Shown here: positions 1 through 64,000 of the stretch, piece after piece
Position numbering within the stretch: position 1 is the first letter of the stretch
Layout: each line of letters opens with the position of its first letter
Assembly (NCBI RefSeq): GCF_040546815.1
Contig: NZ_JBEPOO010000001.1
Span: 1,426,001 to 1,490,000 of the forward strand
Direction: 5' to 3'
Length of the DNA: 64,000 nt
Source of the DNA: Devosia sp. 2618
GTDB lineage: Bacteria; Pseudomonadota; Alphaproteobacteria; Rhizobiales; Devosiaceae
The notes under the pieces: generated by a model
Seen by the model: only the letters and a program-made list of their open reading frames with translations
Told to the model about the DNA's origin: nothing
The model's database searches: none
Made by a program: the position numbers and the translations under genes

Positions 1-203
1 CCCGTCATCGCCCACCAGTCCCTCCCGACATCTCAATGCTAGCAGTGTGTTAGCATTTGACCGCCAAATGCGGTCGCGCGCTGTTTGCAGCGCTGCTTTG
101 ATCCGTCACATCAACAAAAACGCGCTACCGATTGTTCGGATGGTACTTTTCCACAGGCCGAAGCGGTTTTTTTGAAAATCTCATGACGATCCGCTCAACC
201 TCG

Positions 204-233
204 CTTGACTTACCAATAGGTGCTCGGTAAACG
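204..233 (+). promoter_or_regulatory. Candidate promoter of the tRNA-Asp gene
   Basis: CTTGAC at 204-209 matches the alphaproteobacterial -35 consensus well. About 17-18 bases later there is a weak -10-like TAAACG at 228-233. Transcription would start near 240 and give a leader of about 30 nt before the tRNA. The -35 is good and the -10 is poor. Confidence 0.3.
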
Positions 234-271
234 GACCACACGTTGCGCAGATCAGTTGATCGGCAAGCGCT

Positions 272-348
<77 letters not shown>

Positions 349-531
349 CTCATTCAAGCATTGCTTATGAGTGGCGCAGACAGGGTAAGATAGCGTTTCA
401 TATAGATAATCACCGCCTGGTTCGCTGAACAATCGTTCGCGGGCCATTCCTCGTTTCCGCTCCATGGAACTGTCCGGCCGTGCTGTCGTTGACTGACGTC
501 ACTCAGGAAGTGGCGGCAAACAAGCGTCGGC

Positions 532-1374
532 ATGCCCAGTCAAAATTACACATCTCCACCGGCGGACGAATTCGCCATTTCGACAGCGGCCACAGACCTG
601 TGGTCCGTGCATCGCGCGTCATCACCGATCATCGGCACAGCTATCCACAATGGACACGCAGTGCGGGACGAACTCGCAAGCCTTATGGCGCTTGGTGAAT
701 CCGGGCGTCTGCGTGAAGAAGATCCCTTTACCGAGTACTTTATCCGCGACGTGCCGAACCGGGTGATCTTCCACCGCTCGCGATTCGAGATCGATCTTAA
801 CCGCGCCCGTGACGGCGCCGTGTACCTCACGCCCGAACAGGCTTGGGGCCTGCAGGTCTGGCAGCAGCAGCCGTCGGCAGAATTGGTCGAGCGCTCGCTG
901 CACTCCCACGATTCCTACTACGCGATGCTGTCGCAGCTCCTCTCCGGCATCGAAGTCGAGTTCGGCAGCTTCGTGGTGCTCGATATCCATAGCTACAACC
1001 ACCGCCGCGCCGGCCCAGACGCCGCTGCCACCACAGAAGCAGAGGCGCCGGTCATCAATATCGGTACCTTCTCCATGGACCGGGAGCGCTGGGCGGGCGT
1101 GCTCGATCCCTTCATGGACAGCATGCGCAGCTTCCAGTTTCGCGGGCAGGGCATGGACGTTCGCGAAAACATCGCCTTCGACGGAAGGGGCGAGCAGACC
1201 CGTTTCATCCATGAGCGATTCCCGCTGACGGGCTGCGCCATCGCCATCGAGTTCAAGAAGGTTTTCATGGATGAGTGGACCGGCGAACCTGACCAGGAAA
1301 CGTTGATCGCCTTCCGCCGCATGATCAAGGAATCGCTGCCGGTGCTTGAGCAAAGCCTTAAGGCCCGCGCATGA
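532..1374 (+). CDS. N-formylglutamate amidohydrolase family protein (cassette gene 1)
   Basis: A 280-residue cytosolic protein of the N-formylglutamate amidohydrolase fold, a zinc hydrolase family related to carboxypeptidases. Motifs seen are an N-terminal GTAIHNGH around residues 35-42, where the family has its first metal-binding His, then HRSRFEIDLNR at 81-91 with ARDGAVY after it, and DIHSYNHRR at 151-159, the second conserved metal/substrate block. The ATG at 532 keeps the whole first motif, although no strong Shine-Dalgarno site is visible. The stop overlaps the start of the next gene by ATGA, so the two are translationally coupled. The classical family member is HutG of histidine degradation, but no hut genes are near. 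Partnership with the QEGLA protein and the ATP-grasp ligase suggests a different amide or peptide-like substrate. Confidence 0.85.
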   Translation: MPSQNYTSPPADEFAISTAATDLWSVHRASSPIIGTAIHNGHAVRDELASLMALGESGRLREEDPFTEYFIRDVPNRVIFHRSRFEIDLNRARDGAVYLTPEQAWGLQVWQQQPSAELVERSLHSHDSYYAMLSQLLSGIEVEFGSFVVLDIHSYNHRRAGPDAAATTEAEAPVINIGTFSMDRERWAGVLDPFMDSMRSFQFRGQGMDVRENIAFDGRGEQTRFIHERFPLTGCAIAIEFKKVFMDEWTGEPDQETLIAFRRMIKESLPVLEQSLKARA

Positions 1375-3224
1375 GCCGGGGAGACGACGCCAAGCTGCTC
1401 GCAGAGATTGACGCGCTGCTAAAGGCCGGCGAACCAATCCGCCTGGATTTTGGCCGCGGCGAACGGCTGCATATCGACCGGCCTTTGCCGTTCCTGTTCG
1501 TTCAGGTCGGCCGCGCCAAGCACCCGGCTGCGCGCGACGTTGTGAGCTCCAACTCGTCCTATTTGTTGGTCGGCAGCGTGCCGCGCGCCAAGGCCATTGT
1601 TGAGCTAGTCGCTGCGAGCATGACCGAGCGTTTTGGAGCATTTGTCCTGCTCGACATTGGCGAGTTGGAACGCGATCGACTGGCCAGTGACGCGGACTAC
1701 CTCCCGCCGTTTGAAATGACGATTTCAGCTACTACCGACACAGGCGGCCAGGCCGCTCGGTCTGTGTTCACGGCCGCCACGGAAAAGGTGCACGCAAAAT
1801 TCCGCACGCCCAAGATTGCCCAACCGTCGATCACCGACGATCCGGCCGCCAAGCTGGCGCGGGCATTGCCAAAGCTGCCAGCGCTGACAGTTCGCTTTGC
1901 GCCAATCTATCGCGTGCCCGAATCCGATGCTGTCTATCCGCAACTGCTCGAACAACTGGTCGCCAATATCGTTGACGCGGGGCTGCAGGCCGCCGCTGCC
2001 TTTGCCGAGGCCACCAAGAGCCTCGCCATCTCGACACACCGCGCCCTGGGCCGGAAAGCCTTTATCGATGCAGTAAGCCGCGCCGATCGGGCGATTGACG
2101 ACGTAGCCCAATCCTTTGACTTTCTATTGGCCGTGACACCGATCAATGCGCGCGATGCCTGGGAGCAGTTCAAGGTCGCCGGCTTCGAGCGCGCTCCACG
2201 GCTCTTGTATCGCCCCCTGACAGTCGAAACAGACCTCCAGAAGAAGCGGCTGTTCTCCGTTGCGCTGGACCATTTCGAAGATCCGGTTCTGACAGCACTC
2301 TATCGAGAAAAGCAGCAGGAACTTGATCTGCAGCTGTCGCTGCTGGCGGCCCGCGAAACGCCGCGCTTCGTGGAATTGGGACGAGCGCTTTACGGTCGCG
2401 TGGAGCCGTCCCTTCTAAAAGCGGCCACCGATATTCTCGATGGTACCAAGTCGGAACGCGGCAAAAGCCAACCGCCGGGCGAGGATGCCGATTTCGCCTT
2501 TGTCGAGCGCAAGGCGCAGAGCATGATCAGTGGCTATGCGAGTGACTATGATGGCTTTTCGGCCAGCATCGAGCTGCGCGACGATCTGCCGGCCGGATTG
2601 ATGGTGTCTGGCGGGCGTCTCCTGATTTCCCGCAACACCACAATGGCAAAGACGCGCGTCGAAGCCTTGTTGAGCCATGAAGTCGGTGTGCACCTTCTGA
2701 CTTATTTCAATGGCTCGGCACAGGGCCTGCGCCTGTTCCGTTCCGGTCTTGCAGGCTACGAGGGCGTGCAGGAGGGGCTGGCTGTGCTCGCCGAATATCT
2801 GGTCGGCGGCATGACGTTGGGTCGTCTCAGGCTGATTGCCGCGCGCGTTGTTGCCTGCGCATCGATGCTTGAGGGCGCCAGCTTTGTCGATTGCTACCGT
2901 CAGGTTCGCGCCTTTGGGCTCGCGGAGTCGTCGGCGTTCAACCTGGTCATCCGGGTCTATCGTGGCGGCGGCCTTGCCAAGGATGCAATCTACCTGCGCG
3001 GGCTGCTCGAGATTTTGAGCCATCTGCGGGCAGGGGGCGCGCTTGGCCCATTCTGGATGGGCAAGATCGCAGCATCCCATTTCAGCATCATTCAGGAGTT
3101 GAGCACGCGCGGCCTGTTGCGGGCGCCGCGCCTGATACCTGCCTTCATGTCCCACCCAGAAGCTGAAGCCCGGCTTTGCAAAGCCGCCGTCGGCATGACG
3201 CCAATCGAAATGATCACCACCTAG
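1371..3224 (+). CDS. DUF1704 / QEGLA-motif metallopeptidase-like protein (cassette gene 2)
   Basis: A 617-residue protein of the DUF1704 family, often annotated 'flavohemoglobin expression-modulating QEGLA motif protein'. The C-terminal half holds the signature: HEVGVH at residues 436-441 (an HExxxH zinc motif) followed by QEGLA at 467-471, whose Glu468 is the expected third metal ligand. This is the same arrangement as in the eukaryotic MATCAP tyrosine carboxypeptidases, which belong to this family. A metallo-carboxypeptidase-like activity is therefore likely, but the bacterial substrate is unknown. Residues 1 to about 130 form a separate N-terminal region that I cannot assign. The start overlaps the upstream gene by 4 bp, and the next gene begins 10 bp after the stop. 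No signal peptide is seen. Confidence 0.88.
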   Translation: MSRGDDAKLLAEIDALLKAGEPIRLDFGRGERLHIDRPLPFLFVQVGRAKHPAARDVVSSNSSYLLVGSVPRAKAIVELVAASMTERFGAFVLLDIGELERDRLASDADYLPPFEMTISATTDTGGQAARSVFTAATEKVHAKFRTPKIAQPSITDDPAAKLARALPKLPALTVRFAPIYRVPESDAVYPQLLEQLVANIVDAGLQAAAAFAEATKSLAISTHRALGRKAFIDAVSRADRAIDDVAQSFDFLLAVTPINARDAWEQFKVAGFERAPRLLYRPLTVETDLQKKRLFSVALDHFEDPVLTALYREKQQELDLQLSLLAARETPRFVELGRALYGRVEPSLLKAATDILDGTKSERGKSQPPGEDADFAFVERKAQSMISGYASDYDGFSASIELRDDLPAGLMVSGGRLLISRNTTMAKTRVEALLSHEVGVHLLTYFNGSAQGLRLFRSGLAGYEGVQEGLAVLAEYLVGGMTLGRLRLIAARVVACASMLEGASFVDCYRQVRAFGLAESSAFNLVIRVYRGGGLAKDAIYLRGLLEILSHLRAGGALGPFWMGKIAASHFSIIQELSTRGLLRAPRLIPAFMSHPEAEARLCKAAVGMTPIEMITT

Positions 3225-3234
3225 GAGCCTCAAA

Positions 3235-4281
3235 ATGCGCATCGCGTTCTTCGTCAACTCGATCAGCGGCGAGACCCCAAACTACTCCACAACGCATCTG
3301 GCGCTGGCTGCACTCAATCGTGGCCACAATATCTGCTACGTGACGCCTGGGGATTTCGTGCTGCGCCCGGATGACACGCTGGTGGTGCGGGCGCTGGTTT
3401 TGCCCTCCACAAAATACAAGAAGGCCGAAACGCTGCACAAAGACCTGCAGGGCGACGCCCCGATCATCCAGACCATCGACGTCACCGACATCGACATTTT
3501 GCTGCTGCGCAACGATCCGTCTGAAGATGCCGCTGACCGCCCTTGGGCGGCAAATGTCGGCACGGTGTTTGGCCGCATGGCAGCGGCGCGCGGCGTCATT
3601 GTGCTCAACGACCCCGACGGCTTGGCCCAGGCGCAGAACAAACTCTACTTCCAGGATTTTCCAGCGTCTGTCCGGCCAGAAACTCTGATCTCCAAAAGCA
3701 TTGAAGAGATACGCAGCTTTATCTACGGCCAGCCCAAGGGCGTCATCCTCAAGCCCTTGCAGGGTTCGGGCGGCAAGAACGTCTTTAAGATCGCCTCGCC
3801 AAAAGATTCCAATCTCAATCAGATTTTTGAGGCCGTAAGCGGCGAAGGCTACCTCATCGCTCAGGGCTTCATGCCTGCCGCAGCAGAGGGCGACGTGCGC
3901 TTTTTCCTGATGAACGGCGTCCCACTACAGCGCGACGGACGGCACGCCGCCTTCCGCCGCGCGCCGGCCAAGGGCGAGATTCGCTCCAATATCCACGCCG
4001 GGGGGAGCGCCGAGACCATCACCGTCACCGACACCATGCTCGCCATTGCCGAAACGGTGCGGCCGAAGCTGGTGCAGGATGGGATGTTTCTTGTCGGCCT
4101 CGATATCGTGGGAGACAAGTTGTTGGAGATCAACGTCTTCACGCCGGGCGGGCTGAGCAATCTGTCTCAAATGTATGAGACAGATTTTACCCTGTCGGTG
4201 ATCGAGGCGCTTGAAAACAAGGTCGCTATTCGCGCCAATTACCGTGGCACGATCGGCAATCGACAGCTGGCAACGCTGTGA
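3235..4281 (+). CDS. GshB/RimK-type ATP-grasp ligase (cassette gene 3)
   Basis: A 348-residue ATP-grasp enzyme resembling glutathione synthetase. It has an N-terminal pre-ATP-grasp Rossmann domain (MRIAFFVNSI at the start) and ATP-binding Lys173 in GVILKP with the Gly-rich loop GSGGKN at 177-182. RSNIHAGG at 250-257 corresponds to the GshB mobile Arg/Gly loop, and the Mg ligands fall in GLDIVGDKLLEIN around Asp290, Glu298 and Asn300. Such enzymes join a carboxylate to an amine through an acyl-phosphate. It follows the QEGLA gene by 10 bp with AGGAG as ribosome site. Position and divergence from canonical GshB point to a dedicated ligase of this cassette rather than the cell's glutathione synthetase, but a glutathione role cannot be excluded. 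Confidence 0.87.
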   Translation: MRIAFFVNSISGETPNYSTTHLALAALNRGHNICYVTPGDFVLRPDDTLVVRALVLPSTKYKKAETLHKDLQGDAPIIQTIDVTDIDILLLRNDPSEDAADRPWAANVGTVFGRMAAARGVIVLNDPDGLAQAQNKLYFQDFPASVRPETLISKSIEEIRSFIYGQPKGVILKPLQGSGGKNVFKIASPKDSNLNQIFEAVSGEGYLIAQGFMPAAAEGDVRFFLMNGVPLQRDGRHAAFRRAPAKGEIRSNIHAGGSAETITVTDTMLAIAETVRPKLVQDGMFLVGLDIVGDKLLEINVFTPGGLSNLSQMYETDFTLSVIEALENKVAIRANYRGTIGNRQLATL

Positions 4282-4375
4282 TCGGCTTCATTTCGCCGTG
4301 AAGCGGCTGATCTGATCGACCTGCAGGCCCATATAAAGAACACCAAAGCACACATCGACCAACAAGGTTCGTCCC

Positions 4376-5107
4376 ATGCGCAATGCTCAAGCTACTGTCG
4401 CCACGTCGTCCATAGTTTGGCGTGCCACTCTCGCGTCATTTTTGATCCTGCCCGCTCTGGCGTTTGGCCTGTTCGGACATCCGGCTGCAGCACAGGAGGC
4501 GGCTGTCGTCATTCCCGCACCGACGGCCGATATAGCCGACACGGGAACGACAGCAACGGCAGTGTTTGCCGGCGGATGCTTTTGGGGCGTGCAGGGCGTG
4601 TTTCAGCATGTCGTCGGCGTGACCAACGCTGTGTCAGGCTACTCGGGCGGGGCCGCCGACACCGCGACCTATGATCAGACCAGCAGCGGCACGACCGGCC
4701 ATGCCGAGACGGTTCAGGTGACTTATGACCCCTCGGTGGTGAGCTATGGCGATCTGCTGCAGATCTATTTCTCGGTGGCGCACAATCCGACGCAGTTGAA
4801 TTATCAGGGGCCGGACCACGGCACGCAGTATCGCTCGACCATCTTTGCTCTCAATGATGACCAGGCCAAAACGGCCAAGGCCTATATTGCCCAGCTTGAC
4901 GATGCGCATCTGTTTGAAGGCCCAATCGTTACCACCATCGAACCCTTCAAGGCCTTCTACCCTGCCGAGCAGTATCATCAGGATTTCCTGACGCTGAACC
5001 CAACCTGGCCTTACATCGTGATCAATGACCTTCCCAAGGTTGCTGCGTTGAAGGCCCTGTTTCCCAAACAGTATCGCGAAGACCCTGTTTTGGTCGGCAC
5101 TCTCTAA
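4376..5107 (+). CDS. msrA: Peptide methionine-(S)-S-oxide reductase, exported
   Basis: A 243-residue MsrA that repairs the S-epimer of methionine sulfoxide in proteins. The catalytic motif GGCFWG puts the nucleophilic Cys at residue 68. The family's GYSGG, HAETVQV and H(N)PTQLNYQGPDHGTQYRS blocks follow. Residues 1-40 are a long Sec signal ending APAAAQ-like (GHPAAAQEA), so it acts in the periplasm, unlike the cytosolic enzyme. No MsrB domain is fused and no msrB or msrPQ is adjacent. It begins 94 bp after the ATP-grasp gene and probably has its own promoter. Confidence 0.94.
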   Translation: MRNAQATVATSSIVWRATLASFLILPALAFGLFGHPAAAQEAAVVIPAPTADIADTGTTATAVFAGGCFWGVQGVFQHVVGVTNAVSGYSGGAADTATYDQTSSGTTGHAETVQVTYDPSVVSYGDLLQIYFSVAHNPTQLNYQGPDHGTQYRSTIFALNDDQAKTAKAYIAQLDDAHLFEGPIVTTIEPFKAFYPAEQYHQDFLTLNPTWPYIVINDLPKVAALKALFPKQYREDPVLVGTL

Positions 5108-5178
5108 GAAGCGCGATTGGGAACTAGCACGTCGACGTAACGTTGAGATCGCGAGACTCCTTCGGCAAGGACACAACG

Positions 5179-5721
5179 ATGCGCCAGTTCTTTACAATCG
5201 CCGTTGCTGCCCTCGCGGCCACTCTCACGTTGGGAGGAGCGTTTGCGGCAGATGCGATTACAGTGCCGACCAGTTCGGCTGACGCCATACCGGTCTCAGA
5301 GGGTGGATTTGACTGGAGCGGCTTTTATGCCGGTGTTTTCGCAGGTGCACAGCGCCCCGGCGGCGGGGACACCCAGTTGGGCCTCGGCATACAGGCTGGC
5401 ATCAACGCCCAGTTCGATTTCTATCTTGTTGGCCTTGAACTCGCTGTGCAGGGCCTGTCAGGTAGCGTCGGCGAAACCAGCTATGGCCAGATCCTGGGAC
5501 GCGCAGGGCTGGTCGTCACCGATGACGTCCTCGTCTATGCGGCGGGCGGCTATGGAATCGATCTGGGGCCATCGCAAGACCAGAATGTCTTGATCGGCGG
5601 CGGCGTGGAACTGGCAGTGACGGACATCGTCACAGTCGACGCCCAATATCTGCACGGTTTTCCGACAGATGGCGGTGCCGCCAACGACCAATTCACGATT
5701 GGCGCCAACTTCCACTTCTGA
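5179..5721 (+). CDS. Small outer-membrane beta-barrel protein
   Basis: A 180-residue exported protein. The signal peptide is MRQFFTIAVAALAATLTLGGAFAADA, followed by the Omp25/Omp31-type entry motif FDWSGFYAGV. The rest alternates polar and hydrophobic residues as in beta strands, and the chain ends in HF, the aromatic C-terminus used by the BAM assembly machinery. The ATG at 5179 is chosen because AAGGA (5167-5171) sits 7 bases upstream; an in-frame start 36 bases earlier would put charged residues in front of the signal. It is paralogous to the next gene (shared VLVYA, GGGVELAVTD and terminal F). It is shorter than typical Omp25 proteins, so perhaps 8 strands. Confidence 0.8.
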   Translation: MRQFFTIAVAALAATLTLGGAFAADAITVPTSSADAIPVSEGGFDWSGFYAGVFAGAQRPGGGDTQLGLGIQAGINAQFDFYLVGLELAVQGLSGSVGETSYGQILGRAGLVVTDDVLVYAAGGYGIDLGPSQDQNVLIGGGVELAVTDIVTVDAQYLHGFPTDGGAANDQFTIGANFHF

Positions 5722-6052
5722 GGATTCTGCTTTCAGTGAGCGATTCCTGTCCCCAATGGCCCGCTGTCGGTGGGTTTCAGGCGGCGGATTTTCTTCAAGA
5801 GCTGGAATCAGTTGCTTGTCGGAGAGTCCCCTTGGGGCCCAAATTGCAACACTTGGCGGCCCCAAATGCTGGCAAATTCCTTAAACTTTGTATCAAAGTG
5901 GGCCAATACCGCGACATTGGCGCAACACCACCCTCTAAATGGTCACCCATTCTTATCCCAGATGCCAATATGGGGCACCAAAGGCTTGTCAGGCGCGTTA
6001 GGGTGATGCATCTAAACGGTCGACTACGGTTAACTCTATGGGAGTGCAAGAT
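5722..6052 (+). other. 331-bp gene-free leader between the two barrel genes
   Basis: No plausible gene; open frames here lack ribosome sites and family features. The only regulatory hint is CTTGTC at 5985-5990, followed about 18 bases later by CATCTA (6009-6014), a weak match to the CTTGAC-N17-CTATAT promoter pattern. It would start a short leader for the barrel gene at 6053. Local GC is lower than in the neighbouring genes. Confidence 0.35.
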
Positions 6053-6637
6053 ATGTTTGTACGTTCGCTTACTCTTGGTGTTGCTGCTGCAGCACTGCTC
6101 GCTGGTGGTGCTCAGGCCGCTGACCTGATCATCCCAACGACTCCAGTTCCAATCTACGAAGCTGCTGGCTTCAACTGGGAAGGCCTCTATGCAGGCGTTC
6201 GTCTCGGCGGCCAGTTCGTCGGTCAGAACAACGGCCAGTATGGCAACCAGCTCAATGACACGACCTATGGCGTGCTCGGCGCTGCTGTTGGCGTGAACTT
6301 CCTGCCAGCTGATCCATTCCTGATCGGTGCTGAAGTTACCGCTGACTACATCTGGAACCAGAATGCACTCAGCACTGGCGAATTCTTCGCCAACCTGCGC
6401 GCTGGTGCGGTCCTGACCGATGCGGTTCTCGTTTACGCAATCGCTGGTGTTGGCGTTCAGACTCAGAACGGCAACAACGAAGGCGTTTACCAGCTCGGTG
6501 GCGGTGTTGAACTTGCTGTGACTGACGCGATCACCGTTCGCGGTGAAGTTGTCGGCCAGGGTGACTTCCGTGATGAAGCTGGCGATGCCTTCTTCGAATC
6601 GGCTAAGGCCACCGTCGGTGTGTTCTACCACTTCTAA
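6053..6637 (+). CDS. Outer-membrane beta-barrel protein (Omp25/31-like)
   Basis: A 194-residue exported barrel. The signal peptide is MFVRSLTLGVAAAALLAGGAQA, then FNWEGLYAGVRLGGQ at the mature N-terminus, RAGAVLTDAVLVYAIAGVGV in the middle, and a C-terminal GVFYHF with terminal Phe for outer-membrane insertion. GGGAG at 6040-6044 lies 8 bases before the ATG at 6053, which decides the start over an ATG 15 bases earlier. Codon use is unusually uniform (many GCT, GTT, GGC, CTC), typical of a highly expressed gene, unlike its upstream paralogue. Two terminators follow directly. Family members are abundant porin-like surface proteins of rhizobia; the exact function is unknown. Confidence 0.82.
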   Translation: MFVRSLTLGVAAAALLAGGAQAADLIIPTTPVPIYEAAGFNWEGLYAGVRLGGQFVGQNNGQYGNQLNDTTYGVLGAAVGVNFLPADPFLIGAEVTADYIWNQNALSTGEFFANLRAGAVLTDAVLVYAIAGVGVQTQNGNNEGVYQLGGGVELAVTDAITVRGEVVGQGDFRDEAGDAFFESAKATVGVFYHF

Positions 6638-6696
6638 GATTTGCAAAATGATCGGGGCGGTTCGCCGCCCTGGTCAAAAGTCTTGCAAACCCAATT

Positions 6697-6731
6697 CGGC
6701 GAACCGCACCGCGGTTCGCCGTTTTGGTTTT
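6697..6731 (+). terminator. Intrinsic terminator of the barrel gene
   Basis: An 11-bp perfect stem, CGGCGAACCGC (6697-6707) with GCGGTTCGCCG (6711-6721), loop ACC, then TTTTGGTTTTT. A weaker GGGCGG-TTCG-CCGCCC hairpin at 6655-6670 precedes it without a T-run. Confidence 0.9.
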
Positions 6732-6732
6732 T

Positions 6733-6758
6733 AGCCCGCCATGCGCGGGCTTTTTGCG
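6733..6758 (+). terminator. Second, tandem terminator
   Basis: Stem AGCCCGC (6733-6739) with GCGGGCT (6745-6751), loop CATGC, followed by TTTTGCGTTT. It lies right behind the first terminator and insulates the nuo operon from the strongly expressed barrel gene. Confidence 0.8.
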
Positions 6759-7026
6759 TTTCTGAGCGATTTTCCGGATTTGCCGCAGTTCGAATTGTTC
6801 GCCAAAATGAGCATGGTCGGTTACAGGGCAGGGAACGGCAGAAAAGAATGTGCTGACTTTAGCTCGTACGATACATGATTATTCTGCTCATATTTTCTTT
6901 CCCTTGAAACAAGATAGCCAAAGGTCTAAGCCCAACGCATCAACTGTTGCGTCGGTTTGCTCGCCCCAATTGCTTGCATGACCCGCGTAACCCGGTTCTT
7001 GGTCCGGATAAAAAACAGGCTGCCGC
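6759..7026 (+). promoter_or_regulatory. Upstream region of the nuo operon
   Basis: 268 bp of lower-GC DNA without a credible gene. It must hold the nuo promoter. The best candidate seen is CTTGAA at 6903-6908 with CTAAGC 17 bases later, a partial match only. No clear FNR box (TTGAT-N4-ATCAA) is visible. The nuoA ATG at 7027 has no strong ribosome site. Confidence 0.35.
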
Positions 7027-7392
7027 ATGACTGATTTGCTCAGCGACTATCTGCCGATAATCATCTTCCTCGCGCTTGCCGGGGTTATTGGTATCGCTCT
7101 ATTGGTGACGCCGTTCCTTGTCGCCGTGAAAAATCCCGACCCTGAAAAGGTGTCCGCATTCGAAGCAGGCTTTGACGCCTTCGACGACGCGCGCATGAAG
7201 TTCGATGTGCGATTCTATCTCGTTTCTATTCTCTTCATTATTTTCGATCTTGAAGTCGCGTTCCTGTTCCCTTGGGCCGTTGCGTTCCATGATGTTGGTT
7301 GGTTCGGTTTCTGGTCGATGATGATCTTTCTCGGTGTGTTGACCGTGGGCTTTATCTACGAATGGCGCAAAGGGGCCCTGGAATGGGATTGA
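7027..7392 (+). CDS. nuoA: NADH-quinone oxidoreductase subunit A
   Basis: A 121-residue membrane subunit of complex I with three predicted helices: residues about 8-32, then 62-85 ([23 protein letters not shown]) and 90-112. The charged loop [24 protein letters not shown] holds the FE(A)G motif near the quinone channel. First gene of the operon. Its stop lies inside the start region of nuoB (10-bp overlap). Confidence 0.97.
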
Positions 7393-7964
7393 GCGAACAA
7401 AATGGTACGCTGGTCGCGCCGCGCCCCACTGGTCTTATCGATCCGCGCACCAACCAAGTTGCTGGCGCCAACGATCCGTTCTTCACTGACGTAACGGACG
7501 AGCTGGCCGACAAGGGTTTCCTCGTTTCGACCGTGGCGCAGCTCGTTACCTGGGCGCGCACGGGCTCATTGATGTGGATGCAGACTGGTCTGGCGTGCTG
7601 CGCCGTTGAGATGATGCAGATGTCGATGCCGCGCTACGACATCGAGCGATTCGGTACAGCGCCGCGCGCTTCACCACGCCAGTCTGACGTGCTGATCGTC
7701 GCTGGCACGCTGACCAACAAGATGGCACCCGCTCTGCGCAAGGTCTACGACCAGATGCCTGAGCCGCGTTATGTCATTTCTATGGGTAGCTGCGCCAATG
7801 GCGGCGGCTACTATCACTATTCTTATTCGGTTGTTCGTGGTTGTGACCGTGTGCTGCCGGTGGACGTCTATGTTCCAGGCTGCCCGCCAACCGCTGAGGC
7901 CCTTCTTTACGGTATTCTGCTGCTGCAAAAGAAAATCCGCCGCACCGGCACAATTGAACGCTAG
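7383..7964 (+). CDS. nuoB: NADH-quinone oxidoreductase subunit B (cluster N2)
   Basis: A 193-residue peripheral-arm subunit carrying the terminal 4Fe-4S cluster N2 next to the quinone site. The ligands are visible as Cys72-Cys73 in [10 protein letters not shown], Cys137 in [19 protein letters not shown] and Cys167 in [11 protein letters not shown]. The ATG at 7383 is preferred over an in-frame upstream start because AGGGG lies about 8 bases before it and the protein then has the family's length. It overlaps the nuoA 3' end by 10 bp. Confidence 0.97.
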
Positions 7965-7975
7965 GATCACACACG

Positions 7976-8593
7976 ATGGATGAAGCAATCCAAGTCGATC
8001 GGTTGATGGATCTCGGCGATCATATCGCAGGCGCTCTTGGCGATGCGGTTCTGGCTCAGGATGTCGCCTATGGCGAACTGACCTTGACCGTCGAACGTGA
8101 CGCGATTGTCACTGTCGCCACTTTCCTGCGCGACGATGCGCGCTGCCGGTTTATCAGCTTTACTGACGTCTGCGGTGCTGACTATCCGGCGCGCGATGAG
8201 CGGTTTGAAGTGGTCTACCACTTTATGAGCCCGCACCTGAACCAGCGTATTCGCGTCAAGGTGGCGGCCGACGACATTACCCCAGTGCCGAGCATCACCG
8301 GCGTATTTAAGGGCGCTGAATGGTTCGAGCGCGAGGCTTATGATCTATACGGCATCCTGTTCTCGGGTCATGGCGATTTGCGCCGCATCCTCACCGATTA
8401 CGGTTTTGACGGGCATCCGCTTCGCAAGGACTTCCCGACCACGGGCTTCGTGGAAGTGCGTTACGACGAAGAGCGGAAGCGCGTTGTCTATGAGCCGGTA
8501 AAGCTCATGCAGGAATATCGTTCGTTCGACTATTTGTCGCCTTGGGAGGGTACAGACTATGTGCTGCCCGGTGACGAGAAGGCCAAGCAATGA
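7976..8593 (+). CDS. nuoC: NADH-quinone oxidoreductase subunit C
   Basis: A 205-residue 30-kDa hydrophilic subunit of the complex I connecting arm. The conserved block [37 protein letters not shown] is at residues about 119-155. It is a stand-alone NuoC, not the NuoCD fusion of E. coli, as usual in alphaproteobacteria and mitochondria. Its stop overlaps nuoD by ATGA. Confidence 0.97.
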
Positions 8594-9783
8594 CCGTTGA
8601 AGCCGAAGTCCGCAATTTCACGATCAACTTTGGTCCCGTGCACCCCTCGGCGCACGGTGTGCTGCGTCTGATTCTGGAACTCGACGGCGAAATCGTCGAG
8701 CGCGTCGATCCCCATATTGGGCTGCTGCATCGCGGCACCGAGAAGCTGATTGAATCCAAGACCTATCTGCAGGCCGTGCCGTATTTTGATCGCTTAGACT
8801 ACGTGGCGCCGATGAACCAGGAGCATGCGTTTGCCCTGGCCGTCGAAAAGTTGCTCGGTCTGGAAGTGCCACGTCGGGGCCAGCTGATCCGCGTGCTCTA
8901 TTCGGAAATCGGGCGCCTGTTGGCGCATCTGATGAACGTCACGACGCAGGCCATGGACGTTGGTGCGCTGACGCCGCCGGTCTGGGGCTTTGAGTGGCGC
9001 GAAAAGCTGATGATTTTCTATGAGCGCGCTTCGGGCGCTCGTATGCACGCAGCCTATTTCCGTCCTGGTGGCGTGCATCAGGACCTCCCGCAGGCCCTGA
9101 TCGACGATATCGAGACGTTCTGCGTCGAATTCCCCAAATTCATCGTTGATCTCGACACTCTGCTGACCGAGAACCGCATCTTCAAGCAGCGCAACGTCGA
9201 TATCGGTGTCGTGAAGCTGGAAGACGCCTGGAATATGGGCTTTTCGGGCGTGATGGTGCGCGGTTCGGGCGCTGCCTGGGACCTGCGCAAGAGCCAGCCA
9301 TACGAGTGCTATGACGAGATGGAATTCGACATTCCGATCGGCAAAAACGGCGACTGCTACGACCGCTATCTCATCCGTATGGAAGAGATGCGCCAGTCGA
9401 CGAGTATCATGGCGCAGTGCGTTGCCAAGCTGAATGCGCCGGAAGGCAAGGGACCTGTGTCCTCGCTTGACGGCAAGGTCGTTCCGCCCAAGCGCAGCGA
9501 AATGAAGCGCTCGATGGAAGCGTTGATCCACCACTTCAAACTCTACACCGAGGGCTACAAGGTTCCCGCCGGTGAAGTTTACGCCGCCGTTGAAGCGCCC
9601 AAGGGCGAGTTCGGCGTCTATCTGGTCAGTGACGGCACCAACAAGCCGTATCGCTGCAAGATCCGTGCTCCGGGTTTTGCGCATTTGTCGGCCATGGATT
9701 TCCTGTGTCGCGGCCACATGCTGGCTGACGTCTCGGCCATCCTTGGCTCGCTCGATATCGTGTTCGGAGAGGTTGATCGCTAA
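8590..9783 (+). CDS. nuoD: NADH-quinone oxidoreductase subunit D
   Basis: A 397-residue 49-kDa subunit that forms the quinone pocket with NuoB. The signatures [15 protein letters not shown] near the N-terminus, [10 protein letters not shown], and [12 protein letters not shown] in the middle are intact. The C-terminus DIVFGEVDR matches the family. The length fits stand-alone NuoD. It is coupled to nuoC by a 4-bp overlap and to nuoE by a 1-bp TAATG overlap. Confidence 0.97.
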
Positions 9784-11090
9784 TGGTTGCGCGTCGCCTT
9801 GCGGATGAGTCGGTTCAACCGGCCGCGTTCGCCTTTACTGCTGACAACGCCAAATGGGCGGAGTGGAAGATCGGGCTTTACCCGACCGGCCGTCAGCAAT
9901 CCGCTGTTATTCCGCTGCTTATGCGCGCTCAGGATCAGGACGGCTGGGTCAGCCGCGCTACGATCGAGACCATCGCCGATATGCTCGGCATGGCCTATAT
10001 CCGCGTGCTGGAAGTGGCGACGTTCTACACCCAGTTCCAGCTGCAGCCGGTTGGCTCGCGCGCTCACGTTCAGGTTTGTGGCACGACGCCATGCCAGCTG
10101 CGCGGCGCCGAGGCTCTGATCGAGGTTTGCAAGAGCAAGATCCACCACGATCCACAGCACCTCAACGATGACGGTACGCTAAGCTGGGAAGAGGTCGAGT
10201 GTGCTGGCGCCTGCGTCAATGCACCGATGGTCGCGATTTTCCACGACACCTACGAAGACCTGACGCCAGAACGCCTGGAACAGATCATCGACGCCTTCCA
10301 GGCGGGCAAGGGTGACACGATCAAGGCTGGCTCCCAGATTGATCGTCTGAACTCTGCCGCTGAGGGCGAACGGACGACGCTGCTGGAAGCGCCAAGCGCC
10401 AATCGCGAGAAGTTCATCCCGCCAGCTGACGCCGCAGTGCCTGCTGCAGCAGCACCCGCCGCTGCGCAGGCGCCAACGACTGCTGCAAAGCCAAAGGACG
10501 TGAGCGAAGAATCCGCTCCTGCTCTCAAGGGCACGCCAGCGGCGGCCAAAGTTTCCGAAGCCAAGGCTGAGGGCGAACGCAAGGCCGCAAGCTCGTCTGC
10601 CAAGGCAGACGGCGAACCAAACAAGGCCATGCGCGAAGACGCAACGGGTTCTGAATCCGATGCGTCCAAGGTTGACGGTGGCAAGGCTCCCGGCAAAGCC
10701 ACAGCGTCCGAGCCTGCTGAGGGCGGCGCGAGCACGGCTGCTCAGAAGACTCGCACCATCATTGCGCCAAGGGCCAATCAGGCCGAGGTCAATCCGGTGG
10801 CTGAAAAGGGCGGAGCTGCTAAGCCACTGTTTGAAGCGCCTGCCGGCGCGCCAGACGATCTGAAGTTGATCTCCGGCGTCGGTCCGGTGCTCGAAGCCAA
10901 GCTTGTTGGCCTCGGCATCACCAAGTGGAGCCAGGTCGCGGCCTTTACCGAGGCTGATATCGCCAAGGTCGAAGACTCGTTGAGCTTTAAGGGTCGCGTC
11001 ACGCGCGACAACTGGCTGGGTCAGGCCGCTGCGCTCGCCAAGGGTGGCGAAGCTGAATACATCCGCGTCTTCGGCAAGAAGCCGCGGTAG
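9783..11090 (+). CDS. nuoE: NADH-quinone oxidoreductase subunit E with long C-terminal extension
   Basis: 435 residues, about 2.5 times the usual NuoE. Residues 1 to about 175 are the thioredoxin-like 24-kDa subunit that holds 2Fe-2S cluster N1a: Cys99 and Cys104 in CGTTPCQLRGAE, and Cys140 and Cys144 in ECAGACVNAPM. Residues about 195-355 are a low-complexity linker rich in Ala, Lys, Glu and Pro. Residues about 357-430 (DDLKLISGVGPVLEAKL...) form a helix-hairpin-helix domain of the type called 'H3TH, flap endonuclease-like' in COG3743, here without obvious nuclease residues. Similar tails occur on NuoE in other Hyphomicrobiales. Their role is unknown; docking or assembly is a guess. Confidence 0.95.
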   Translation: MVARRLADESVQPAAFAFTADNAKWAEWKIGLYPTGRQQSAVIPLLMRAQDQDGWVSRATIETIADMLGMAYIRVLEVATFYTQFQLQPVGSRAHVQVCGTTPCQLRGAEALIEVCKSKIHHDPQHLNDDGTLSWEEVECAGACVNAPMVAIFHDTYEDLTPERLEQIIDAFQAGKGDTIKAGSQIDRLNSAAEGERTTLLEAPSANREKFIPPADAAVPAAAAPAAAQAPTTAAKPKDVSEESAPALKGTPAAAKVSEAKAEGERKAASSSAKADGEPNKAMREDATGSESDASKVDGGKAPGKATASEPAEGGASTAAQKTRTIIAPRANQAEVNPVAEKGGAAKPLFEAPAGAPDDLKLISGVGPVLEAKLVGLGITKWSQVAAFTEADIAKVEDSLSFKGRVTRDNWLGQAAALAKGGEAEYIRVFGKKPR

Positions 11091-11099
11091 GAGTGAACG

Positions 11100-12407
11100 A
11101 TGCTCGCTGATAAAGACCGCATTTTCACCAATCTCTACGGCCAGGGCGACTGGACGCTCGAAGGCGCGCGTTCGCGCGGCGCCTGGGTGGGCACGAAAGA
11201 GTTCATCGACGCCGGTCGTGACTGGATCACCAACGAGGTCAAGGCCTCTGGCCTGCGTGGCCGTGGTGGTGCCGGTTTCCCGACTGCGCTCAAGTGGACC
11301 TTCATGCCCAAGGTCAACGATGGCCGTCCGCATTACCTGCTGGTCAATGCCGACGAATCCGAGCCCGGCACCTGTAAGGATCGTGACATCCTGCGCCATG
11401 ATCCGCATCATCTGGTGGAAGGGTGTCTGCTGGCTGCCCGTGCCATGGATGCCCACCTGGCGTTCATCTATGTGCGCGGCGAGTTCATTCGAGAACGCCA
11501 GCGCCTCGAGGCTGCCGTCGAGCAGGCCTATGAAGCCCGCCTGATCGGCAAGGACAATATCCACGGCTGGGACCTGGACATCATCGTCCATCACGGCGCC
11601 GGCGCTTACATCTGCGGCGAAGAAACCGCGCTGATGGAATCGCTGGAAGGCAAGAAGGGCCAGCCACGCCTCAAGCCGCCATTCCCGGCTGGCATGGGCG
11701 TTTATGGCAACCCGACGACCGTCAACAATGTCGAGTCGATTGCTGTCGTGCCTGAAATCCTGCGTCGCTCCGGCGCCTGGTTTGCTTCCATCGGCCGTGC
11801 CAACAATACCGGTACCAAGCTGATGTGCGTCTCGGGCCACGTGAACAAGCCAGCGACTTTCGAAGAAGCCATGGGCGAAAGCTTCAAGGACATTATCGAA
11901 AAGCACTGCGGCGGTATTCGCGGCGGCTGGGATAACCTGTTGGCCGTTATTCCGGGCGGCGCCTCGGTGCCGTGCGTGCCGGGCGAAAAGATCCAGAACG
12001 CCATTGTCGATTTCGACGGTCTGCGCGAGGCGGGCTCTTCGCTGGGCACTGCAGCCATCATCGTGATGGACAAGCAGACAGACATCATCAAGGCCATCTG
12101 GCGCCTGTCGGCCTTCTACAAACACGAAAGCTGCGGCCAGTGCACGCCATGCCGTGAAGGCACGGGCTGGATGATGCGCGTCATGGCTCGCATGGTTGAA
12201 GGCCGCGCCCAGAAGCGTGAAATCGACATGCTGTTTGAAGTGACCAAGCAGATCGAAGGCCACACCATCTGCGCACTCGGCGACGCTGCCGCGTGGCCGA
12301 TCCAGGGCCTGATCCGTAACTTCCGTCACGTCATCGAAGAGCGGATCGACCAATACACATATTCGTCCACCAGCGACGGCGCCGTGCCGTCGATTGCGGC
12401 GGAGTGA
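11100..12407 (+). CDS. nuoF: NADH-quinone oxidoreductase subunit F (NADH/FMN site)
   Basis: A 435-residue 51-kDa subunit that oxidises NADH through FMN and cluster N3. The nucleotide-binding glycine-rich motif [16 protein letters not shown] is at residues about 61-77. [19 protein letters not shown] follows, and the 4Fe-4S motif [16 protein letters not shown] lies near residue 345. GGAG (11090-11093) serves as ribosome site for the ATG at 11100. The next reading frame starts 4 bp after the stop. Confidence 0.97.
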
Positions 12408-12411
12408 TCTC

Positions 12412-12747
12412 ATGAAGTTACATCAGCAACACGAACGGCTCGAAGTGACCGTGTGTGACGCGTCGGGTTCCGTGTTCGACGACGTGAACCTGTCGGGTAG
12501 CGTGTTTCACAACGTGAACCTGTCCGGCTGCTCGTACAGCGACATCAACCTGTCCGGTGCCACGGTCACGAATGCAAATTTGACCGGCTGGAAAGTCGAT
12601 GATGTGAACTTTGCCGGCTTGTCGATGAAAAAGGCAAGCTTGCGCGGGGCCGCTTTCACCGAGTGCAATTTCGACGGCGCAACCATCGACGGCATCGCAG
12701 TGTCTGATCTGCTTGAATGCTGGCAGAAGAACAAGGCGGCGGCATAA
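12412..12747 (+). CDS. Pentapeptide-like repeat protein inserted in the nuo operon
   Basis: A 111-residue soluble protein. From residue about 16 it repeats an A/S-x-F/L-x-x-V/A-N-L-S-G pattern: VFDDVNLSG, VFHNVNLSG, SYSDINLSG, TVTNANLTG, KVDDVNFAG, SMKKASLRG, AFTECNFDG. These are pentapeptide-type turns that should stack into a short right-handed beta-helix of under two full coils. It begins 4 bases after the nuoF stop with GGAG (12401-12404) 7 bases ahead, and overlaps the nuoG start by one base (TAATG), so it is translated as part of the operon. No known complex I subunit has this fold. A structural or assembly role is inference from position only. Confidence 0.85.
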   Translation: MKLHQQHERLEVTVCDASGSVFDDVNLSGSVFHNVNLSGCSYSDINLSGATVTNANLTGWKVDDVNFAGLSMKKASLRGAAFTECNFDGATIDGIAVSDLLECWQKNKAAA

Positions 12748-14813
12748 TGGCAAATATCAAGGTCGACGGCGTCCTCGTCGAAGTTCCTGACTACTACACG
12801 CTGATGCAGGCCGCCGAAGCAGCTGGCGCGGAAATTCCGCGCTTCTGCTACCACGAGCGTCTGTCGGTTGCCGGCAACTGCCGCATGTGCCTCGTTGAGG
12901 TCAAGGGTGGTCCACCAAAGCCACAGGCGTCCTGCGCCATGGCGGTCAAGGACCTGCGTCCGGGCCCCAATGGCGAACCGCCAGAAATGTTCACCAACAC
13001 GCCAATGGTCAAAAAGGCCCGCGAAGGCGTGATGGAATTCTTGCTGATCAACCATCCGCTCGATTGCCCGATCTGCGATCAGGGCGGCGAGTGCGATCTG
13101 CAGGACCAGGCCATGGCTTATGGCGTGGACAAGAACCGTTTTGCCGAAAACAAGCGTGCCGTCGAAGACAAGTATATTGGCCCACTGGTCAAGACCTCGA
13201 TGAACCGCTGCATTCACTGCACGCGTTGTGTGCGCTTCACTACCGAAGTTGCTGGCATTGCCGAGATGGGTTTGCTCGGTCGTGGCGAAGACGCCGAGAT
13301 CACCACCTATCTCGAAAAGGCACTGACCAGCGAGCTGCAGGGCAACGTCATCGACCTGTGCCCGGTTGGCGCGCTGACGTCCAAGCCATACGCCTTCAAT
13401 GCGCGTCCATGGGAACTGGTGAAGACCGAAAGCATCGACGTAATGGACGCCGTTGGCTCCAATATCCGCGTCGATAGCCGTGGCCGCGAAGTGATGCGAG
13501 TTCTGCCGCGTCTCAATGAATCCATCAATGAAGAGTGGATCTCCGACAAGACCCGATTCATCTGGGATGGCCTCAAAAGCCAGCGCCTCGACCGTCCATA
13601 TGTTCGCCGTAACAAGAAGCTCGGCGCGACCACCTGGGACGATGCGTTCCAGACCGTTGCCAAGGCGCTCAAGAAGCCAGGCGCACGTATTGGCGCCATC
13701 GCTGGCGATCTCGCGGGCGTTGAAGAAATGTTCGCGCTCAAGGCGCTGCTGGCTTCGCTTGGTTCGACCAGTGTCGATGCCCGTCGTGCCGGTTCGGCCC
13801 TGACGCCAGGCAATGGCCGCGCCAGCTATATTTTCAATCCGACGATTGCCGGCATTGAACAGGCTGACGCGATCCTGCTGATCGGCACCAATCCCCGCAA
13901 GGAAGCGTCGGTTCTGAACGCCCGCATCCGCAAGGTCTGGCGTGCAACCGGTCTGCCAATCGGCGTGATCGGCGAGAATGCCGACCTGACCTACACCACC
14001 CAGCATCTGGGCAATGGTTCCGACACGTTGGCCGAACTTGCCGATGGCAAGAGCAGCTTTGCCGAGATCTGGGCCAAGGCCAAAAAGCCGCTGGTGATCG
14101 TGGGCGAGGGCGCCGCGACTGCTGACGTTCTGGCTGCCGCTGCCAAGCTCGCCACCGGTAACGCCGAGATTGCGGAAGGTTGGAACGGCTTTGCTGTTCT
14201 GCACAATGCTGCTGCGCGCGTGGGTGCCCTGGACATCGGCTTCGTGCCGGCCAAGGGTGCTGCCGATACCGCCGCCATGCTGTCGGGCGGCGTCGATGTG
14301 CTGTTCCTGCTCGGTGCCGACGAGTTCGACTTCGCCAATATGGGTGAAACGCTGGTCGTTTACATCGGCACGCATGGCGACAACGCCGCGCACCGCGCCG
14401 ACGTCATTTTGCCAGCTGCCACTTACACCGAAAAGAGCGCGACATACGTCAACACCGAGGGTCGTGTGCAGATGACCAACCGTGCCGTCTTCCCGCCCGG
14501 TGAAGCCAAGGAAGACTGGGCGATCATCCGCGCGCTGTCGGCTGTTGCAGAGCAGGCGCTGCCGTTCAACTCGCTGTCGCAGCTGCGCGCCGCGATCTAC
14601 GCGCAGTATCCGCACTTTGCGCGTCTCGACGCAATTGCCGCTGGCAATTCCGCTGACATTGCCAAGCTGGCCCGGACTTCGGTCAAGGCGCAGAAGGCAA
14701 GCTACGTCTCGCCGATCACTGAGTTCTACCTCAGCAATCCGATCGCCCGCGCCTCTGCCGTGATGGGTGAATGCGCCGCCACAGCCGCCGGCCTCCGGCA
14801 AGCTGCGGAGTAG
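12747..14813 (+). CDS. nuoG: NADH-quinone oxidoreductase subunit G
   Basis: A 688-residue 75-kDa subunit. The N-terminal ferredoxin-like domain has CYHERLSVAGNCRMC for 2Fe-2S cluster N1b. Next come the His/Cys-ligated N5 site in HPLDCPICDQGGECDLQD, and N4 in RCIHCTRCVRF. The remaining about 450 residues are a molybdopterin oxidoreductase-like domain without catalytic cofactor ligands, as expected. The ATG at 12747 overlaps the preceding stop by one base; an in-frame start 30 bases earlier would lie inside the upstream gene. Confidence 0.97.
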   Translation: MANIKVDGVLVEVPDYYTLMQAAEAAGAEIPRFCYHERLSVAGNCRMCLVEVKGGPPKPQASCAMAVKDLRPGPNGEPPEMFTNTPMVKKAREGVMEFLLINHPLDCPICDQGGECDLQDQAMAYGVDKNRFAENKRAVEDKYIGPLVKTSMNRCIHCTRCVRFTTEVAGIAEMGLLGRGEDAEITTYLEKALTSELQGNVIDLCPVGALTSKPYAFNARPWELVKTESIDVMDAVGSNIRVDSRGREVMRVLPRLNESINEEWISDKTRFIWDGLKSQRLDRPYVRRNKKLGATTWDDAFQTVAKALKKPGARIGAIAGDLAGVEEMFALKALLASLGSTSVDARRAGSALTPGNGRASYIFNPTIAGIEQADAILLIGTNPRKEASVLNARIRKVWRATGLPIGVIGENADLTYTTQHLGNGSDTLAELADGKSSFAEIWAKAKKPLVIVGEGAATADVLAAAAKLATGNAEIAEGWNGFAVLHNAAARVGALDIGFVPAKGAADTAAMLSGGVDVLFLLGADEFDFANMGETLVVYIGTHGDNAAHRADVILPAATYTEKSATYVNTEGRVQMTNRAVFPPGEAKEDWAIIRALSAVAEQALPFNSLSQLRAAIYAQYPHFARLDAIAAGNSADIAKLARTSVKAQKASYVSPITEFYLSNPIARASAVMGECAATAAGLRQAAE

Positions 14814-14822
14814 GGGAGCACA

Positions 14823-15920
14823 ATGGACTTTATTACGACCGCTCTCGACTATCTGCTCGGCATCCCAATCCTTGGTTGGGGTGTGCAGGTCGGTCTCGTC
14901 TACAAGGCGCTGCTGCTGCTTGTCGCGCTTCTGGTGTTCACCGCTTTCATCCTGCTCGCCGATCGCAAGATCTGGGCAGCGGTGCAGATGCGTCGTGGCC
15001 CCAACGTGGTTGGCCCGTTCGGCCTGCTGCAGAGTTTTGCCGATCTGCTGAAGTTTGCCCTCAAGGAGCCGATCATTCCGGGCGGTTCCGACAAGGTGCT
15101 GTTCCTGATGGCGCCGCTGCTGACCGCAACGCTGGCCCTTGCTGGTTGGGCCGTCATGCCTGTTGGCGCAGGTCTCGTAATCGCCAACATCAATCTTGGC
15201 GTGCTGTATCTGCTGGCGATCTCGTCGCTCGGCGTTTACGGCGTGATCATTGGCGGCTGGGCCTCGAACTCGAAGTATCCGTTCCTCGGTTCACTTCGCT
15301 CCGCGGCGCAGATGGTGTCCTACGAAGTCTCCATCGGCCTCGTCATAATCACCGTGCTGCTCTGCGTTGGCTCGCTCAACCTGACAGACATCGTGACCGC
15401 ACAGCAGGAAATGGGCCTGGCCCATACGCTGGGCGTGCCATGGTTGAGCTTCCTTAACTGGTTCTGGCTGCCGCTGTTCCCGATGTTCATCGTGTTCTAC
15501 ATTTCGGCACTGGCTGAAACCAACCGCCCTCCATTCGATCTTGCCGAAGGCGAGTCCGAACTGGTTGCTGGTTTCATGACCGAATATTCGGCCACACCAT
15601 ACATGCTGTTCATGCTGGGCGAGTACATCTCGATCCTGCTGATGTGCGCCATGACCACCATCCTGTTCCTGGGTGGCTGGGCTTCGCCGATCGACCTGCC
15701 ACCGTTCACCTGGATCCCGGGCGTCGTGTGGTTCGTCATCAAGCTGAGCATGGTGTTCTTCATGTTCGCCATGGCAAAGGCCATCGTGCCGCGCTACCGC
15801 TATGACCAACTGATGCGCATTGGCTGGAAGCTGTTCCTACCGCTGTCGCTGCTGATGGTCGTCATTGTTGCTTTCGTTCTTCAGCTCACCGGCTGGGGCT
15901 GGCATGGAGGGATGGCTTGA
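14823..15920 (+). CDS. nuoH: NADH-quinone oxidoreductase subunit H
   Basis: A 365-residue membrane subunit with about eight helices that links the quinone site to the proton-pumping arm. Conserved motifs are [34 protein letters not shown] (residues about 44-79), [17 protein letters not shown], and the acidic loop [25 protein letters not shown]. Nine bases separate it from nuoG, with GGGGAG as ribosome site. Confidence 0.97.
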
Positions 15921-16408
15921 TGCGCGCCGCCCAGTTCGTCAATACGCTGCTACTCACGGAACTGGTGAAAGCCTTCTTCCTGACCATGCGGTATTTCTTC
16001 TCGCCCAAGCCGACGATCAACTACCCGTTCGAAACCGGCCATGTGAGCCCACGCTTCCGCGGTGAGCACGCCCTGCGCCGCTATCCCAACGGGGAAGAGC
16101 GTTGCATCGCCTGCAAACTGTGCGAAGCCATCTGCCCAGCGCAAGCCATCACCATCGAAGCTGGTCCCCGCCAGAACGACGGCACGCGCCGCACCGTTCG
16201 GTACGACATCGACATGGTGAAGTGCATTTATTGCGGTTTCTGCCAGGAAGCCTGTCCGGTGGATGCCATCGTCGAAGGCCCGAACTTCGAATTCGCAACC
16301 GAAACGCGTGAAGAGCTGTACTTTTCCAAGGACAAGCTCCTCGCCAACGGCGACCGTTGGGAGCGTGAAATCGCAGCCAACCTCAGCGCCGACGCGCCGT
16401 ATCGCTGA
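15920..16408 (+). CDS. nuoI: NADH-quinone oxidoreductase subunit I (8Fe ferredoxin)
   Basis: A 162-residue subunit carrying 4Fe-4S clusters N6a and N6b in two CxxCxxCxxxCP motifs: [12 protein letters not shown] and [12 protein letters not shown], residues about 60-71 and 99-110. The ATG at 15920 shares one base with the nuoH stop (TGATG); a TTG directly before it is an unlikely start. The N-terminal amphipathic helix anchors it to the membrane arm. Confidence 0.97.
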
Positions 16409-16419
16409 GAGAGAAGAGC

Positions 16420-17028
16420 ATGACCCTTCCGTTATTTTTCTTCTATCTGTTCGCGATCATCGCCATCGCCTCGTCGGTGATGGTCATTTCGGCGCGCAAC
16501 CCGGTGCACGCCGTGTTGTTCCTGATCCTGACCTTCTTCAACGCATCTGGCCTGTTCATGCTGGCCGGCGCCGAGTTCCTCGCGCTGCTGCTGATCGTGG
16601 TTTATGTGGGCGCCGTGGCGGTGCTGTTCCTTTTCGTCGTGATGATGCTCGACGTGGACTTCACCTCGCTCCGCTCAGGGTTCCTGCAATATGCGCCGAT
16701 TGGCGCTGTCGTCGGCATCATCCTGTTGCTCGAACTGCTGCTAGTCGCTGGTAGCTTCGTGGTATCGCCTGAAATCGCGGCCGGGTCGGGCCTGCCGATT
16801 GATGGCGGCGTCGACAATATCCGGGCAATCGGTCTGGTGCTGTACACGCGCTACATCTTCCTGTTCCAGGGCGCGGCAGCGGTGCTGCTGGTGGCAATGA
16901 TCGGCGCAATCGTGCTGACGCTGCGCCACAAGCCAAACGTCAAACGCCAGAACCCGGTGGATCAGGTGGCCCGCAGGCCAGCCGATACGCTGGAAGTGGT
17001 TAAAGTCAAAAGCGGTCAAGGGCTGTAG
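16420..17028 (+). CDS. nuoJ: NADH-quinone oxidoreductase subunit J
   Basis: A 202-residue membrane subunit with five predicted helices. The conserved third helix ALLLIVVYVGAVAVLFLFVVMML corresponds to the pi-bulge helix near the quinone-proton coupling site. The C-terminal about 40 residues are basic and cytosolic. AGAGAAGAG precedes the ATG at 16420. Confidence 0.96.
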   Translation: MTLPLFFFYLFAIIAIASSVMVISARNPVHAVLFLILTFFNASGLFMLAGAEFLALLLIVVYVGAVAVLFLFVVMMLDVDFTSLRSGFLQYAPIGAVVGIILLLELLLVAGSFVVSPEIAAGSGLPIDGGVDNIRAIGLVLYTRYIFLFQGAAAVLLVAMIGAIVLTLRHKPNVKRQNPVDQVARRPADTLEVVKVKSGQGL

Positions 17029-17037
17029 GAGGCAAAC

Positions 17038-17352
17038 ATGGGCTTGGGTATCGGGCTCGGTCACTACCTGACCGTAGCAGCAATCCTGTTCACGCTCGGC
17101 GTGTTCGGCATCTTCATCAACCGCAAGAATATCATCGTCATCCTGATGTCGGTGGAATTGATCCTTCTTGCGGTCAATCTCAACATGGTGGCTTTCAGCG
17201 CCGAGCTCAACGATCTGCAAGGCCAGATTTTCGCGCTGCTGATCCTCACAGTTGCTGCTGCCGAGGCCGCGATCGGTCTCGCCATCCTCGTCATTTTCTA
17301 TCGCAATCGCGGCTCCATCGCGGTTGAAGACGTCAATCAGATGAAGGGCTAA
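17038..17352 (+). CDS. nuoK: NADH-quinone oxidoreductase subunit K
   Basis: A 104-residue three-helix membrane subunit (Mrp-type, MnhC-like). The helix-2 motif [21 protein letters not shown] carries the conserved membrane Glu of the proton path. A second membrane Glu is in [23 protein letters not shown] (17027-17032) is an excellent ribosome site. Confidence 0.97.
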
Positions 17353-17363
17353 GAACCACCGCT

Positions 17364-19442
17364 ATGATTCAAGCGATTGTTTTCCTGCCCCTCATCGGCG
17401 CGTTGATCGCGGGGCTGCTGGGCCGTACCATTGGTCACCGCCCCAGTGAGATCATCACCACCGCTTTGCTGATCATTTCGGCGATCCTGAGCTGGGTTGT
17501 CTTCCTGCCAGTCGCCTTTGGCGGCGGGCTCGCTGGCGCCGTCGTCGATGGCCATACGGCTGTCGTCAAGGTCGAGATCATGCGCTGGATCCAGGTCGGT
17601 GACATGGACCTGCGCTGGGTGCTGCGCGTCGATACGCTGACGGCCATCATGCTGGTCGTGGTCAATACCGTGTCGAGCCTGGTGCACGTCTATTCAATCG
17701 GCTACATGGCCGACGATCCGCATCGCAACCGGTTCTTCGCCTATCTGTCGCTCTTTACCTTCGCCATGCTGATGCTGGTGACTGCCGACAACTTCCTGCA
17801 GATGTTCTTCGGCTGGGAAGGCGTTGGTCTTGCGTCCTACCTGCTGATCGGCTTCTGGTACACGCGTCCATCGGCAACCGCTGCGGCGATGAAGGCTTTC
17901 ATCGTCAACCGCGTCGGCGACTTTGGCTTTGCACTCGGCATTTTCGGCGCCTTCATGGTGCTGGGCCATATCGACTTCGACAGTGCATTCCACGCTGCTG
18001 GCGAGTTTGGTACGACCGGTCTGCCCATCATGCAGTTCCTCGGCTGGCAGCTTGATGCCATGACCGTCATCTGCCTGCTGCTGTTTATGGGTGCCATGGG
18101 CAAGTCGGCGCAGTTCCTGCTGCACACCTGGCTACCAGACGCAATGGAAGGCCCGACCCCTGTTTCGGCCCTAATCCATGCCGCCACCATGGTGACGGCC
18201 GGTGTGTTCATGGTCGCGCGTCTGTCGCCGCTGTTTGAAACTTCGCCTTTCGCTCTAACCGTCGTTCTGATCGTCGGCGCCATCACCGCATTCTTTGCGG
18301 CGACGGTTGGTCTGGTCCAGAACGACATCAAGCGCGTCATCGCTTACTCGACCTGTTCGCAGCTCGGCTACATGTTCGTGGCGCTGGGGGCAGGGGCTTA
18401 CTCAGCCGGTGTGTTCCACCTATTCACCCACGCCTTCTTCAAGGCACTGCTGTTCCTGGGCGCCGGCGCGGTGATCCATGCCATGCACCATGAGCAGGAC
18501 ATGCGGAACATGGGCGGTCTTCGCAAGAAGATCCCGGTGACCTACGCCATGATGCTGATTGGCACGTTGGCGCTGACAGGTGTCGGCATCCCCGGCACGG
18601 ACTTCCTCGGCTTTGCGGGCTTCTTCTCCAAGGACTCGATCATCGAGGCGGCTTATGCGGTCGGCGGCAATACGGGCATGTTCGCCTTCTGGATGCTGGT
18701 TATCGCTGCGCTGTTCACGAGCTTCTACTCGTGGCGCCTGATCCACCTGACCTTCCACGGCGAACCTCGTCCTGCGGCCCACGCCCATGATGATCACGCG
18801 GCTCATGACGACAGTGCGCACGATGATCATGCCCATGACGATCATGGCCACGGCCATGGTTCGGCATACGACAACGCGCATGAGCCTCCTCGGGTCATGC
18901 AGATCCCGCTCTACATTCTGGCTGTCGGCGCTGTGCTGGCTGGCGCGGTGTTCTACGGCATGTTCTTCCACGACGTGGAGCACATCGAGCACTTCTTCGC
19001 CGGTGCTATCGTCGTCGACCATGATATCATTGAGGCTGCACACCACGTGCCACTCTGGGTGAAGTGGAGCGCGACCATCTCCATGATCATCGGTTTTGTG
19101 ACCGCCTGGTACATGTATATCCGCAATCCAGCCGTTCCCGGCCGCCTTGCTGCGCAGAACCCTGGCCTCTACCAGTTCCTGCTCAACAAGTGGTACTTCG
19201 ACGAGCTCTACAACAACATCTTCGTCAAGCCGGCTCTGTGGATCGGACGCGCCTTTTGGAAGGGCTTCGATGACTGGCTGATTGACGAAAAGCTCACCGA
19301 GGGCCTCGGCCGTCGGGTGCAGAATGTTACGTCCTGGGTCGTCAAGCTCCAGTCCGGCTACCTCTACCACTATGCCTTCGCCATGCTGATCGGCATTGCG
19401 GCACTGCTGACCTGGGCCATTACGGCCGGGGGACTGATCTGA
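17364..19442 (+). CDS. nuoL: NADH-quinone oxidoreductase subunit L (antiporter-like)
   Basis: A 692-residue distal proton-pumping subunit with about 16 helices and the long lateral helix at the C-terminus. The antiporter signature is intact: [19 protein letters not shown] with membrane Glu, [25 protein letters not shown], and [16 protein letters not shown]. Unusual is a hydrophilic loop at residues about 473-508 with some 13 His alternating with Asp/Glu (DNA about 18780-18870), inserted between helices. Its stop overlaps the nuoM start by one base. Confidence 0.97.
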
Positions 19443-21010
19443 TGACATTCGATAATTCCATTCTAACAGTCCTCACCTGGCTACCCGTACTGGGCGCAGC
19501 GGTTCTGCTGTTCACGCCGAAAACGGCGTTGAGCACGATCCGTTGGATCACGCTCGCCGTTACGGCCGTGACCTTCGTGCTGTCGCTCGCGATGTGGCAG
19601 GCGTTCGATCCGTCCAATCCCGGCTTCCAGTTCGTCGTGAACAATGCCTGGATCGGCGATACCATCGGCTACCGCGTCGGCGTCGACGGCATTTCGGTGC
19701 TGTTTGTTGTGCTTACCGCGCTGCTGATGCCCTTCGCCATTCTGGCGAGCTGGGAAGTCGACAAGCGGGTCAAGGAATACATGATCGTATTCCTGATCCT
19801 CGAGACTCTGATGATCGGCGTGTTCACCACGCTCGATCTGGCGATGTTCTATGTCTTCTTTGAAGGCACGCTGCTGCCGATGTTCCTGATCATCGGTATC
19901 TGGGGCGGCTCCGCCCGCATCCAGGCCAGCTACAAGTTCTTCTTTTACACCTTCATCGGCTCGGTGCTGATGCTGCTGGCCATCATGGCCATGTACTGGA
20001 ATGGCGGCACGACCGATATCGTCAAGCTGCTGGCCCACGACTTCCCTGAATCCTGGCAGCCATGGCTGTGGTGGGCGTTCTTTGCCTCGCTCGCCGTCAA
20101 GATGCCAATGTGGCCGTTCCATCGCTGGCTTCCAGAGGCGCACGTTCAGGCGCCCACGGCTGGCTCGGTGATCCTTGCGGCAATCCTGCTGAAATTGGGC
20201 GGCTACGGCTTCCTGCGCTTCAGCCTGCCGATGTTCCCCGATGCGTCGCTGCAGTTCTCCAACATCATCTTCTTTCTGTCCGTTGCCGCCATCATCATCA
20301 CCTCGCTGATCGCGCTGGTGCAGACCGATATCAAGAAGCTGATCGCCTATTCGTCCGTCGCCCATATGGGTTTTGTGACCATGGGTATCTTTGCGGGCAA
20401 TGCACTGGGCATTCAGGGCGCCCTGTTCCAGATGATTTCGCACGGCATCGTGTCCGGCGCGCTCTTCCTCTGCGTCGGCGTCATCTATGACCGCATGCAT
20501 ACTCGTGACATCGCTGCCTATGGTGGTCTTGTCGAGCGCATGCCGCGCTACGCCTTTGCGTTCATGGTGTTCACCATGGCCAATGTTGGTCTGCCAGGTA
20601 CATCGGGGTTTGTCGGTGAATTCCTGACGCTGATGGGTGTGTTCCAGGTCAATACCTGGGTGGCGTTTGGCGCGGCCTTCGGTCTGATCCTGTCGGCCGG
20701 CTATGCGCTCTGGCTCTATCGCCGCGTGATTTTCGGTGCGCTGACCAAGGATAACCTCAAGGCCATCCTCGATCTGAACCTGCGTGAAAAGGTCATCTTG
20801 TACCCGCTCATCATTCTGACGATCGTCTTCGGCTTCTATCCTGCGCCGATCCTCGATACGACCGCAGCGGCCGTCAACAACCTCGTTACCCACTACGCTA
20901 CGGCTGTGGGCCTCGATCCGGCCGTCTCGTTGGCCGATGCGCAGGCACCGCTCGCTCATGCCGAACCGGTGGCGGCTGCAGAGCCTGCCGCCGCGCCAGC
21001 TGCCCACTAG
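19442..21010 (+). CDS. nuoM: NADH-quinone oxidoreductase subunit M (antiporter-like)
   Basis: A 522-residue proton-pumping subunit with 14 predicted helices. It has the Glu-containing motif [21 protein letters not shown], the Lys-containing [26 protein letters not shown] and [15 protein letters not shown]. The last about 30 residues are an Ala/Pro-rich tail ([16 protein letters not shown]) not needed by the family fold. It is joined to nuoL by a 1-bp overlap. Confidence 0.97.
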
Positions 21011-21019
21011 GAGAGTCCC

Positions 21020-22465
21020 GTGAACTCAGACGTTACAGATTTCGCGAGCCTGGCTCCTGCCTATCCAGAAATGCTGCTGGCCGTTGGCGCCATCGTGCTT
21101 TTGCTGGTCGGCGTGGTGATCAACAAGGAACGCTCCTTGCTGGTCTCTTACGGCGCTGTTCTGCTGTTGCTCATCGTGGGCGCGCTCATCCTGTTCGCGC
21201 CTGCCGACGGTGTGCTGTTCAATGGCGTCTTCATCTCCGACAGCTTCGCGCGCTTCATGAAAGTGCTCGTGCTGGGTGGTTCGGCCTTCTCGCTGATGTT
21301 GGCTTTGCCACGCGCCGAAGAGAACGGCACCCACAAGTTCGAATATGCCATTCTGGTGCTGCTCGCGACGCTGGGCATGCTGGCCATGGTGTCGGCGAAC
21401 GACCTGATGAGCCTTTATGTCGGTCTTGAACTACAGTCGCTATCGCTCTACGTGCTCGCCGCCATCAAGCGCGATGACTCCAAGGCGACCGAAGCGGGCC
21501 TCAAGTACTTCGTGCTCGGCGCACTCAGCTCCGGCATGCTGCTCTATGGCGCATCGATGATCTATGGCTTTACCGGCCATACCAATCTGCAGGAAATCGT
21601 TCTCGCCATCGCCAATGAAGGTCGTTCGATCGGCCTGATCTTTGGTTTGGTGTTCCTCCTGGCTGGCGTTGCCTTCAAGATCTCGGCCGTGCCGTTCCAC
21701 ATGTGGACGCCCGACGTTTACGAAGGCGCGCCAACCCCGGTCACCGCGTTCTTTGCGACGGCTCCGAAGGTTGCCGCCATGGCACTGATGGTACGTCTGG
21801 TCATGGACACCTTCCAGGGCATCACCAGCGACTGGCAGCAGATCATCATCTTCCTTTCGATTGCTTCCATGGTGCTGGCCGCGTTCGCTGCCATTGGCCA
21901 GAAGTCGATCAAGCGACTGGTTGCGTACTCGTCCATCGGTCACGTCGGCTTTGCCCTCGTGGGTCTGTCGTCGGGTACGCAGGTTGGCGTTGAAGGCGTC
22001 GCGATCTACATGGCTATCTATATGGCGATGACGATCGGGCTCTTTGCCTGCATCCTGTCGCTGCGCACCGAGAATGGCTATGTCGAAACCATCGACGAAT
22101 TGGCCGGCGCGGCACAGGCCCGTCCATTCGTCGCTGCGATTATGGCGATCATCATGTTCTCGCTGATCGGCATGCCGCCACTGGCTGGGTTCTTTGCCAA
22201 GTGGCACGCTTTCCTGGCTGCCATCGACGCGCATCTCTATGTGCTCGCCGTGATCGGCGTGATGGCCTCGGCCGTCAGCGCCTTCTACTACCTGCGGGTG
22301 GTCAAGGTGATGTATTTCGACGAGCCGGTCCGCCAGTTCGAAGCGGTACCAGCGGAGCTCAACATCATCATGGGCGTGAGCGGCTTCCTCGTCGTCACCT
22401 ACTACTTCACGGTTGGTAGTCCATTGGCGAGCTTTGCCAAGGTCGCCGCCGGAAGCCTGTTCTAG
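21020..22465 (+). CDS. nuoN: NADH-quinone oxidoreductase subunit N (antiporter-like)
   Basis: A 481-residue proton-pumping subunit with 14 helices. Motifs are [19 protein letters not shown] (membrane Glu), [28 protein letters not shown] (Lys and DVYEGAP) and [18 protein letters not shown]. It starts at a GTG with AGGAGA (21009-21014) 5 bases upstream. Last nuo gene; birA follows with no gap. Confidence 0.97.
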
Positions 22466-23296
22466 GTGACAGACTTCGCACTTGGACCCAAGGCGCGCGC
22501 GGCCGGATACCGGCTGCGCGGCTATGACAGTGTCGGCTCGACCAATTCCGAGGCTTTGGATGCTGCGGCTGCCGGCGATGTCGGCGGAATCTGGTTTGCT
22601 GCGCGACAGCAGACAGCGGGCAGGGGGCGGCGTGGCCGTCCTTGGGTCAACCCGCCCGGCAACCTTGCCGCGACACTATTGATTGTTCCAGATGCCGATC
22701 CCACTTCGGTTGCAACGCTGGGCTTTGTTGCCGGCGTGTCGCTGAGCGCGGCGCTGAGCGCCATCTTGCCGGGCGGTATCGTGAAGGTGGGCATTGATGG
22801 TGCCGATAGCGCCGGAGGCGAAGGCCGCATCGCGCTCAAATGGCCCAATGACGTTTTGGCCGACGGCGCGAAACTGGCCGGCATCCTGCTCGAAGCCAAC
22901 AAGCTTCCAGACGGTCACCATGCAATTGCCATCGGCATTGGCGTCAATGTGTTGGCGGCTCCCACGGGCTTGCCCTATCCAGCCACCAGCCTGAAAGATC
23001 TTGGCGCTATCCGCACAGCGGAAGACGTCTTTGAAGCTCTCAGCGATGCCTGGGTCGATGCCTTTGGCCTGTGGAATGACGGGCATGGCATAAGTGAAGT
23101 ACTGCGCAGATGGCGCGGTTCTGCCGCAGGGATTGGCGCAGAAGTTGCCGTCAATCAAAACGGCGAAGTGCTACGTGGGATATTTGAAACCATCGACGAC
23201 GCCGGACGCCTCATCGTCCGCGCCGACGACAACCGTCGCATCGCGATCAGCGCAGGCGACGTCCATTTTGGGGCAACGGCCAGCGCCCGAAGCTGA
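22466..23296 (+). CDS. birA: Biotin-[acetyl-CoA-carboxylase] ligase
   Basis: A 276-residue biotin protein ligase that activates biotin with ATP and attaches it to biotin carboxyl carrier proteins. The ATP/biotinyl-AMP loop GRGRRGRPWVNPPGN is at residues about 52-66, and KWPNDVLADGAKLAGILLE at about 121-140. There is no N-terminal HTH, so unlike E. coli BirA it cannot act as a biotin repressor. The GTG start lies directly after the nuoN TAG stop, so it is probably read through from the nuo operon. Its placement behind nuoN is conserved in Hyphomicrobiales. Confidence 0.93.
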   Translation: MTDFALGPKARAAGYRLRGYDSVGSTNSEALDAAAAGDVGGIWFAARQQTAGRGRRGRPWVNPPGNLAATLLIVPDADPTSVATLGFVAGVSLSAALSAILPGGIVKVGIDGADSAGGEGRIALKWPNDVLADGAKLAGILLEANKLPDGHHAIAIGIGVNVLAAPTGLPYPATSLKDLGAIRTAEDVFEALSDAWVDAFGLWNDGHGISEVLRRWRGSAAGIGAEVAVNQNGEVLRGIFETIDDAGRLIVRADDNRRIAISAGDVHFGATASARS

Positions 23297-23369
23297 CCAT
23301 CAACAATTGCGCAGTCGACCGGCGACCAATGATCGCCTGGCGTTGCGCTCGAAAGGACTAAACTGACCC

Positions 23370-25043
23370 ATGGCTAAAAACCAAAGGGATGAACTCGTCT
23401 TCGTGCCACTTGGCGGCGTCGGCGAAATCGGCATGAACATGGGCGCTTATGGCTTTGGCCCTGAGCGTTCGCGGAAGTGGATTGTCGTCGATTGCGGCGT
23501 GAGCTTCGGTGGGCCGGACCTGCCTGGCATCGAGTTGATCATGGCCAACCCCGAGTTTCTCGAGGAACGTGCCGATGACGTGCTGGGCCTTATTCTGACC
23601 CACTCGCACGAAGACCACTATGGCGCGGTGCTTGATCTGTGGCCCGGCTTTGAAAAGCCCGTGTTCTGCACGCCGTTCACTGCATCCATGCTGGCCGCAA
23701 AGCGGGCAGGAGATGGCATTGTCGAAAACGTCGACGTCACCATCATGCGCCCGGGCAAGCCGTTCGAGCTTGGCCCCTTCACCATCGAAGCGATCAACGT
23801 CGCGCACTCGATCCCTGAATCGAATGCGCTGCTGATTTCCACCCCAATCGGCCGCGTTCTGCATACCGGTGACTGGAAGCTTGATCCGACCCCAGTCGGC
23901 AATGCGCCAACCGATGTGGCCCGTCTGCAAAAGATTGGCGAAGACACCTCGACGCCGCTGGCCCTGATTTGCGACTCGACCAACGCGCTCAAGGACGGCG
24001 AAAGCCCGAGCGAAGCTGAAGTTGCTGCCAATCTGGCCGCGATGATCGCCGAGTCGCCAAACCGTGTTGCGGTCACGACATTCGCGTCCAACGTTGGCCG
24101 CGTCATCTCGATCGTTCGCGCTGCCGAAAAGGCTGGCCGTCAGGTGGTGATGTCTGGTCGTTCGCTGCACCGTATCACCGGCATTGCCCGCGAACTGGGC
24201 ATGCTGGAAGGCCTGCCGCCGCTGCTCGATCAGGATGCCTATAAGAGCATCGCCCGCAACAAGATCGTGCTGATCTGCACGGGCAGCCAGGGCGAAGCCC
24301 GCGCCGCAATCGCCCGCATAGCGCGCGGCGATCACCCGGTGATCGATCTGACCGCTGGCGACCGCATGATCTTCTCTTCCTGGGCCATTCCCGGCAACGA
24401 GCGCGAAGTCATCGACATCCAGAACCTGCTGATCGACAAGGGCGTCGAAGTCATCACCCAGAACGATGGCCTTGTGCACGTCACCGGCCACCCACGTCGC
24501 GAAGAACTGCGTAAGCTCTATAGCTGGGTGAAGCCGCAGGTGTTGGTTCCGGTCCATGGCGAAGCCGTCCATTTGCAGGCCCACGCCAAGTTGGGCCGCG
24601 AAGCTGGTATCCCGACCGTGTGCGAAGCCCGCAACGGCGATCTTGTGCGCCTGTTCCCTGAGCCAATGGCATTCCCGCAGGAAGTGCGCACCGGCGAACT
24701 TTATCTCGATGGCCTCGTGCTCTGCACACCAGAGGAGTCGGGCGTCAAAGGCCGTCGTCGCTTGTCCTTCGGTGGGCATATTGTTGTCAGCCTCTGCGTT
24801 AATGGCAGCGGCCAGGTTGTCTCAGGTCCCGATCTAGTCGTTGAAGGCCTGCCCGAGACCGAGGACGAGTCGCTTGGAGATCTGGTGGAAGACACCATCG
24901 CCGGTGTCCTGAAATCCATGCCGCCCAAGCGCCGCAGCGATACCGAAGTTCTGAACTCGGCGCTGTTCAAGGCGATCCGGAACGAAGTGAACGCCTATTG
25001 GGGCCGCAAGCCCAACGTTTCGGTTTTCGTTCACCGCGTATAG
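23370..25043 (+). CDS. rnj: Ribonuclease J
   Basis: A 557-residue metallo-beta-lactamase/beta-CASP ribonuclease with 5'-3' exonuclease and possible endonuclease activity. It matures rRNA ends and decays mRNA. The zinc motif HSHEDH is at residues 78-83. HTGDWKLD, CDSTNA and the beta-CASP blocks (STGSQGE-like CTGSQGEARAA) follow, with PVHGE and a C-terminal domain. Alphaproteobacteria keep RNase J alongside RNase E. It starts 73 bp after birA. Confidence 0.95.
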   Translation: MAKNQRDELVFVPLGGVGEIGMNMGAYGFGPERSRKWIVVDCGVSFGGPDLPGIELIMANPEFLEERADDVLGLILTHSHEDHYGAVLDLWPGFEKPVFCTPFTASMLAAKRAGDGIVENVDVTIMRPGKPFELGPFTIEAINVAHSIPESNALLISTPIGRVLHTGDWKLDPTPVGNAPTDVARLQKIGEDTSTPLALICDSTNALKDGESPSEAEVAANLAAMIAESPNRVAVTTFASNVGRVISIVRAAEKAGRQVVMSGRSLHRITGIARELGMLEGLPPLLDQDAYKSIARNKIVLICTGSQGEARAAIARIARGDHPVIDLTAGDRMIFSSWAIPGNEREVIDIQNLLIDKGVEVITQNDGLVHVTGHPRREELRKLYSWVKPQVLVPVHGEAVHLQAHAKLGREAGIPTVCEARNGDLVRLFPEPMAFPQEVRTGELYLDGLVLCTPEESGVKGRRRLSFGGHIVVSLCVNGSGQVVSGPDLVVEGLPETEDESLGDLVEDTIAGVLKSMPPKRRSDTEVLNSALFKAIRNEVNAYWGRKPNVSVFVHRV

Positions 25044-25183
25044 CGGCGACGTGCCTCACCTTTTGGGTGCAGGCAGACCTGTCGAATTGCGAGGCTTAGG
25101 GTTATTATCGAGCCACAGCCTTGCGGTTCGACCGCACGCAGATGAGTCCATGACGGCGTGGACGGATCGGGAAAGGAACGCTC

Positions 25184-25432
25184 ATGCAAATCGGTTCTAT
25201 ACTGGCGGTGTTCTTCGTCGTCTGGTGGCTGAGTTTCGTCGCCGTTCTGCCGATTGGCAATCGCAGCCAGGCCGAAGCTGGTCATGTCGTTGCCGGTACG
25301 GATCCGGCCGCGCCGGTAACGCCTCGCGTGCTGCTTCGGGCTCTGATTGCCACTGGCATTGCCATTGTGCTGACGGCTTTGCTGTTGTGGAGCCTCACCA
25401 ACGAAACCCTCCATTATTACTGGAATCGCTAG
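25184..25432 (+). CDS. DUF1467 family small membrane protein
   Basis: 82 residues with two helices (about 4-24, VFFVVWWLSFVAVLPIG, and 50-73, LIATGIAIVLTALLLWSL) and a short loop between them. The WWLxFxxVLPxG stretch is the DUF1467 hallmark. AAAGGAA 8 bases before the ATG decides the start. In this order the family sits between rnj and proS; in relatives a methylmalonyl-CoA epimerase gene is often also present, but it is absent here. Function unknown. Confidence 0.88.
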   Translation: MQIGSILAVFFVVWWLSFVAVLPIGNRSQAEAGHVVAGTDPAAPVTPRVLLRALIATGIAIVLTALLLWSLTNETLHYYWNR

Positions 25433-25565
25433 TCCTGCCGTCAGGATGCCCAGCCGACCATCACCAGTTTCCTGGCGGCTTGTAAGCGCTAGTCATCTGT
25501 TCGCGTACGATGAGGTGGCGGTGGATGTCATCTTTTCGTCATCTCGAAACACTAAGACCGCGACA

Positions 25566-25594
25566 AACAAAAAAGCGGGGCACAAGGCCCCGCT
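25566..25594 (-). terminator. Strong leftward terminator with no annotated gene upstream
   Basis: On the minus strand: AGCGGGGC (25594-25587), loop CTTGT, GCCCCGCT (25581-25574), then TTTTTTGTTTG. It is a perfect 8-bp GC stem with a six-T tract. On the plus strand no T-run follows. All flanking genes point right, so the transcript it ends is unknown. Confidence 0.85.
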
Positions 25595-25760
25595 AATATG
25601 AGTTTGATCGACAATACGCTGGTCTTAGGCACGCTATACAGCGGCAGCCAACGCTCCTCCCTTGACGTTGTCGACGTCCGGCGGTTTGTGACCGCCTGTG
25701 CTTTATTGCGTCGGACCCTAACAACAAGATTTGCACCTGTCACGCAGATTCTGCATGCCT
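25567..25760 (-). ncRNA. Hypothetical small RNA ending at the leftward terminator
   Basis: Inferred only from the orphan minus-strand terminator. Reading leftward from about 25760 there is a GGCGGT/ACCGCC hairpin, a GGGAGG tract and then the terminator. No open frame ends before the terminator with a credible ribosome site. The alternative is a plus-strand sRNA with an exposed CCTCCC anti-Shine-Dalgarno tract, a common theme in alphaproteobacterial sRNAs. 5' end and strand are uncertain. Confidence 0.2.
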
Positions 25761-25844
25761 TCCATGCTTGCATCGGATGGACGAGTAGGATTTGAGTGGG
25801 CATCAACAAAAGCCTTGAGTCGACGGACCTTTTCGGGAGTTCAC

Positions 25845-27194
25845 ATGCGCCTGTCTCGCTACTTTTTGCCGGTCCTGCGCGATGTGCCTAAAGAGGCCGA
25901 AATCGTCTCGCACCGCTTGATGCTGCGCGCCGGCATGATCCGCCAGCAGGCCTCTGGCCTCTATTCCTGGCTGCCGCTCGGCTATAAAGTACTGATGAAG
26001 GTACAAAAAATCATCGAAGAAGAGCAGAATCGCTCCGGCGCGATCGAGCTTTTGATGCCAACCATCCAGTCGGCCGATCTGTGGCGCGAGTCCGGTCGCT
26101 ACGATGCCTATGGCAAAGAGATGCTGCGCATCGAAGATCGCCACGAGCGCGAATTCCTCTATGGCCCGACCAATGAGGAAATGATCACCGACATTTTCCG
26201 CACCTATGTGAAGTCCTACAAGGACTTGCCGCTGAACCTTTACCACATCCAGTGGAAGTTCCGTGACGAGGTGCGTCCGCGCTTCGGCACCATGCGCAGC
26301 CGCGAATTCCTGATGAAGGATGCCTATTCCTTCGATCTGTCCAAGGAAGCGGCCGTGCAGGCCTACGAGCGCATGTTCGTTGCCTATCTGCGCACCTATG
26401 CCCGCATGGGCCTGACCGCCATTCCGATGCGCGCCGATACCGGCCCTATCGGTGGCGATCTCAGCCATGAGTGGATCGTGCTGGCCGACACTGGCGAAAG
26501 CGCCGTGTTCTGCGACCGCCGCCTGCTCGAAAAGCCAATTCCTGCCCAGGACGTCGACTTCCGCGGCGACCTCAATCCGATCTTTCAGGACTGGACCTCG
26601 CTTTACGCCGCGACCGAAGACATGGTCGATATGGGAGAGTACGAAGCCGCTGTTCCAGAAGAACATCGTGTTTCTGCACGCGGTATCGAAGTCGGCCATA
26701 TTTTCTACTTCGGCACCAAGTACTCCGAGCCCATGAAGGCGACCGTCACCGGTCCCGACGGCAAGGAAATCACCGTGCATATGGGCTCTTATGGTATCGG
26801 ACCGACGCGTCTCGTGCCGGCCATTATTGAAGCCTTCCACGATGAGTCCGGCATTGTCTGGCCCGTCAGCGTTGCGCCTTTCGAGGCCGTGCTGATCAAT
26901 CTTAAGGCCGGCAATGCCGCGTGCGACGCTGCGTGCGATGCGCTTTACGCCGAATTGAACGCGGCCGGGCTCGACATGCTCTATGATGATCGCGATCAGG
27001 GTGCGGGTGCAAAGTTCACCACGGCTGATCTGATCGGTATCCCATACCAGATCATTCTCGGACCACGTGGCCTTGCCAATGGCGAAGCCGAAATCAAGCA
27101 CCGCAAGACCGGTGAACGCGAAACGTTGCCGATTGCCGACGCAGTGGCACGCCTCAAGAGCCTTATCGAACCACAGCGAAAGACTGACATTTGA
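25845..27194 (+). CDS. proS: Prolyl-tRNA synthetase (short alphaproteobacterial form)
   Basis: A 449-residue class II synthetase charging tRNA-Pro. The start is the ATG at 25845, giving [46 protein letters not shown], the conserved N-terminus; an in-frame start 114 bases upstream has no family support. GGGAG lies 5 bases ahead. Class II motif 2 ([25 protein letters not shown]) and motif 3 ([10 protein letters not shown]) are present. It lacks the Ala-tRNA editing (YbaK-like) insertion of E. coli ProS, normal for this clade. Confidence 0.96.
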
Positions 27195-28561
27195 CCGACA
27201 CGGCGCAGCCTGCACTGAATAAGGGCACGCGCGCCTTCTCGCGCTTTGAATGGATGGTCGCGGGACGATATCTGCGCGCCCGTCGCAAGGAGGCGTTCAT
27301 TTCGGTGATCGCCAGCCTGACCATGGTCGGTGTTGCCATTGGCGTGGCGACGCTGATCGTCGTCATGTCGGTGATGAACGGCTTCCGCGCCGAATTGCTG
27401 ACCAAGATTCTGGGTCTCAACGGCCACTTCACGGCCTATCCGATCGAGCGTGAGTTCACCGACTACCAAGAGACGATCGCGGCGATGCAGAAAATCGACG
27501 GCGTCGATTTCGCCGTCTATTTCGTCGAAGGTCAGGTGCTGGCGTCTGGTCGTGGCAGTTCGACCGGCGTCACCGTTCGCGGCATGGACGAAGAAAACAT
27601 CAAGAAGCTCAAGCTGCTCTACAACGCCGCAAATCAGGGTGGTTGGGACCAGTGGGATGATAGCCGTGGCATCGCCATCGGCTACCGACTGGCACAGACC
27701 CTGGGCGTCTCGCTCGGCGATCAGGTGCAGATTATCAATCCTGATGGGGCCATGACCCCGTTCGGATCGACACCGCAGATCCGCTCCTATCCGGTCAATG
27801 TGATCTTCGATCTCGGCATGGTCGAGTTTGATAGCTTCTTCATGTACATGCCGCTCGAGCCGGCTCAAGACTATTTCAAGATGTTCGACGAGGTGCTGCG
27901 TCCGGGCTTTGGACCGCTGGACCCGCTGGCCAGCGATGCTGAAATCGACGCCGCCTATGAGCGCATCAATCGGGTGACGGCAGCTGAAGTGTTCATTAAG
28001 AACCCCGATGACGTTGCCCTTATGCGCGATCGGCTACAGGCCGATACGGAAATCCGCCCGCTGATTCTGACCGATTGGCAGCAGCGCAACGAGACCTTCT
28101 TCTCGGCGCTGCAGGTCGAGCGGGTAGTGATGTTCACGATCCTGTCGATGATTATCCTCGTCGCCGCGTTCAACATCATTTCCAGCCTCATCATGCTGGT
28201 GAAGGACAAGAGCTCAGATATCGCCGTGCTGCGCACCATGGGTGCCACACGCGGCTCGATCATGCGCATCTTCTCAATCACCGGCACCACTATCGGCGTG
28301 ATCGGCACGTTGAGCGGCACCATTCTTGGATTGATCGTTGCGGCCAATGCCGAGCCGCTGCGGGCCTTTGTGTCCAATACGCTCGGCGTCGCAATCTTCC
28401 CCCCGGAAGTGTTCTTCCTGTCGTCGCTGCCATCCAAGACCGACCCTATTGAGGTCACTGTCGTGGTTTGCCTGGCGCTTGGGCTGAGCTTCCTTGCTAC
28501 GCTTTACCCGGCCTGGCGCGCCGCCCAATATGATCCAGTCGAGGCCCTGCGCTATGAGTAA
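27191..28561 (+). CDS. lolC: Lipoprotein-releasing ABC transporter permease LolC
   Basis: A 456-residue inner-membrane permease of the LolCDE-type complex that extracts outer-membrane lipoproteins. One helix lies at about residues 45-65 ([29 protein letters not shown]). A large periplasmic MacB-like domain follows, then three C-terminal helices with the [28 protein letters not shown] ending. The TTG start overlaps the proS stop (TTGA). An internal ATG at 27254 is an alternative, but would remove residues before [12 protein letters not shown]. Alphaproteobacteria use one LolC/E-type permease, probably as a homodimer. Confidence 0.9.
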
Positions 28562-29240
28562 GCCACATCTGGTTCTGACCAACGTTCACCGCCACTATGG
28601 CGAAGGCGACAAGGTCGTCCGCGTTCTCGAATCCGCCAATCTTACGGTGGCGAGCGGCGAGCTGGTCGCTCTGGTCGCTCCATCGGGCGCCGGAAAATCG
28701 ACGCTACTGCATCTGTCGGGCCTGCTCGAAAGCCCGCAGGGTGGTGAGATCGAGATCATTGGCATCAAGACCAGCAAGCTTGGGGATCGCGGCCGCACGC
28801 AACTGCGCCGCTCGACCGTTGGCTATGTCTATCAGTTCCACCACCTGCTGCCAGAGTTCACTGCGCTCGAGAATGTTTCGATGCCGCAGCTGATCGCCGG
28901 CAAGTCGCAGCAGGAAGCCGACAAGCGTTCGATGGAATTGCTGGATCTGCTCGGTGTGGCGCCACGCGCCAGCCATCGTCCGGCCGAGCTTTCGGGCGGC
29001 GAGCAGCAGCGTATCGCCATTGCCCGCGCTGCAGCCAACCATCCCAAGGTTATTCTGGCTGACGAACCGACCGGCAATCTTGATCCGGAAACCAGCGATA
29101 TCGTCTTTGGCGCGCTGGCCAACCTGATCAAGAATGAGGGCGCTGCCGCCCTCATAGCCACCCACAATCACGATCTGGCCCGTCGCGCGGACCGTATCGT
29201 GACGCTCAAGGGTGGTCTCGTTATCGACCACGAACTCTAG
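28554..29240 (+). CDS. lolD: Lipoprotein-releasing ABC transporter ATPase LolD
   Basis: A 228-residue ATPase partner of LolC. Walker A is APSGAGKST at residues 42-50 (first Gly replaced by Ala), the Q-loop is near [17 protein letters not shown], the ABC signature is [14 protein letters not shown], Walker B is [12 protein letters not shown], and the His switch is in ATHNHD. The ATG at 28554 overlaps the last 8 bp of lolC. Confidence 0.95.
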
Positions 29241-29241
29241 G

Positions 29242-29262
29242 AGCGGCGCTTAGAGCGCCGCT
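29242..29262. terminator. Hairpin between convergent lolD and HIT genes
   Basis: A perfect 9-bp inverted repeat AGCGGCGCT / AGCGCCGCT with a TAG loop, overlapping the HIT gene's stop codon. No T-run on either side, so it is a weak or rho-assisted bidirectional terminator at best. Confidence 0.45.
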
Positions 29263-29666
29263 GCAATGTCCTTGGCCAATACGGCCAGTTCGGCATCGTC
29301 AGCCTTGCCGCCGCCGTGGGCGCCCAGCGCCACGCCGTCATAGACGGGAATGATGTGGAAATGCAGGTGGAACACTGTCTGCCCGGCCGGTGCTTCGTTG
29401 AACTGGGCCAGCCGAATGCCATCTGCGCCCGTCACACCCTTCACAGCCTTCGCCACCCGTTGAACCAGTGGCATCACGGCCGATAGCGCCGCCGGATCAG
29501 CGTCCAAAAGGTTACGCGAGGCGGCCTTTGGGATCACCAGTGCGTGGCCGCGCGACTGCGGGAAAATATCCAGCATCACGATAGCGGTATCGTCCTCATA
29601 GACCTTGTGCGCCGGCAGTTCCCCGCGCAGGATCTTGGCGAAAATATTGCTGGAATCGTAGGTCAT
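29250..29666 (-). CDS. HIT family hydrolase
   Basis: A 138-residue histidine-triad nucleotide phosphohydrolase or transferase (Hint-like). The catalytic motif HLHFHIIP is at residues 100-107, and the N-terminal IFAKILRGELPAHKVYEDD is typical. The ATG at 29666 has GAGGG upstream; longer in-frame starts add an unrelated N-terminus. Family members hydrolyse AMP-lysine-type phosphoramidates; the true substrate is unknown. It converges on lolD. Confidence 0.92.
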   Translation of the reverse strand: MTYDSSNIFAKILRGELPAHKVYEDDTAIVMLDIFPQSRGHALVIPKAASRNLLDADPAALSAVMPLVQRVAKAVKGVTGADGIRLAQFNEAPAGQTVFHLHFHIIPVYDGVALGAHGGGKADDAELAVLAKDIAAAL

Positions 29667-29749
29667 GGCACCCTCTGTTTGCTGTTGCCCAGACCTAGTA
29701 CCAGCATGCCCGAAAGCGCAAGCTTGTCCGGGCACTATGGGAGGATCAA

Positions 29750-30760
29750 ATGCGGGCAGTTCGGCTGGAAGACATCGGGCACATGGCGATGCGCGAGGTG
29801 GACAAACCCAAGGCCGGACCGGGCGAAGTCCTCGTTCGCGTTGAGGCCGCCGGTATTTGCGGCTCCGACCGCCACATGTTCAAGGGCGAGTTCCCCACCG
29901 GGCGCCCGGTGACGCTGGGGCACGAATTCTGCGGTATCGTTGAATCCATCGGTGATGGCGTCTCGCGATTCTCGGGCGGTGAACGCGTTACGGTCGATCC
30001 CAACATCTCATGCGGCGTATGTAGTTCGTGCCGCCGTGGCCGGCCCAATCTCTGCGCCAGTCTCACCGCTATCGGTGTGTTCCGTGACGGTGGCTTTGCC
30101 GACTATGTCGCAGTGCCGCAGCGGCAGGCATTCCTCCTGCCAGCTGATCTCAATCCCGTGCATGGTGCCTTCAGCGAGCCGCTGGCCTGCTGCCTGCATG
30201 CCCTGGACATTGCCCGCATCAAGCCCGGCGATAGTGTTGCCGTGCTCGGTGGCGGGGTCATTGGTCTGTTGATGGTGCAGCTCGCTCGTCTGGCCGGGGC
30301 GGGGCAGGTGATCCTGGTCACGCGCCAGAAGGCACGTCGTGACCTGGCGCTGCAGATCGGCGCGTCGTTGGCGTTCGACCCCTCTGGCGAGGATGCCGTG
30401 GCCGCAATTCACGATGCCACTGATGGTGGCGTCGATGTGGTGCTCGAATGTGCCGGTGTGCCCGAAACCCTGCGCGACGGCTTGCGCATGGTGCGGCCGG
30501 GTGGCGCGTTCGTGCTGTTTGGCGTAACGCCCGCTGGCGTTGAGGTGCCGATCACGCCCTTTGACATGCTGGTGCGCGAAATCCGGCTTGAAGCGGCCTA
30601 TCTCAATCCGCTGACCCATGCCCGCGCGGCCAAGATGGTGACCAGCGGCGTGCTGGAACTGGATCGTCTTATTACCCGCACCATCGGGCTCGATCAGGTC
30701 GCGTCCGTTGTCGGCTCCGCGCCAGAGCAGGGCGAGATCAAGGTGATCGTGCGGCCCTAG
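29750..30760 (+). CDS. Zinc-dependent alcohol dehydrogenase (MDR family)
   Basis: A 336-residue medium-chain dehydrogenase. The catalytic zinc ligands are Cys37, His58 and Glu59 (GHEFCG). The structural zinc has Cys88, Cys91, Cys94 and Cys102 (CGVCSSCRRGRPNLC). The Rossmann motif VLGGGVIGLLMVQLA is in the second half. The set fits polyol/sorbitol- or threonine-type NAD-dependent dehydrogenases; the substrate cannot be told. GGGAGG at 29739-29744 precedes the ATG. Its stop abuts, with no gap, the stop of the leftward gene that follows. Confidence 0.9.
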   Translation: MRAVRLEDIGHMAMREVDKPKAGPGEVLVRVEAAGICGSDRHMFKGEFPTGRPVTLGHEFCGIVESIGDGVSRFSGGERVTVDPNISCGVCSSCRRGRPNLCASLTAIGVFRDGGFADYVAVPQRQAFLLPADLNPVHGAFSEPLACCLHALDIARIKPGDSVAVLGGGVIGLLMVQLARLAGAGQVILVTRQKARRDLALQIGASLAFDPSGEDAVAAIHDATDGGVDVVLECAGVPETLRDGLRMVRPGGAFVLFGVTPAGVEVPITPFDMLVREIRLEAAYLNPLTHARAAKMVTSGVLELDRLITRTIGLDQVASVVGSAPEQGEIKVIVRP

Positions 30761-31882
30761 CTATTCGGCCGGCGCGTCCTGCGTTTCGGGCTTCTGGAAG
30801 TAGCGGAAGCGGAAGAAATTGAGGAAGGCCAGGCCGGTAAAGGTAACCGGCACGTAGCGGAAGCCGCGGCGGATAAAGAACAGTGCGATCTTTACCGCCG
30901 TCTCCGCGCTCATCGCGCCCTTGCCCATGGCTGAGGTGAAGGACGACGGCACGATGTGGCGGTAGATCAGCGCGTCGGAGCGATAAAACTCGCGGGCGCG
31001 CAGGGCAAAGGCCCGCTTGGATGCCGAATAGTCCTTGAGCTCGTCCATGCCCATATCGCCGTGGAACTCGACCTCCGAGCCCAGCGCCCAGACTTCGGGT
31101 GGCGCCAGACGGGTCTTGCCGATCTCAGTGAACAGTTCGGTCAGTTCGCGGAAAGTGACATTGTTGGCGTTCCAGCAATCGTCGCTCTTGGCGCCGTGCG
31201 ACAGGATCAGGACATCGGCGTTTTCCAGCTTTGTACGCATCGCTTCGTAATTGTCCGGGGTGAAATCGACGCCGGACTTGGCTGTTTCGACAATGCCGCC
31301 CAGCTTGGTGAGCTTTTTGACCATGGCGGAACCGAAGGCGCCGCTGGCGCCAGTAACGAGGAAGCGACGGCCTTCAATCTGGCAGGATTTGCCGAAGATC
31401 AGGTCGAATACATTGGCGAATGACGAGAAGAAATTGTGCGGATAGACGTGATGCATGGCGTGGTAATTATTGTCTACCCACAGCATGTTCTGCTGCCCGC
31501 CGACGCGATCCATCGACATGTGATTGTAGTCGAGGCCTTCTTCCTTGAGCGTCATGACCAGCATGAAAGTGCGGACCACGGCGACTGCCGCGATCGGCGC
31601 CCATGGGAAAACCAGCAGGAAAATCAGCGTGCCGAGCATCGAGGTCAGGTATTCGGGCAGCACGTGGAACCAGATATTGGCCCGCGCATAGGCCGGGTTG
31701 ATCTGCATATCGAGGCCGAGGAATTTGTGGTGCACCCAGTGCCACGACGAGAACTTCCGCAGCAGCGGATTGCTCGAGCCTTCCCACTTGTGCAGCGTCC
31801 AGTGCAGCGCGTCGAACAGCGCCGTTGAGACCACGAATACAAGCACGGCTTGCAGGATGAAAACGACAATGTCCCAGATCAT
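30761..31882 (-). CDS. Sterol desaturase-like / short-chain dehydrogenase fusion
   Basis: A 373-residue two-domain protein. Residues 1 to about 165 are a membrane fatty acid hydroxylase/sterol desaturase domain with helices at about 5-25 and 80-110. Its di-iron His boxes are HWTLH (27-31), HWVHH (48-52) and HAMHH (141-145). Residues about 172-360 are a Rossmann SDR: TGASGAFG at 177-184, LSHGA at 228-232 and the catalytic YSASK at 285-289. Cyanobacterial proteins annotated 'bifunctional sterol desaturase/short-chain dehydrogenase' have this architecture, and plant CER1/CER3 wax enzymes have a related plan. It may hydroxylate and oxidise or reduce one membrane lipid; the substrate is unknown. 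It lies downstream of, and codirectional with, the COG3146 gene. Confidence 0.85.
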   Translation of the reverse strand: MIWDIVVFILQAVLVFVVSTALFDALHWTLHKWEGSSNPLLRKFSSWHWVHHKFLGLDMQINPAYARANIWFHVLPEYLTSMLGTLIFLLVFPWAPIAAVAVVRTFMLVMTLKEEGLDYNHMSMDRVGGQQNMLWVDNNYHAMHHVYPHNFFSSFANVFDLIFGKSCQIEGRRFLVTGASGAFGSAMVKKLTKLGGIVETAKSGVDFTPDNYEAMRTKLENADVLILSHGAKSDDCWNANNVTFRELTELFTEIGKTRLAPPEVWALGSEVEFHGDMGMDELKDYSASKRAFALRAREFYRSDALIYRHIVPSSFTSAMGKGAMSAETAVKIALFFIRRGFRYVPVTFTGLAFLNFFRFRYFQKPETQDAPAE

Positions 31883-31936
31883 GGGTCCCTACATAAAGCT
31901 GTTGGGAGGTCGGTGGAAGTGCGTTAGTGCCACGGC

Positions 31937-33115
31937 TTAGCGATCGGTGCGCTCACCCTTGCGGAATGGGGTGAACTCTTCGAGCATTTCCTGATTGCGC
32001 TCCACGGAGCGGCGCTCCTGCTCCAGATAGTCCGCGACAGCGCTGCGCAGGCCGGGATGGGCTATCCAGTGGACGGAATAGGTGGAGGAGGGGGCGTAGC
32101 CCCGCGCCAGCTTATGTTCGCCCTGTGCGCCTGCCTCGACGACTGCCAGCTTGTGTTCGATGGCGTAGTCGATGGCCTGATAATAGCAGAGCTCGAAATG
32201 GAGGAACGGCACGTCGCGCGTACAGCCCCAGTTGCGGCCGAAGATGCGATCCTTGCCGACGAAATTGATGGCGCCGGCAATTGGCGTGGGCCCGTCATAG
32301 GCCAGCATCAGCACGATGCGGTCAGCCATGGTCTCGTTGAGGCGTGAGAAGAATTCGCGGTTAAGATAGGGGCGGCCCCATTTGCGGGCGCCGGTGTCCT
32401 CGTAGAAATCGTAGAATGCGTCCCAATGGTGCTCCTTGAGGTCCGCACCTGACAGCCACCTGACGGTCAGCCCATCGGAGAGCGCGTCGCGCCGTTCGCG
32501 GCGGATGGTCTTGCGCTTGCGCGATGACAGGGTTTCGAGGAATTCCTCGAAGCTAACAAAACCCTCATTGTGCCAATGGAACTGAGTATCGACGCGCCGC
32601 AGCCAGCCATCGGCTTCGATTTCGGCAGCTTCGGCTTCGGGCACAAAAGTTGCATGTACGGATGAGGCTTCGCGCTGTGTCGCGAGTTGCTGGGCGGTCG
32701 ACAGTAGAGCGGCCCTGATGGCCGGATCACCGGATGGCACCAACAGCTTTGGCGCAGTGGCAGGGGTGAACGGCACAGAGCATTGCAGCTTGGGGTAATA
32801 GCTGCCGCCGGCACGCTCAAGCGCGTCGGCCCAACCGTGGTCGAACACATATTCGCCCATGGAGTGGGTCTTGAGAAACAGCGGCATCAGGCCGAGTGGC
32901 GTGCCGGCGTCGTCGCTCAGCAGAATGTGCTGCGGCCGCCAGCCGGTGCGGCCCGTGGCACAGCCCGATTCTTCCAGGGCCAGGAAAAACGCATGGTCCA
33001 GAAACGGGTTATCGGTACGCCCATCGGTGGATGGCACAAGCGAATTCCACGTCTCAGCAGGGATGCTGGCCGTGGTGGGGTGGATGGTGGCGCGAAGTGT
33101 GGGCTGGTCAGCCAA
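31937..33115 (-). CDS. GNAT-fold acyltransferase, COG3146 (FemAB-like)
   Basis: A 392-residue cytosolic protein of the family annotated 'peptidogalycan biosynthesis protein' or FemAB_like. Conserved stretches are NPFLDHAFFLALEESG near the N-terminus, FLETLSSRKRKTIRRERR in the middle, and the second GNAT-like half with GRNWGCTRDVPFLHFELCYYQAIDYAI and EAGAQGEHKLARGY. Double-GNAT architecture suggests aminoacyl or acyl transfer, but no substrate has been shown for this clade. It commonly neighbours RidA, GDPD and HIT genes in rhizobia, as here. Confidence 0.88.
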   Translation of the reverse strand: MADQPTLRATIHPTTASIPAETWNSLVPSTDGRTDNPFLDHAFFLALEESGCATGRTGWRPQHILLSDDAGTPLGLMPLFLKTHSMGEYVFDHGWADALERAGGSYYPKLQCSVPFTPATAPKLLVPSGDPAIRAALLSTAQQLATQREASSVHATFVPEAEAAEIEADGWLRRVDTQFHWHNEGFVSFEEFLETLSSRKRKTIRRERRDALSDGLTVRWLSGADLKEHHWDAFYDFYEDTGARKWGRPYLNREFFSRLNETMADRIVLMLAYDGPTPIAGAINFVGKDRIFGRNWGCTRDVPFLHFELCYYQAIDYAIEHKLAVVEAGAQGEHKLARGYAPSSTYSVHWIAHPGLRSAVADYLEQERRSVERNQEMLEEFTPFRKGERTDR

Positions 33116-33133
33116 GGGAAGTCCCGGCGCGGG

Positions 33134-33961
33134 TCAACAGGTCTGATAGAAATAGGACGGTTCGCCCGACATTGTAAGGTTGCGGTCGCGTCGTATCACG
33201 GAGATTTTGCTGCCGCGTGCTTCGCAGGCCGTTTCGAAATAGGCGGCGTCAGTATCGGTGTATTCGATTTCCAGCACATGGGCGCCGAACACGTCGGTGT
33301 ACTCACCGCACTCGTCATAGACTTGGCATGATTCCACGATGGCAAAATCGAAGCCTGCAGCCTTGCCGCGGTCGCCGAGTTCGGCGCCATTCTTCTGGCC
33401 GAAAGCCAGCCCGAGCGAATGGGCAAAGCGCGCCAGGTCGGCGGCATAGGACAGATTGTCGTCAAGCTTGAGCGCGCCGTCTGAGCGCGAATAGGTATCG
33501 AGGTTGTCGGCTTCGATGGCTTGGTATCCGTCCGTGGCACATTTCGCGATCCAGCCGCTGACGATGCCGAACAGTGCCGCACGCTTTTGCGGTGTGCTGG
33601 TGTCGAGCAGGATTTCGCCGGGCCAGTTTGGGTCTTCGAAGAGCTTGCCAGATGGGTCTTTCAGCAGGAGGTCGGCATGCTCGCCCCTCCACAAATCCAG
33701 CTCCTGCGGCTGGGTCTGGAAGGCGTTGATGTAGCAGATGTTGTAGAGCCCCGGCACGGCGGGCTCAGCGCGATCGCGGCTGAGGGTGGTTACGCCTTCC
33801 GGTGGCGGATAAGCGCCGCCCAGCTGGGAATCATATTGGCCTCCGGCCGGTGGCGGCGACACTTCCACGGCGTGGACTGGCGCCACCCCGAGCAACGCCA
33901 GCGCTATCAGCGCCCAAAACTTACGCAGGATCGAAGCCTTCAAAGACGATCTGATCAACAA
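33134..33961 (-). CDS. Secreted GH114-like (endo-alpha-1,4-polygalactosaminidase) protein
   Basis: 275 residues. The signal peptide is around LRKFWALIALALLGVAPVHA, and the rest is a TIM-barrel of the GH114 type: LYNICYINAFQTQPQE, then EILLDTSTPQKRAALFGIVSGWI, GYQAIEADNLDTYSRS (conserved acidic residues) and FGQKNGAEL. These enzymes cut galactosaminogalactan-type polymers. The only in-frame starts are TTG codons (33961 or 33943), both inside the 3' end of the upstream gene, so the exact start is uncertain and translation is probably coupled. No similar gene is expected in this otherwise conserved neighbourhood. Confidence 0.78.
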   Translation of the reverse strand: MLIRSSLKASILRKFWALIALALLGVAPVHAVEVSPPPAGGQYDSQLGGAYPPPEGVTTLSRDRAEPAVPGLYNICYINAFQTQPQELDLWRGEHADLLLKDPSGKLFEDPNWPGEILLDTSTPQKRAALFGIVSGWIAKCATDGYQAIEADNLDTYSRSDGALKLDDNLSYAADLARFAHSLGLAFGQKNGAELGDRGKAAGFDFAIVESCQVYDECGEYTDVFGAHVLEIEYTDTDAAYFETACEARGSKISVIRRDRNLTMSGEPSYFYQTC

Positions 33962-34673
33962 ATGGCCGGGCCGCGTCGGCTTCTGCTGCTGACTTGATGG
34001 TCCAGGCCGTTACTGGCTTGCCGAGCGCACGCCAGAAGATGATGGCGGGGAGCTGCAGCGCGTTCTTGTCACAGGAAATGAAATCGAACTGGGTTTCGTG
34101 CCAATGCAGCAGATGCCGCAGGGTGTAGCGCTGGTTTTCGGTGAGGTAGGTGTCTTCGGCGGGATCGGCAAAATCATAGGTGATGATGCCGCGTGGACCG
34201 GTGAAGCCAAACTGACGGATCGCCGTCAGCAGGTTTGGATCAAACGATTCTATGGTGACCGGGCCGTCATAGCCCTTGAGCGCTTCGGCAACGGCGCGGG
34301 CCAGCAATTGGGTGCCCGTCGCGTCGCGCTGGTGCTTGAGCTCGATCTGCAGCAGTGCGCGACCAGCGATCTGCGACAGGAACGCCCCGAACCGCTGTGG
34401 GCAGTCGCCAGCGGCGCTGCCGAGCAGTGGGGTGGACGTGATGTCGGCTGCGGTCACATCGGCTACCGCGCCGCCTTTGCCCAGTAGGCGCTTCATGTCG
34501 TCGTCGTGGAAAACAACCGGCACGCCGTCGCTGGTCAGTTGCACGTCGCACTCGATGGCGAAGCCGCCGGTAATGGCGGCCTCGAAGGCGCTCGCTGTGT
34601 TTTCGATCACGCCCGCGGCGCTGTTATGCAGGCCGCGATGCGCGATCGGATTTGGAAACAGGGCGTCGGTCAT
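33921..34673 (-). CDS. Glycerophosphodiester phosphodiesterase
   Basis: A 250-residue GDPD TIM-barrel that hydrolyses glycerophosphodiesters to glycerol-3-phosphate and an alcohol. Catalytic HRGLHN is at residues 12-17, the metal ligands ECDV at 41-44, and HDDD at 56-59. No signal peptide, so cytosolic. The ATG at 34673 has GAGG 5-6 bases ahead; an ATG 36 bases upstream is less likely. Its 3' end overlaps the GH114-like gene. Confidence 0.9.
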   Translation of the reverse strand: MTDALFPNPIAHRGLHNSAAGVIENTASAFEAAITGGFAIECDVQLTSDGVPVVFHDDDMKRLLGKGGAVADVTAADITSTPLLGSAAGDCPQRFGAFLSQIAGRALLQIELKHQRDATGTQLLARAVAEALKGYDGPVTIESFDPNLLTAIRQFGFTGPRGIITYDFADPAEDTYLTENQRYTLRHLLHWHETQFDFISCDKNALQLPAIIFWRALGKPVTAWTIKSAAEADAARPFVDQIVFEGFDPA

Positions 34674-34733
34674 GCTGGCCTCGTCATAGTTGAGACGCCT
34701 CAATGACATCGGATTGTGACAGTGGCGTTGCGC

Positions 34734-35192
34734 CTAGACTTCGATAACCGCGTCGATTTCGACGGCGGCACCAAAGGGCAGGGAGACGACGCCGAAGGCC
34801 GCGCGGGCATGTTTGCCCTTGTCGCCCAGCACGCCAACCAGCAGGTTCGAGCAGCCATTGGCCACCAGGTGCTGTTCGGTAAATTCAGGTGTCGAGGCCA
34901 CAAGGACCGTCACCTTGAGCACGCGCTTGATGTCTTCGAGTGGTACGCCGCCGATATGAACGACCTGGGACAAAATGTTGACCGCTGCCAGTTCGGCAGC
35001 ATTGCCGCCCTGGACGACATTCATGTTGTCGCCGAGCAGTCCGGTGACCACGCCATTTGCTTCGGCTGAAATCTGGCCGGAGACATAGAGGATGTTGCCG
35101 GACCGGGCCACGGAAACGTAGCTGGCCACAGGTGCCTTTGGCGCTGGCAGTTCATAGCCATATTCACGGAGCTTTTCGATCGGACTGGTCAT
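34734..35192 (-). CDS. RidA family (YjgF/YER057c/UK114) protein
   Basis: 152 residues of the chorismate mutase-like RidA fold. It carries YVSVARSGNILYVSGQIS, AELAAVNILSQV and the C-terminal HARAAFGVVSLPFGAAVEIDAVIEV. It is the longer, non-archetypal RidA subgroup (about 150 residues) and lacks the canonical Arg in the R-x-S-T-Y segment, having RAAFGVVSLP. So 2-aminoacrylate deaminase activity is not assured. It is coupled by a 4-bp overlap to dinB upstream. Confidence 0.9.
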   Translation of the reverse strand: MTSPIEKLREYGYELPAPKAPVASYVSVARSGNILYVSGQISAEANGVVTGLLGDNMNVVQGGNAAELAAVNILSQVVHIGGVPLEDIKRVLKVTVLVASTPEFTEQHLVANGCSNLLVGVLGDKGKHARAAFGVVSLPFGAAVEIDAVIEV

Positions 35193-36511
35193 CTGGTCTT
35201 GCCTTCGTTCTGGTCGTCTTGTTCTGCCGGCTGCGGAGCCGGCTTGTGTTTGTATAGCTTGCCGCGCACCACAGCCTCTCGGCCAAAACGGGTACGCACG
35301 CGGTCCATGGCCCGCTCTGCGGCGGCCTTGCGGGCGATGGCCGGCTCCAGCAAGTCTGCCGGATCACTGCCGTCGGCCATATCGATACCCGAAACTCCGA
35401 TTCCAATCAGCCGGAAAGCGGTGCCGTCGACCTCGCGTTGCAGCAGTGAAAGGCCGTTTTCGTAAATCACATTGGCCAATTGCGTCGGGATCATCAAATG
35501 CCGAGCGCGTGTGCGCAAGCGGAAACCCGCCGATTTGAGTTTGAGCGTCACCGTGTCGCCCACGACATTCTTGGCTTTCAGCCGCTCGGACAGGCGTTCG
35601 GTGACATTGAGCAGCTCGGTGGAGAGGGCATCGAGCGAGCTGATGTCGGTGTTGAAGGTGGTTTCCGAGGAGATGGTTTTCATCTCGCTGTCGGAGGAGA
35701 TTCGGCGGCTATCCTCGCCGCGCGACAGGCGGGCCAGCCTTGCGCCGGTTTCGCCATAGCGGCGCATCAGGTTTTCCGGCGGTTCGTCCTGCAACTGACC
35801 GATGGTGACGAGGCCATCCTTGCGCAGGGTTTCGGCGAAGACCTTGCCGACACCGTAGATCATGCTGATCGGCTTGGGCGCGAGGAAGGAAATGGTTTCG
35901 GCGGCGCCGATCACCGCGTAGCCGCGGGGCTTGTCGAGGTCGGAGGCGATCTTCGCCAAGAACTTGTTGTGGCTCAGGCCCACGGAAATGGAGACGCCGA
36001 GTTCGGTCTCGATGGTCTTGGAAAAGCGGGCCAGTACAAGGGCAGGGGGCGCCTTGTGCAGCGCCTGGGTGCCCGCCAGGTCCAGGAAGGCCTCATCGAG
36101 CGACAGTGGCTCCACCAGCGGCGTCAGCGCATCCATGTGCTGGCGAATCTGGCGGCTGACGGCAACGTATTTGGCCATGTTCGGTTTGATGACCACGGCG
36201 TCCGGGCACAGCTGCAGGGCCTTGAACATCGGCATGGCCGAGCGGACGCCGGATTGGCGGGCGATATAACAGCAGGTCGAGACAACACCGCGTACGCCTC
36301 CACCGATGATCAACGGCTTGTCGCGCAGGCTTGGATCGTCCCGCTTTTCAACCGAGGCGTAGAAGGCATCGCAGTCGACATGGGCCGTGGTGAGCGCGAA
36401 CAGCTCTGCATGGCTGCGCAAGCGCGGCGAGCCACATTTAGGGCAGCGGCGCGGCACGACGGGGCTGGTCCCGTGCGCAATGCAATCGCGGCAGAGCCAG
36501 TCGGCCGACAT
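35189..36511 (-). CDS. dinB: DNA polymerase IV with N-terminal zinc finger
   Basis: A 440-residue Y-family translesion polymerase. An N-terminal extension carries a zinc ribbon (Cys7, Cys10, Cys23, Cys26), seen in many alphaproteobacterial DinB proteins but not in E. coli. The polymerase starts at AHVDCDAFYASVEKRD with catalytic Asp46. PLSLDEAFLDL holds the second acidic pair, then the HhH thumb, the little finger domain and a Lys/Pro-rich tail. No QLxLF clamp motif is obvious at the C-terminus. It lies 3 bp after the DUF3572 gene. Confidence 0.94.
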   Translation of the reverse strand: MSADWLCRDCIAHGTSPVVPRRCPKCGSPRLRSHAELFALTTAHVDCDAFYASVEKRDDPSLRDKPLIIGGGVRGVVSTCCYIARQSGVRSAMPMFKALQLCPDAVVIKPNMAKYVAVSRQIRQHMDALTPLVEPLSLDEAFLDLAGTQALHKAPPALVLARFSKTIETELGVSISVGLSHNKFLAKIASDLDKPRGYAVIGAAETISFLAPKPISMIYGVGKVFAETLRKDGLVTIGQLQDEPPENLMRRYGETGARLARLSRGEDSRRISSDSEMKTISSETTFNTDISSLDALSTELLNVTERLSERLKAKNVVGDTVTLKLKSAGFRLRTRARHLMIPTQLANVIYENGLSLLQREVDGTAFRLIGIGVSGIDMADGSDPADLLEPAIARKAAAERAMDRVRTRFGREAVVRGKLYKHKPAPQPAEQDDQNEGKTR

Positions 36512-36513
36512 GG

Positions 36514-36792
36514 TTACCCCGCCGGGTTGAGCCGATACCAGACCCGCATGAACTGCTCCGGCGACATGCCAGAGTTCGCGCAGAAAGCGAGTAGAATCGG
36601 TTCGTTTGAGGCAAAGTAATCCACGAGCCCGCGTTGCAGCGCGGGCGATCCGACAGAGCGACGAAGGGCTTCGGGATCAAGACCGGCATGCTGCATGAAA
36701 GACAGCAATTCTTCCGGGTTTTCGGCCAGATAGCCAAGGCATGCCTCGGCCAGTGGAGCGACAGAGTGTTCGATAGTTTCTGAACGCGGCAC
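36514..36792 (-). CDS. DUF3572 family protein
   Basis: 92 residues, all helical, with ALGYLAENPEELLSFMQHAGLDPEALRR-like pattern (CLGYLAENPEELLSFMQ at about 19-35) and the C-terminal MSPEQFMRVWYRLNPAG. The family is found next to dinB and divergent from divK in Hyphomicrobiales, matching this context. Function unknown. First gene of the leftward dinB-ridA group. Confidence 0.85.
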   Translation of the reverse strand: MPRSETIEHSVAPLAEACLGYLAENPEELLSFMQHAGLDPEALRRSVGSPALQRGLVDYFASNEPILLAFCANSGMSPEQFMRVWYRLNPAG

Positions 36793-36891
36793 TGCCCAGC
36801 CTCATTTGGTGTTTTGTAAGAGATTCAATGGTAGCTGAATGGGGCGGCAAAGCGAAGCGTCGCCAGCGCCTGAAGGCGCGAGGAAGGACAA

Positions 36892-37263
36892 ATGCCCAAG
36901 ACTGTTATGATCGTTGAAGACAATGAGCTCAATATGAAGCTCTTCAACGACCTGCTCGAATCGCGCGGCTACTCGGTGATCCAGACCCGTAACGGTATGG
37001 AAGCGCTCGATCTTGCGCGTGCCCATCAGCCTGATTTGATTCTGATGGACATCCAGCTGCCAGAGGTTTCCGGCCTTGTCGTCACCAAGTGGCTCAAGGA
37101 CGACGACGACCTGGCCCACATCCCCGTAATCGCCGTTACGGCGTTTGCCATGAAGGGCGATGAGGAGCGGATTCTGCAGGGCGGCTGCGAGGGTTACATA
37201 AGTAAACCAATCTCGGTGCCTCACTTTCTGGAAACTATTGCACGCTACATTGGCCCTGCCTGA
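36892..37263 (+). CDS. divK: Single-domain response regulator DivK
   Basis: A 123-residue receiver domain without output domain. The acidic pocket is Glu9/Asp10, phospho-acceptor Asp53 in LILMDIQLP, Thr near AVTAFAM and Lys in YISKP. In alphaproteobacteria DivK is phosphorylated by PleC/DivJ-type kinases and controls CckA-CtrA and cell division asymmetry. AGGAAGGA 4 bases ahead of the ATG is a strong ribosome site. pleD follows 91 bp on, the classic pair. Confidence 0.95.
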
Positions 37264-37354
37264 GCCAGTAGAGACAGTTTAACTGCTTTCCTGATCGGCC
37301 GAACGATACCGACGGTAGACGCCGTCGGCCGTCGCACAGATTTCGGGGCTTACA

Positions 37355-38725
37355 GTGACTGCACGCGTACTGATCGTTGATGATATTCCAACCAATGTCC
37401 GGCTGCTCGAAGCGCGGCTGACTGCGGAATATTATGACGTCGTCACGGCCACATCTGGGCCCGAAGCGCTGGAAATCTGCCAGAATTCGGATGTCGACAT
37501 CGTCCTGCTAGACGTGATGATGCCCGATATGGACGGCTTTGAAGTGTGCCGCCGTCTCAAGGCGAACCCCAAAACCCATCATGTGCCAGTCCTGATGGTC
37601 ACCGCGCTCGATCAGCCATCTGATCGGGTGAAGGGCCTGGAAGTGGGCGCCGACGATTTCCTGACCAAGCCGGTCGATGACATGCAGCTAATGGCGCGTG
37701 TCAAAAGCCTGGTGCGTCTCAAGTCCCTCACCGACGAACTGCGCGCCCGCGCCATGACCGGCCAGCAGATCGCCATCGAGGACGCCATCCGCGCGATGGA
37801 CAATATCAACACCGCCGGTGGTTCGATTCTCATTGTCGATACCGACCAGCGCCACGCCGAGCGCATCAAGAGTTATCTCACACCTGAACACGATGTGGAT
37901 ATCTTGACCCAGCCGGCCGACGCCGTGTTCCAGGTGACCGGCGCGCATTACGAGCTGGCACTGATCGCGATGTCGCTGACGGACTTCGATCCGCTGCGGG
38001 TTTGCTCGCAGATCCGCACGCTCGAGCATACACGCAATCTGCCGATCATTCTGATGGCCGACGAGGGGGACAAGCCGCGCGTGGTTCGCGCGTTGGATCT
38101 GGGCGTCAACGATTTCATCAGCCGTCCGGTTGAGCGCAATGAGCTGGCCGCACGCGTCCGCACGCAGATTCGCCGGCAGCGCTATGCGCTCGAGCTGCGC
38201 CAAAGCGTCAACAATACCATGGCGTTGGCCGTGACCGACGACATGACTGGCCTCTACAACCGTCGCTATTTTGACCGGCACCTCGGTGTGATGCTGAGCA
38301 AGGCACAGAGCCAGGAGCGCGACATGGCGCTGATGATTCTGGACATTGATCACTTCAAGTCGGTCAACGACACCTATGGCCACGATATCGGCGATGCGGT
38401 GCTCAAGGAATTTGCCGCACGGCTCAAGCGCAACATTCGCGGCATTGATCTGGCGTGCAGATTCGGCGGCGAGGAGTTCGTGGTGCTGATGCCCGATACC
38501 GACTACCAGCAGGCGGAAATGGTGGCCGAGCGGGTGCGGCAGTCGATCTCTGACCGTTCCTTTGAGGTCAATGCAGTGCGGCCGCTGTCGGTCACAGTGT
38601 CCGCTGGTGTGACGCTCAACGAGAGCGCAACCGATACGCCGGAATCGCTGATCAAGCGCGCCGACGTGGCTCTCTATCGCGCCAAGCGCGAGGGTCGAAA
38701 CCGGGTGGTTTTCGACGCGGCATAA
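37355..38725 (+). CDS. pleD: Response regulator diguanylate cyclase PleD
   Basis: 456 residues: receiver domain 1 (about 1-120, phospho-acceptor Asp53 in LLDVMMPDMDG), a second, degenerate receiver-like adaptor (about 150-275), and a GGDEF domain with catalytic GGEEF at 371-375. The inhibitory I-site RGID (RxxD) lies at 362-365, five residues ahead, so product feedback is expected. It makes c-di-GMP at the pole to drive the motile-to-sessile switch. It starts at a GTG. Same operon direction as divK. Confidence 0.95.
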   Translation: MTARVLIVDDIPTNVRLLEARLTAEYYDVVTATSGPEALEICQNSDVDIVLLDVMMPDMDGFEVCRRLKANPKTHHVPVLMVTALDQPSDRVKGLEVGADDFLTKPVDDMQLMARVKSLVRLKSLTDELRARAMTGQQIAIEDAIRAMDNINTAGGSILIVDTDQRHAERIKSYLTPEHDVDILTQPADAVFQVTGAHYELALIAMSLTDFDPLRVCSQIRTLEHTRNLPIILMADEGDKPRVVRALDLGVNDFISRPVERNELAARVRTQIRRQRYALELRQSVNNTMALAVTDDMTGLYNRRYFDRHLGVMLSKAQSQERDMALMILDIDHFKSVNDTYGHDIGDAVLKEFAARLKRNIRGIDLACRFGGEEFVVLMPDTDYQQAEMVAERVRQSISDRSFEVNAVRPLSVTVSAGVTLNESATDTPESLIKRADVALYRAKREGRNRVVFDAA

Positions 38726-38736
38726 ATCCTGCGCAA

Positions 38737-38765
38737 TTGGATGCGTTAGGGTTATCTGTTATAAT
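38737..38765 (+). promoter_or_regulatory. Promoter-like site ahead of the candidate ncRNA
   Basis: TTGGAT at 38737-38742, a 17-bp spacer, then a perfect TATAAT at 38760-38765. The surrounding DNA is AT-rich, unlike its flanks. A transcript would start near 38772, just before the first hairpin. Confidence 0.5.
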
Positions 38766-38771
38766 TAACAA

Positions 38772-38977
38772 TGCTTTACCAGGCGGAGACGCCGGGAAAT
38801 CCTTGAGTTTTTGAGGCTGAGGCGTAGGTTGCCCTCAACACCACGGCGCTGCCCGACAGGGCGGCAGTCGACGGTTCCCTACGGCTTCTCTCAGGTCCGC
38901 CGCAACTCCTGAGTCCCGTAGGGCGGTTGGTCCGGACGCGGACAGAGTGGCCTCTTCGACATGCCGCTCCGGACCAG
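38772..38977 (+). ncRNA. Candidate structured RNA, possibly 6S-like
   Basis: About 200 nt with many complementary segments. There is a GAGA tetraloop hairpin (GGCG 38782-38785 / CGCC 38790-38793), and the pairs CGGGA 38793-38797 / TCCCG 38914-38918, CTGAG 38817-38821 / CTCAG 38890-38894 and CGTAGG 38823-38828 / CCTACG 38878-38883. An inner CTGCC/GGCAG hairpin lies at 38849-38867. These nest into one long rod with a central open region, reminiscent of 6S RNA. An alternative local hairpin (CCCTACGG / CCGTAGGG with inner CTCAGG / CCTGAG, 38877-38923) competes with it. A 9-bp hairpin TGGTCCGGA / TCCGGACCA (38928-38976) closes the 3' side. No Rfam match was tested, and conserved 6S bases were not confirmed. 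Confidence 0.4.
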
Positions 38978-39061
38978 CCACTCATCACCGCTTTGACGCC
39001 GAATTGGCTAACACATTGTTAGCATCGAGTGTCACCAGTTTCCCGCTCCCGTCACAGAGCA

Positions 39062-39095
39062 ACAAAAAACCCCGCATCGATGATGCGGGGTTTTT
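39062..39095. terminator. Bidirectional terminator of rpmG (and of the candidate ncRNA)
   Basis: A 10-bp stem ACCCCGCATC (39069-39078) / GATGCGGGGT (39082-39091) with a 3-nt loop. A-tract AAAAAA on the left and TTTTT on the right give a T-run in both directions. Confidence 0.92.
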
Positions 39096-39121
39096 CGATT
39101 TCGTATCGAGAAGGCGCCAGA

Positions 39122-39289
39122 TTACTTGATCTTGGCTTCCTTGAACTCGACGTGCTTGCGCACAACCGGATCGTACTTGTTGTACGAGAGCTTCTCGGTC
39201 TGGGTGCGGGCGTTCTTCTTGGTGACGTAGTAATAGCCAGTATCAGCCGTCGACACGAGCTTGATCTTGACGGAAGCGGCTTTGGCCAT
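39122..39289 (-). CDS. rpmG: 50S ribosomal protein L33
   Basis: A 55-residue protein of the large ribosomal subunit. The translation begins [18 protein letters not shown] and continues [18 protein letters not shown] to KEAKIK. It is the Cys-less form without the zinc CxxC pairs, so independent of zinc supply. AGGA lies 8 bases before the ATG. A TTGACA promoter lies just upstream and a strong terminator follows at 39095-39062, so it is probably a monocistronic unit. Confidence 0.96.
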
Positions 39290-39348
39290 TTGTCAGTCCT
39301 CATAAAAGCGAAGGCGCCGCGGATTCCCCGGCGCCGGAATTTGGGCGC

Positions 39349-39376
39349 AAACTACGGATTTGCGCTCGAATGTCAA
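39349..39376 (-). promoter_or_regulatory. Promoter of rpmG
   Basis: On the minus strand, TTGACA (39376-39371) perfectly matches the -35 box. TAGTTT (39354-39349) follows after a 16-bp spacer as a weak -10. A GGCGCCG/CGGCGCC hairpin (about 39312-39336) lies between the promoter and the gene, within its leader. Confidence 0.45.
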
Positions 39377-39382
39377 GCCAGA

Positions 39383-39784
39383 TCAGTCGATCTGGCCGGT
39401 ACCGAAGCCATACATGTGGTTGGCCCACTGCAGGCCGACGATCGAACCCTTGATCGAGGGCAGCATTGCCAGCGGCATGATCACGGCCAGCGGCACCATG
39501 GTGTAGAGGTAGGTCAGCGGATTGACGTGCCAGACCATTTCCATGTGCATCATGACAAGGATCAGGATGTGGCCGACAATGGTGATGGCAATGTATGGCG
39601 GGAAGTCATCTGCGCGGTGCAGATTGAGCTGTTCGCCACAGACCGAGCAATTATCAGCAACCTTGAGGTAGGCGCGGAACATCTTGCCCTGGCCACAGTG
39701 CGGGCACTTGCAAAGAGTGCCTCTCCACATCGCCTGACCGACGCTGCGCCTTTCGAGTTGCTTGGCCTTGCCTTCCATCTTCAT
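39383..39784 (-). CDS. DUF983 family membrane protein
   Basis: 133 residues: an N-terminal zinc-ribbon-like part with CKCPHCGQGKMF and CSVCGEQL (Cys pairs around residues 26-29 and 46-49), then two to three membrane helices (IAITIVGHILILVMMHMEM and YTMVPLAVIMPLAMLPSI). The RADDFPPYIAI motif is the DUF983 hallmark. The ATG shares one base with the rnr stop (TGATG). A Met six bases later has better spacing (8) from AGAGG and may be the true start. Function unknown; in this order it stands between rnr and rpmG. Confidence 0.88.
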   Translation of the reverse strand: MKMEGKAKQLERRSVGQAMWRGTLCKCPHCGQGKMFRAYLKVADNCSVCGEQLNLHRADDFPPYIAITIVGHILILVMMHMEMVWHVNPLTYLYTMVPLAVIMPLAMLPSIKGSIVGLQWANHMYGFGTGQID

Positions 39785-42063
39785 CACCTCTTTTTGCGGC
39801 CCTTGGGGCCATACGACCTAGATGGGCGCTTTGAGCTGCGGCGACCAGATGACGGATTGCCGCGTGTGCCTTCGGACAGCAGCTCAAACCGCAGCGCCCC
39901 GGCAACCGGAGCGGCTTCGAGTAGCCGGACGGTTACGCGATCGCCGAGGGTGAACTTTTCGCCCGTGCGCTCGCCAATCATGGCCTGCTGGTCTTCGGTG
40001 TAGCGATAATAATCTTCGCCTAGCGTCGAGGCCGGGATGAAGCCATCGGCGCCGGTCTCGAGCAGCCTGACGAAGAGGCCCGAGCGGGTGACGCCAGAAA
40101 TGCGGCCCTGGAAGTTGGCGCCGATCTTGGTGGCGAGGAACTGGGCCAGCAGACGGTCTGAGGTTTCGCGCTCGGCCATCATGGCGCGGCGTTCGGTGGC
40201 CGAGATGTGCTGGGCGATGCCCTGCAGCTTGACCGCTTCGTTTTCGGTCAGCCCGTCGTCGCCAAAGCCGAGTGCCCTGATCAGCGCCCGGTGGACGATG
40301 AGATCGGCATAGCGGCGGATCGGCGAGGTGAAGTGGGCATAGCGCTGCAGGTTGAGGCCGAAATGGCCGATATTGACGTTGTCGTAGATCGCCTGCGCCT
40401 GACTGCGCAGCACCATCTCGCTGACCTGCTCGATATTGCCGGCCTTGCGGGCCTGGCCGAGAATGCCATTGAAATCGCTGGCGCGGACGGCGTCGGACTT
40501 CTTAATCGAAATATCGAGCGAACCGAGGAAATCGCGCAGGGCCTGCAGTTTCTCGGACGATGGAACATCGTGGACGCGATAGAGCAGGGGCGTGTTTTTT
40601 TCTTCGAGCGTTTCGGCGGCCGCAACGTTGGCCGCGATCATCATTTCTTCGATCAGCCGATGGGCGTCGAGACGCTCTGGAATCCGGATGTCTTTGACGA
40701 GGCCCTTGTCGTCGAGCACGATCTTGCGCTCGGGAAGGTCGAGGTCGAGCGGTCCACGCTGATCACGAGCCTTCGCCATGACCGCGTAAGCGGCATAGAG
40801 CGGCTTGAGGATAGGGGCGAGGAGCGGACCCGTCTTGTCGTCGGGATTGCCGTCCACGGCCTCCTGAGCCTGTTGGTAGCTCAGCTTGGCGGCCGAGCGC
40901 ATCAGGATTCGATGGAAGCTGTGGCTGCGCTTGCGGCCATCGGCGCCATAGACCATGCGGACGGCGAGCGCCGCGCGCGGTTCGCCTTCCTTGAGCGAGC
41001 ACAGCTCGTTTGAAATGCGCTCGGGCAGCATGGGGACGACACGGTCGGGGAAATAGACCGAGTTGCCGCGAAGGTAAGCTTCGCGATCCAGCGGGGTGCC
41101 GGGGCGCACATAGGCGGCGACGTCGGCGATGGCGACGGTGACGATATGGCCGCCTTCATTGGCGGCGTCTTTGTCCGGTTCGGCATAGACCGCGTCGTCG
41201 TGGTCCTTGGCATCGAACGGGTCGATGGTGATGAGCGGCACGTCGCGCCAGTCTTCACGGCCCTTGAGGGTCGCTTCCCTGGCCTCTTCGGCTTCGCGGA
41301 TCACCGATTGCGGGAAGGTATAGGGGATTTCGAGGTTGTGGATGGCGATGAGGCTAACCGCGCCTTCCGACATCGGATTGCCGATGACGGCGGTGACCTT
41401 GGCGCGTGGAATCATCAGGCGGCCGGAGAGTTTGACCTCGACTTCGACGAGATCGCCTTCGGCAGCGGTGAGCAAATCCCCAAGCGGGATGCGCATTTCC
41501 TTTTGCTTGCGGTCGACCGGAATGAGGCGGGCGCCGTCTTCGTCCATGCGGACAATGCCGATCTGGCCGCGACGCGGCTTGTCGAGAATCTTCATTGCCT
41601 TGGCGGTGTAGAACGGCACTTCGGCGTCGCCGGCATCGATGCGGGCCAGAATACGATCGCCGGGCGCCGGCACGACGCGGGCGTCGCGGCCACCGAGCAC
41701 GAGGACGCGGGGCTTTTCGCCTTCTTCGTCATTCCACTGCGATGGGAAAGCATGCAGGTGATCGGGATCGGCGTCGCTCGGAATATCGAGCACGGTCACA
41801 AGGGGTAGGGCAGCGGTGCGGCGCAGCGCCTTGCGGGTGCGCGTGATGACGCCTTCACCCTCAAGCTCGGCGAGCATGGCCTTGAACGGCCGCCGCATAT
41901 CGCCGCGAATGCCGAACACCTTTGCAAGATCGCGCTTGCCCTTGATGTCGGACTGCTGGGCGAGTGCTTCGAGCAACTGTTCGCGGGTGGGAAGAGTATC
42001 GGCGCGCGGTGTCGTGGCGCGACGTGGGCCGGATGTGTTTTTTGGTTTTGTTGGCTTGGCCAT
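39784..42063 (-). CDS. rnr: Ribonuclease R
   Basis: A 759-residue processive 3'-5' exoribonuclease of the RNB family that degrades structured RNA. It has an N-terminal winged-helix-like segment (TREQLLEALAQQSDIKGKRDLAKVFGIRG), cold-shock domains, and the RNB catalytic centre ITIDPFDAKDHDDAVYAE with its Asp cluster. A C-terminal S1 domain (NFQGRISGVTRSGLFVRLLETGADGFIP) is followed by a basic tail ending KGRKKR. The ATG at 42063 is chosen: a 72-residue in-frame extension upstream reads through an intergenic palindromic repeat. Confidence 0.95.
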   Translation of the reverse strand: MAKPTKPKNTSGPRRATTPRADTLPTREQLLEALAQQSDIKGKRDLAKVFGIRGDMRRPFKAMLAELEGEGVITRTRKALRRTAALPLVTVLDIPSDADPDHLHAFPSQWNDEEGEKPRVLVLGGRDARVVPAPGDRILARIDAGDAEVPFYTAKAMKILDKPRRGQIGIVRMDEDGARLIPVDRKQKEMRIPLGDLLTAAEGDLVEVEVKLSGRLMIPRAKVTAVIGNPMSEGAVSLIAIHNLEIPYTFPQSVIREAEEAREATLKGREDWRDVPLITIDPFDAKDHDDAVYAEPDKDAANEGGHIVTVAIADVAAYVRPGTPLDREAYLRGNSVYFPDRVVPMLPERISNELCSLKEGEPRAALAVRMVYGADGRKRSHSFHRILMRSAAKLSYQQAQEAVDGNPDDKTGPLLAPILKPLYAAYAVMAKARDQRGPLDLDLPERKIVLDDKGLVKDIRIPERLDAHRLIEEMMIAANVAAAETLEEKNTPLLYRVHDVPSSEKLQALRDFLGSLDISIKKSDAVRASDFNGILGQARKAGNIEQVSEMVLRSQAQAIYDNVNIGHFGLNLQRYAHFTSPIRRYADLIVHRALIRALGFGDDGLTENEAVKLQGIAQHISATERRAMMAERETSDRLLAQFLATKIGANFQGRISGVTRSGLFVRLLETGADGFIPASTLGEDYYRYTEDQQAMIGERTGEKFTLGDRVTVRLLEAAPVAGALRFELLSEGTRGNPSSGRRSSKRPSRSYGPKGRKKR

Positions 42064-42144
42064 AAGAAATTTTCGTTTGAGTTGATTGATATGTAGGGGA
42101 TGGCGGGCAGTTTGCCAAATTGGGTGGTGGGGCCGGGGGCACGC

Positions 42145-42261
42145 TCTCGTGGTTCGAGGGTCGCTGCGCTCCCACCTCACCATGAGGGCTACTGTTGATG
42201 CGGTGCCAAAGTAGACCTCATGGTGAGGTGCGAGTTCTTCGCTAGCCTCGAACCACGAGGG
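42145..42261. repeat. Palindromic intergenic repeat, family A, copy 1
   Basis: About 117 bp with an outer inverted repeat (near-perfect CCTCGTGGTTCGAGG at the left, CCTCGAACCACGAGG at the right) and an inner one (CACCTCACCATGAGG and CCTCATGGTGAGGTG). The second copy is at 56526-56647. It resembles the small palindromic repeats of rhizobial genomes. It lies between the divergent rnr and dipeptidase genes. Confidence 0.9.
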
Positions 42262-42346
42262 CGTGGCGCTCGATTTCACCCTGCCTCTTGAGGCGCGGGG
42301 TGGGAGGGGGTTCTATCGGCGCTCTGATAGTGAGACTGATTCCCCC

Positions 42347-43390
42347 ATGACCATTCCCTTCTTTGACGGCCACAATGACACGCTATTGCGACTGCTTGGC
42401 GTAGAGGGGCCCGACAAGGATCGCGCCTTTATCGAGGGTGGCGTGGGTGGGCACATTGATCTGCCCAAGGCGAAGGCTGCGGGCATGGCGGGCGGGTTTT
42501 TCGCGATGTTTCCGCCGCCGCTGAAGGGAACTTTGGCGAGCGTGTCGGGGAGTTCGGCGCTCGATCCCAACCTCCCGCCGGAGCTGGCGCAGAGCGATGC
42601 GCTGACACCCACAAACGGCATGGCGTCGATAATGTTCCGCCTGAAACGCGCTGGCGCTTTGGCCGTGTGCCGGACGGCGGCCGAGGTGCGCGCCGCGACT
42701 GCTGCGGGCACGCTGGCGGCGATATTCCATATCGAGGGGGCCGAGGCCATCGACACCGACTTCCGGTCGCTGGACGTGCTTTATGCGGCGGGGCTCCGCT
42801 CGGTCGGCATCGTCTGGAGCCGGGCCAATGCGTTCGGTACCGGCGTTCCGTTCCGTCACAATGTCGATCCCGACATTGGCCCTGGGCTGACCGATGCCGG
42901 CAAGGAGCTGGTGCGTGTCAGCAATCGTCTGGGCGTGATGATCGACCTGTCGCATCTCAATGCGGCGGGTTTCCGCGATGTGGCGGCAATCAGCGACAAG
43001 CCGCTGGTCGCCACGCACTCCAACGTCCACGCCATCAGCCCGCATGCGCGCAATCTGGTGGATTGGCAGCTGGCCGCCATCCGCGAGAGTGGCGGTATCG
43101 TCGGGCTGAACTTTGCCACCGGCTTTTTGCGCCCCGATGGCAAGTTTGTTGCCGATACCGAACTCGACCTGATGGTGCGCCATGTCGATGCGCTGGTGGA
43201 GGCACTGGGCGAGGATGGCGTGGCGCTGGGCAGCGATTTCGACGGGGCTCAGGTGCCGACGGTGATCGGCGACGTCACCGGCGTGCCAAAGCTGCTGCAG
43301 GCGCTGCTCGACAAGGGTTATGGCGAGGCGCTGGTGCGCAAGATCGCCATGGGCAACTGGCTTTCGATGATCGAACGGACCATCGGCTAG
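42347..43390 (+). CDS. Membrane dipeptidase family protein (peptidase M19)
   Basis: A 347-residue zinc dipeptidase of the renal dipeptidase family. The first metal site HND is at His9-Asp11 in FFDGHNDTLLRL, the bridging Glu in FHIEGAEAI, and the His ligands in DLSHLNAAGF and THSNVHAI, with GSDFDGA near the C-terminus. It has no signal peptide, so probably cytosolic. Substrates range from dipeptides to cyclic or D-containing ones and cannot be told here. The start at 42347 fits the family N-terminus although no ribosome site is seen. Confidence 0.92.
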   Translation: MTIPFFDGHNDTLLRLLGVEGPDKDRAFIEGGVGGHIDLPKAKAAGMAGGFFAMFPPPLKGTLASVSGSSALDPNLPPELAQSDALTPTNGMASIMFRLKRAGALAVCRTAAEVRAATAAGTLAAIFHIEGAEAIDTDFRSLDVLYAAGLRSVGIVWSRANAFGTGVPFRHNVDPDIGPGLTDAGKELVRVSNRLGVMIDLSHLNAAGFRDVAAISDKPLVATHSNVHAISPHARNLVDWQLAAIRESGGIVGLNFATGFLRPDGKFVADTELDLMVRHVDALVEALGEDGVALGSDFDGAQVPTVIGDVTGVPKLLQALLDKGYGEALVRKIAMGNWLSMIERTIG

Positions 43391-43562
43391 CGCGGCGGGG
43401 CGTCAAGCCCTGCCAAAGGACTAGCGCATAACATTGGCTTGACCAAACAAGCCATTGAAACGCCTCAAACTGCGGCGATCTGGGGGGCGAGCGCAAGCTC
43501 GTTTCGTTTTCACCAATGTTACAGCTTCCGATCCGTGAGGTCGCGAAGCCAGGAGGTTTTTC
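43391..43562 (+). promoter_or_regulatory. Leader region of the small zinc-ribbon ORF
   Basis: It contains an inverted repeat TGGCTTG-N6-CAAGCCA (43435-43454) that overlaps a -35-like CTTGACC, a GAGC-GCAA-GCTC hairpin near 43490, and the strong ribosome site AGGAGG at 43551-43556. No gene is seen in it. Confidence 0.4.
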
Positions 43563-43748
43563 ATGCCCGCCCTTAGGCTCTGTCAGTCATGCGCTGGACC
43601 CCGGCCACGTGCCGCCGTTCGTTGCCCATGGTGTTTGGCAAGCTACGAAGCGCCACGTCGCGTTCCCGAACACCTGTTTGCGGCCGCTGACGGCGAGAAA
43701 GGCATGGAAACCCAAGGCCGACCATCACCTGCGCGTCTGCACGTCTAG
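43563..43748 (+). CDS. Small putative zinc-ribbon protein
   Basis: A 61-residue open frame with a perfect AGGAGG site 6 bases before the ATG. Its N-terminal third has two Cys pairs, Cys7-x2-Cys10 and Cys21-x2-Cys24, spaced like a treble-clef or zinc-ribbon knuckle (LCQSCAG and RCPWCLA). The remainder is Arg/Pro/Ala-rich without further motifs. It has its own terminator 130 bp downstream. I do not recognise the family. The region is also rich in inverted repeats, so it could instead be a structured RNA with a fortuitous frame. Confidence 0.45.
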   Translation: MPALRLCQSCAGPRPRAAVRCPWCLASYEAPRRVPEHLFAAADGEKGMETQGRPSPARLHV

Positions 43749-43875
43749 CCAGACCAAAGGCCCATCGCCTTGGCAGTCGTTTTGGCCATGATGGCTGTAG
43801 CGGCGCGTCGGTGACAACCGGCGCGTTGCCAGCCAAAGCGCCGATTAGCCCCGGCGCAGGTTTCCTGAACACTCA
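43749..43875 (+). other. Structured 3' region after the small ORF
   Basis: It holds CGCGTCGGT-GACA-ACCGGCGCG (about 43805-43828), GCGCCG-N8-CGGCGC (about 43840-43858) and an imperfect CCAAAGGC/GCCTTGG pair. These look like consecutive hairpins of one transcript ending at the terminator that follows. Confidence 0.4.
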
Positions 43876-43901
43876 CCCCGGCCTAACAGCCGGGGACTTT
43901 T
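43876..43901 (+). terminator. Intrinsic terminator of the small-ORF transcript
   Basis: CCCCGGC (43876-43882) pairs with GCCGGGG (43889-43895), loop CTAACA, followed by ACTTTTGC. The T-run is on the plus strand only, so it ends a rightward transcript, not the leftward deacetylase gene. Confidence 0.75.
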
Positions 43902-43916
43902 GCGATCAAGCCTGCT

Positions 43917-44618
43917 CTAGCGCAGATCGCCGAGACGAACGAACTGGTAACCGTGCTGTTTCAGGAACAGCAGGCCACGGGCAACGCCGTCGCCGGCGGC
44001 TTTGGTGGGCTGGTTGATATGGGCGATCAGCACGTCGCCGTCCTTGGCCGATTTGACCATGGCTTCGGCCTTGTCAGCTGAGGCCGTCGCGCCGAAATCG
44101 GCGTTGAGCGAAAAGCCCGCAATATTGAAACCAAGCTTGCCGATTTCGTCCATGGCGTCGGGCGTATAGAGTGCGGTGGCGCCACGGAACCAGGTCGGCG
44201 TGGTGCCGAAGGCGGTCTGGATCGCCTGTGAGCCGCCGAGCACTTCGTCATCCACCGCAACCAGAGTACCCGCCGGCGTGATGCCATAGGGTTTTTCGGT
44301 GCCGGTTACGGCCGGCACGTGATTGCGGCCGTGGTTTTCGATGTCGAACAGATCGGGGTGCTTGGCGATAACCGCAATGGTTTCGGGATTGTTGTGCAGC
44401 CAGCGCTCGGTGACGAACAGCGTAACCGGGATTTTTTCGGTCAGCAGCAGATTGAGAATGCGTGTGTCGATGCTGCCCATACAGGCGTCGAGCGTGATGG
44501 CGACGCGCGGGCCGCCATCGGATTTCGACAGGTGCAGCGACGGCTCCTGCCACGGTGCAGCAGAAACTGATCCGATGCCTGCGCAAAGCAGGGCGCAGGC
44601 CAGCAAGAAAGCACGCAT
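43917..44618 (-). CDS. Secreted polysaccharide deacetylase family protein
   Basis: 233 residues with Sec signal MRAFLLACALLCAGIGSVSA. The NodB-fold core is present but modified: motif 1 reads ITLDACMG (Asp44 kept, the second Asp of FDDG replaced), and motif 2 ENHGRNH keeps the metal His pair. Carbohydrate esterase 4 members deacetylate chitin, peptidoglycan or related glycans, so a periplasmic cell-wall role is likely. GAGAGGAA precedes the ATG. It lies downstream of, and codirectional with, topA. Confidence 0.85.
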   Translation of the reverse strand: MRAFLLACALLCAGIGSVSAAPWQEPSLHLSKSDGGPRVAITLDACMGSIDTRILNLLLTEKIPVTLFVTERWLHNNPETIAVIAKHPDLFDIENHGRNHVPAVTGTEKPYGITPAGTLVAVDDEVLGGSQAIQTAFGTTPTWFRGATALYTPDAMDEIGKLGFNIAGFSLNADFGATASADKAEAMVKSAKDGDVLIAHINQPTKAAGDGVARGLLFLKQHGYQFVRLGDLR

Positions 44619-44697
44619 GGATCATTCCTCTCGAACCGAGAGGAGATTTACGCCGCCCAATGGTTTGCGCAAGCCCTGATCGGGCTTGCAGCAATTG

Positions 44698-47385
44698 CTA
44701 GAACGGCACGTCTTCGTCAGACACGACCTTCTTGGGTGCAGCCTTTTTCGCTGCCGGCTTTTTGGCGGCTGCGGTTTTGGTCGCGGTGGTCTTTGCCGCG
44801 GTGGTCTTGGCAGCAGCCGGTTTCTTGGCAGCAGCCGGTTTCTTGGCGGCAGGCTTTTTGGCTGCGGCCTTTTTCGCCGGAGCCTTTTTGACCTTGGTGC
44901 CTGTCGCTTCAGCGCGGGCAGCTATCCAGGCGACGGCCTGTTCGACCGTCACCGCCTCAGGCGCGACATCCTTGGGGATGGTGGCGTTGAGCTTGCCCTG
45001 ATTGACGTAGGGGCCATAGCGGCCGGCGCGGACGGTGATCGGGCCGCCGTCATGCTCGAAGGTCTGGATGGCGGCAACAGCCGCACCGCCACCGCGCTTG
45101 AAGCCACCGGCCGCCTTTTGGGCGATCAGATCGACGGCGCGATTGATGCCGACGGTGAAGACTTCTTCGACATCGGGCAGGTTGGCGTATTTGCCATCGT
45201 GCAGGATGAAGGGGCCATAGCGACCCAATCCGGCAGAGATGGGGAGCTGTGTTTCAGGATGCAAGCCCACTTCGCGCGGCAGGGACAACAGCTTGAGCGC
45301 TGATTCCAGCGTCATGGTGCCCGCTTCCCAGCCCTTTGGAAGGGACGAGCGCTTGGGCTCCTTGCCATCGCCGAGCTGGACATATGGACCAAAACGGCCG
45401 GACTTGAGGTGAACCTCTTCGCCCGATTCCGGATCGGTACCCAGGACGCCGTCACCGGCTGCGGCTTCGCCCGACTGGCCATTGGCCGCGTCGGAAAGCT
45501 GCATGGTGTGCTTGCACTCTGGATAGTTCGAGCAGCCGATAAAGGCACCGAACTTGCCGAGCTTCAGCGATAGCTGGCCGGTGCCGCATGTAGGGCACTT
45601 GCGTGGATCGGAGCCATCTTCCTTGGGCGGGAAAATGCGGCTGGCGAGGGCGTCGTTGAGCGCGTCGAGCACTTCAGAGACACGCAGGTCCTTGATTTCC
45701 TCGGTGGCGGCCGTGAAGTCGCGCCAGAAGTCGCGCAACACGGTCTTATATTCAAGCTCGCCGGCAGACACCTGATCGAGCTGCTCTTCAAGACCCGCAG
45801 TGAAGCCGTACTCGACGTAGCGGTTGAAGAAGTTTTCGAGGAATGCCGTAACGATGCGGCCGCGATCTTCGGGGTGCAGCGCCTTGCCTTCAAGGCGGAC
45901 ATAGTCGCGGTCCTTGAGGGTGGTCAGCGTGGCGGCATAAGTGGACGGACGACCGATGCCGAGCTCTTCCATCTTCTTGATCAGGCTCGCTTCGGTGTAG
46001 CGGCTTGGCGGCTGGGTGAAGTGCTGTTCGATTTCGACAGCCTGCAAAGCCGGCTTGTCGCCAACGGCCATTGGTGGCAGCTCGCGATCATCCTCGTCCT
46101 CGGTGTCTTCATCGGATTTGGCTTCGACGCCCCAGAGCTTGAGGAAGCCGGGGAAGGTGACGACCGAGCCGACGGCGCGCAGTTCAACGGCGCGGCCGGG
46201 GACGTTGACGGCGATATCGACCGTGGTGCGGTCGATCTCGGCCGACTTCATCTGCGACGCAAGCGTGCGGCGCCAGATCAGGCCATAGAGCTTGGACTGG
46301 TCGGCATCGAGATGGAGCTGCTCGGGGCGCTTGAACATATCCGTGGGACGGATTGCTTCGTGCGCCTCCTGGGCGTTCTTGGCCTTGGTCTGGTAGATGC
46401 GGGCTTTTTCGGGGAGGTATTCTTCGCCGAAATATTTGCCGATCACCGAACGGGCCATGGCAATGCCTTCAGGCGCCATCTGCACGGCGTCGGTACGCAT
46501 ATAGGTGATGAGACCGTCTTCGTAGAGACGCTGGGCGATCTGCATGGTGCGCGATGGTGAAAGGCCAAGGCGCGACGACGCATCCTGCTGCAGGGACGAG
46601 GTGGTGAAAGGCGCATAGGGATTGCGCTTGGTCGGCTTCTTTTCGACCGACGACACATTGAATTGGCCAGCCTCGATGAGCTTTTTCAGCTCGGCAGCGT
46701 TTTCGCCGGTCTTGATGTCGAGCTTGTCGGTCTTTTTGCCATCGACCGAGAACAGGCGGGCGAGGAAGCTCTTGCCGGACTGGGCCAGCTTGGCTTCGAC
46801 GGACCAATATTCATCGGCCTTGAACTTTTCGATCTCGGCTTCGCGATCGGACACCAGACGCAGTGCCACCGACTGCACGCGGCCAGCCGAGCGGGAGCCC
46901 GGCAGCTTGCGCCACAGGATGGGGGAGAGCGTGAAACCCACCAGATAGTCGAGTGCGCGGCGCGCCAGATAGGCATCGACCAGCGGCATGTCGATATCGC
47001 GCGGTTTGGCCATCGCGGCGGTGACAGCATCCTTGGTGATGGCGTTGAACACCACACGCTGGACGGTCATGTCCTTCTTGATCGATTTTTTGGCCTTGAG
47101 CACGTCGAGGACGTGCCAGGAAATCGCTTCACCTTCGCGGTCAGGGTCGGTTGCGAGGATCAGGCCGTCGGCGCCCTTGAGCGCGTTGGAGATATCGCTC
47201 AGGCGTTTCTTGGAGGCCGTATCGACCTCCCAGGACATGGCAAAATCTTCGTCTGGACGAACCGAACCATCCTTGGCCGGCAAATCGCGGACGTGGCCGA
47301 AGGAGGCCAGGACTTCATAACCTGAACCCAAATACTTGTTGATTGTCTTGGCTTTAGCCGGACTTTCAACGACAACGACCTTCAT
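44698..47385 (-). CDS. topA: DNA topoisomerase I
   Basis: An 895-residue type IA topoisomerase relaxing negative supercoils. Toprim starts at MKVVVVESPAKAKTINKYLG with DPDREGEAI as acidic motif, and the active-site Tyr is in LITYMRTDAV. One four-Cys zinc finger remains (CPTCGTGQLSLKLGKFGAFIGC...C, about residue 640), followed by Cys-less repeats (SGRFGPYVQLG, GRYGPFILHDG, AGRYGPYVNQG). The last about 60 residues are an Ala/Lys/Pro histone H1-like tail. The ATG at 47385 gives the canonical N-terminus. Confidence 0.96.
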   Translation of the reverse strand: MKVVVVESPAKAKTINKYLGSGYEVLASFGHVRDLPAKDGSVRPDEDFAMSWEVDTASKKRLSDISNALKGADGLILATDPDREGEAISWHVLDVLKAKKSIKKDMTVQRVVFNAITKDAVTAAMAKPRDIDMPLVDAYLARRALDYLVGFTLSPILWRKLPGSRSAGRVQSVALRLVSDREAEIEKFKADEYWSVEAKLAQSGKSFLARLFSVDGKKTDKLDIKTGENAAELKKLIEAGQFNVSSVEKKPTKRNPYAPFTTSSLQQDASSRLGLSPSRTMQIAQRLYEDGLITYMRTDAVQMAPEGIAMARSVIGKYFGEEYLPEKARIYQTKAKNAQEAHEAIRPTDMFKRPEQLHLDADQSKLYGLIWRRTLASQMKSAEIDRTTVDIAVNVPGRAVELRAVGSVVTFPGFLKLWGVEAKSDEDTEDEDDRELPPMAVGDKPALQAVEIEQHFTQPPSRYTEASLIKKMEELGIGRPSTYAATLTTLKDRDYVRLEGKALHPEDRGRIVTAFLENFFNRYVEYGFTAGLEEQLDQVSAGELEYKTVLRDFWRDFTAATEEIKDLRVSEVLDALNDALASRIFPPKEDGSDPRKCPTCGTGQLSLKLGKFGAFIGCSNYPECKHTMQLSDAANGQSGEAAAGDGVLGTDPESGEEVHLKSGRFGPYVQLGDGKEPKRSSLPKGWEAGTMTLESALKLLSLPREVGLHPETQLPISAGLGRYGPFILHDGKYANLPDVEEVFTVGINRAVDLIAQKAAGGFKRGGGAAVAAIQTFEHDGGPITVRAGRYGPYVNQGKLNATIPKDVAPEAVTVEQAVAWIAARAEATGTKVKKAPAKKAAAKKPAAKKPAAAKKPAAAKTTAAKTTATKTAAAKKPAAKKAAPKKVVSDEDVPF

Positions 47386-47510
47386 GGAGTACCCGTTCCG
47401 CAACGCTTGGTGAGAAGTGGCGCAACATGGTGAAGCCCGTTGGCGGTGTCAACGGGCTCGCGAGCGAAGTCGGCCTCCTCCCCAAAGGGGAGAGATTTCT
47501 GCACAGTGAT

Positions 47511-48137
47511 TTAGGGTGTCAGCAGCGCCGCGATGGCGTCATAGCCGCGCTCGGTGGCGTGCTCATGGGCGGTGACGCCATTGCCATCGGGGATTGCCGG
47601 ATCGGAACCGCCTTCGAGCAGCGCCGTGACGATGCGCTGATAGACCTCGCTGCCATCGCCCAGAATCACGGCTTCCATCAAGGCGGTCCAGCCGAGATTG
47701 TTGATGTGGTTGGGATCAACGCCTGCCGCGAGCAGCACCTGGACGGTTTCGAGATGCCCGCGTTCGGCGGCCGGGATCAGCGCGGTGCCGCCGAAGCGAT
47801 TGCGGGCCTCGAGGTCTGGGCCGTGTTCGAGGATGAGTTTGAGAATGTCCAAGCGCCCGCGTGCGCCGGCCAAGAGGAATGGACTGTCATTGATACTGTC
47901 CTTGGCGTTGACGTCGGCCCCGGCGGCCAGCAGCAGGCGCGCGGCGGCGACATCGTTCTCCCAGACAGCGACCAGCAGGGCGGTCTGCCCCTCACCATTG
48001 CGCTGATCGGGATTGCTGCCCGCCTCAAGCAAAGCGGAGAGGGTTTGATGATCGCGCTGGGTTACGGCGGTGAGGACATCGGCTTTAGCCATCGCGACAC
48101 TCCCGAGAAGAAGCAACACGGCAATAATGGAACGCAC
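47511..48137 (-). CDS. Exported ankyrin-repeat protein
   Basis: 208 residues. A GTG start at 48137 follows GGAGG by 8 bases, giving signal peptide VRSIIAVLLLLGSVAMAKA. Then five to six ankyrin repeats (DHQTLSALLEAGSNPDQRNGEGQTALLVAV, ...ARLLLAAGADVNAKD..., ...ILEHGPDLEARN..., ...VLLAAGVDPNHIN...). It is probably periplasmic and involved in protein binding. In other bacteria a periplasmic ankyrin protein can accompany catalase; no catalase is near. Confidence 0.88.
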   Translation of the reverse strand: MRSIIAVLLLLGSVAMAKADVLTAVTQRDHQTLSALLEAGSNPDQRNGEGQTALLVAVWENDVAAARLLLAAGADVNAKDSINDSPFLLAGARGRLDILKLILEHGPDLEARNRFGGTALIPAAERGHLETVQVLLAAGVDPNHINNLGWTALMEAVILGDGSEVYQRIVTALLEGGSDPAIPDGNGVTAHEHATERGYDAIAALLTP

Positions 48138-48193
48138 GGCATTGTCCTCCAAACCCTGAGTTGAGTTTGGCACAAACTGCGGGCCGAGAGGAT

Positions 48194-49315
48194 TCACTGA
48201 TACTTGAGCGCCACCAGCTGGCCGCTGGACCATTCGATAGATCCGGCCAGATCGAGTTCGAGCAGCAGCATCTGCATGGCCGAGACGGTGAGGCCCGACT
48301 GGCGGATGAGTTCGTCGACTTCGACCGGCGTGGAACTGAGCGCCGACAGCAGGCGGGATTTGTCGTCTTCGCTGGGCGGTGGGGCATCGGGCGTCAGATC
48401 GGGTTCCCAGTCGCGGTCAAACAATGCGCTGCGGGCTGGGTCGGCGCTGCCAAGGGTTTCGATAATGTCCTCGGCATTGGTGATGAGCTTGGCGCCTTGC
48501 TGGATCAGCGCATTGCCACCCTCGGCGCGCGGATCGAGCGGGGAGCCGGGCACGGCGAAAACATCGCGGTTTTGCTCAAGGGCGAGGCGGGCGGTGATCA
48601 GCGAGCCGCTGCGCTTGGCGGCTTCCACCACGACAATGCCGAGTGATAGACCGGAAACCAGTCGGTTACGCCTTGGGAAATCGCGGGCGCGGGGTTCCCA
48701 GCCGAGCGGCATTTCGGTCAGCAAGGCGCCGCCATTATCGAGAATGTCGTGGGCGAGGGGGATGTTTTCGTCAGGGTAGATCTTGTCGAAGCCGCCAGCC
48801 AGGACGGCAATGGTGCCGGTGGTGAGGGTGGCGCGGTGGGCGGCGGTGTCGATGCCGCGCGCGAGGCCGGAGACGATTGTGTAGCCGCGCTCTCCGAGAT
48901 CGGTGGCGAGCAGGCGGGTCATCTTGATGCCCGCCGAGGACGCGTTGCGGGCGCCGACAATGCCGACGGTGCGCTGCCAGTCCAGATTGGCGCCGCCTAC
49001 CATGGTGAGCAGGGGCGGCGATGCGGGGATGTAATTGAGCAGCTGCGGATAGTCGGGCTCGCCGGTGGCCACCATGCGGGCGCCATAGTGTGACAGCCCG
49101 GCCAGTTCGTCTTCGGCTGCAGATTGGCTGGTGATGCGAATCGGCTTGCCGGTGCGTTTGAGCAGGTCGGGCAGGGCATCGAGCGCCGCCTCGGCCGAGC
49201 CGAAGCGGTTGAGCAATTGGCGAAAGGTGGCGGGGCCGACATTGTCTGTCCGCAGCAGGCGAAGCCAGGCGGTGCGTTGCGCGTCAGTCAGTGTGGCAGC
49301 CAGAAAAGCTGCCAC
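48194..49315 (-). CDS. dprA: DNA processing protein DprA
   Basis: 373 residues. It binds incoming single-stranded DNA and loads RecA during transformation. A SAM-like N-terminal helix bundle, the Rossmann DprA/Smf core with VGIVGARNASSAGIKMTRLLA and ISGLARGIDTAAH-type motif (VSGLARGIDTAAHRATL), and a C-terminal winged-helix DML1-type segment (LSALSSTPVEVDELIRQSGLTVSAMQMLLLELDLAG) are all seen. It lies 3 bp after plsY, so they are cotranscribed, the usual plsY-dprA-topA order. Confidence 0.95.
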   Translation of the reverse strand: MAAFLAATLTDAQRTAWLRLLRTDNVGPATFRQLLNRFGSAEAALDALPDLLKRTGKPIRITSQSAAEDELAGLSHYGARMVATGEPDYPQLLNYIPASPPLLTMVGGANLDWQRTVGIVGARNASSAGIKMTRLLATDLGERGYTIVSGLARGIDTAAHRATLTTGTIAVLAGGFDKIYPDENIPLAHDILDNGGALLTEMPLGWEPRARDFPRRNRLVSGLSLGIVVVEAAKRSGSLITARLALEQNRDVFAVPGSPLDPRAEGGNALIQQGAKLITNAEDIIETLGSADPARSALFDRDWEPDLTPDAPPPSEDDKSRLLSALSSTPVEVDELIRQSGLTVSAMQMLLLELDLAGSIEWSSGQLVALKYQ

Positions 49316-49318
49316 AGG

Positions 49319-49927
49319 TTAGGACGCCTTTTTCTCGGAGCCGATCTTGGGCTCGGTGCCGGCCATCAGGCGCGCGATATTGGTGCGGTGCTGGAAGAAC
49401 AGCAGCAGCGCCATGACCGCCGCCGTTCCGGCCAGCCATTCATTGTTGATGACGAAAGCAAAGATCGGTGCGGTGGTGGCGGCGGTAAGGGCAGCCAGCG
49501 AGCTCAACTTCTGCGCAAAGGCAATGATGAGCCACACGGCGCAAAAGATCAGCCCGACGGGCCAACTCAGCGCCAGGAGCGAACCGATCATCACGGCGAC
49601 GCCCTTGCCGCCCTTAAAGCCAAGCCAGACCGGGAAGCAGTGACCGATGAAGGCGAAAATGGCGGCGACCATGGCCGCCTGTTCGCCCCAATAGTAGCGC
49701 GCAACCAGCACCGGCAGCGCCGCCTTGGCGGCATCGAGCAGCAGCGTTGCAGCGGCGGCCCAGCGATTGCCGGTGCGCAGCACATTGGTGGCGCCGATAT
49801 TGCCCGAGCCGATGGATCGGATGTCGCCCATGCCGGCCGCGCGGGTGACCAGCAGCCCAAACGGGACCGAGCCACAGAGGTAACCCACGATGGCTGCGTA
49901 GAGCAGGGTGATGGTTTCGGCTGACAT
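49319..49927 (-). CDS. plsY: Glycerol-3-phosphate acyltransferase PlsY
   Basis: A 202-residue inner-membrane enzyme that transfers an acyl group from acyl-phosphate to glycerol-3-phosphate, the first step of phospholipid synthesis. Motifs are GSGNIGATNVLRTG (about residues 35-48), GHCFPVWLGFKGGKGVA (about 107-123) and the third Gly/Asn loop, with five to seven helices. The C-terminus is a short basic tail (EKKAS). It heads the plsY-dprA transcript. Confidence 0.95.
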   Translation of the reverse strand: MSAETITLLYAAIVGYLCGSVPFGLLVTRAAGMGDIRSIGSGNIGATNVLRTGNRWAAAATLLLDAAKAALPVLVARYYWGEQAAMVAAIFAFIGHCFPVWLGFKGGKGVAVMIGSLLALSWPVGLIFCAVWLIIAFAQKLSSLAALTAATTAPIFAFVINNEWLAGTAAVMALLLFFQHRTNIARLMAGTEPKIGSEKKAS

Positions 49928-50067
49928 AGAATGATCCCCAAGGCGTTGTGTCGAGAAGTACCCCTAGATTGGGGAGGGTCACAAGGGGGAGGGTGATTGG
50001 ATTTATGCGGAGAAAGCTTGGTTGGCCCCGTCTTTGCCAGTGATTGAGCGCCATCACTGCGCCCTGT

Positions 50068-50149
50068 CGTCATTACCCGGCTTGTCCGGGTAATCCATTT
50101 TTCTACTCCAACCGAGACCTGGATTGCCCGGACAAGCCGGGCAATGACG
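50068..50149. repeat. Palindromic intergenic repeat, family B, copy 1
   Basis: 82 bp. The left arm is CGTCATTACCCGGCTTGTCCGGGTAATCCA, and the right arm is its near-exact inverse (TGGATTGCCCGGACAAGCCGGGCAATGACG), with each arm itself partly palindromic. Copy 2 is at 52564-52635. It lies in the 259-bp gap between plsY and the dihydroorotase gene. Confidence 0.9.
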
Positions 50150-50186
50150 AAGGAGGGAGAAGGTTTGGCCTGCTGAGGCGCCGGGC

Positions 50187-51479
50187 CTAGTCTTCGTGCG
50201 TATGAACCGTCACGCCGCCGACAATGGTCCGCATGACCTTGCCGGCCAGTCGCGCACCTTCAAAGCTGGTATTGCGCGAGCGCGAGCGGATGTCTTTCTC
50301 GCTGACCTGCCAGGGGTAATCGAGATCGAACAGGATCAGGTCTGCCGGCGCGCCCTTGGCGATGCGGCCCGACGCAAGGCCGAGGATTTCGGCCGGACGA
50401 ATGGTCATGGCGCGGAGGACGGTCAGCAGATCGACATCGCCTGAATGAACGAGGCGCAGAGCGGCCGCCAACAACGTTTCGAGGCCGATGGCGCCGTCGG
50501 AGGCTTCGGCGAAGGGCTGGCGCTTGACCTCGGTGTCCTGCGGGTCATGGTCGGAATGGATGGTGTCGATCGTGCCGTTGCGCAGGCCCTCGATCACCGC
50601 CTGACGGTCATCTTCGGAGCGCAGCGGCGTCGAGAGCTTGAAGAAGCTGCGATAGCGGCCGATGTCGTTCTCGTTGAGCGCGAGGTTATTGATCGAAATG
50701 CCTGCCGTAACTGACTTGTTACGCTTTTTTGCTGCAGCCATCAGTTCGACCGAACCGGCGCAGGAAATCTGCGCGGCGTGATATTTGGTGCCGGTAAGGG
50801 CTGCCAGCTGCAGGTCGCGAGCCAGTGGAATCGTCTCGGCTTCGCGCGGGATGCCCTTTAGGCCGAGAATCGTGGCGAACAGGCCATCGTTCATCACGCC
50901 GTCGCCGGTGAGGCTTTTGTCGGAAACATGATGGACGACCGTCATGCCATAATTGGCGGCGTAGCTCATGACGGTGCGGAGCAGGGACGTCGACTGGATC
51001 GAGTGGCGGCCATCGGTAAGGCAGACGGCACCGGCCTCCTGTAACAGGCCGAACTCTGTCATCTCCTGACCGGCCAGGCCTTTGGTGATCGCAGCTGCGG
51101 GGAGCACATTGACCTTGGATGTCGCCTTGGCGCGGCGGATCAAAAAGTCCACCAGTGCGCCGTCGTCCACCACGGGCGTGGTATCGGGCATCATGACGAA
51201 ACTGGTGACGCCACCGGCGGCGGCGGCTTCGCCGGCCGATTGCAGCGTTTCGCGATATTCCTTGCCGGGCTCGCCGGTAAAGACGCGCATGTCGATGAGG
51301 CCGGGAGAGAGAATCAGCCCCTTGGCATTGATGACTTCGGCGCCTTCGGGCACGCCAATCGGTGCGCCAATGGCGACTTCGGCGATAATGCCGTTCTCGA
51401 TCAGCACGGCGCCCTTGGCATCGGTGCCGGTCGCCGGGTCAACGATGCGGGCATTTTCAATGAGTAAGGGCCGGGTCAT
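50187..51479 (-). CDS. Dihydroorotase-like protein, probably non-catalytic (PyrX type)
   Basis: A 430-residue amidohydrolase fold coupled to pyrB by a 4-bp overlap. The family's first metal motif (usually D-x-HxH, in PGLIDMHVH) reads [14 protein letters not shown], with Arg65 and Phe67 in place of both His. The later ligand site reads ISINNLAL and SDHDPQD instead of the His-rich versions. The zinc site therefore looks destroyed. In several bacteria a pseudo-dihydroorotase next to PyrB is a structural partner of aspartate transcarbamoylase while a separate active PyrC works elsewhere. That is the likely role here, and similar sequences occur across Hyphomicrobiales, where they are usually labelled pyrC. 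Confidence 0.85.
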
Positions 51480-52462
51480 GCGCTGTCTCCTGCGGGCAGC
51501 AAGGCATCGAGCACGGCCATGCGCACGGCGACGCCCATTTCCACCTGATCGGTGATGACCGAGGCCGGGCCGTCGGCAATGGCGGGGTCGATCTCGACGC
51601 CGCGGTTCATCGGGCCGGGATGCATGACGATGGCGTCGGGCTTGGCGAAAGCCAGCTTTTCGGCGTCGAGGCCGTAGAAGCGGTAATATTCCCGGACGGA
51701 CGGGATCATGCGGCCATTGGCGCGCTCATGCTGGAGGCGCAGCATCATGACGACGTCAACATCCTTGAGGCCCTCGCGCATGTCGGTGAAGACTTCGGTG
51801 GCGAGATGTTCGATGCCGGACGGCAGCAGATTGCGCGGTGCAATGACACGGGTGCGCACATTGAGCGCCCCAAGCAGTAGCAGATTGGAGCGCACCACGC
51901 GCGAATTGGCGATGTCGCCGCAGATGGCAACGGTGAGGCCCGAAATCCGGCCCTTGTGATTGCGGATGGTCAGGGCGTCGAGCAGGGCCTGGGTGGGATG
52001 CTCGTGGGCGCCGTCACCGGCATTGATCACCGCGCAGCCGACCTTTTGGCTCAGCAGTTCCACCGCGCCGGCCGCCGAGTGGCGCACGACGATGACGTCG
52101 GGGCGCATGGCGTTGAGCGTCGCGGCGGTATCGACCAGCGTTTCGCCCTTGGAGACCGAGCTGGACTTGACCGACATGTTCATCACCAGCGCGCCAAGGC
52201 GCTTGCCGGCGATCTCGAACGAGCCTTGCGTCCTGGTGGACGGCTCGAAGAACAGATTGATCTGTGTCTTGCCGCTCAGCGTCGGATGGCTTTTCCGCTC
52301 CTGCCGCGACACGGGCACCATGGCCTCCGCGCGATCGAGCAGATCCACGATCTCATGTTGCTTGAGATCGGCGATGGAAAGCAGGTGCCGCTGATTGAAA
52401 GGGGGAAAATCGCCGGACGAACCGACGGGCGTCGAGGTTTTGCTGGCGCGATCTTGGGCCAT
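51476..52462 (-). CDS. pyrB: Aspartate carbamoyltransferase catalytic subunit
   Basis: A 328-residue enzyme of pyrimidine synthesis joining carbamoyl phosphate and aspartate. The carbamoyl-phosphate loop [20 protein letters not shown] has Gln-Gly where E. coli has Rx[12 protein letters not shown] and [14 protein letters not shown] are intact, as is the C-terminal [12 protein letters not shown]. No regulatory pyrI is near; it probably assembles with the dihydroorotase-like protein translated from the same mRNA. Confidence 0.95.
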
Positions 52463-52563
52463 GCGCTCCCATCCCTGATGTTTAGCGGGGTTTAGTGGAG
52501 GGGGAGCTGAGGGGCAAGCATGCTATGCAATTTTCGTACGATTATTGCTGGACGGCGTTACGC

Positions 52564-52635
52564 CGTCATCACCCTGCTTGTCCGGGTGATCCATGGTTTG
52601 GCACGCGCAGTGCCCGGACAAGCCGGGCAATGACG
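52564..52635. repeat. Palindromic intergenic repeat, family B, copy 2
   Basis: 72 bp. The left arm CGTCATCACCCTGCTTGTCCGGGTGATCCA is followed by the right arm GTGCCCGGACAAGCCGGGCAATGACG. It shares the TTGTCCGGG / CCCGGACAAGCCGGGCAATGACG core with copy 1 at 50068-50149. It lies between pyrB and ruvX. Confidence 0.88.
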
Positions 52636-52664
52636 TTGGAACTAAAAGTGGTTTGGTTGAACGA

Positions 52665-53123
52665 CTAATTTCTCAAACGATCCAGCGCGCCTTGCAAAAT
52701 ATAGCTGGCGGCGAGTTTGTCGACGACTTCGGCGCGGCGGTCGCGGCGGAGGTCGGCTTCGATCATCATGCGGGTGACGGCGCTGGTGGAAAGGCGCTCG
52801 TCCCAGAAGGCGATCGGCAAGGTGATGCGTTGGGCGAGGCTGCGGGCGAAGGCGCGGGTAGACTGCACGCGGGGCCCCTCGGAGCCGTCCATATTAAGCG
52901 GCAGGCCCAAAATGATGCCGACGACCTGATTCTGCGCGATCAGCTCATCGATCCGAATGGCATCGGCTGTGAACTTGGTGCGCTTGATGGTTTCGAGCGG
53001 GCTGGCCGAATAGCGCATGCCATCGGACACCGCGACACCAATGGTCTTGGTGCCCAGATCGAGCCCCATAATACGGCCGGTGGCCGGGATGGATTCGAGG
53101 GGATTGGCAAATTCTTCGGTCAT
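52665..53123 (-). CDS. ruvX: RuvX/YqgF family nuclease
   Basis: 152 residues with an RNase H-like fold. GLDLGTKTIGVAVSDG carries the first acidic residue, GIILGLPLNMDGSEGPR the second block, and DERLSTSAVTRMMIEADLRRDRR the third with a C-terminal Asp. The family matures the 5' end of 16S pre-rRNA and is also called a putative Holliday junction resolvase. The ATG at 53123 is preferred to an in-frame GTG 18 bases upstream on length. Typical alphaproteobacterial placement beside pyrB and gatC. Confidence 0.92.
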   Translation of the reverse strand: MTEEFANPLESIPATGRIMGLDLGTKTIGVAVSDGMRYSASPLETIKRTKFTADAIRIDELIAQNQVVGIILGLPLNMDGSEGPRVQSTRAFARSLAQRITLPIAFWDERLSTSAVTRMMIEADLRRDRRAEVVDKLAASYILQGALDRLRN

Positions 53124-53193
53124 ATCAGGCTCTCTTGCCACATCATTGCCGTCCTATAGGGTGCAGCCCGGTTTGGCGACAGGAAAGCAGCGC

Positions 53194-53730
53194 ATGAAAC
53201 TGACCTGGTTTGGCGGGACGACGATCCGTGTGCATATCGGGGGGGCGATTCTGGTGGTGGATGCTGCTGGGGCGCCGGGGGGAATCGATGCGGTGGAGCT
53301 GGTGTCGGGCGCCGATGGGGTGATCGAGCGGTTTGGCGTGGATTTGCCGCGTGTGGAAACCGGCCGGTGGAAACGGCGGAAGGCGGAGCGGTTGCTGGAT
53401 ACGCCGAGCGATGCGCCGCCGGTGGTCGAGACATTTTCTGCCGGGGCGGGTGCGGTGTTGATCGATGCGGTGGGCGAGCCGCCGTTGATGCTGATCGCGG
53501 GCGAGGTGCCGCCTTTGGGGCGGTGGACCGATAGTGCGGTGCTGGTGGTTTTTGGCCATGGCGCTGGGCTGACGCGGCTTGGCGCCGCAGTGCTGGACGA
53601 CACGCCGCCGCGGCTTTTGGTGCTGGCTGGCGACGAAGATGCGGTCGATGTCGCTATTCCTGCGCTGCGCGATCAGCTGGACGGCGCTGGGCTGATGGCG
53701 CTGCAGGCTGGGCTTGCGTTGGAAATCTGA
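53194..53730 (+). CDS. Metallo-beta-lactamase-fold-like protein without metal motif
   Basis: 178 residues beginning MKLTWFGGTTIRVHIGGAILVVDA, the first strands of the UlaG-like MBL fold. However, the HxHxDH motif and later metal His residues are absent. AGGAAAG (53181-53187) supports the ATG at 53194. Similar truncated, metal-less MBL-like proteins sit between ruvX and gatC in relatives. Function unknown; probably not an active hydrolase. Confidence 0.7.
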   Translation: MKLTWFGGTTIRVHIGGAILVVDAAGAPGGIDAVELVSGADGVIERFGVDLPRVETGRWKRRKAERLLDTPSDAPPVVETFSAGAGAVLIDAVGEPPLMLIAGEVPPLGRWTDSAVLVVFGHGAGLTRLGAAVLDDTPPRLLVLAGDEDAVDVAIPALRDQLDGAGLMALQAGLALEI

Positions 53731-53817
53731 TGGCAGGCATTAGCCATTTTCATTGTCTTTTTTGGCGCGTGGTTGCTAATAACGGCCGCAAATGAGCCGC
53801 TGTTTCTGGAGTTTGTC

Positions 53818-54105
53818 ATGTCTGTCGACGCTGCAACCGTAAAGCGCATCGGGCGCCTGGCGCGTATTCGCATCGAAGAAAACGAAGTGTCCAGCTATCA
53901 GGAAGAGCTCAATGCCATCCTGGGCTTTGTCGAGCAGCTTGCTGAGGTCAATGTCGAGGGCGTCGAGCCGATGACCTCGGTCACCCCGATGACGCTGCGC
54001 CGCCGCGATGACGTGGTCACCGATGGCGGCTATCCCGAAAAGATCGTCAGCAACGCTCCACTGAGCGAAGACAACTTCTTCATGGTGCCAAAGGTCATCG
54101 AATAA
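53818..54105 (+). CDS. gatC: Glutamyl/aspartyl-tRNA amidotransferase subunit C
   Basis: A 95-residue subunit that wraps around GatA in the GatCAB complex, which amidates Glu-tRNA(Gln) or Asp-tRNA(Asn). [44 protein letters not shown] is the family pattern, with the C-terminal FFMVPKVIE. The ATG at 53818 has GGAG 6 bases ahead; an upstream in-frame ATG is too far. It overlaps the following GNAT gene by one base. Confidence 0.95.
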
Positions 54106-54587
54106 TGGCGGTTACCGTCGCCATTGAGACGCCTTTGCAGGACGACGTGCGAGCGCTCGTCGCCAAGCTGAACGACCATCTGCTGCCGCTGTCGCCACTG
54201 GAATTCCAGTTCAAGATGACGGTGGAACAGATGGCCGGCGCCGACACGACGCTGTTCGTGGCGCGCGACGAGGCTGGCAATGCCATTGGCATCGGGGCGC
54301 TCAAGGTGCATTCGGGCGCGCTCGGCGAAGTCAAACGCATGTTCACCGACCCGGCTGTGCGTGGCAAACGCGTTGGCTCGACCCTGCTAGAGGCCATTGT
54401 GAAGCTTGCCCGCGACAAGGGCATGGCGACGCTGATGCTGGAGACCGGTACCGGCGAAGGCATGGCGGAAGCCCATCGGCTTTATACCCGTAGCGGTTTT
54501 GTGACGCGTGGTCCGTTCCTCGACTATCCCGACAGCGAATGGTCGGCGTTTTTCGAGCTGCCACTCAATCAGGAAGAACCTGCGTGA
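54105..54587 (+). CDS. GNAT family N-acetyltransferase
   Basis: A 160-residue acetyl-CoA-dependent acetyltransferase. The CoA-binding A-motif is VKRMFTDPAVRGKRVGSTLLEAIVKLARDKG (R/Q-x-x-G-x-G/A as RGKRVGS), and a VxLETGTGEGMAEAHRLYTRSGF B-motif follows. It is coupled by overlaps to gatC (TAATG) and to the next gene (GTGA). It sits between gatC and gatA, in the same operon; its substrate is unknown. Confidence 0.9.
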   Translation: MAVTVAIETPLQDDVRALVAKLNDHLLPLSPLEFQFKMTVEQMAGADTTLFVARDEAGNAIGIGALKVHSGALGEVKRMFTDPAVRGKRVGSTLLEAIVKLARDKGMATLMLETGTGEGMAEAHRLYTRSGFVTRGPFLDYPDSEWSAFFELPLNQEEPA

Positions 54588-55042
54588 AGGCTTTTCTGGT
54601 TCCCGCATTGCTGATGCTGGCTGTGCCCACAATGGCGCAGGAAGACATGGTCATTGACCAGACCAAGATCTATGTCAGCGATCCAACGGCCTGTAAGGCG
54701 CTGGAGAGCAAGGGCGTAGAAGCCTTTATGGATAGCGACTTTCTGGCGCTGAGCTTTGCTGATGGCATCCAGTCGATGGAGTTCCAGTGCCATTTTTATG
54801 ATATCAAGAGCCGACCACTCACACCGCTGCTGCATGTCGATGCAGTCTGCGAACTGCCGGGCGAGCTTTATCCCGACACGCTGGCTATTGCGCCTCATAG
54901 CGAAAACACCATTCAGGTGGTTTCGAGCTATGATGCGATGATGGTGAGCGCAGGCATTTTCGAGCCGACTGGGCCGACCACCAATCCCGGCGTGACCCTC
55001 TATACCCGCTGCGACAATCTGAGCGAGATTTCCGTTGACTGA
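54584..55042 (+). CDS. Small secreted protein of unknown function
   Basis: 152 residues. GTG start at 54584 overlapping the GNAT stop (GTGA), with AGGAAG 7 bases ahead. Signal peptide [18 protein letters not shown], cleaved before QEDM. The mature part has four Cys (in TACKAL, FQCHF, AVCEL, TRCDN) that could form two periplasmic disulfides. I do not recognise a domain. It overlaps the gatA start by 8 bp. Confidence 0.8.
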
Positions 55043-56519
55043 TCTGACCAAACTGAGCCTAGCCGAAGCCCGCAAGGGTCTTTCCGCAAAGACCTTCACC
55101 GCGACCGAGCTGACCGGCGCCTATCTCAAGGCGATCGAAGAAGCCAATCCGAGCCTCAATGCCTATGTGGCGGTGACGCCTGAGCAGGCACTCGACATGG
55201 CCAAGGCCAGCGACGCAAAGCTGGCTCAGGGGCAGGGCGGCACGCTCGAAGGTATTCCGCTCGGCATCAAGGATCTGTTCGCCACCAAGGGCGTGCATAC
55301 CCAGGCGGCCAGCCATATTCTCGATGGCTTCAAGCCCGAATATGAATCGACGGTGACGTCCAATCTGTGGCGCGATGGCGCGGTGATGCTGGGCAAGCTC
55401 AACATGGACGAATTCGCCATGGGTTCGTCCAACGAGACGAGCTATTACGGCCCCGTCGTCAGCCCGTTCCGCGCCGAAGGCAGCAATGCCAATCTGGTGC
55501 CGGGTGGTTCGTCGGGTGGCTCGGCCGCTGCGGTTTCGGCCTGGCTTTGCGCTGGCGCGACGGCAACCGATACCGGCGGCTCGATCCGCCAGCCGGCCGC
55601 GTTTACCGGTACTGTCGGCATTAAGCCAACCTATGGTCGTTGCTCGCGCTGGGGCACGGTGGCTTTCGCATCTTCGCTCGATCAGGCTGGCCCGATTGCC
55701 CGCACGGTGGAAGACGCCGCGCTGCTGATGACGTCCATGTCGGGTTTTGACGTCAAGGATTCGACCAGCGTCGATCTGGCTGTGCCGGACTTTGCCGCGG
55801 CCGTTGAACGCGGCGTCAAAGGCCTCGTGATTGGCGTGCCGCGCGAATACCGCATGGACGGCATGCCGGCCGAGATCGAAAAGCTGTGGACCCAGGGGCT
55901 GGAATGGCTCAAGGCCGAAGGCGCGACGATCAAGGACATCTCGCTGCCGCACACGAAGTACGCTCTGCCAGCCTATTACATCGTGGCACCGGCCGAGGCT
56001 TCGTCCAACCTGGCGCGTTATGACGGCGTCAAGTTTGGCCTGCGCGTCAGCGGCAAGGACATCACCGACATGTACGAGCTGACCCGCGCTGCCGGGTTTG
56101 GTCGTGAGGTGAAGCGCCGCATCATGATCGGCACCTATGTGTTGAGCGCGGGCTATTTCGACGCCTACTACGTCAAGGCACAGAAGCTACGAACGCTGAT
56201 CAAGAAGGACTTCGAAGACGCGTTCAATGCGGGCGTCGATACCATCCTGACGCCGGCAACGCCGTCGGCTGCGTTTGGTATTGGTGACGAAGCCCTCGCG
56301 GCTGATCCGGTGGCGATGTATCTCAACGACGTTTTCACCGTCACCGTGAACATGGCCGGCCTGCCAGGCATCGCCGTTCCGGCCGGCAAGGACGGCAAGG
56401 GCCTGCCACTTGGCCTGCAGCTGATCGGCAAGCCGTTCGACGAAGAGACGCTGTTCGCGGCGGCTCGTGTCCTCGAAAAGAGCGCAAATCTGGACTTCTC
56501 GCCAAAGCGTTGGTGGTAA
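55035..56519 (+). CDS. gatA: Glutamyl/aspartyl-tRNA amidotransferase subunit A
   Basis: A 494-residue glutaminase subunit of GatCAB. The amidase signature [38 protein letters not shown] carries the catalytic Ser pair. The catalytic Lys is in [10 protein letters not shown]. The TTG start lies in the preceding gene (8-bp overlap) and gives the expected N-terminus [16 protein letters not shown]. Presence of GatCAB implies indirect synthesis of Gln-tRNA (and perhaps Asn-tRNA). Confidence 0.96.
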
Positions 56520-56525
56520 CCGCAC

Positions 56526-56647
56526 GCCCTCGTGGTTCGAGGCTCGGCAAGGGCCTCGCACCTCACCATGAGGGCTACTGATAGTGCGGTGTCTTAGTCG
56601 CCTTCATGGTGAGGTGGGAGCATAGCGACCCTCGAACCACGAGGGCG
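56526..56647. repeat. Palindromic intergenic repeat, family A, copy 2
   Basis: 122 bp with outer arms GCCCTCGTGGTTCGAGG and CCTCGAACCACGAGGGC (perfect inverse) and inner CACCTCACCATGAGG versus CTTCATGGTGAGGTG. Same element as 42145-42261, found 14 kb away. It lies immediately after the gatA stop. Confidence 0.92.
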
Positions 56648-56766
56648 TGGCAGACACCGTCCCACTTGATTGACTCTGCGATCCGCCTTATTTGCCCCGG
56701 ATGCACAAATTGAAATTGGTTGTGACGTCGCCGCGTGCGGCGTCCGGGCCGACAAGGGTTTCACCG

Positions 56767-57084
56767 ATGGCCGCTGACATTTTCACCTCGCTCGACTGGT
56801 CCGAGCCACCCAAGGACATGAGCAAACCGCTGCAGGCGCTGTGGTGGCTCAAGAAGGGTGAATTGCGCGTTGGCTCCGAATGGGAGCAGGCGCACAATAT
56901 CGTCCAGGCCATGGAGGGCGTTCAGGCCTTCGACTGGGTCCACGCGCTGATGCACTGGATCGAGGCCGATATGGGAAATGCCGATTACTGGTATCGCCGG
57001 GCCGGCAAGCGCCGGGCTACGGCGAGCGTCGCAAGCGAGTGGGAACACATCGCGGCGGCTTTGAGCGAAGTCACTAAGCACTAA
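56767..57084 (+). CDS. Hypothetical protein
   Basis: 105 residues, helical and rich in Trp (SLDWSEPPKDMSKPLQALWWLKKGELRVGSEWEQAHNIVQAMEG...). AAGGG about 8 bases before the ATG at 56767 decides the start; an ATG at 56701 is an alternative. The pattern WxKxG-xxxxA-H-xxVQ-xxE-G-xxxDWVHAxxHxxEGD-like resembles a widespread small family found near sugar or nitrogen genes, but I cannot name it. A terminator follows directly. Confidence 0.75.
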   Translation: MAADIFTSLDWSEPPKDMSKPLQALWWLKKGELRVGSEWEQAHNIVQAMEGVQAFDWVHALMHWIEADMGNADYWYRRAGKRRATASVASEWEHIAAALSEVTKH

Positions 57085-57085
57085 G

Positions 57086-57122
57086 AAAAAGGCCCCCGTG
57101 GACAATCCGCCGGGGCCTTCTG
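57086..57122. terminator. Bidirectional terminator between convergent genes
   Basis: GGCCCC and GGGGCC arms (57091-57096 / 57112-57117) with a longer imperfect C/G stem, A-tract on the left and TTCTGCTTT on the right. It serves the rightward hypothetical gene and the leftward binding-protein gene. Confidence 0.75.
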
Positions 57123-57124
57123 CT

Positions 57125-58036
57125 TTACTGCAGCAGGTAGGCGGCTTCGCGCAGCTTTTCGGCGAAGTTCAGGCCAGCGAGGCCATAGCCCTGATTGTCA
57201 CGCTGATCGACTTCATAGACATGGCCAGCGGCAACGGCTGGCAGACGATCCCATAGCGGGCCGCTATCAACGCTGCCCTGGTTCTGGCGCATGATCAGGT
57301 CGAACAGGGCAAGTTCGCCATAGCTTTCCTGCGCAAATTCGGTACCGCTATCCAGCGCCGGGTCCCAGAATGGCAGGTCGAGGCCGAGGTCGTGCGCGGT
57401 GACCATCTGCAGGTTTGAGTGCTGCACGAGGACTGAATCTTCCGACGTCACCACGATGCCGACCTTCTTGCCGGCGACCAGCGGGTCAATCTCGGTTTTG
57501 ATTTCGGCAATGCGAGCGTCGTATTTGACGATCAGCGCCTCGGCCTTGTCGGCAAGGCCGAACTGGGTCAGCTGGGCGACGAGGTCGGTCTTCCAGCCGT
57601 CATGGCCATCGCTGACGGGCAGGATCGGCGCGATCTGGCTGAGGCGGGCATTGTCGTACCAGTCGGTCTGATAGCCATAGCTGCCCATGATGATCAGGTC
57701 GGGCTCAAAGGCGATCAGCTGCTCGAAATTGATCTTGGTGACGTCGACGGCCAGCATCGGCATGTCGGCTGCCATCAGATCGGGGAACTGCTCGCCGGGA
57801 CGGTCCTGACCAGCCACGAAATTGCCGCTGGCGACGACGTTCCAGCCCGCAATAAGAGCAAATTCCAGATCGGTGCGACCTTGAATGGTCACCACGCGCA
57901 GTGGCTCCTTAGGCACGACAGACGTGTTGTCCGCATAGGAGAAGTTGACGGTTTCTGCGGCAAGGGCAGGGGTCAGCGTTGCTGCGACCATAAGGAGCGA
58001 CACGCTGGCAGCGCGAAGACGGGCGGACACGAACAT
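57125..58036 (-). CDS. Periplasmic iron-siderophore-type ABC binding protein (FecB/FepB-like)
   Basis: A 303-residue class III solute-binding protein. The signal peptide is MFVSARLRAASVSLLMVAATLTPALA. PLRVVTIQGRTDLEFALIAGWNVVASG, EQLIAFEPDLIIMGSYG and GYGLAGLNFAEKLREAAYLL match TroA/FecB-type siderophore or heme binders. The ATG at 58036 is chosen because it starts the signal peptide. The permease and ATPase genes are not adjacent, so it is an orphan component. A TTGACA promoter overlapping an iron-response-like box lies upstream (58098-58125), supporting iron-controlled expression. Confidence 0.88.
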   Translation of the reverse strand: MFVSARLRAASVSLLMVAATLTPALAAETVNFSYADNTSVVPKEPLRVVTIQGRTDLEFALIAGWNVVASGNFVAGQDRPGEQFPDLMAADMPMLAVDVTKINFEQLIAFEPDLIIMGSYGYQTDWYDNARLSQIAPILPVSDGHDGWKTDLVAQLTQFGLADKAEALIVKYDARIAEIKTEIDPLVAGKKVGIVVTSEDSVLVQHSNLQMVTAHDLGLDLPFWDPALDSGTEFAQESYGELALFDLIMRQNQGSVDSGPLWDRLPAVAAGHVYEVDQRDNQGYGLAGLNFAEKLREAAYLLQ

Positions 58037-58058
58037 AGAGATGCCTTTAGTACGATGA

Positions 58059-58093
58059 GAAGCATCGCCACCCCAAAATGGCGACGATGCTTC
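58059..58093 (-). promoter_or_regulatory. Hairpin in the leader of the binding-protein gene
   Basis: Perfect 9-bp arms GAAGCATCG and CGATGCTTC enclose CCA...TGG. It lies between the promoter and the ATG at 58036, so it should form in the 5' untranslated RNA. No T-run; role unknown (stability or an extra operator). Confidence 0.45.
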
Positions 58094-58097
58094 GCGC

Positions 58098-58125
58098 ATC
58101 AAACAAACATGACTTGATTTGTCAA
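58098..58125 (-). promoter_or_regulatory. Promoter with TGA-N9-TCA iron-response box
   Basis: On the minus strand TTGACA (58125-58120) is a perfect -35, then a 16-bp spacer and TTTGAT (58103-58098) as -10. TGACAAATCAAGTCA (58124-58110) overlaps the -35 and fits TGA-N9-TCA, the IRO motif bound by RirA in rhizobia. Binding there would block RNA polymerase when iron is plentiful. Confidence 0.55.
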
Positions 58126-58126
58126 T

Positions 58127-58765
58127 TTATTTGAACGTCAGTCGACCGCGCAGGATGAGCAGGCCGGTGACGACGTACCAGATGGTATGCGGCCATGCCG
58201 CAACGCGCTCGATGGTGCCACGCCCGCCGAGGTAGATTTCGGCGACATAGAGCACAAAGCCGAGCAGGGCGATGGCGCCGGTCGCGATAGTATAGAGCGC
58301 GAAGGTCCGGTGTTGCTTCCAGACGATGACGCCCAGCAGGAAAAACCCGAAGCAGGCGATGCCGAGAGACAGGACGGCGCCCAGCATGTGCAGCGGCAGG
58401 ATCACATTGAGCGGGAAGAGACCAACCAGCATGCTGCCATCGCCGCCGAGGGCAAGCAGCCAGAGCGCCGCGACCGTCCACTTGCCCTGCGGCCAGAGCG
58501 TGCGGGTGAACCAGACGCCTAGCACCACCAGCAGGCCATTGAGCGCCATGCCGGCGTTAAAGACGAGGCTGAGTGGCGAGCAGACCGGCTCGGTGCCCCC
58601 GGGAGCAGGATTGATAAAGCTGCCGCAACTGGTGACGCCGAGCAGGCTGATATCGTCGAGCACCATGGAATAGGCGGGCCACGCCGCCTGCGCCACGAAC
58701 TGGGCGATGAAGAACTCAATGGTCAGCAGCCAGAAAATGGCGCCAAGGCGAATCTGGCCGGTCAT
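58127..58765 (-). CDS. DUF998 family membrane protein
   Basis: 212 residues with six predicted helices (about 8-28, 60-82, 88-105, 112-135, 142-165, 185-205) and the DUF998 features ISLLGVTSCG and SPLSLVFNAGMALNGLLVVLG. GGGGGG 6 bases before the ATG at 58765 supports the start. Function unknown. Its 3' end lies directly against the iron-controlled promoter. Confidence 0.85.
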   Translation of the reverse strand: MTGQIRLGAIFWLLTIEFFIAQFVAQAAWPAYSMVLDDISLLGVTSCGSFINPAPGGTEPVCSPLSLVFNAGMALNGLLVVLGVWFTRTLWPQGKWTVAALWLLALGGDGSMLVGLFPLNVILPLHMLGAVLSLGIACFGFFLLGVIVWKQHRTFALYTIATGAIALLGFVLYVAEIYLGGRGTIERVAAWPHTIWYVVTGLLILRGRLTFK

Positions 58766-58862
58766 ATTGTCCCCCCGTTGCCGCAATCAGCGGGTGGCGG
58801 AGGGACAAAGTCAAATCACAGCGTTTCGGCGGTGATGGGCTGATCCTTCAGCAACCGGAGCG

Positions 58863-59120
58863 TTACCGGTTGTTGACCTCGCTGCGCACCAGTTCCAGAC
58901 CGCGCCTGGTGATCTGATACGGTCTGCCACCTTGCGATTTGATGGCGCGCTTGGCCTTGAGCTTGCGGAACAGCACCAGGCTGCAATTGTTCATCAGCCA
59001 GCCTTCGCGGTTGAAAAATTCAAGGCCGGTAACCTTGCCGTCGTCATTCTTGAGCAGCGCGATACGGCCGCCCTGAGCCAGTGCGTGCAGCACCCGCTGT
59101 TCGTCTCGAGAAATATCCAT
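58863..59120 (-). CDS. yjhX: YjhX family protein (UPF0386, putative toxin)
   Basis: 85 residues matching E. coli YjhX over its full length: DISRDEQRVLHALAQGGRIALL, EFFNREGWLMNNCSLVLFRKLKAKRAIKSQGG, PYQITRRGLELVRSEVNNR. It has a winged-helix-like fold. In E. coli it has been proposed as the toxin of a YjhX-YjhQ pair, YjhQ being a GNAT protein. No codirectional partner is adjacent; a divergent GNAT gene lies at 59702-60211. Whether it acts as a toxin here is unknown. Confidence 0.9.
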   Translation of the reverse strand: MDISRDEQRVLHALAQGGRIALLKNDDGKVTGLEFFNREGWLMNNCSLVLFRKLKAKRAIKSQGGRPYQITRRGLELVRSEVNNR

Positions 59121-59287
59121 TGGAAATCAGTTGCCTGTAGCGGCGGGTCATGGACCCGCGAACAAACGATACCGGCCGCCGGCATCTCGCACGGCGGGCG
59201 ACTGGTTCATTCATGCCCCGTCTCAAACGACGAGGCTTCAGGCGGTCTGCGACTGATTCAACATTTGGGTTTGTTAGCCGCAGTTAG

Positions 59288-59305
59288 CCCAATTGCGCAA
59301 TTGGG
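59288..59305. promoter_or_regulatory. Perfect 18-bp palindrome upstream of the chorismate mutase gene
   Basis: CCCAATTGCGCAATTGGG reads the same on both strands. It lies 63 bp before the GTG at 59368, in the 247-bp gap between divergent yjhX and the mutase gene, where an operator would be expected. The regulator is unknown. Confidence 0.4.
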
Positions 59306-59367
59306 GCGGTTGAAATCGCGGGCAGGGCGGTGCAAACCTGCAACAGCTAAACTGACTGGATTGAGCC

Positions 59368-59679
59368 GTGACCGCCACCAAACTGCCCGACGACTGCATC
59401 ACCAAGGACGACGTCCGCGCCGAGATCGATCGTATCGACCAGGCCCTGCTGACCCTGTTTGCCGAACGGCACGGCTATGTGACCCGCATGGCGCAGATCA
59501 AGACCGACCCGCACGAAGCCCGTGACCCGGCGCGCATCGAGGCGGTGATTGCCAAGGTCAGAGATCGCAGTTTGGCTCTTGATCTCGATGAAGATCAGGC
59601 CGAACTTGTGTGGCGGACCCTGATCGATTGGAACATCAATTACGAGAAGGGCATCATCGCGGCGCGCCGCCGCAGCTAA
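59368..59679 (+). CDS. Chorismate mutase (AroQ fold)
   Basis: A 103-residue all-helical protein converting chorismate to prephenate for Phe/Tyr synthesis. VRAEIDRIDQALLTLFAERHGYVTRMAQIK (residues about 15-44) is the AroQ first helix with its catalytic Arg and Lys. DPARIEAVIAKVRDRSLALDLDEDQAELVWRTLIDWNINYE completes the bundle. It starts at a GTG with no clear ribosome site. It is the free-standing type, closest to PchB-like short mutases; an isochorismate pyruvate-lyase is a possible alternative. Confidence 0.9.
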   Translation: MTATKLPDDCITKDDVRAEIDRIDQALLTLFAERHGYVTRMAQIKTDPHEARDPARIEAVIAKVRDRSLALDLDEDQAELVWRTLIDWNINYEKGIIAARRRS

Positions 59680-59701
59680 CGCGTTCCGTCAGGAGGCCAT
59701 C

Positions 59702-60211
59702 ATGACCGGTATCAGCATTCGCAAGGCGGAGCCCTCGGACGCGCGCCGGTTGGCCGACATCGCCTATAACGCTTGGGAAACCAGCATTCTGCCGCTGCTG
59801 ACCGAGCAGCCGGGCATGCGGGATTCTGAGCATCGGCGCCTGACACAGGCCGTGTCGGAAACGCTGTCGCGCATTATCGTCGCGGAAGTGGATGGCATCG
59901 CCGTGGGCTGGTGCTCGCGGTCGCAACGCCGCGCTTATATCCCGTTTCTTTTCGTGATGCCTGAACTGCAAGGGCATGGCCTGGGGTCGATGCTGCTGCG
60001 GCGCATGGAATCCATTCTGGAGCTGGAAGGTGCTGAACGCGTCCAACTCGAAACGCCGGCCGACAATGTGCGTGCCGTGCGGTTCTACGAAAAGCAGGGC
60101 TATCGCATTCTGGCGCTGCGCCCCGATGGCCGCGCTGCGCACGAGCCGTTCATGAGCGTGCACCTCGAGAAGCGGCTGATGCCGTTTGAGGGCGATATCG
60201 GCGAGGACTGA
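59702..60211 (+). CDS. GNAT family N-acetyltransferase
   Basis: 169 residues. The CoA-binding motif PELQGHGLGSMLLRRMESI (Q-G-x-G-x-G/S) and the C-terminal DNVRAVRFYEKQGYRIL are clear. AGGAGG (59691-59696) lies 5 bases before the ATG. It follows the chorismate mutase gene by 22 bp and is likely cotranscribed. The substrate is unknown. Confidence 0.9.
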   Translation: MTGISIRKAEPSDARRLADIAYNAWETSILPLLTEQPGMRDSEHRRLTQAVSETLSRIIVAEVDGIAVGWCSRSQRRAYIPFLFVMPELQGHGLGSMLLRRMESILELEGAERVQLETPADNVRAVRFYEKQGYRILALRPDGRAAHEPFMSVHLEKRLMPFEGDIGED

Positions 60212-60230
60212 AGGGGTCTCATGTGTGGGG

Positions 60231-60345
60231 ATACCTCCACCTAGCCTCCCCCTGATAGGGGGAGTAATCCCATCTCCGCATGGACGAAATCGAGCCCCAC
60301 ACGCCGTCTGGCTCAGGCGGACGTTGGGAGGGGCTATTCTTCCAT
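60231..60345. repeat. Short hairpin-rich intergenic element
   Basis: It contains CTCCCCC-TGATA-GGGGGAG (60246-60264) and, 60 bp on, a TGGGAGGGGCTATTC segment partly complementary to the left part. Such CTCCCCCTGATAGGGGGAG blocks are common intergenic repeats in Hyphomicrobiales, but only one copy is in this window. Confidence 0.5.
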
Positions 60346-60441
60346 GCTTCAAAGCCTCGATCAGGGGCCGTGGCTGTTGCAACACCGGGGCAACACCAGT
60401 AATCACATAATCAACTTTCGCCTTCGCCTCAGGACGTTCAA

Positions 60442-61941
60442 TTGACCCTCATCGATACGCGCACGCCAAATCCCAAGAGCTTCATTTCCGGTTCGACCGG
60501 CGATTGGGAAATTGTCATCGGCATGGAAGTGCACGCGCAGGTGACCTCCCAGAGCAAACTGTTCTCGGGTTCCTCGACCGAATTCGGCAATCCGCCCAAC
60601 GCCAATGTCTCGTTCATCGATGCGGCCATGCCCGGCATGCTGCCGACCATCAACGAGGAATGCGTGCGCCAGGCTGTGCGCACCGGTCTTGGCCTCAAGG
60701 CCGCGATCAACAAGCGCAGCGTGTTTGACCGCAAGAACTACTTCTATCCCGATCTGCCGCAGGGCTATCAGATCAGCCAGTTCAAGGACCCCATCGTCGG
60801 TGAGGGCAAGGTCATGCTCGACATGCCCGATGGCTCCATCGAGATCGGCATCGAGCGCCTGCATCTGGAGCAGGACGCCGGCAAGTCGATCCACGACCAG
60901 CACCCCAATATGAGTTTTGTCGACCTCAACCGCTCCGGCGTGGCGCTGATGGAAATCGTCAGCAAGCCAGACCTGCGCTCGTCCGAGGAAGCCAAGGAGT
61001 ATCTGAGCAAGCTACGCACCATCCTGCGCTATCTGGGCACGTGTGACGGCAATATGGAGCAGGGCTCCATGCGTGCCGACGTCAACGTCTCGGTGCGCAA
61101 GCCCGGTGGCGCGTTCGGCACGCGTTGCGAAATCAAGAACGTCAACTCGATCCGCTTTGCCGGTCAGGCGATTGAATATGAAGCGCGTCGCCAGATCGAT
61201 ATTCTGGAAGATGGCGGCTCGATCGATCAGGAAACCCGCCTGTTCGACCCCAAGCTGGGCGAGACGCGCTCGATGCGCTCCAAGGAAGAAGCGCACGATT
61301 ATCGCTACTTCCCCGATCCCGACCTGCTGCCGCTGGAATTTGACGATGCGTTCATCGCCATGCTCGCGAAGGACCTGCCAGAGCTGCCAGACGCCAAGAA
61401 GGCGCGTTTCATCACCGACTATGGTGTGACGCCCTACGACGCCATGGTGCTGACGCTGGACCGCGAAACGGCAGACTATTTCGAGTCGGTCGTGTCGTTC
61501 GGCGGCACCAAACGCGACGGCAAGGCCGTGGCCAATATGCTCAACGCGGACGTGGCAGCTTTTGCCAATAGCGAGGGGCTGGCCATCTGGGAAACCCATC
61601 TCAAGCCAAGCCAGATCGCCGGTATTGTTGATCTCGTCGCCAATGGGACCATCTCGTCCAAGGGCGCCAAGGATCTGCTGCAAATCGTCATCACGGAAGA
61701 GCCAGCAGGCGACCCGGCGGCAATCGTGGAGAGCCGTGGCCTCAAGCAGGTGACCGATCTGGGCGCCATCGAAGCGATCATCGACGATATTATCGCTGCC
61801 AACCCGGATCAGGTGGCCAAGGTGCTAGCCAAGCCAACAATGATCGGCTGGTTTGTCGGTCAGGCGATGAAGGCATCGGGTGGCAAGGCCAACCCGCAGG
61901 CCCTCAATGACCTGATGAAGAAAAAGCTCGGTATCGAATAA
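60442..61941 (+). CDS. gatB: Glutamyl/aspartyl-tRNA amidotransferase subunit B
   Basis: A 499-residue subunit of GatCAB that phosphorylates the acyl-tRNA side chain and receives ammonia from Gat[40 protein letters not shown] and the helical YqeY-like C-terminal tail (about 350-499) are typical. The TTG start at 60442 has AGGAC 6 bases ahead. It lies about 3.9 kb from gatA, with eight unrelated genes between. Confidence 0.96.
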
Positions 61942-62474
61942 TGGCTGGGCCGGTCGAAAAGAAAAGTCCGGCCGCCAAGGTTATTTCCGAAAGCAAAAGC
62001 TGGCCGCTCAAGATTGTGGGCAATTTTGTCAGCCGGATCATCATCCTGCCGGTGATCGCGACCATGGTCGCGGCACTGTCGCTGATGATCTACGGTGTCA
62101 TCGAGACCTGGCATTTCGTCAATGATCTGTTCTTTGCCGCGCACGGACTGACCCGCGATCAGGTGCTGCTGCACGCCATCGAACTGGTCGACCTGTTCCT
62201 GCTGGCGACAGTGGTACAGGTCGTGTCTCTGGGGCTCTATCAGCTCTATTTCAACCAGGATCTGCCGCTGCCCAAGTGGCTCAAGATCGAGACGCTGGAC
62301 GATCTCAAGTCCAAGCTGGTGGGCGTCGCCATCACGGTGCTGGCCGTCTATTTTCTCGGCCGGGCCCTGACCTGGGTCTCGGGCCCGGACATCGTCTATC
62401 TTGGCGCGGCCGCCGCAGTGGTCATCGCGGCGCTGACATGGTTCCTCAGCAAGATCGACCACCACCCCGACTGA
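61941..62474 (+). CDS. UPF0114 (YqhA) family membrane protein
   Basis: 177 residues with four helices (about 33-55, 78-103, 125-143, 150-168). HAIELVDLFLLATVVQVVSLGLYQLYF and LDDLKSKLVGVAITVLAVYFLGRAL match the YqhA pattern. The ATG shares a base with the gatB stop (TAATG), so they are coupled. Function unknown. Confidence 0.85.
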   Translation: MAGPVEKKSPAAKVISESKSWPLKIVGNFVSRIIILPVIATMVAALSLMIYGVIETWHFVNDLFFAAHGLTRDQVLLHAIELVDLFLLATVVQVVSLGLYQLYFNQDLPLPKWLKIETLDDLKSKLVGVAITVLAVYFLGRALTWVSGPDIVYLGAAAAVVIAALTWFLSKIDHHPD

Positions 62475-62476
62475 GC

Positions 62477-62677
62477 CTAACTCCGCGTCGGCGGCTGATC
62501 GTCGCCCGGTATGGTATCCGGCTGATCGGGAGGCGGTGCCTCGACGGGTTGCGGCGTATCAGGCACTTCCTGTGGCGGCGCTGGCGCCGGATCGACCGGG
62601 CCGGGCTGAGTTGGCTCGGGCTGCGGTATGATCTCCGGGACGGGCTTTGGGTCGATTTCGGGCGTGGGCTGGGGCAC
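62477..62677 (-). CDS. Small proline-rich protein
   Basis: 66 residues, more than one third Pro, with Pro-Glu/Gln/Asp alternation (PQPTPEIDPKPVPEIIPQPEP...). GTG start with GGAGG 6 bases ahead, which makes translation credible. No signal peptide or membrane helix; it is intrinsically disordered. It converges tail to tail with the UPF0114 gene. Unknown; it could be mistaken for low-complexity noise. Confidence 0.55.
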   Translation of the reverse strand: MPQPTPEIDPKPVPEIIPQPEPTQPGPVDPAPAPPQEVPDTPQPVEAPPPDQPDTIPGDDQPPTRS

Positions 62678-62730
62678 GTTGATCCTCCGGTTGTCCAGAG
62701 GTCAACGCCAGCCACCGCTGCCTGTTCCGG

Positions 62731-63621
62731 CTAGGCCGGTGCGCGGTGCCAGATTTTGCGAATACGGCCATCGATGAACAGCAGGCCAAGGAAGATCACC
62801 ACCATCCCCACGATCTGAATGGGCAGCACTGACTCGCGCAGCACGACCGCGCCTAGAATGAGCGCCGAGATCGGGGCGATGAAGGTGGTGGTAGCGAAGT
62901 TGGTGGCGCCGACCCGTGGCAGCATCCGGTACATGACCTGGAAGGTGAAAGCCGTCGACAGCAGGCCGATGGCCAAAGCCGCCGCGTAACTCTCCGGCCG
63001 CACCATCACCGGGACGCCTTCGGTGGTGAAGGCGAGAACCGTGGCCACCACAGCGCCGCCAGTGAGGGCGATAGACGCCATGGCAGTTGGCTCGATGTGC
63101 TTGTAGCTGCGGGTGATGTTGAGAGAAATCGCATAGCAGAGCGTCGCGCCAAGGCAGGCAGCGACCGCCCAGAGCTGGGAGTCTCCGCCTGAACTTAGTG
63201 AAGGAGACACTAATATTGCTGCGCCAATGAAACCAATTCCGACGCCGATCATTTTGGTTCGAGTGGCTTTTTCGCCGCCTATCCAGAAATGGGTGATGAC
63301 GGCAGTCACCATCGGGGTCAGCGCGTTGATGATCGCTGCGACACCGCTGGCGAGGTGGGTTTGAGCCAGGGGGAAGAGGGCAAAGGGGATGGCATAGGCG
63401 ATTACACCAAGCAGGCCCAGCTGCAACCAGAGGCGCGGATCACGCGGCACCGGTTTGCGCAGGGCCAGCATCACACTCCAGCAACCGAGTGCACCAATTC
63501 CGACGCGGAGCGACGCGACCCAGAGCGGGCCGACCTCTCTGATCAGGATCGCATTGAAGACGAACGAACATCCCCAGATGGCTCCCAGCAGTATGATCCA
63601 GCACCAATCGCGCAGCGACAT
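62731..63621 (-). CDS. EamA family (DMT superfamily) transporter
   Basis: A 296-residue inner-membrane protein with ten helices in two EamA repeats (residues about 5-140 and 150-285). WCWIILLGAIWGCSFVFNAILIREVGPLWVASLR begins repeat 1. The second half has ATTTFIAPISALILGAVVLRES. Members export metabolites such as amino acids or nucleobases; the substrate is unknown. Confidence 0.93.
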   Translation of the reverse strand: MSLRDWCWIILLGAIWGCSFVFNAILIREVGPLWVASLRVGIGALGCWSVMLALRKPVPRDPRLWLQLGLLGVIAYAIPFALFPLAQTHLASGVAAIINALTPMVTAVITHFWIGGEKATRTKMIGVGIGFIGAAILVSPSLSSGGDSQLWAVAACLGATLCYAISLNITRSYKHIEPTAMASIALTGGAVVATVLAFTTEGVPVMVRPESYAAALAIGLLSTAFTFQVMYRMLPRVGATNFATTTFIAPISALILGAVVLRESVLPIQIVGMVVIFLGLLFIDGRIRKIWHRAPA

Positions 63622-63812
63622 AAGACAACCTCGTAATGTGAGCGCGGAAGCTAAGCTCCTTGGTCGGAGAGGTCGAACCGATTTTGACGATAGGAGCGAT
63701 CAATCACAGTGATGTAGCCATGAAATTGTACAGGTACTACTGCGACAGCAGTCGTCTATAATAAATGAACTCGACTCTATCGAATTAAGCCGAAGAACAA
63801 GGTGAGCCCAAG
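63622..63812. other. Intergenic DNA between divergent genes
   Basis: 191 bp of lower GC between the EamA gene (leftward) and the partial gene (rightward). It must hold both promoters, but I see no convincing -35/-10 pair. Confidence 0.4.
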
Positions 63813-64000
63813 TGCGCCCTCTCATCCTTTCAGTTGATTACCAGCGTTATTCTGGACATATTCCAGGCATCTACGTCGTTCGCGACGGCAAGGGTGGGTC
63901 TATCCAACAGAATTGTCATAGCCGTCTCATCTCGACTGATGAACTGATTATCGATTGCCCCACACCAGGTGAAGTTGGTGCTAAGTGGTTGGGGTCGTTT
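63813..64000 (+). CDS. Partial CDS, cut by the window end
   Basis: An open frame of 62 codons from a GTG to the last base. The translation begins MRPLILSVDYQRYSGHIPG and continues IYVVRDGKGGSIQQNCHSRL. An AAGG lies 9 bases ahead. Codon use is less GC-rich at third positions than in the rest of the window, and no family is recognised from the fragment. Could be a recently acquired or poorly expressed gene. Confidence 0.45.

Follow-up and report, generated by a model that had tools for sequence, protein, structure and literature searches.

Three linked genes of Devosia sp. 2618 encoding an FGase-like hydrolase, a MATCAP-type metallopeptidase and a GshB-like ligase: a possible stress-related system for making and removing amide bonds

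What could be the role of three adjoining genes that encode an ATP-grasp ligase, an N-formylglutamate amidohydrolase (FGase)-like hydrolase and a MATCAP-type metallopeptidase? This question is raised by a stretch of 64,000 nucleotides of Devosia sp. 2618 (contig NZ_JBEPOO010000001.1, positions 1,426,001 to 1,490,000), the whole of which is called the window below. ORF calling yielded three ORFs, all on the plus strand, with a 4-nt overlap between the end of the first (1374) and the start of the second (1371). The gene arrangement and the intact HNGH, DIHSYNHRR, HEVGVH, QEGLA and ATP-grasp motifs given in a preliminary description of this DNA were confirmed by the ORFs, Pfam and alignments. A promoter-like site (466-490) and the resemblance of the first half of the QEGLA protein to an FGase are additions to that description. 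The features, in window positions, are the following.

466..490, plus strand: promoter-like site GGAAC-N16-CGTT of the type used by EcfG, the sigma factor of the general stress response; 41 bases separate it from the FGase start
532..1374, plus strand: FGase-like metallohydrolase (280 aa), N-formylglutamate amidohydrolase fold, M14-carboxypeptidase-like
646-657, plus strand: HNGH motif of the FGase-like hydrolase (residues 39-42)
778-804, plus strand: SRFEIDLNR motif of the FGase-like hydrolase
982-1008, plus strand: DIHSYNHRR motif of the FGase-like hydrolase (residues 151-159)
1371..3224, plus strand: two-domain QEGLA protein (617 aa), a MATCAP-type metallopeptidase
1452..2015, plus strand: residues 28-215 of the QEGLA protein, its first domain, FGase/M14-like but degenerate and lacking the HNGH and DxHS motifs
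2124..3218, plus strand: second domain of the QEGLA protein (residues 252-616), MATCAP fold
2676-2693, plus strand: HEVGVH in the QEGLA protein (residues 436-441)
2769-2783, plus strand: QEGLA motif (residues 467-471)
3235..4281, plus strand: GshB-like ATP-grasp ligase (348 aa), cassette type I

The gene msrA, located downstream in the window, was considered as a fourth member and placed outside the unit, because it adjoins the cassette in only one of the 30 searched loci (L006), the window apart; the sole other match outside the window lies about 3.5 kb beyond the cassette (L019).

The first gene product belongs to the FGase superfamily by both cut-off (PF05013, 79.4 bits versus 28.9) and fold. 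Its residues H39, H42, D151 and H153 were invariant across 23 aligned FGase rows. One alignment was made without the FGases of L026, L032, L033 and L036-L040; in the FGase motif alignment, the other two FGase sequences from this genome were badly truncated and were set aside. A search of PDB sequences by phmmer and hmmsearch returned no FGase, whereas a fold search did find one; fold matches of this level are common among M14-like enzymes. An identity as the N-formylglutamate deformylase HutG, with which family and fold are shared, was rejected, as the protein scored far under the TIGR02017 equivalog cut-off (21.7 versus 278.75 bits) and two stronger-scoring FGase genes occur elsewhere in the same genome.

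The second gene product scored 307.2 bits against PF08014 (cut-off 27), the MATCAP family, formerly DUF1704. Residues H436, E437, H441 and E468 were invariant in 43 aligned QEGLA rows. The preliminary description had proposed a structural comparison with MATCAP, and this comparison turned out in favour of its assignment: in the predicted structure (pLDDT 88.8), the second domain adopts the MATCAP fold and keeps the catalytic residues, namely HExxxH and the downstream Glu. This domain is a MATCAP-fold metallopeptidase, for which carboxypeptidase activity is predicted. By score, the protein is also a member of TIGR02421 (360.2 bits versus 338.65), the 'flavohemoglobin expression-modulating QEGLA motif protein' family; no support for the flavohemoglobin link implied by that name was found in literature searches. 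Among the matches listed from the open-licence literature, which holds few subscription journals, no described function was found for bacterial MATCAP relatives or for the cassette. MATCAP structures were released in 2022. The human TMCP/MATCAP enzymes take off C-terminal residues and shorten glutamate chains, leaving the branch point (PMC10499314). Further, 34 of the 47 genomes with QEGLA carry a MATCAP-type gene without the cassette ligase. RimK as a neighbour of the short MATCAP genes was found in L097, but three further genomes from the same genus did not have it adjoining them, so it was not retained.

The third gene product may at first sight be a second glutathione synthetase (GshB), with the two hydrolases recycling glutathione or a gamma-glutamyl peptide during stress. 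Public records indeed annotate the ligase as glutathione synthase or synthetase, it scored 173 bits against PF02955 (GSH-S_ATP; cut-off 23), it passed NF009110, a subfamily model that bears the name glutathione synthetase (467.5 versus 408 bits), and it shares the GshB fold and retains the ATP-grasp residues, the ATP-binding ones being common to both enzymes. However, neither GshB equivalog cut-off was reached (TIGR01380, 196.5 versus 299.05; NF003573, 210.2 versus 272), the conserved INVTSPT loop of GshB is replaced by INVFTPGG, and gshA was not listed beside the cassette in the annotated plasmid regions. Moreover, the GshB sequences of nine cassette-bearing genomes formed one clade (support 100) with the cassette enzymes outside. 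The type I ligase of the window also fell outside a wider clade of GshB and type II enzymes (support 95), types I and II not forming one clade. The preliminary description had named a grouping with the only GshB of the organism as evidence against its proposal; the ligase stands apart in the tree, and the same genome encodes another GshB. By cut-off and tree, the cassette ligase is thus classed as GshB-like but not as GshB, and a glutathione stress isozyme, with cut-offs, tree and loop against it, is improbable. An ATP-grasp search of 398 genomes gave 16 matches above 412 bits, the next best scoring 231.7 bits. The ligase is nearer to GshB (1gsa, E 6.4e-61; E 3.4e-35 in another comparison) than to RimK, for which E was about 2e-21; this closeness to GshB speaks for a small acceptor.

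Linkage of the three genes was found in 23 of 24 loci, and 15 of the 16 ATP-grasp matches adjoin QEGLA; the preliminary description had made its proposal depend on conservation of this linkage. It was present in all five annotated Hyphomicrobiales plasmid regions and in Sinorhizobium meliloti 2011 (L041), where all three genes are located on pSymB. The cassette families co-occur in the same three of 150 genomes of the order, the three with QEGLA being the only ones to pass NF009110, and in the same 11 of 61 relatives. In 23 of 30 loci, the FGase and QEGLA genes overlap by exactly 4 nt. A second cassette type encodes an FGase::MATCAP fusion, both domains being recognised by Pfam in all six proteins tested and the ATP-grasp gene lying directly upstream in five of them. 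Some gammaproteobacterial cassettes are incomplete: in L088, a long QEGLA gene stands without either partner within 16 kb, the available stretch of L111 contains no FGase, and the FGase lies 1.5-2 kb off in L110 and L087 (the FGases of L087 and L090 were located by tblastn). A survey of amidoligases with ATP-grasp domains was reportedly published by Iyer and colleagues in Molecular BioSystems in 2009; it may already describe this gene association, which is therefore not claimed here as unpublished.

A link with stress is suggested by the upstream DNA. An EcfG-type site, following the consensus in PMC3892343 and PMC7083833, preceded 15 of the 26 alphaproteobacterial cassettes tested, versus 0.0066 expected per 250 bp; this count leaves out L029, L032 and L033 (no upstream DNA) and the type II loci L079 and L091, and includes L013 with 91 upstream bases only. 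With rougher gene starts, the tally was 13 of 29. The site was also found in 10 of 10 further same-genus loci, four of which represent DNA already examined, and GGAAC-N16/17-CGTT occurred before the first gene in all 14 Devosia loci and in seven of 19 other alphaproteobacterial loci tested. No such site preceded the cassettes of L128 (same genome as L090) and S. meliloti (L036). The pattern is not enriched genome-wide, since 68 sites were counted versus 97 for a reversed-pattern control; six sites surround the NepR locus. The cassette carries the sequence mark of the EcfG regulon, and EcfG-dependent transcription is predicted; the cassette was not found in the main texts searched on alphaproteobacterial stress sigma factors. 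In Photobacterium damselae at low salinity, the genes annotated 'GshB' (A0J47_RS17020) and 'QEGLA' (RS17025) were upregulated 38.42-fold and 27.51-fold, respectively (PMC10308900).

The cassette may, with some hesitation, be regarded as an accessory, probably stress-induced 'write and erase' system for amide bonds. The preliminary description had proposed that one enzyme makes such a bond and the other two trim it; linkage, enzyme families and motifs support part of this, and the joining and trimming steps themselves we infer. The ATP-grasp enzyme would activate a carboxyl with ATP and attach an amino acid or a short peptide, which analogy suggests to be glutamate-like, to an acceptor in the form of either a small peptide or the tail of a protein. 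The identity of this acceptor is a guess, because no conserved precursor or acceptor gene was seen around the cassette in any of the five annotated plasmid regions. The MATCAP domain would trim the attached chain, starting at the C-terminus, while the last or a differently linked residue would be taken off by the FGase-like enzyme. The first half of the QEGLA protein, FGase-like but dead, would probably serve in substrate binding or in docking of the actual FGase. Under stress, the balance between ligase and hydrolases would determine how much modification is present. Linkage, the gene fusion, the folds, the promoter and the rlo adjacency described below speak for this reading; the incomplete gammaproteobacterial cassettes, the MATCAP-type genes that occur without the ligase, the separation of type I and type II ligases in the tree and the lack of the promoter site in S. 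meliloti count against it.

Alternatively, the cassette may synthesize one small peptide-like metabolite, such as a compatible solute or protective dipeptide, with nothing being erased; this is possible, if rather doubtful. The ATP-grasp enzyme would then form the bond, and the other two would either act on an intermediate or take off a protecting group. FGase-family enzymes are known from work on small N-acyl amino acids, as established for HutG, rather than on proteins. This fits a small product, as do the closeness of the ligase to GshB, which handles small peptides, and the lack of a conserved protein acceptor gene in the annotated plasmid regions, while the stress-type promoter and the low-salinity induction of the P. 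damselae pair would suit a solute. However, the five annotated plasmid loci contain no common transporter, acyltransferase or amino-acid-making enzyme, two hydrolases per ligase are unusual for pure synthesis, and MATCAP relatives of known function act on protein tails (PMC10499314).

In RimK/RimB and Rlo, an ATP-grasp protein is coupled with a poly-Glu-cutting protease (PMC12239564). The Pseudomonas RimK-RimB and Rlo (RloA-RloB-RloC) systems resemble the cassette in encoding an ATP-grasp protein with a peptidase and in their stress link. The genes rloA-rloB-rloC directly follow the cassette in L089, L109 and L112, and probably, by coordinates, in G380 C47, an adjacency limited to one genus-level bacterial group. 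Yet, their peptidases are retropepsins instead of a MATCAP metallopeptidase with an FGase-fold hydrolase, and their ligases are RimK or PF14397 proteins instead of a GshB-like one (PF02955). Rlo being defined by retropepsin RloA, inactive-transglutaminase RloB (PF14402) and ATP-grasp RloC (PF14397), the cassette falls outside it: its ligase scored 17.3 against PF14397 (cut-off 31.4), and PF14402 had no match in nine of the 16 cassette genomes, that of Devosia included. A unit that only degrades poly- or oligo-glutamate-like material, Rlo-coupled in some lineages and with the ATP-grasp enzyme salvaging the released fragments, has little likelihood, given that the annotated loci share no uptake gene and that the fold matches are of a level common to M14-like enzymes.

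The eukaryotic tubulin-tail enzymes (TTL/TTLL ligases, MATCAP/TMCP and CCP carboxypeptidases) are also among the closest known systems. It is conceivable, albeit unlikely, that the cassette is a bacterial counterpart of the tubulin-tail code, a stress-induced operon writing and erasing peptide tags on protein tails. In that case, a bacterial protein or peptide tail would be modified reversibly, with the ATP-grasp enzyme acting as ligase, MATCAP shortening the chain and the M14-like FGase removing the last residue or the one at the branch point.

The names glutathione synthase, formylglutamate hydrolase and flavohemoglobin modulator are probably misleading for the cassette genes, and one of them, glutathione synthase, has probably already been used in a published study of salinity. 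MATCAP as a tubulin carboxypeptidase is recent knowledge, and the cassette provides the bacterial MATCAP family with a genetic setting: a ligase of its own, a hydrolase as partner, in some cases fused to it, and a stress-type promoter. The role of bacterial MATCAP thereby becomes testable in a host that is tractable and non-pathogenic, S. meliloti 2011, with all three genes on its pSymB. If the reading modelled on the tubulin code were true, the MATCAP of the cassette would help to show the origin of the eukaryotic enzyme.

In the window, the cassette consists of three plus-strand genes, preceded by a promoter-like site of the type recognised by EcfG, the alphaproteobacterial general stress sigma factor:

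466-490, EcfG-type site GGAAC-N16-CGTT upstream of the FGase gene
532-1374, plus strand, FGase-like hydrolase gene (Pfam FGase, 79.4 bits, above cut-off)
1371-3224, plus strand, QEGLA metallopeptidase gene (Pfam MATCAP, 307.2 bits, above cut-off)
3235-4281, plus strand, ATP-grasp ligase gene (Pfam GSH-S_ATP, 173 bits, above cut-off)

The preliminary description of three adjacent genes with intact motifs was borne out by the open reading frames, the Pfam matches and the alignments, in which FGase residues H39, H42, D151 and H153 (23 rows) and QEGLA residues H436, E437, H441 and E468 (43 rows) were conserved. Identity of the cassette FGase with HutG was rejected, as it scored far below the HutG cut-off; two stronger FGases (254 and 147.8 bits) are encoded elsewhere in the Devosia genome. 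The cassette ATP-grasp is likewise set apart from GshB, as it missed both GshB equivalog cut-offs, a separate GshB (251.8 bits) occurs elsewhere in the genome, and the two are separate in the tree. It passed the subfamily model NF009110, itself named glutathione synthetase. The tree contained GshB from nine cassette-bearing genomes, that of the window included, 38 ligases of type I cassettes (separate FGase and QEGLA genes, as in the window) and eight of type II (fused FGase::MATCAP gene). The nine GshB formed one clade (support 100) apart from the cassette sequences of both types, and the ligase does not cluster with the GshB of its own genome; such clustering had been named in the preliminary description as a result that would refute the proposal. 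The type I clade was weak to moderate (80 with IQ-TREE, 0.43 with FastTree), and type II ligases grouped with GshB and not with type I (support 95), on which basis the ligases of types I and II may have arisen separately. A conserved loop reads INVTSPT in GshB, whereas cassette ligases carry INVFTPGG, VNVLSPGG or close variants.

Searching genome contigs for the QEGLA protein yielded 24 loci, mostly from Hyphomicrobiales but also from Brevundimonas, sphingomonads, Lysobacter, Luteimonas and one Kiritimatiellae MAG. The complete triple was present in the same order in 23 of them, the exception being L029, which begins within the QEGLA gene at the edge of a contig. In a Sphingomicrobium MAG (L028, 8001-9431), the QEGLA match is split into two pieces in different frames, either a break or an assembly error. 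The triple was also found in all five annotated Hyphomicrobiales plasmid regions (Sinorhizobium meliloti pSymB, Mesorhizobium, Shinella, Aminobacter and Pararhizobium), each with a different genomic setting, and in S. meliloti 2011 (L041). The overlap between FGase and QEGLA genes is exactly 4 nt in 23 of the 30 loci that contain the whole triple; the other spacings are -14, -11, -8, -8, 25, 785 (L026, a faulty ORF call) and 476 (L028, QEGLA in two pieces). The unit is looser in some gammaproteobacterial loci. The separate triple was absent from all four gammaproteobacterial plasmid regions inspected, which carry a fusion alone (L042), a fusion with ligase (L043) or a solitary short MATCAP gene (L044 and L045). 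Elsewhere, the FGase gene lies approximately 1.5-2 kb from the QEGLA gene (L087 and L110), no FGase was found within the sequenced stretch examined (L111), or neither partner was found within 16 kb of a long QEGLA gene (L088).

Among 150 genomes of the order, QEGLA occurred in three, and exactly these three passed the NF009110 cut-off (408 bits; next score 231.7). Among 61 relatives, the same 11 genomes contained QEGLA and a cassette-type ATP-grasp above 510 bits (next score 232.5); as these were just 11 of 37 same-genus genomes (0 of 24 others), the cassette is accessory even inside the genus. Among 398 genomes of the phylum, 16 ATP-grasp matches of at least 412.0 bits (next 231.8) occurred in 14 genomes; 15 directly adjoin a QEGLA gene, and the sixteenth (genome G377) begins 48 bases into its contig. 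The strict linkage named in the preliminary description as a supporting outcome held only in part: the triple is kept in 23 of 24 loci of the contig search, but gammaproteobacterial loci are loose or partial and 34 of the 47 QEGLA-containing genomes of the phylum set lack the cassette ATP-grasp. QEGLA genes of the latter are mostly short (open frames of approximately 390-570 aa; called ORFs of those inspected 384-468 aa, except for 702 aa in G313). In genome G550 (L097), a RimK gene (3043-3948) is divergent from a short MATCAP-type gene (4265-5617); RimK was not seen beside this gene in G620, G590 and G479.

In Vibrio, Photobacterium and several other genomes, the FGase domain is fused ahead of the MATCAP domain, both being confirmed by Pfam in all six fusion proteins tested. 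Eight of nine fusion loci have the ATP-grasp gene immediately upstream; it was not found near the fusion gene of Vibrio sp. HDW18 (L042). The DxHSYN motif is retained in seven of nine fusions and lost from the FGase half in HDW18 (7269-9260) and L082 (7998-9980). That one lineage fuses the FGase and MATCAP parts while another encodes them as overlapping genes is good evidence that the two hydrolases act jointly.

An EcfG-type site occurs within 250 bp upstream of 15 of 26 alphaproteobacterial cassettes (8/8 Devosia, 7/18 others; 13 of 29 loci with rougher gene starts), against 0.0066 expected per stretch from the background of the same loci. Further same-genus loci had the site in 10 of 10 cases, four being DNA already counted, bringing Devosia to 14/14 (L007 and L119 have identical site sequences). 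With a locus of another genus lacking it (L128), the others stand at 7/19; no site was found upstream of an S. meliloti cassette (L036). None of four non-alphaproteobacterial cassette loci had it, which fits the description of EcfG as exclusive to Alphaproteobacteria (PMC3892343). Genome-wide, the pattern occurs 68 times versus 97 for a reversed control, and therefore only its position and conservation give the site weight. Around the NepR gene of the Devosia genome, six sites fall within approximately 9 kb. The window has a second plus-strand site (5120-5144), just past msrA (4376-5107) and either ahead of an ORF whose end is at 5721 or at its beginning, and four more on the minus strand. In a set of publications on such sigma factors, the cassette did not turn up under glutathione or formylglutamate labels; a hypothetical-protein label would escape such a search.

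A LysR gene like the neighbour of the Vibrio cassette, presumably HdfR-like, lies 0.3-3.4 kb from cassettes of both types in 10 of 58 loci searched (L042, L043, L078, L083, L084, L085, L087, L089, L091 and L111). The nine besides the Vibrio query share 28-44% identity with it, and a weak match lies 4.4 kb from the cassette in L038. An annotated maoP gene separates LysR gene and cassette in L042. Outside Alphaproteobacteria, LysR may be the cassette regulator or mark a shared chromosomal site.

In the gammaproteobacterial genus-level group g329, the cassette ATP-grasp gene is directly followed by rloA (retropepsin, PF05618), rloB (PF14400 and PF14402) and rloC (ATP-grasp, PF14397), at L089 3765-7954, L109 4461-8606 and L112 36-4123. 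All three rlo genes were identified by Pfam except rloB of L112, found by genome search; coordinates suggest the same arrangement for G380 C47. RloA proteases are reported to cut poly-glutamate and to be required for survival in low-salt medium (PMC12239564). As PF14402 was unmatched in 9 of 16 cassette genomes searched, that of Devosia among them, the Rlo link is a hint specific to one lineage. At 1% versus 3% NaCl, the neighbouring Photobacterium damselae locus tags A0J47_RS17020 and RS17025 (QEGLA) were upregulated 38.42-fold and 27.51-fold, the former being discussed as glutathione synthase GshB (PMC10308900). Tag adjacency and the arrangement of these genes in a related Photobacterium (L043) indicate that A0J47_RS17020 is probably the cassette ligase.

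Operons that pair a ligase with a peptidase are of a known kind. A GshB-like ATP-grasp combined with MATCAP and FGase, together with the pseudo-FGase domain, the fused form and the stress-type promoter, is apparently undescribed as a system. Literature searches found no functional study of the cassette, and a 2009 survey may list the gene association. The Vibrio vulnificus pair VV2_1203 (COG3930) and VV2_1204 (glutathione synthetase) is tabulated among clade-specific genes, with no comment in the passage concerned (PMC3091676). As working analogies, RimK/RimB, Rlo and the tubulin-tail enzymes come closest; the cassette is not assigned to any of them. Beyond the established unit, folds, conserved catalytic residues, fusion and promoter site, the ATP-grasp ligase would write a modification that the FGase and MATCAP hydrolases would erase. 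Nearly as likely, and the main rival, is a pathway that makes a small protective peptide. For a modification that is written and erased, the acceptor would be a protein tail or a small peptide; by analogy, the GshB-like ligase leans towards the small peptide and the MATCAP-likeness towards the protein tail.
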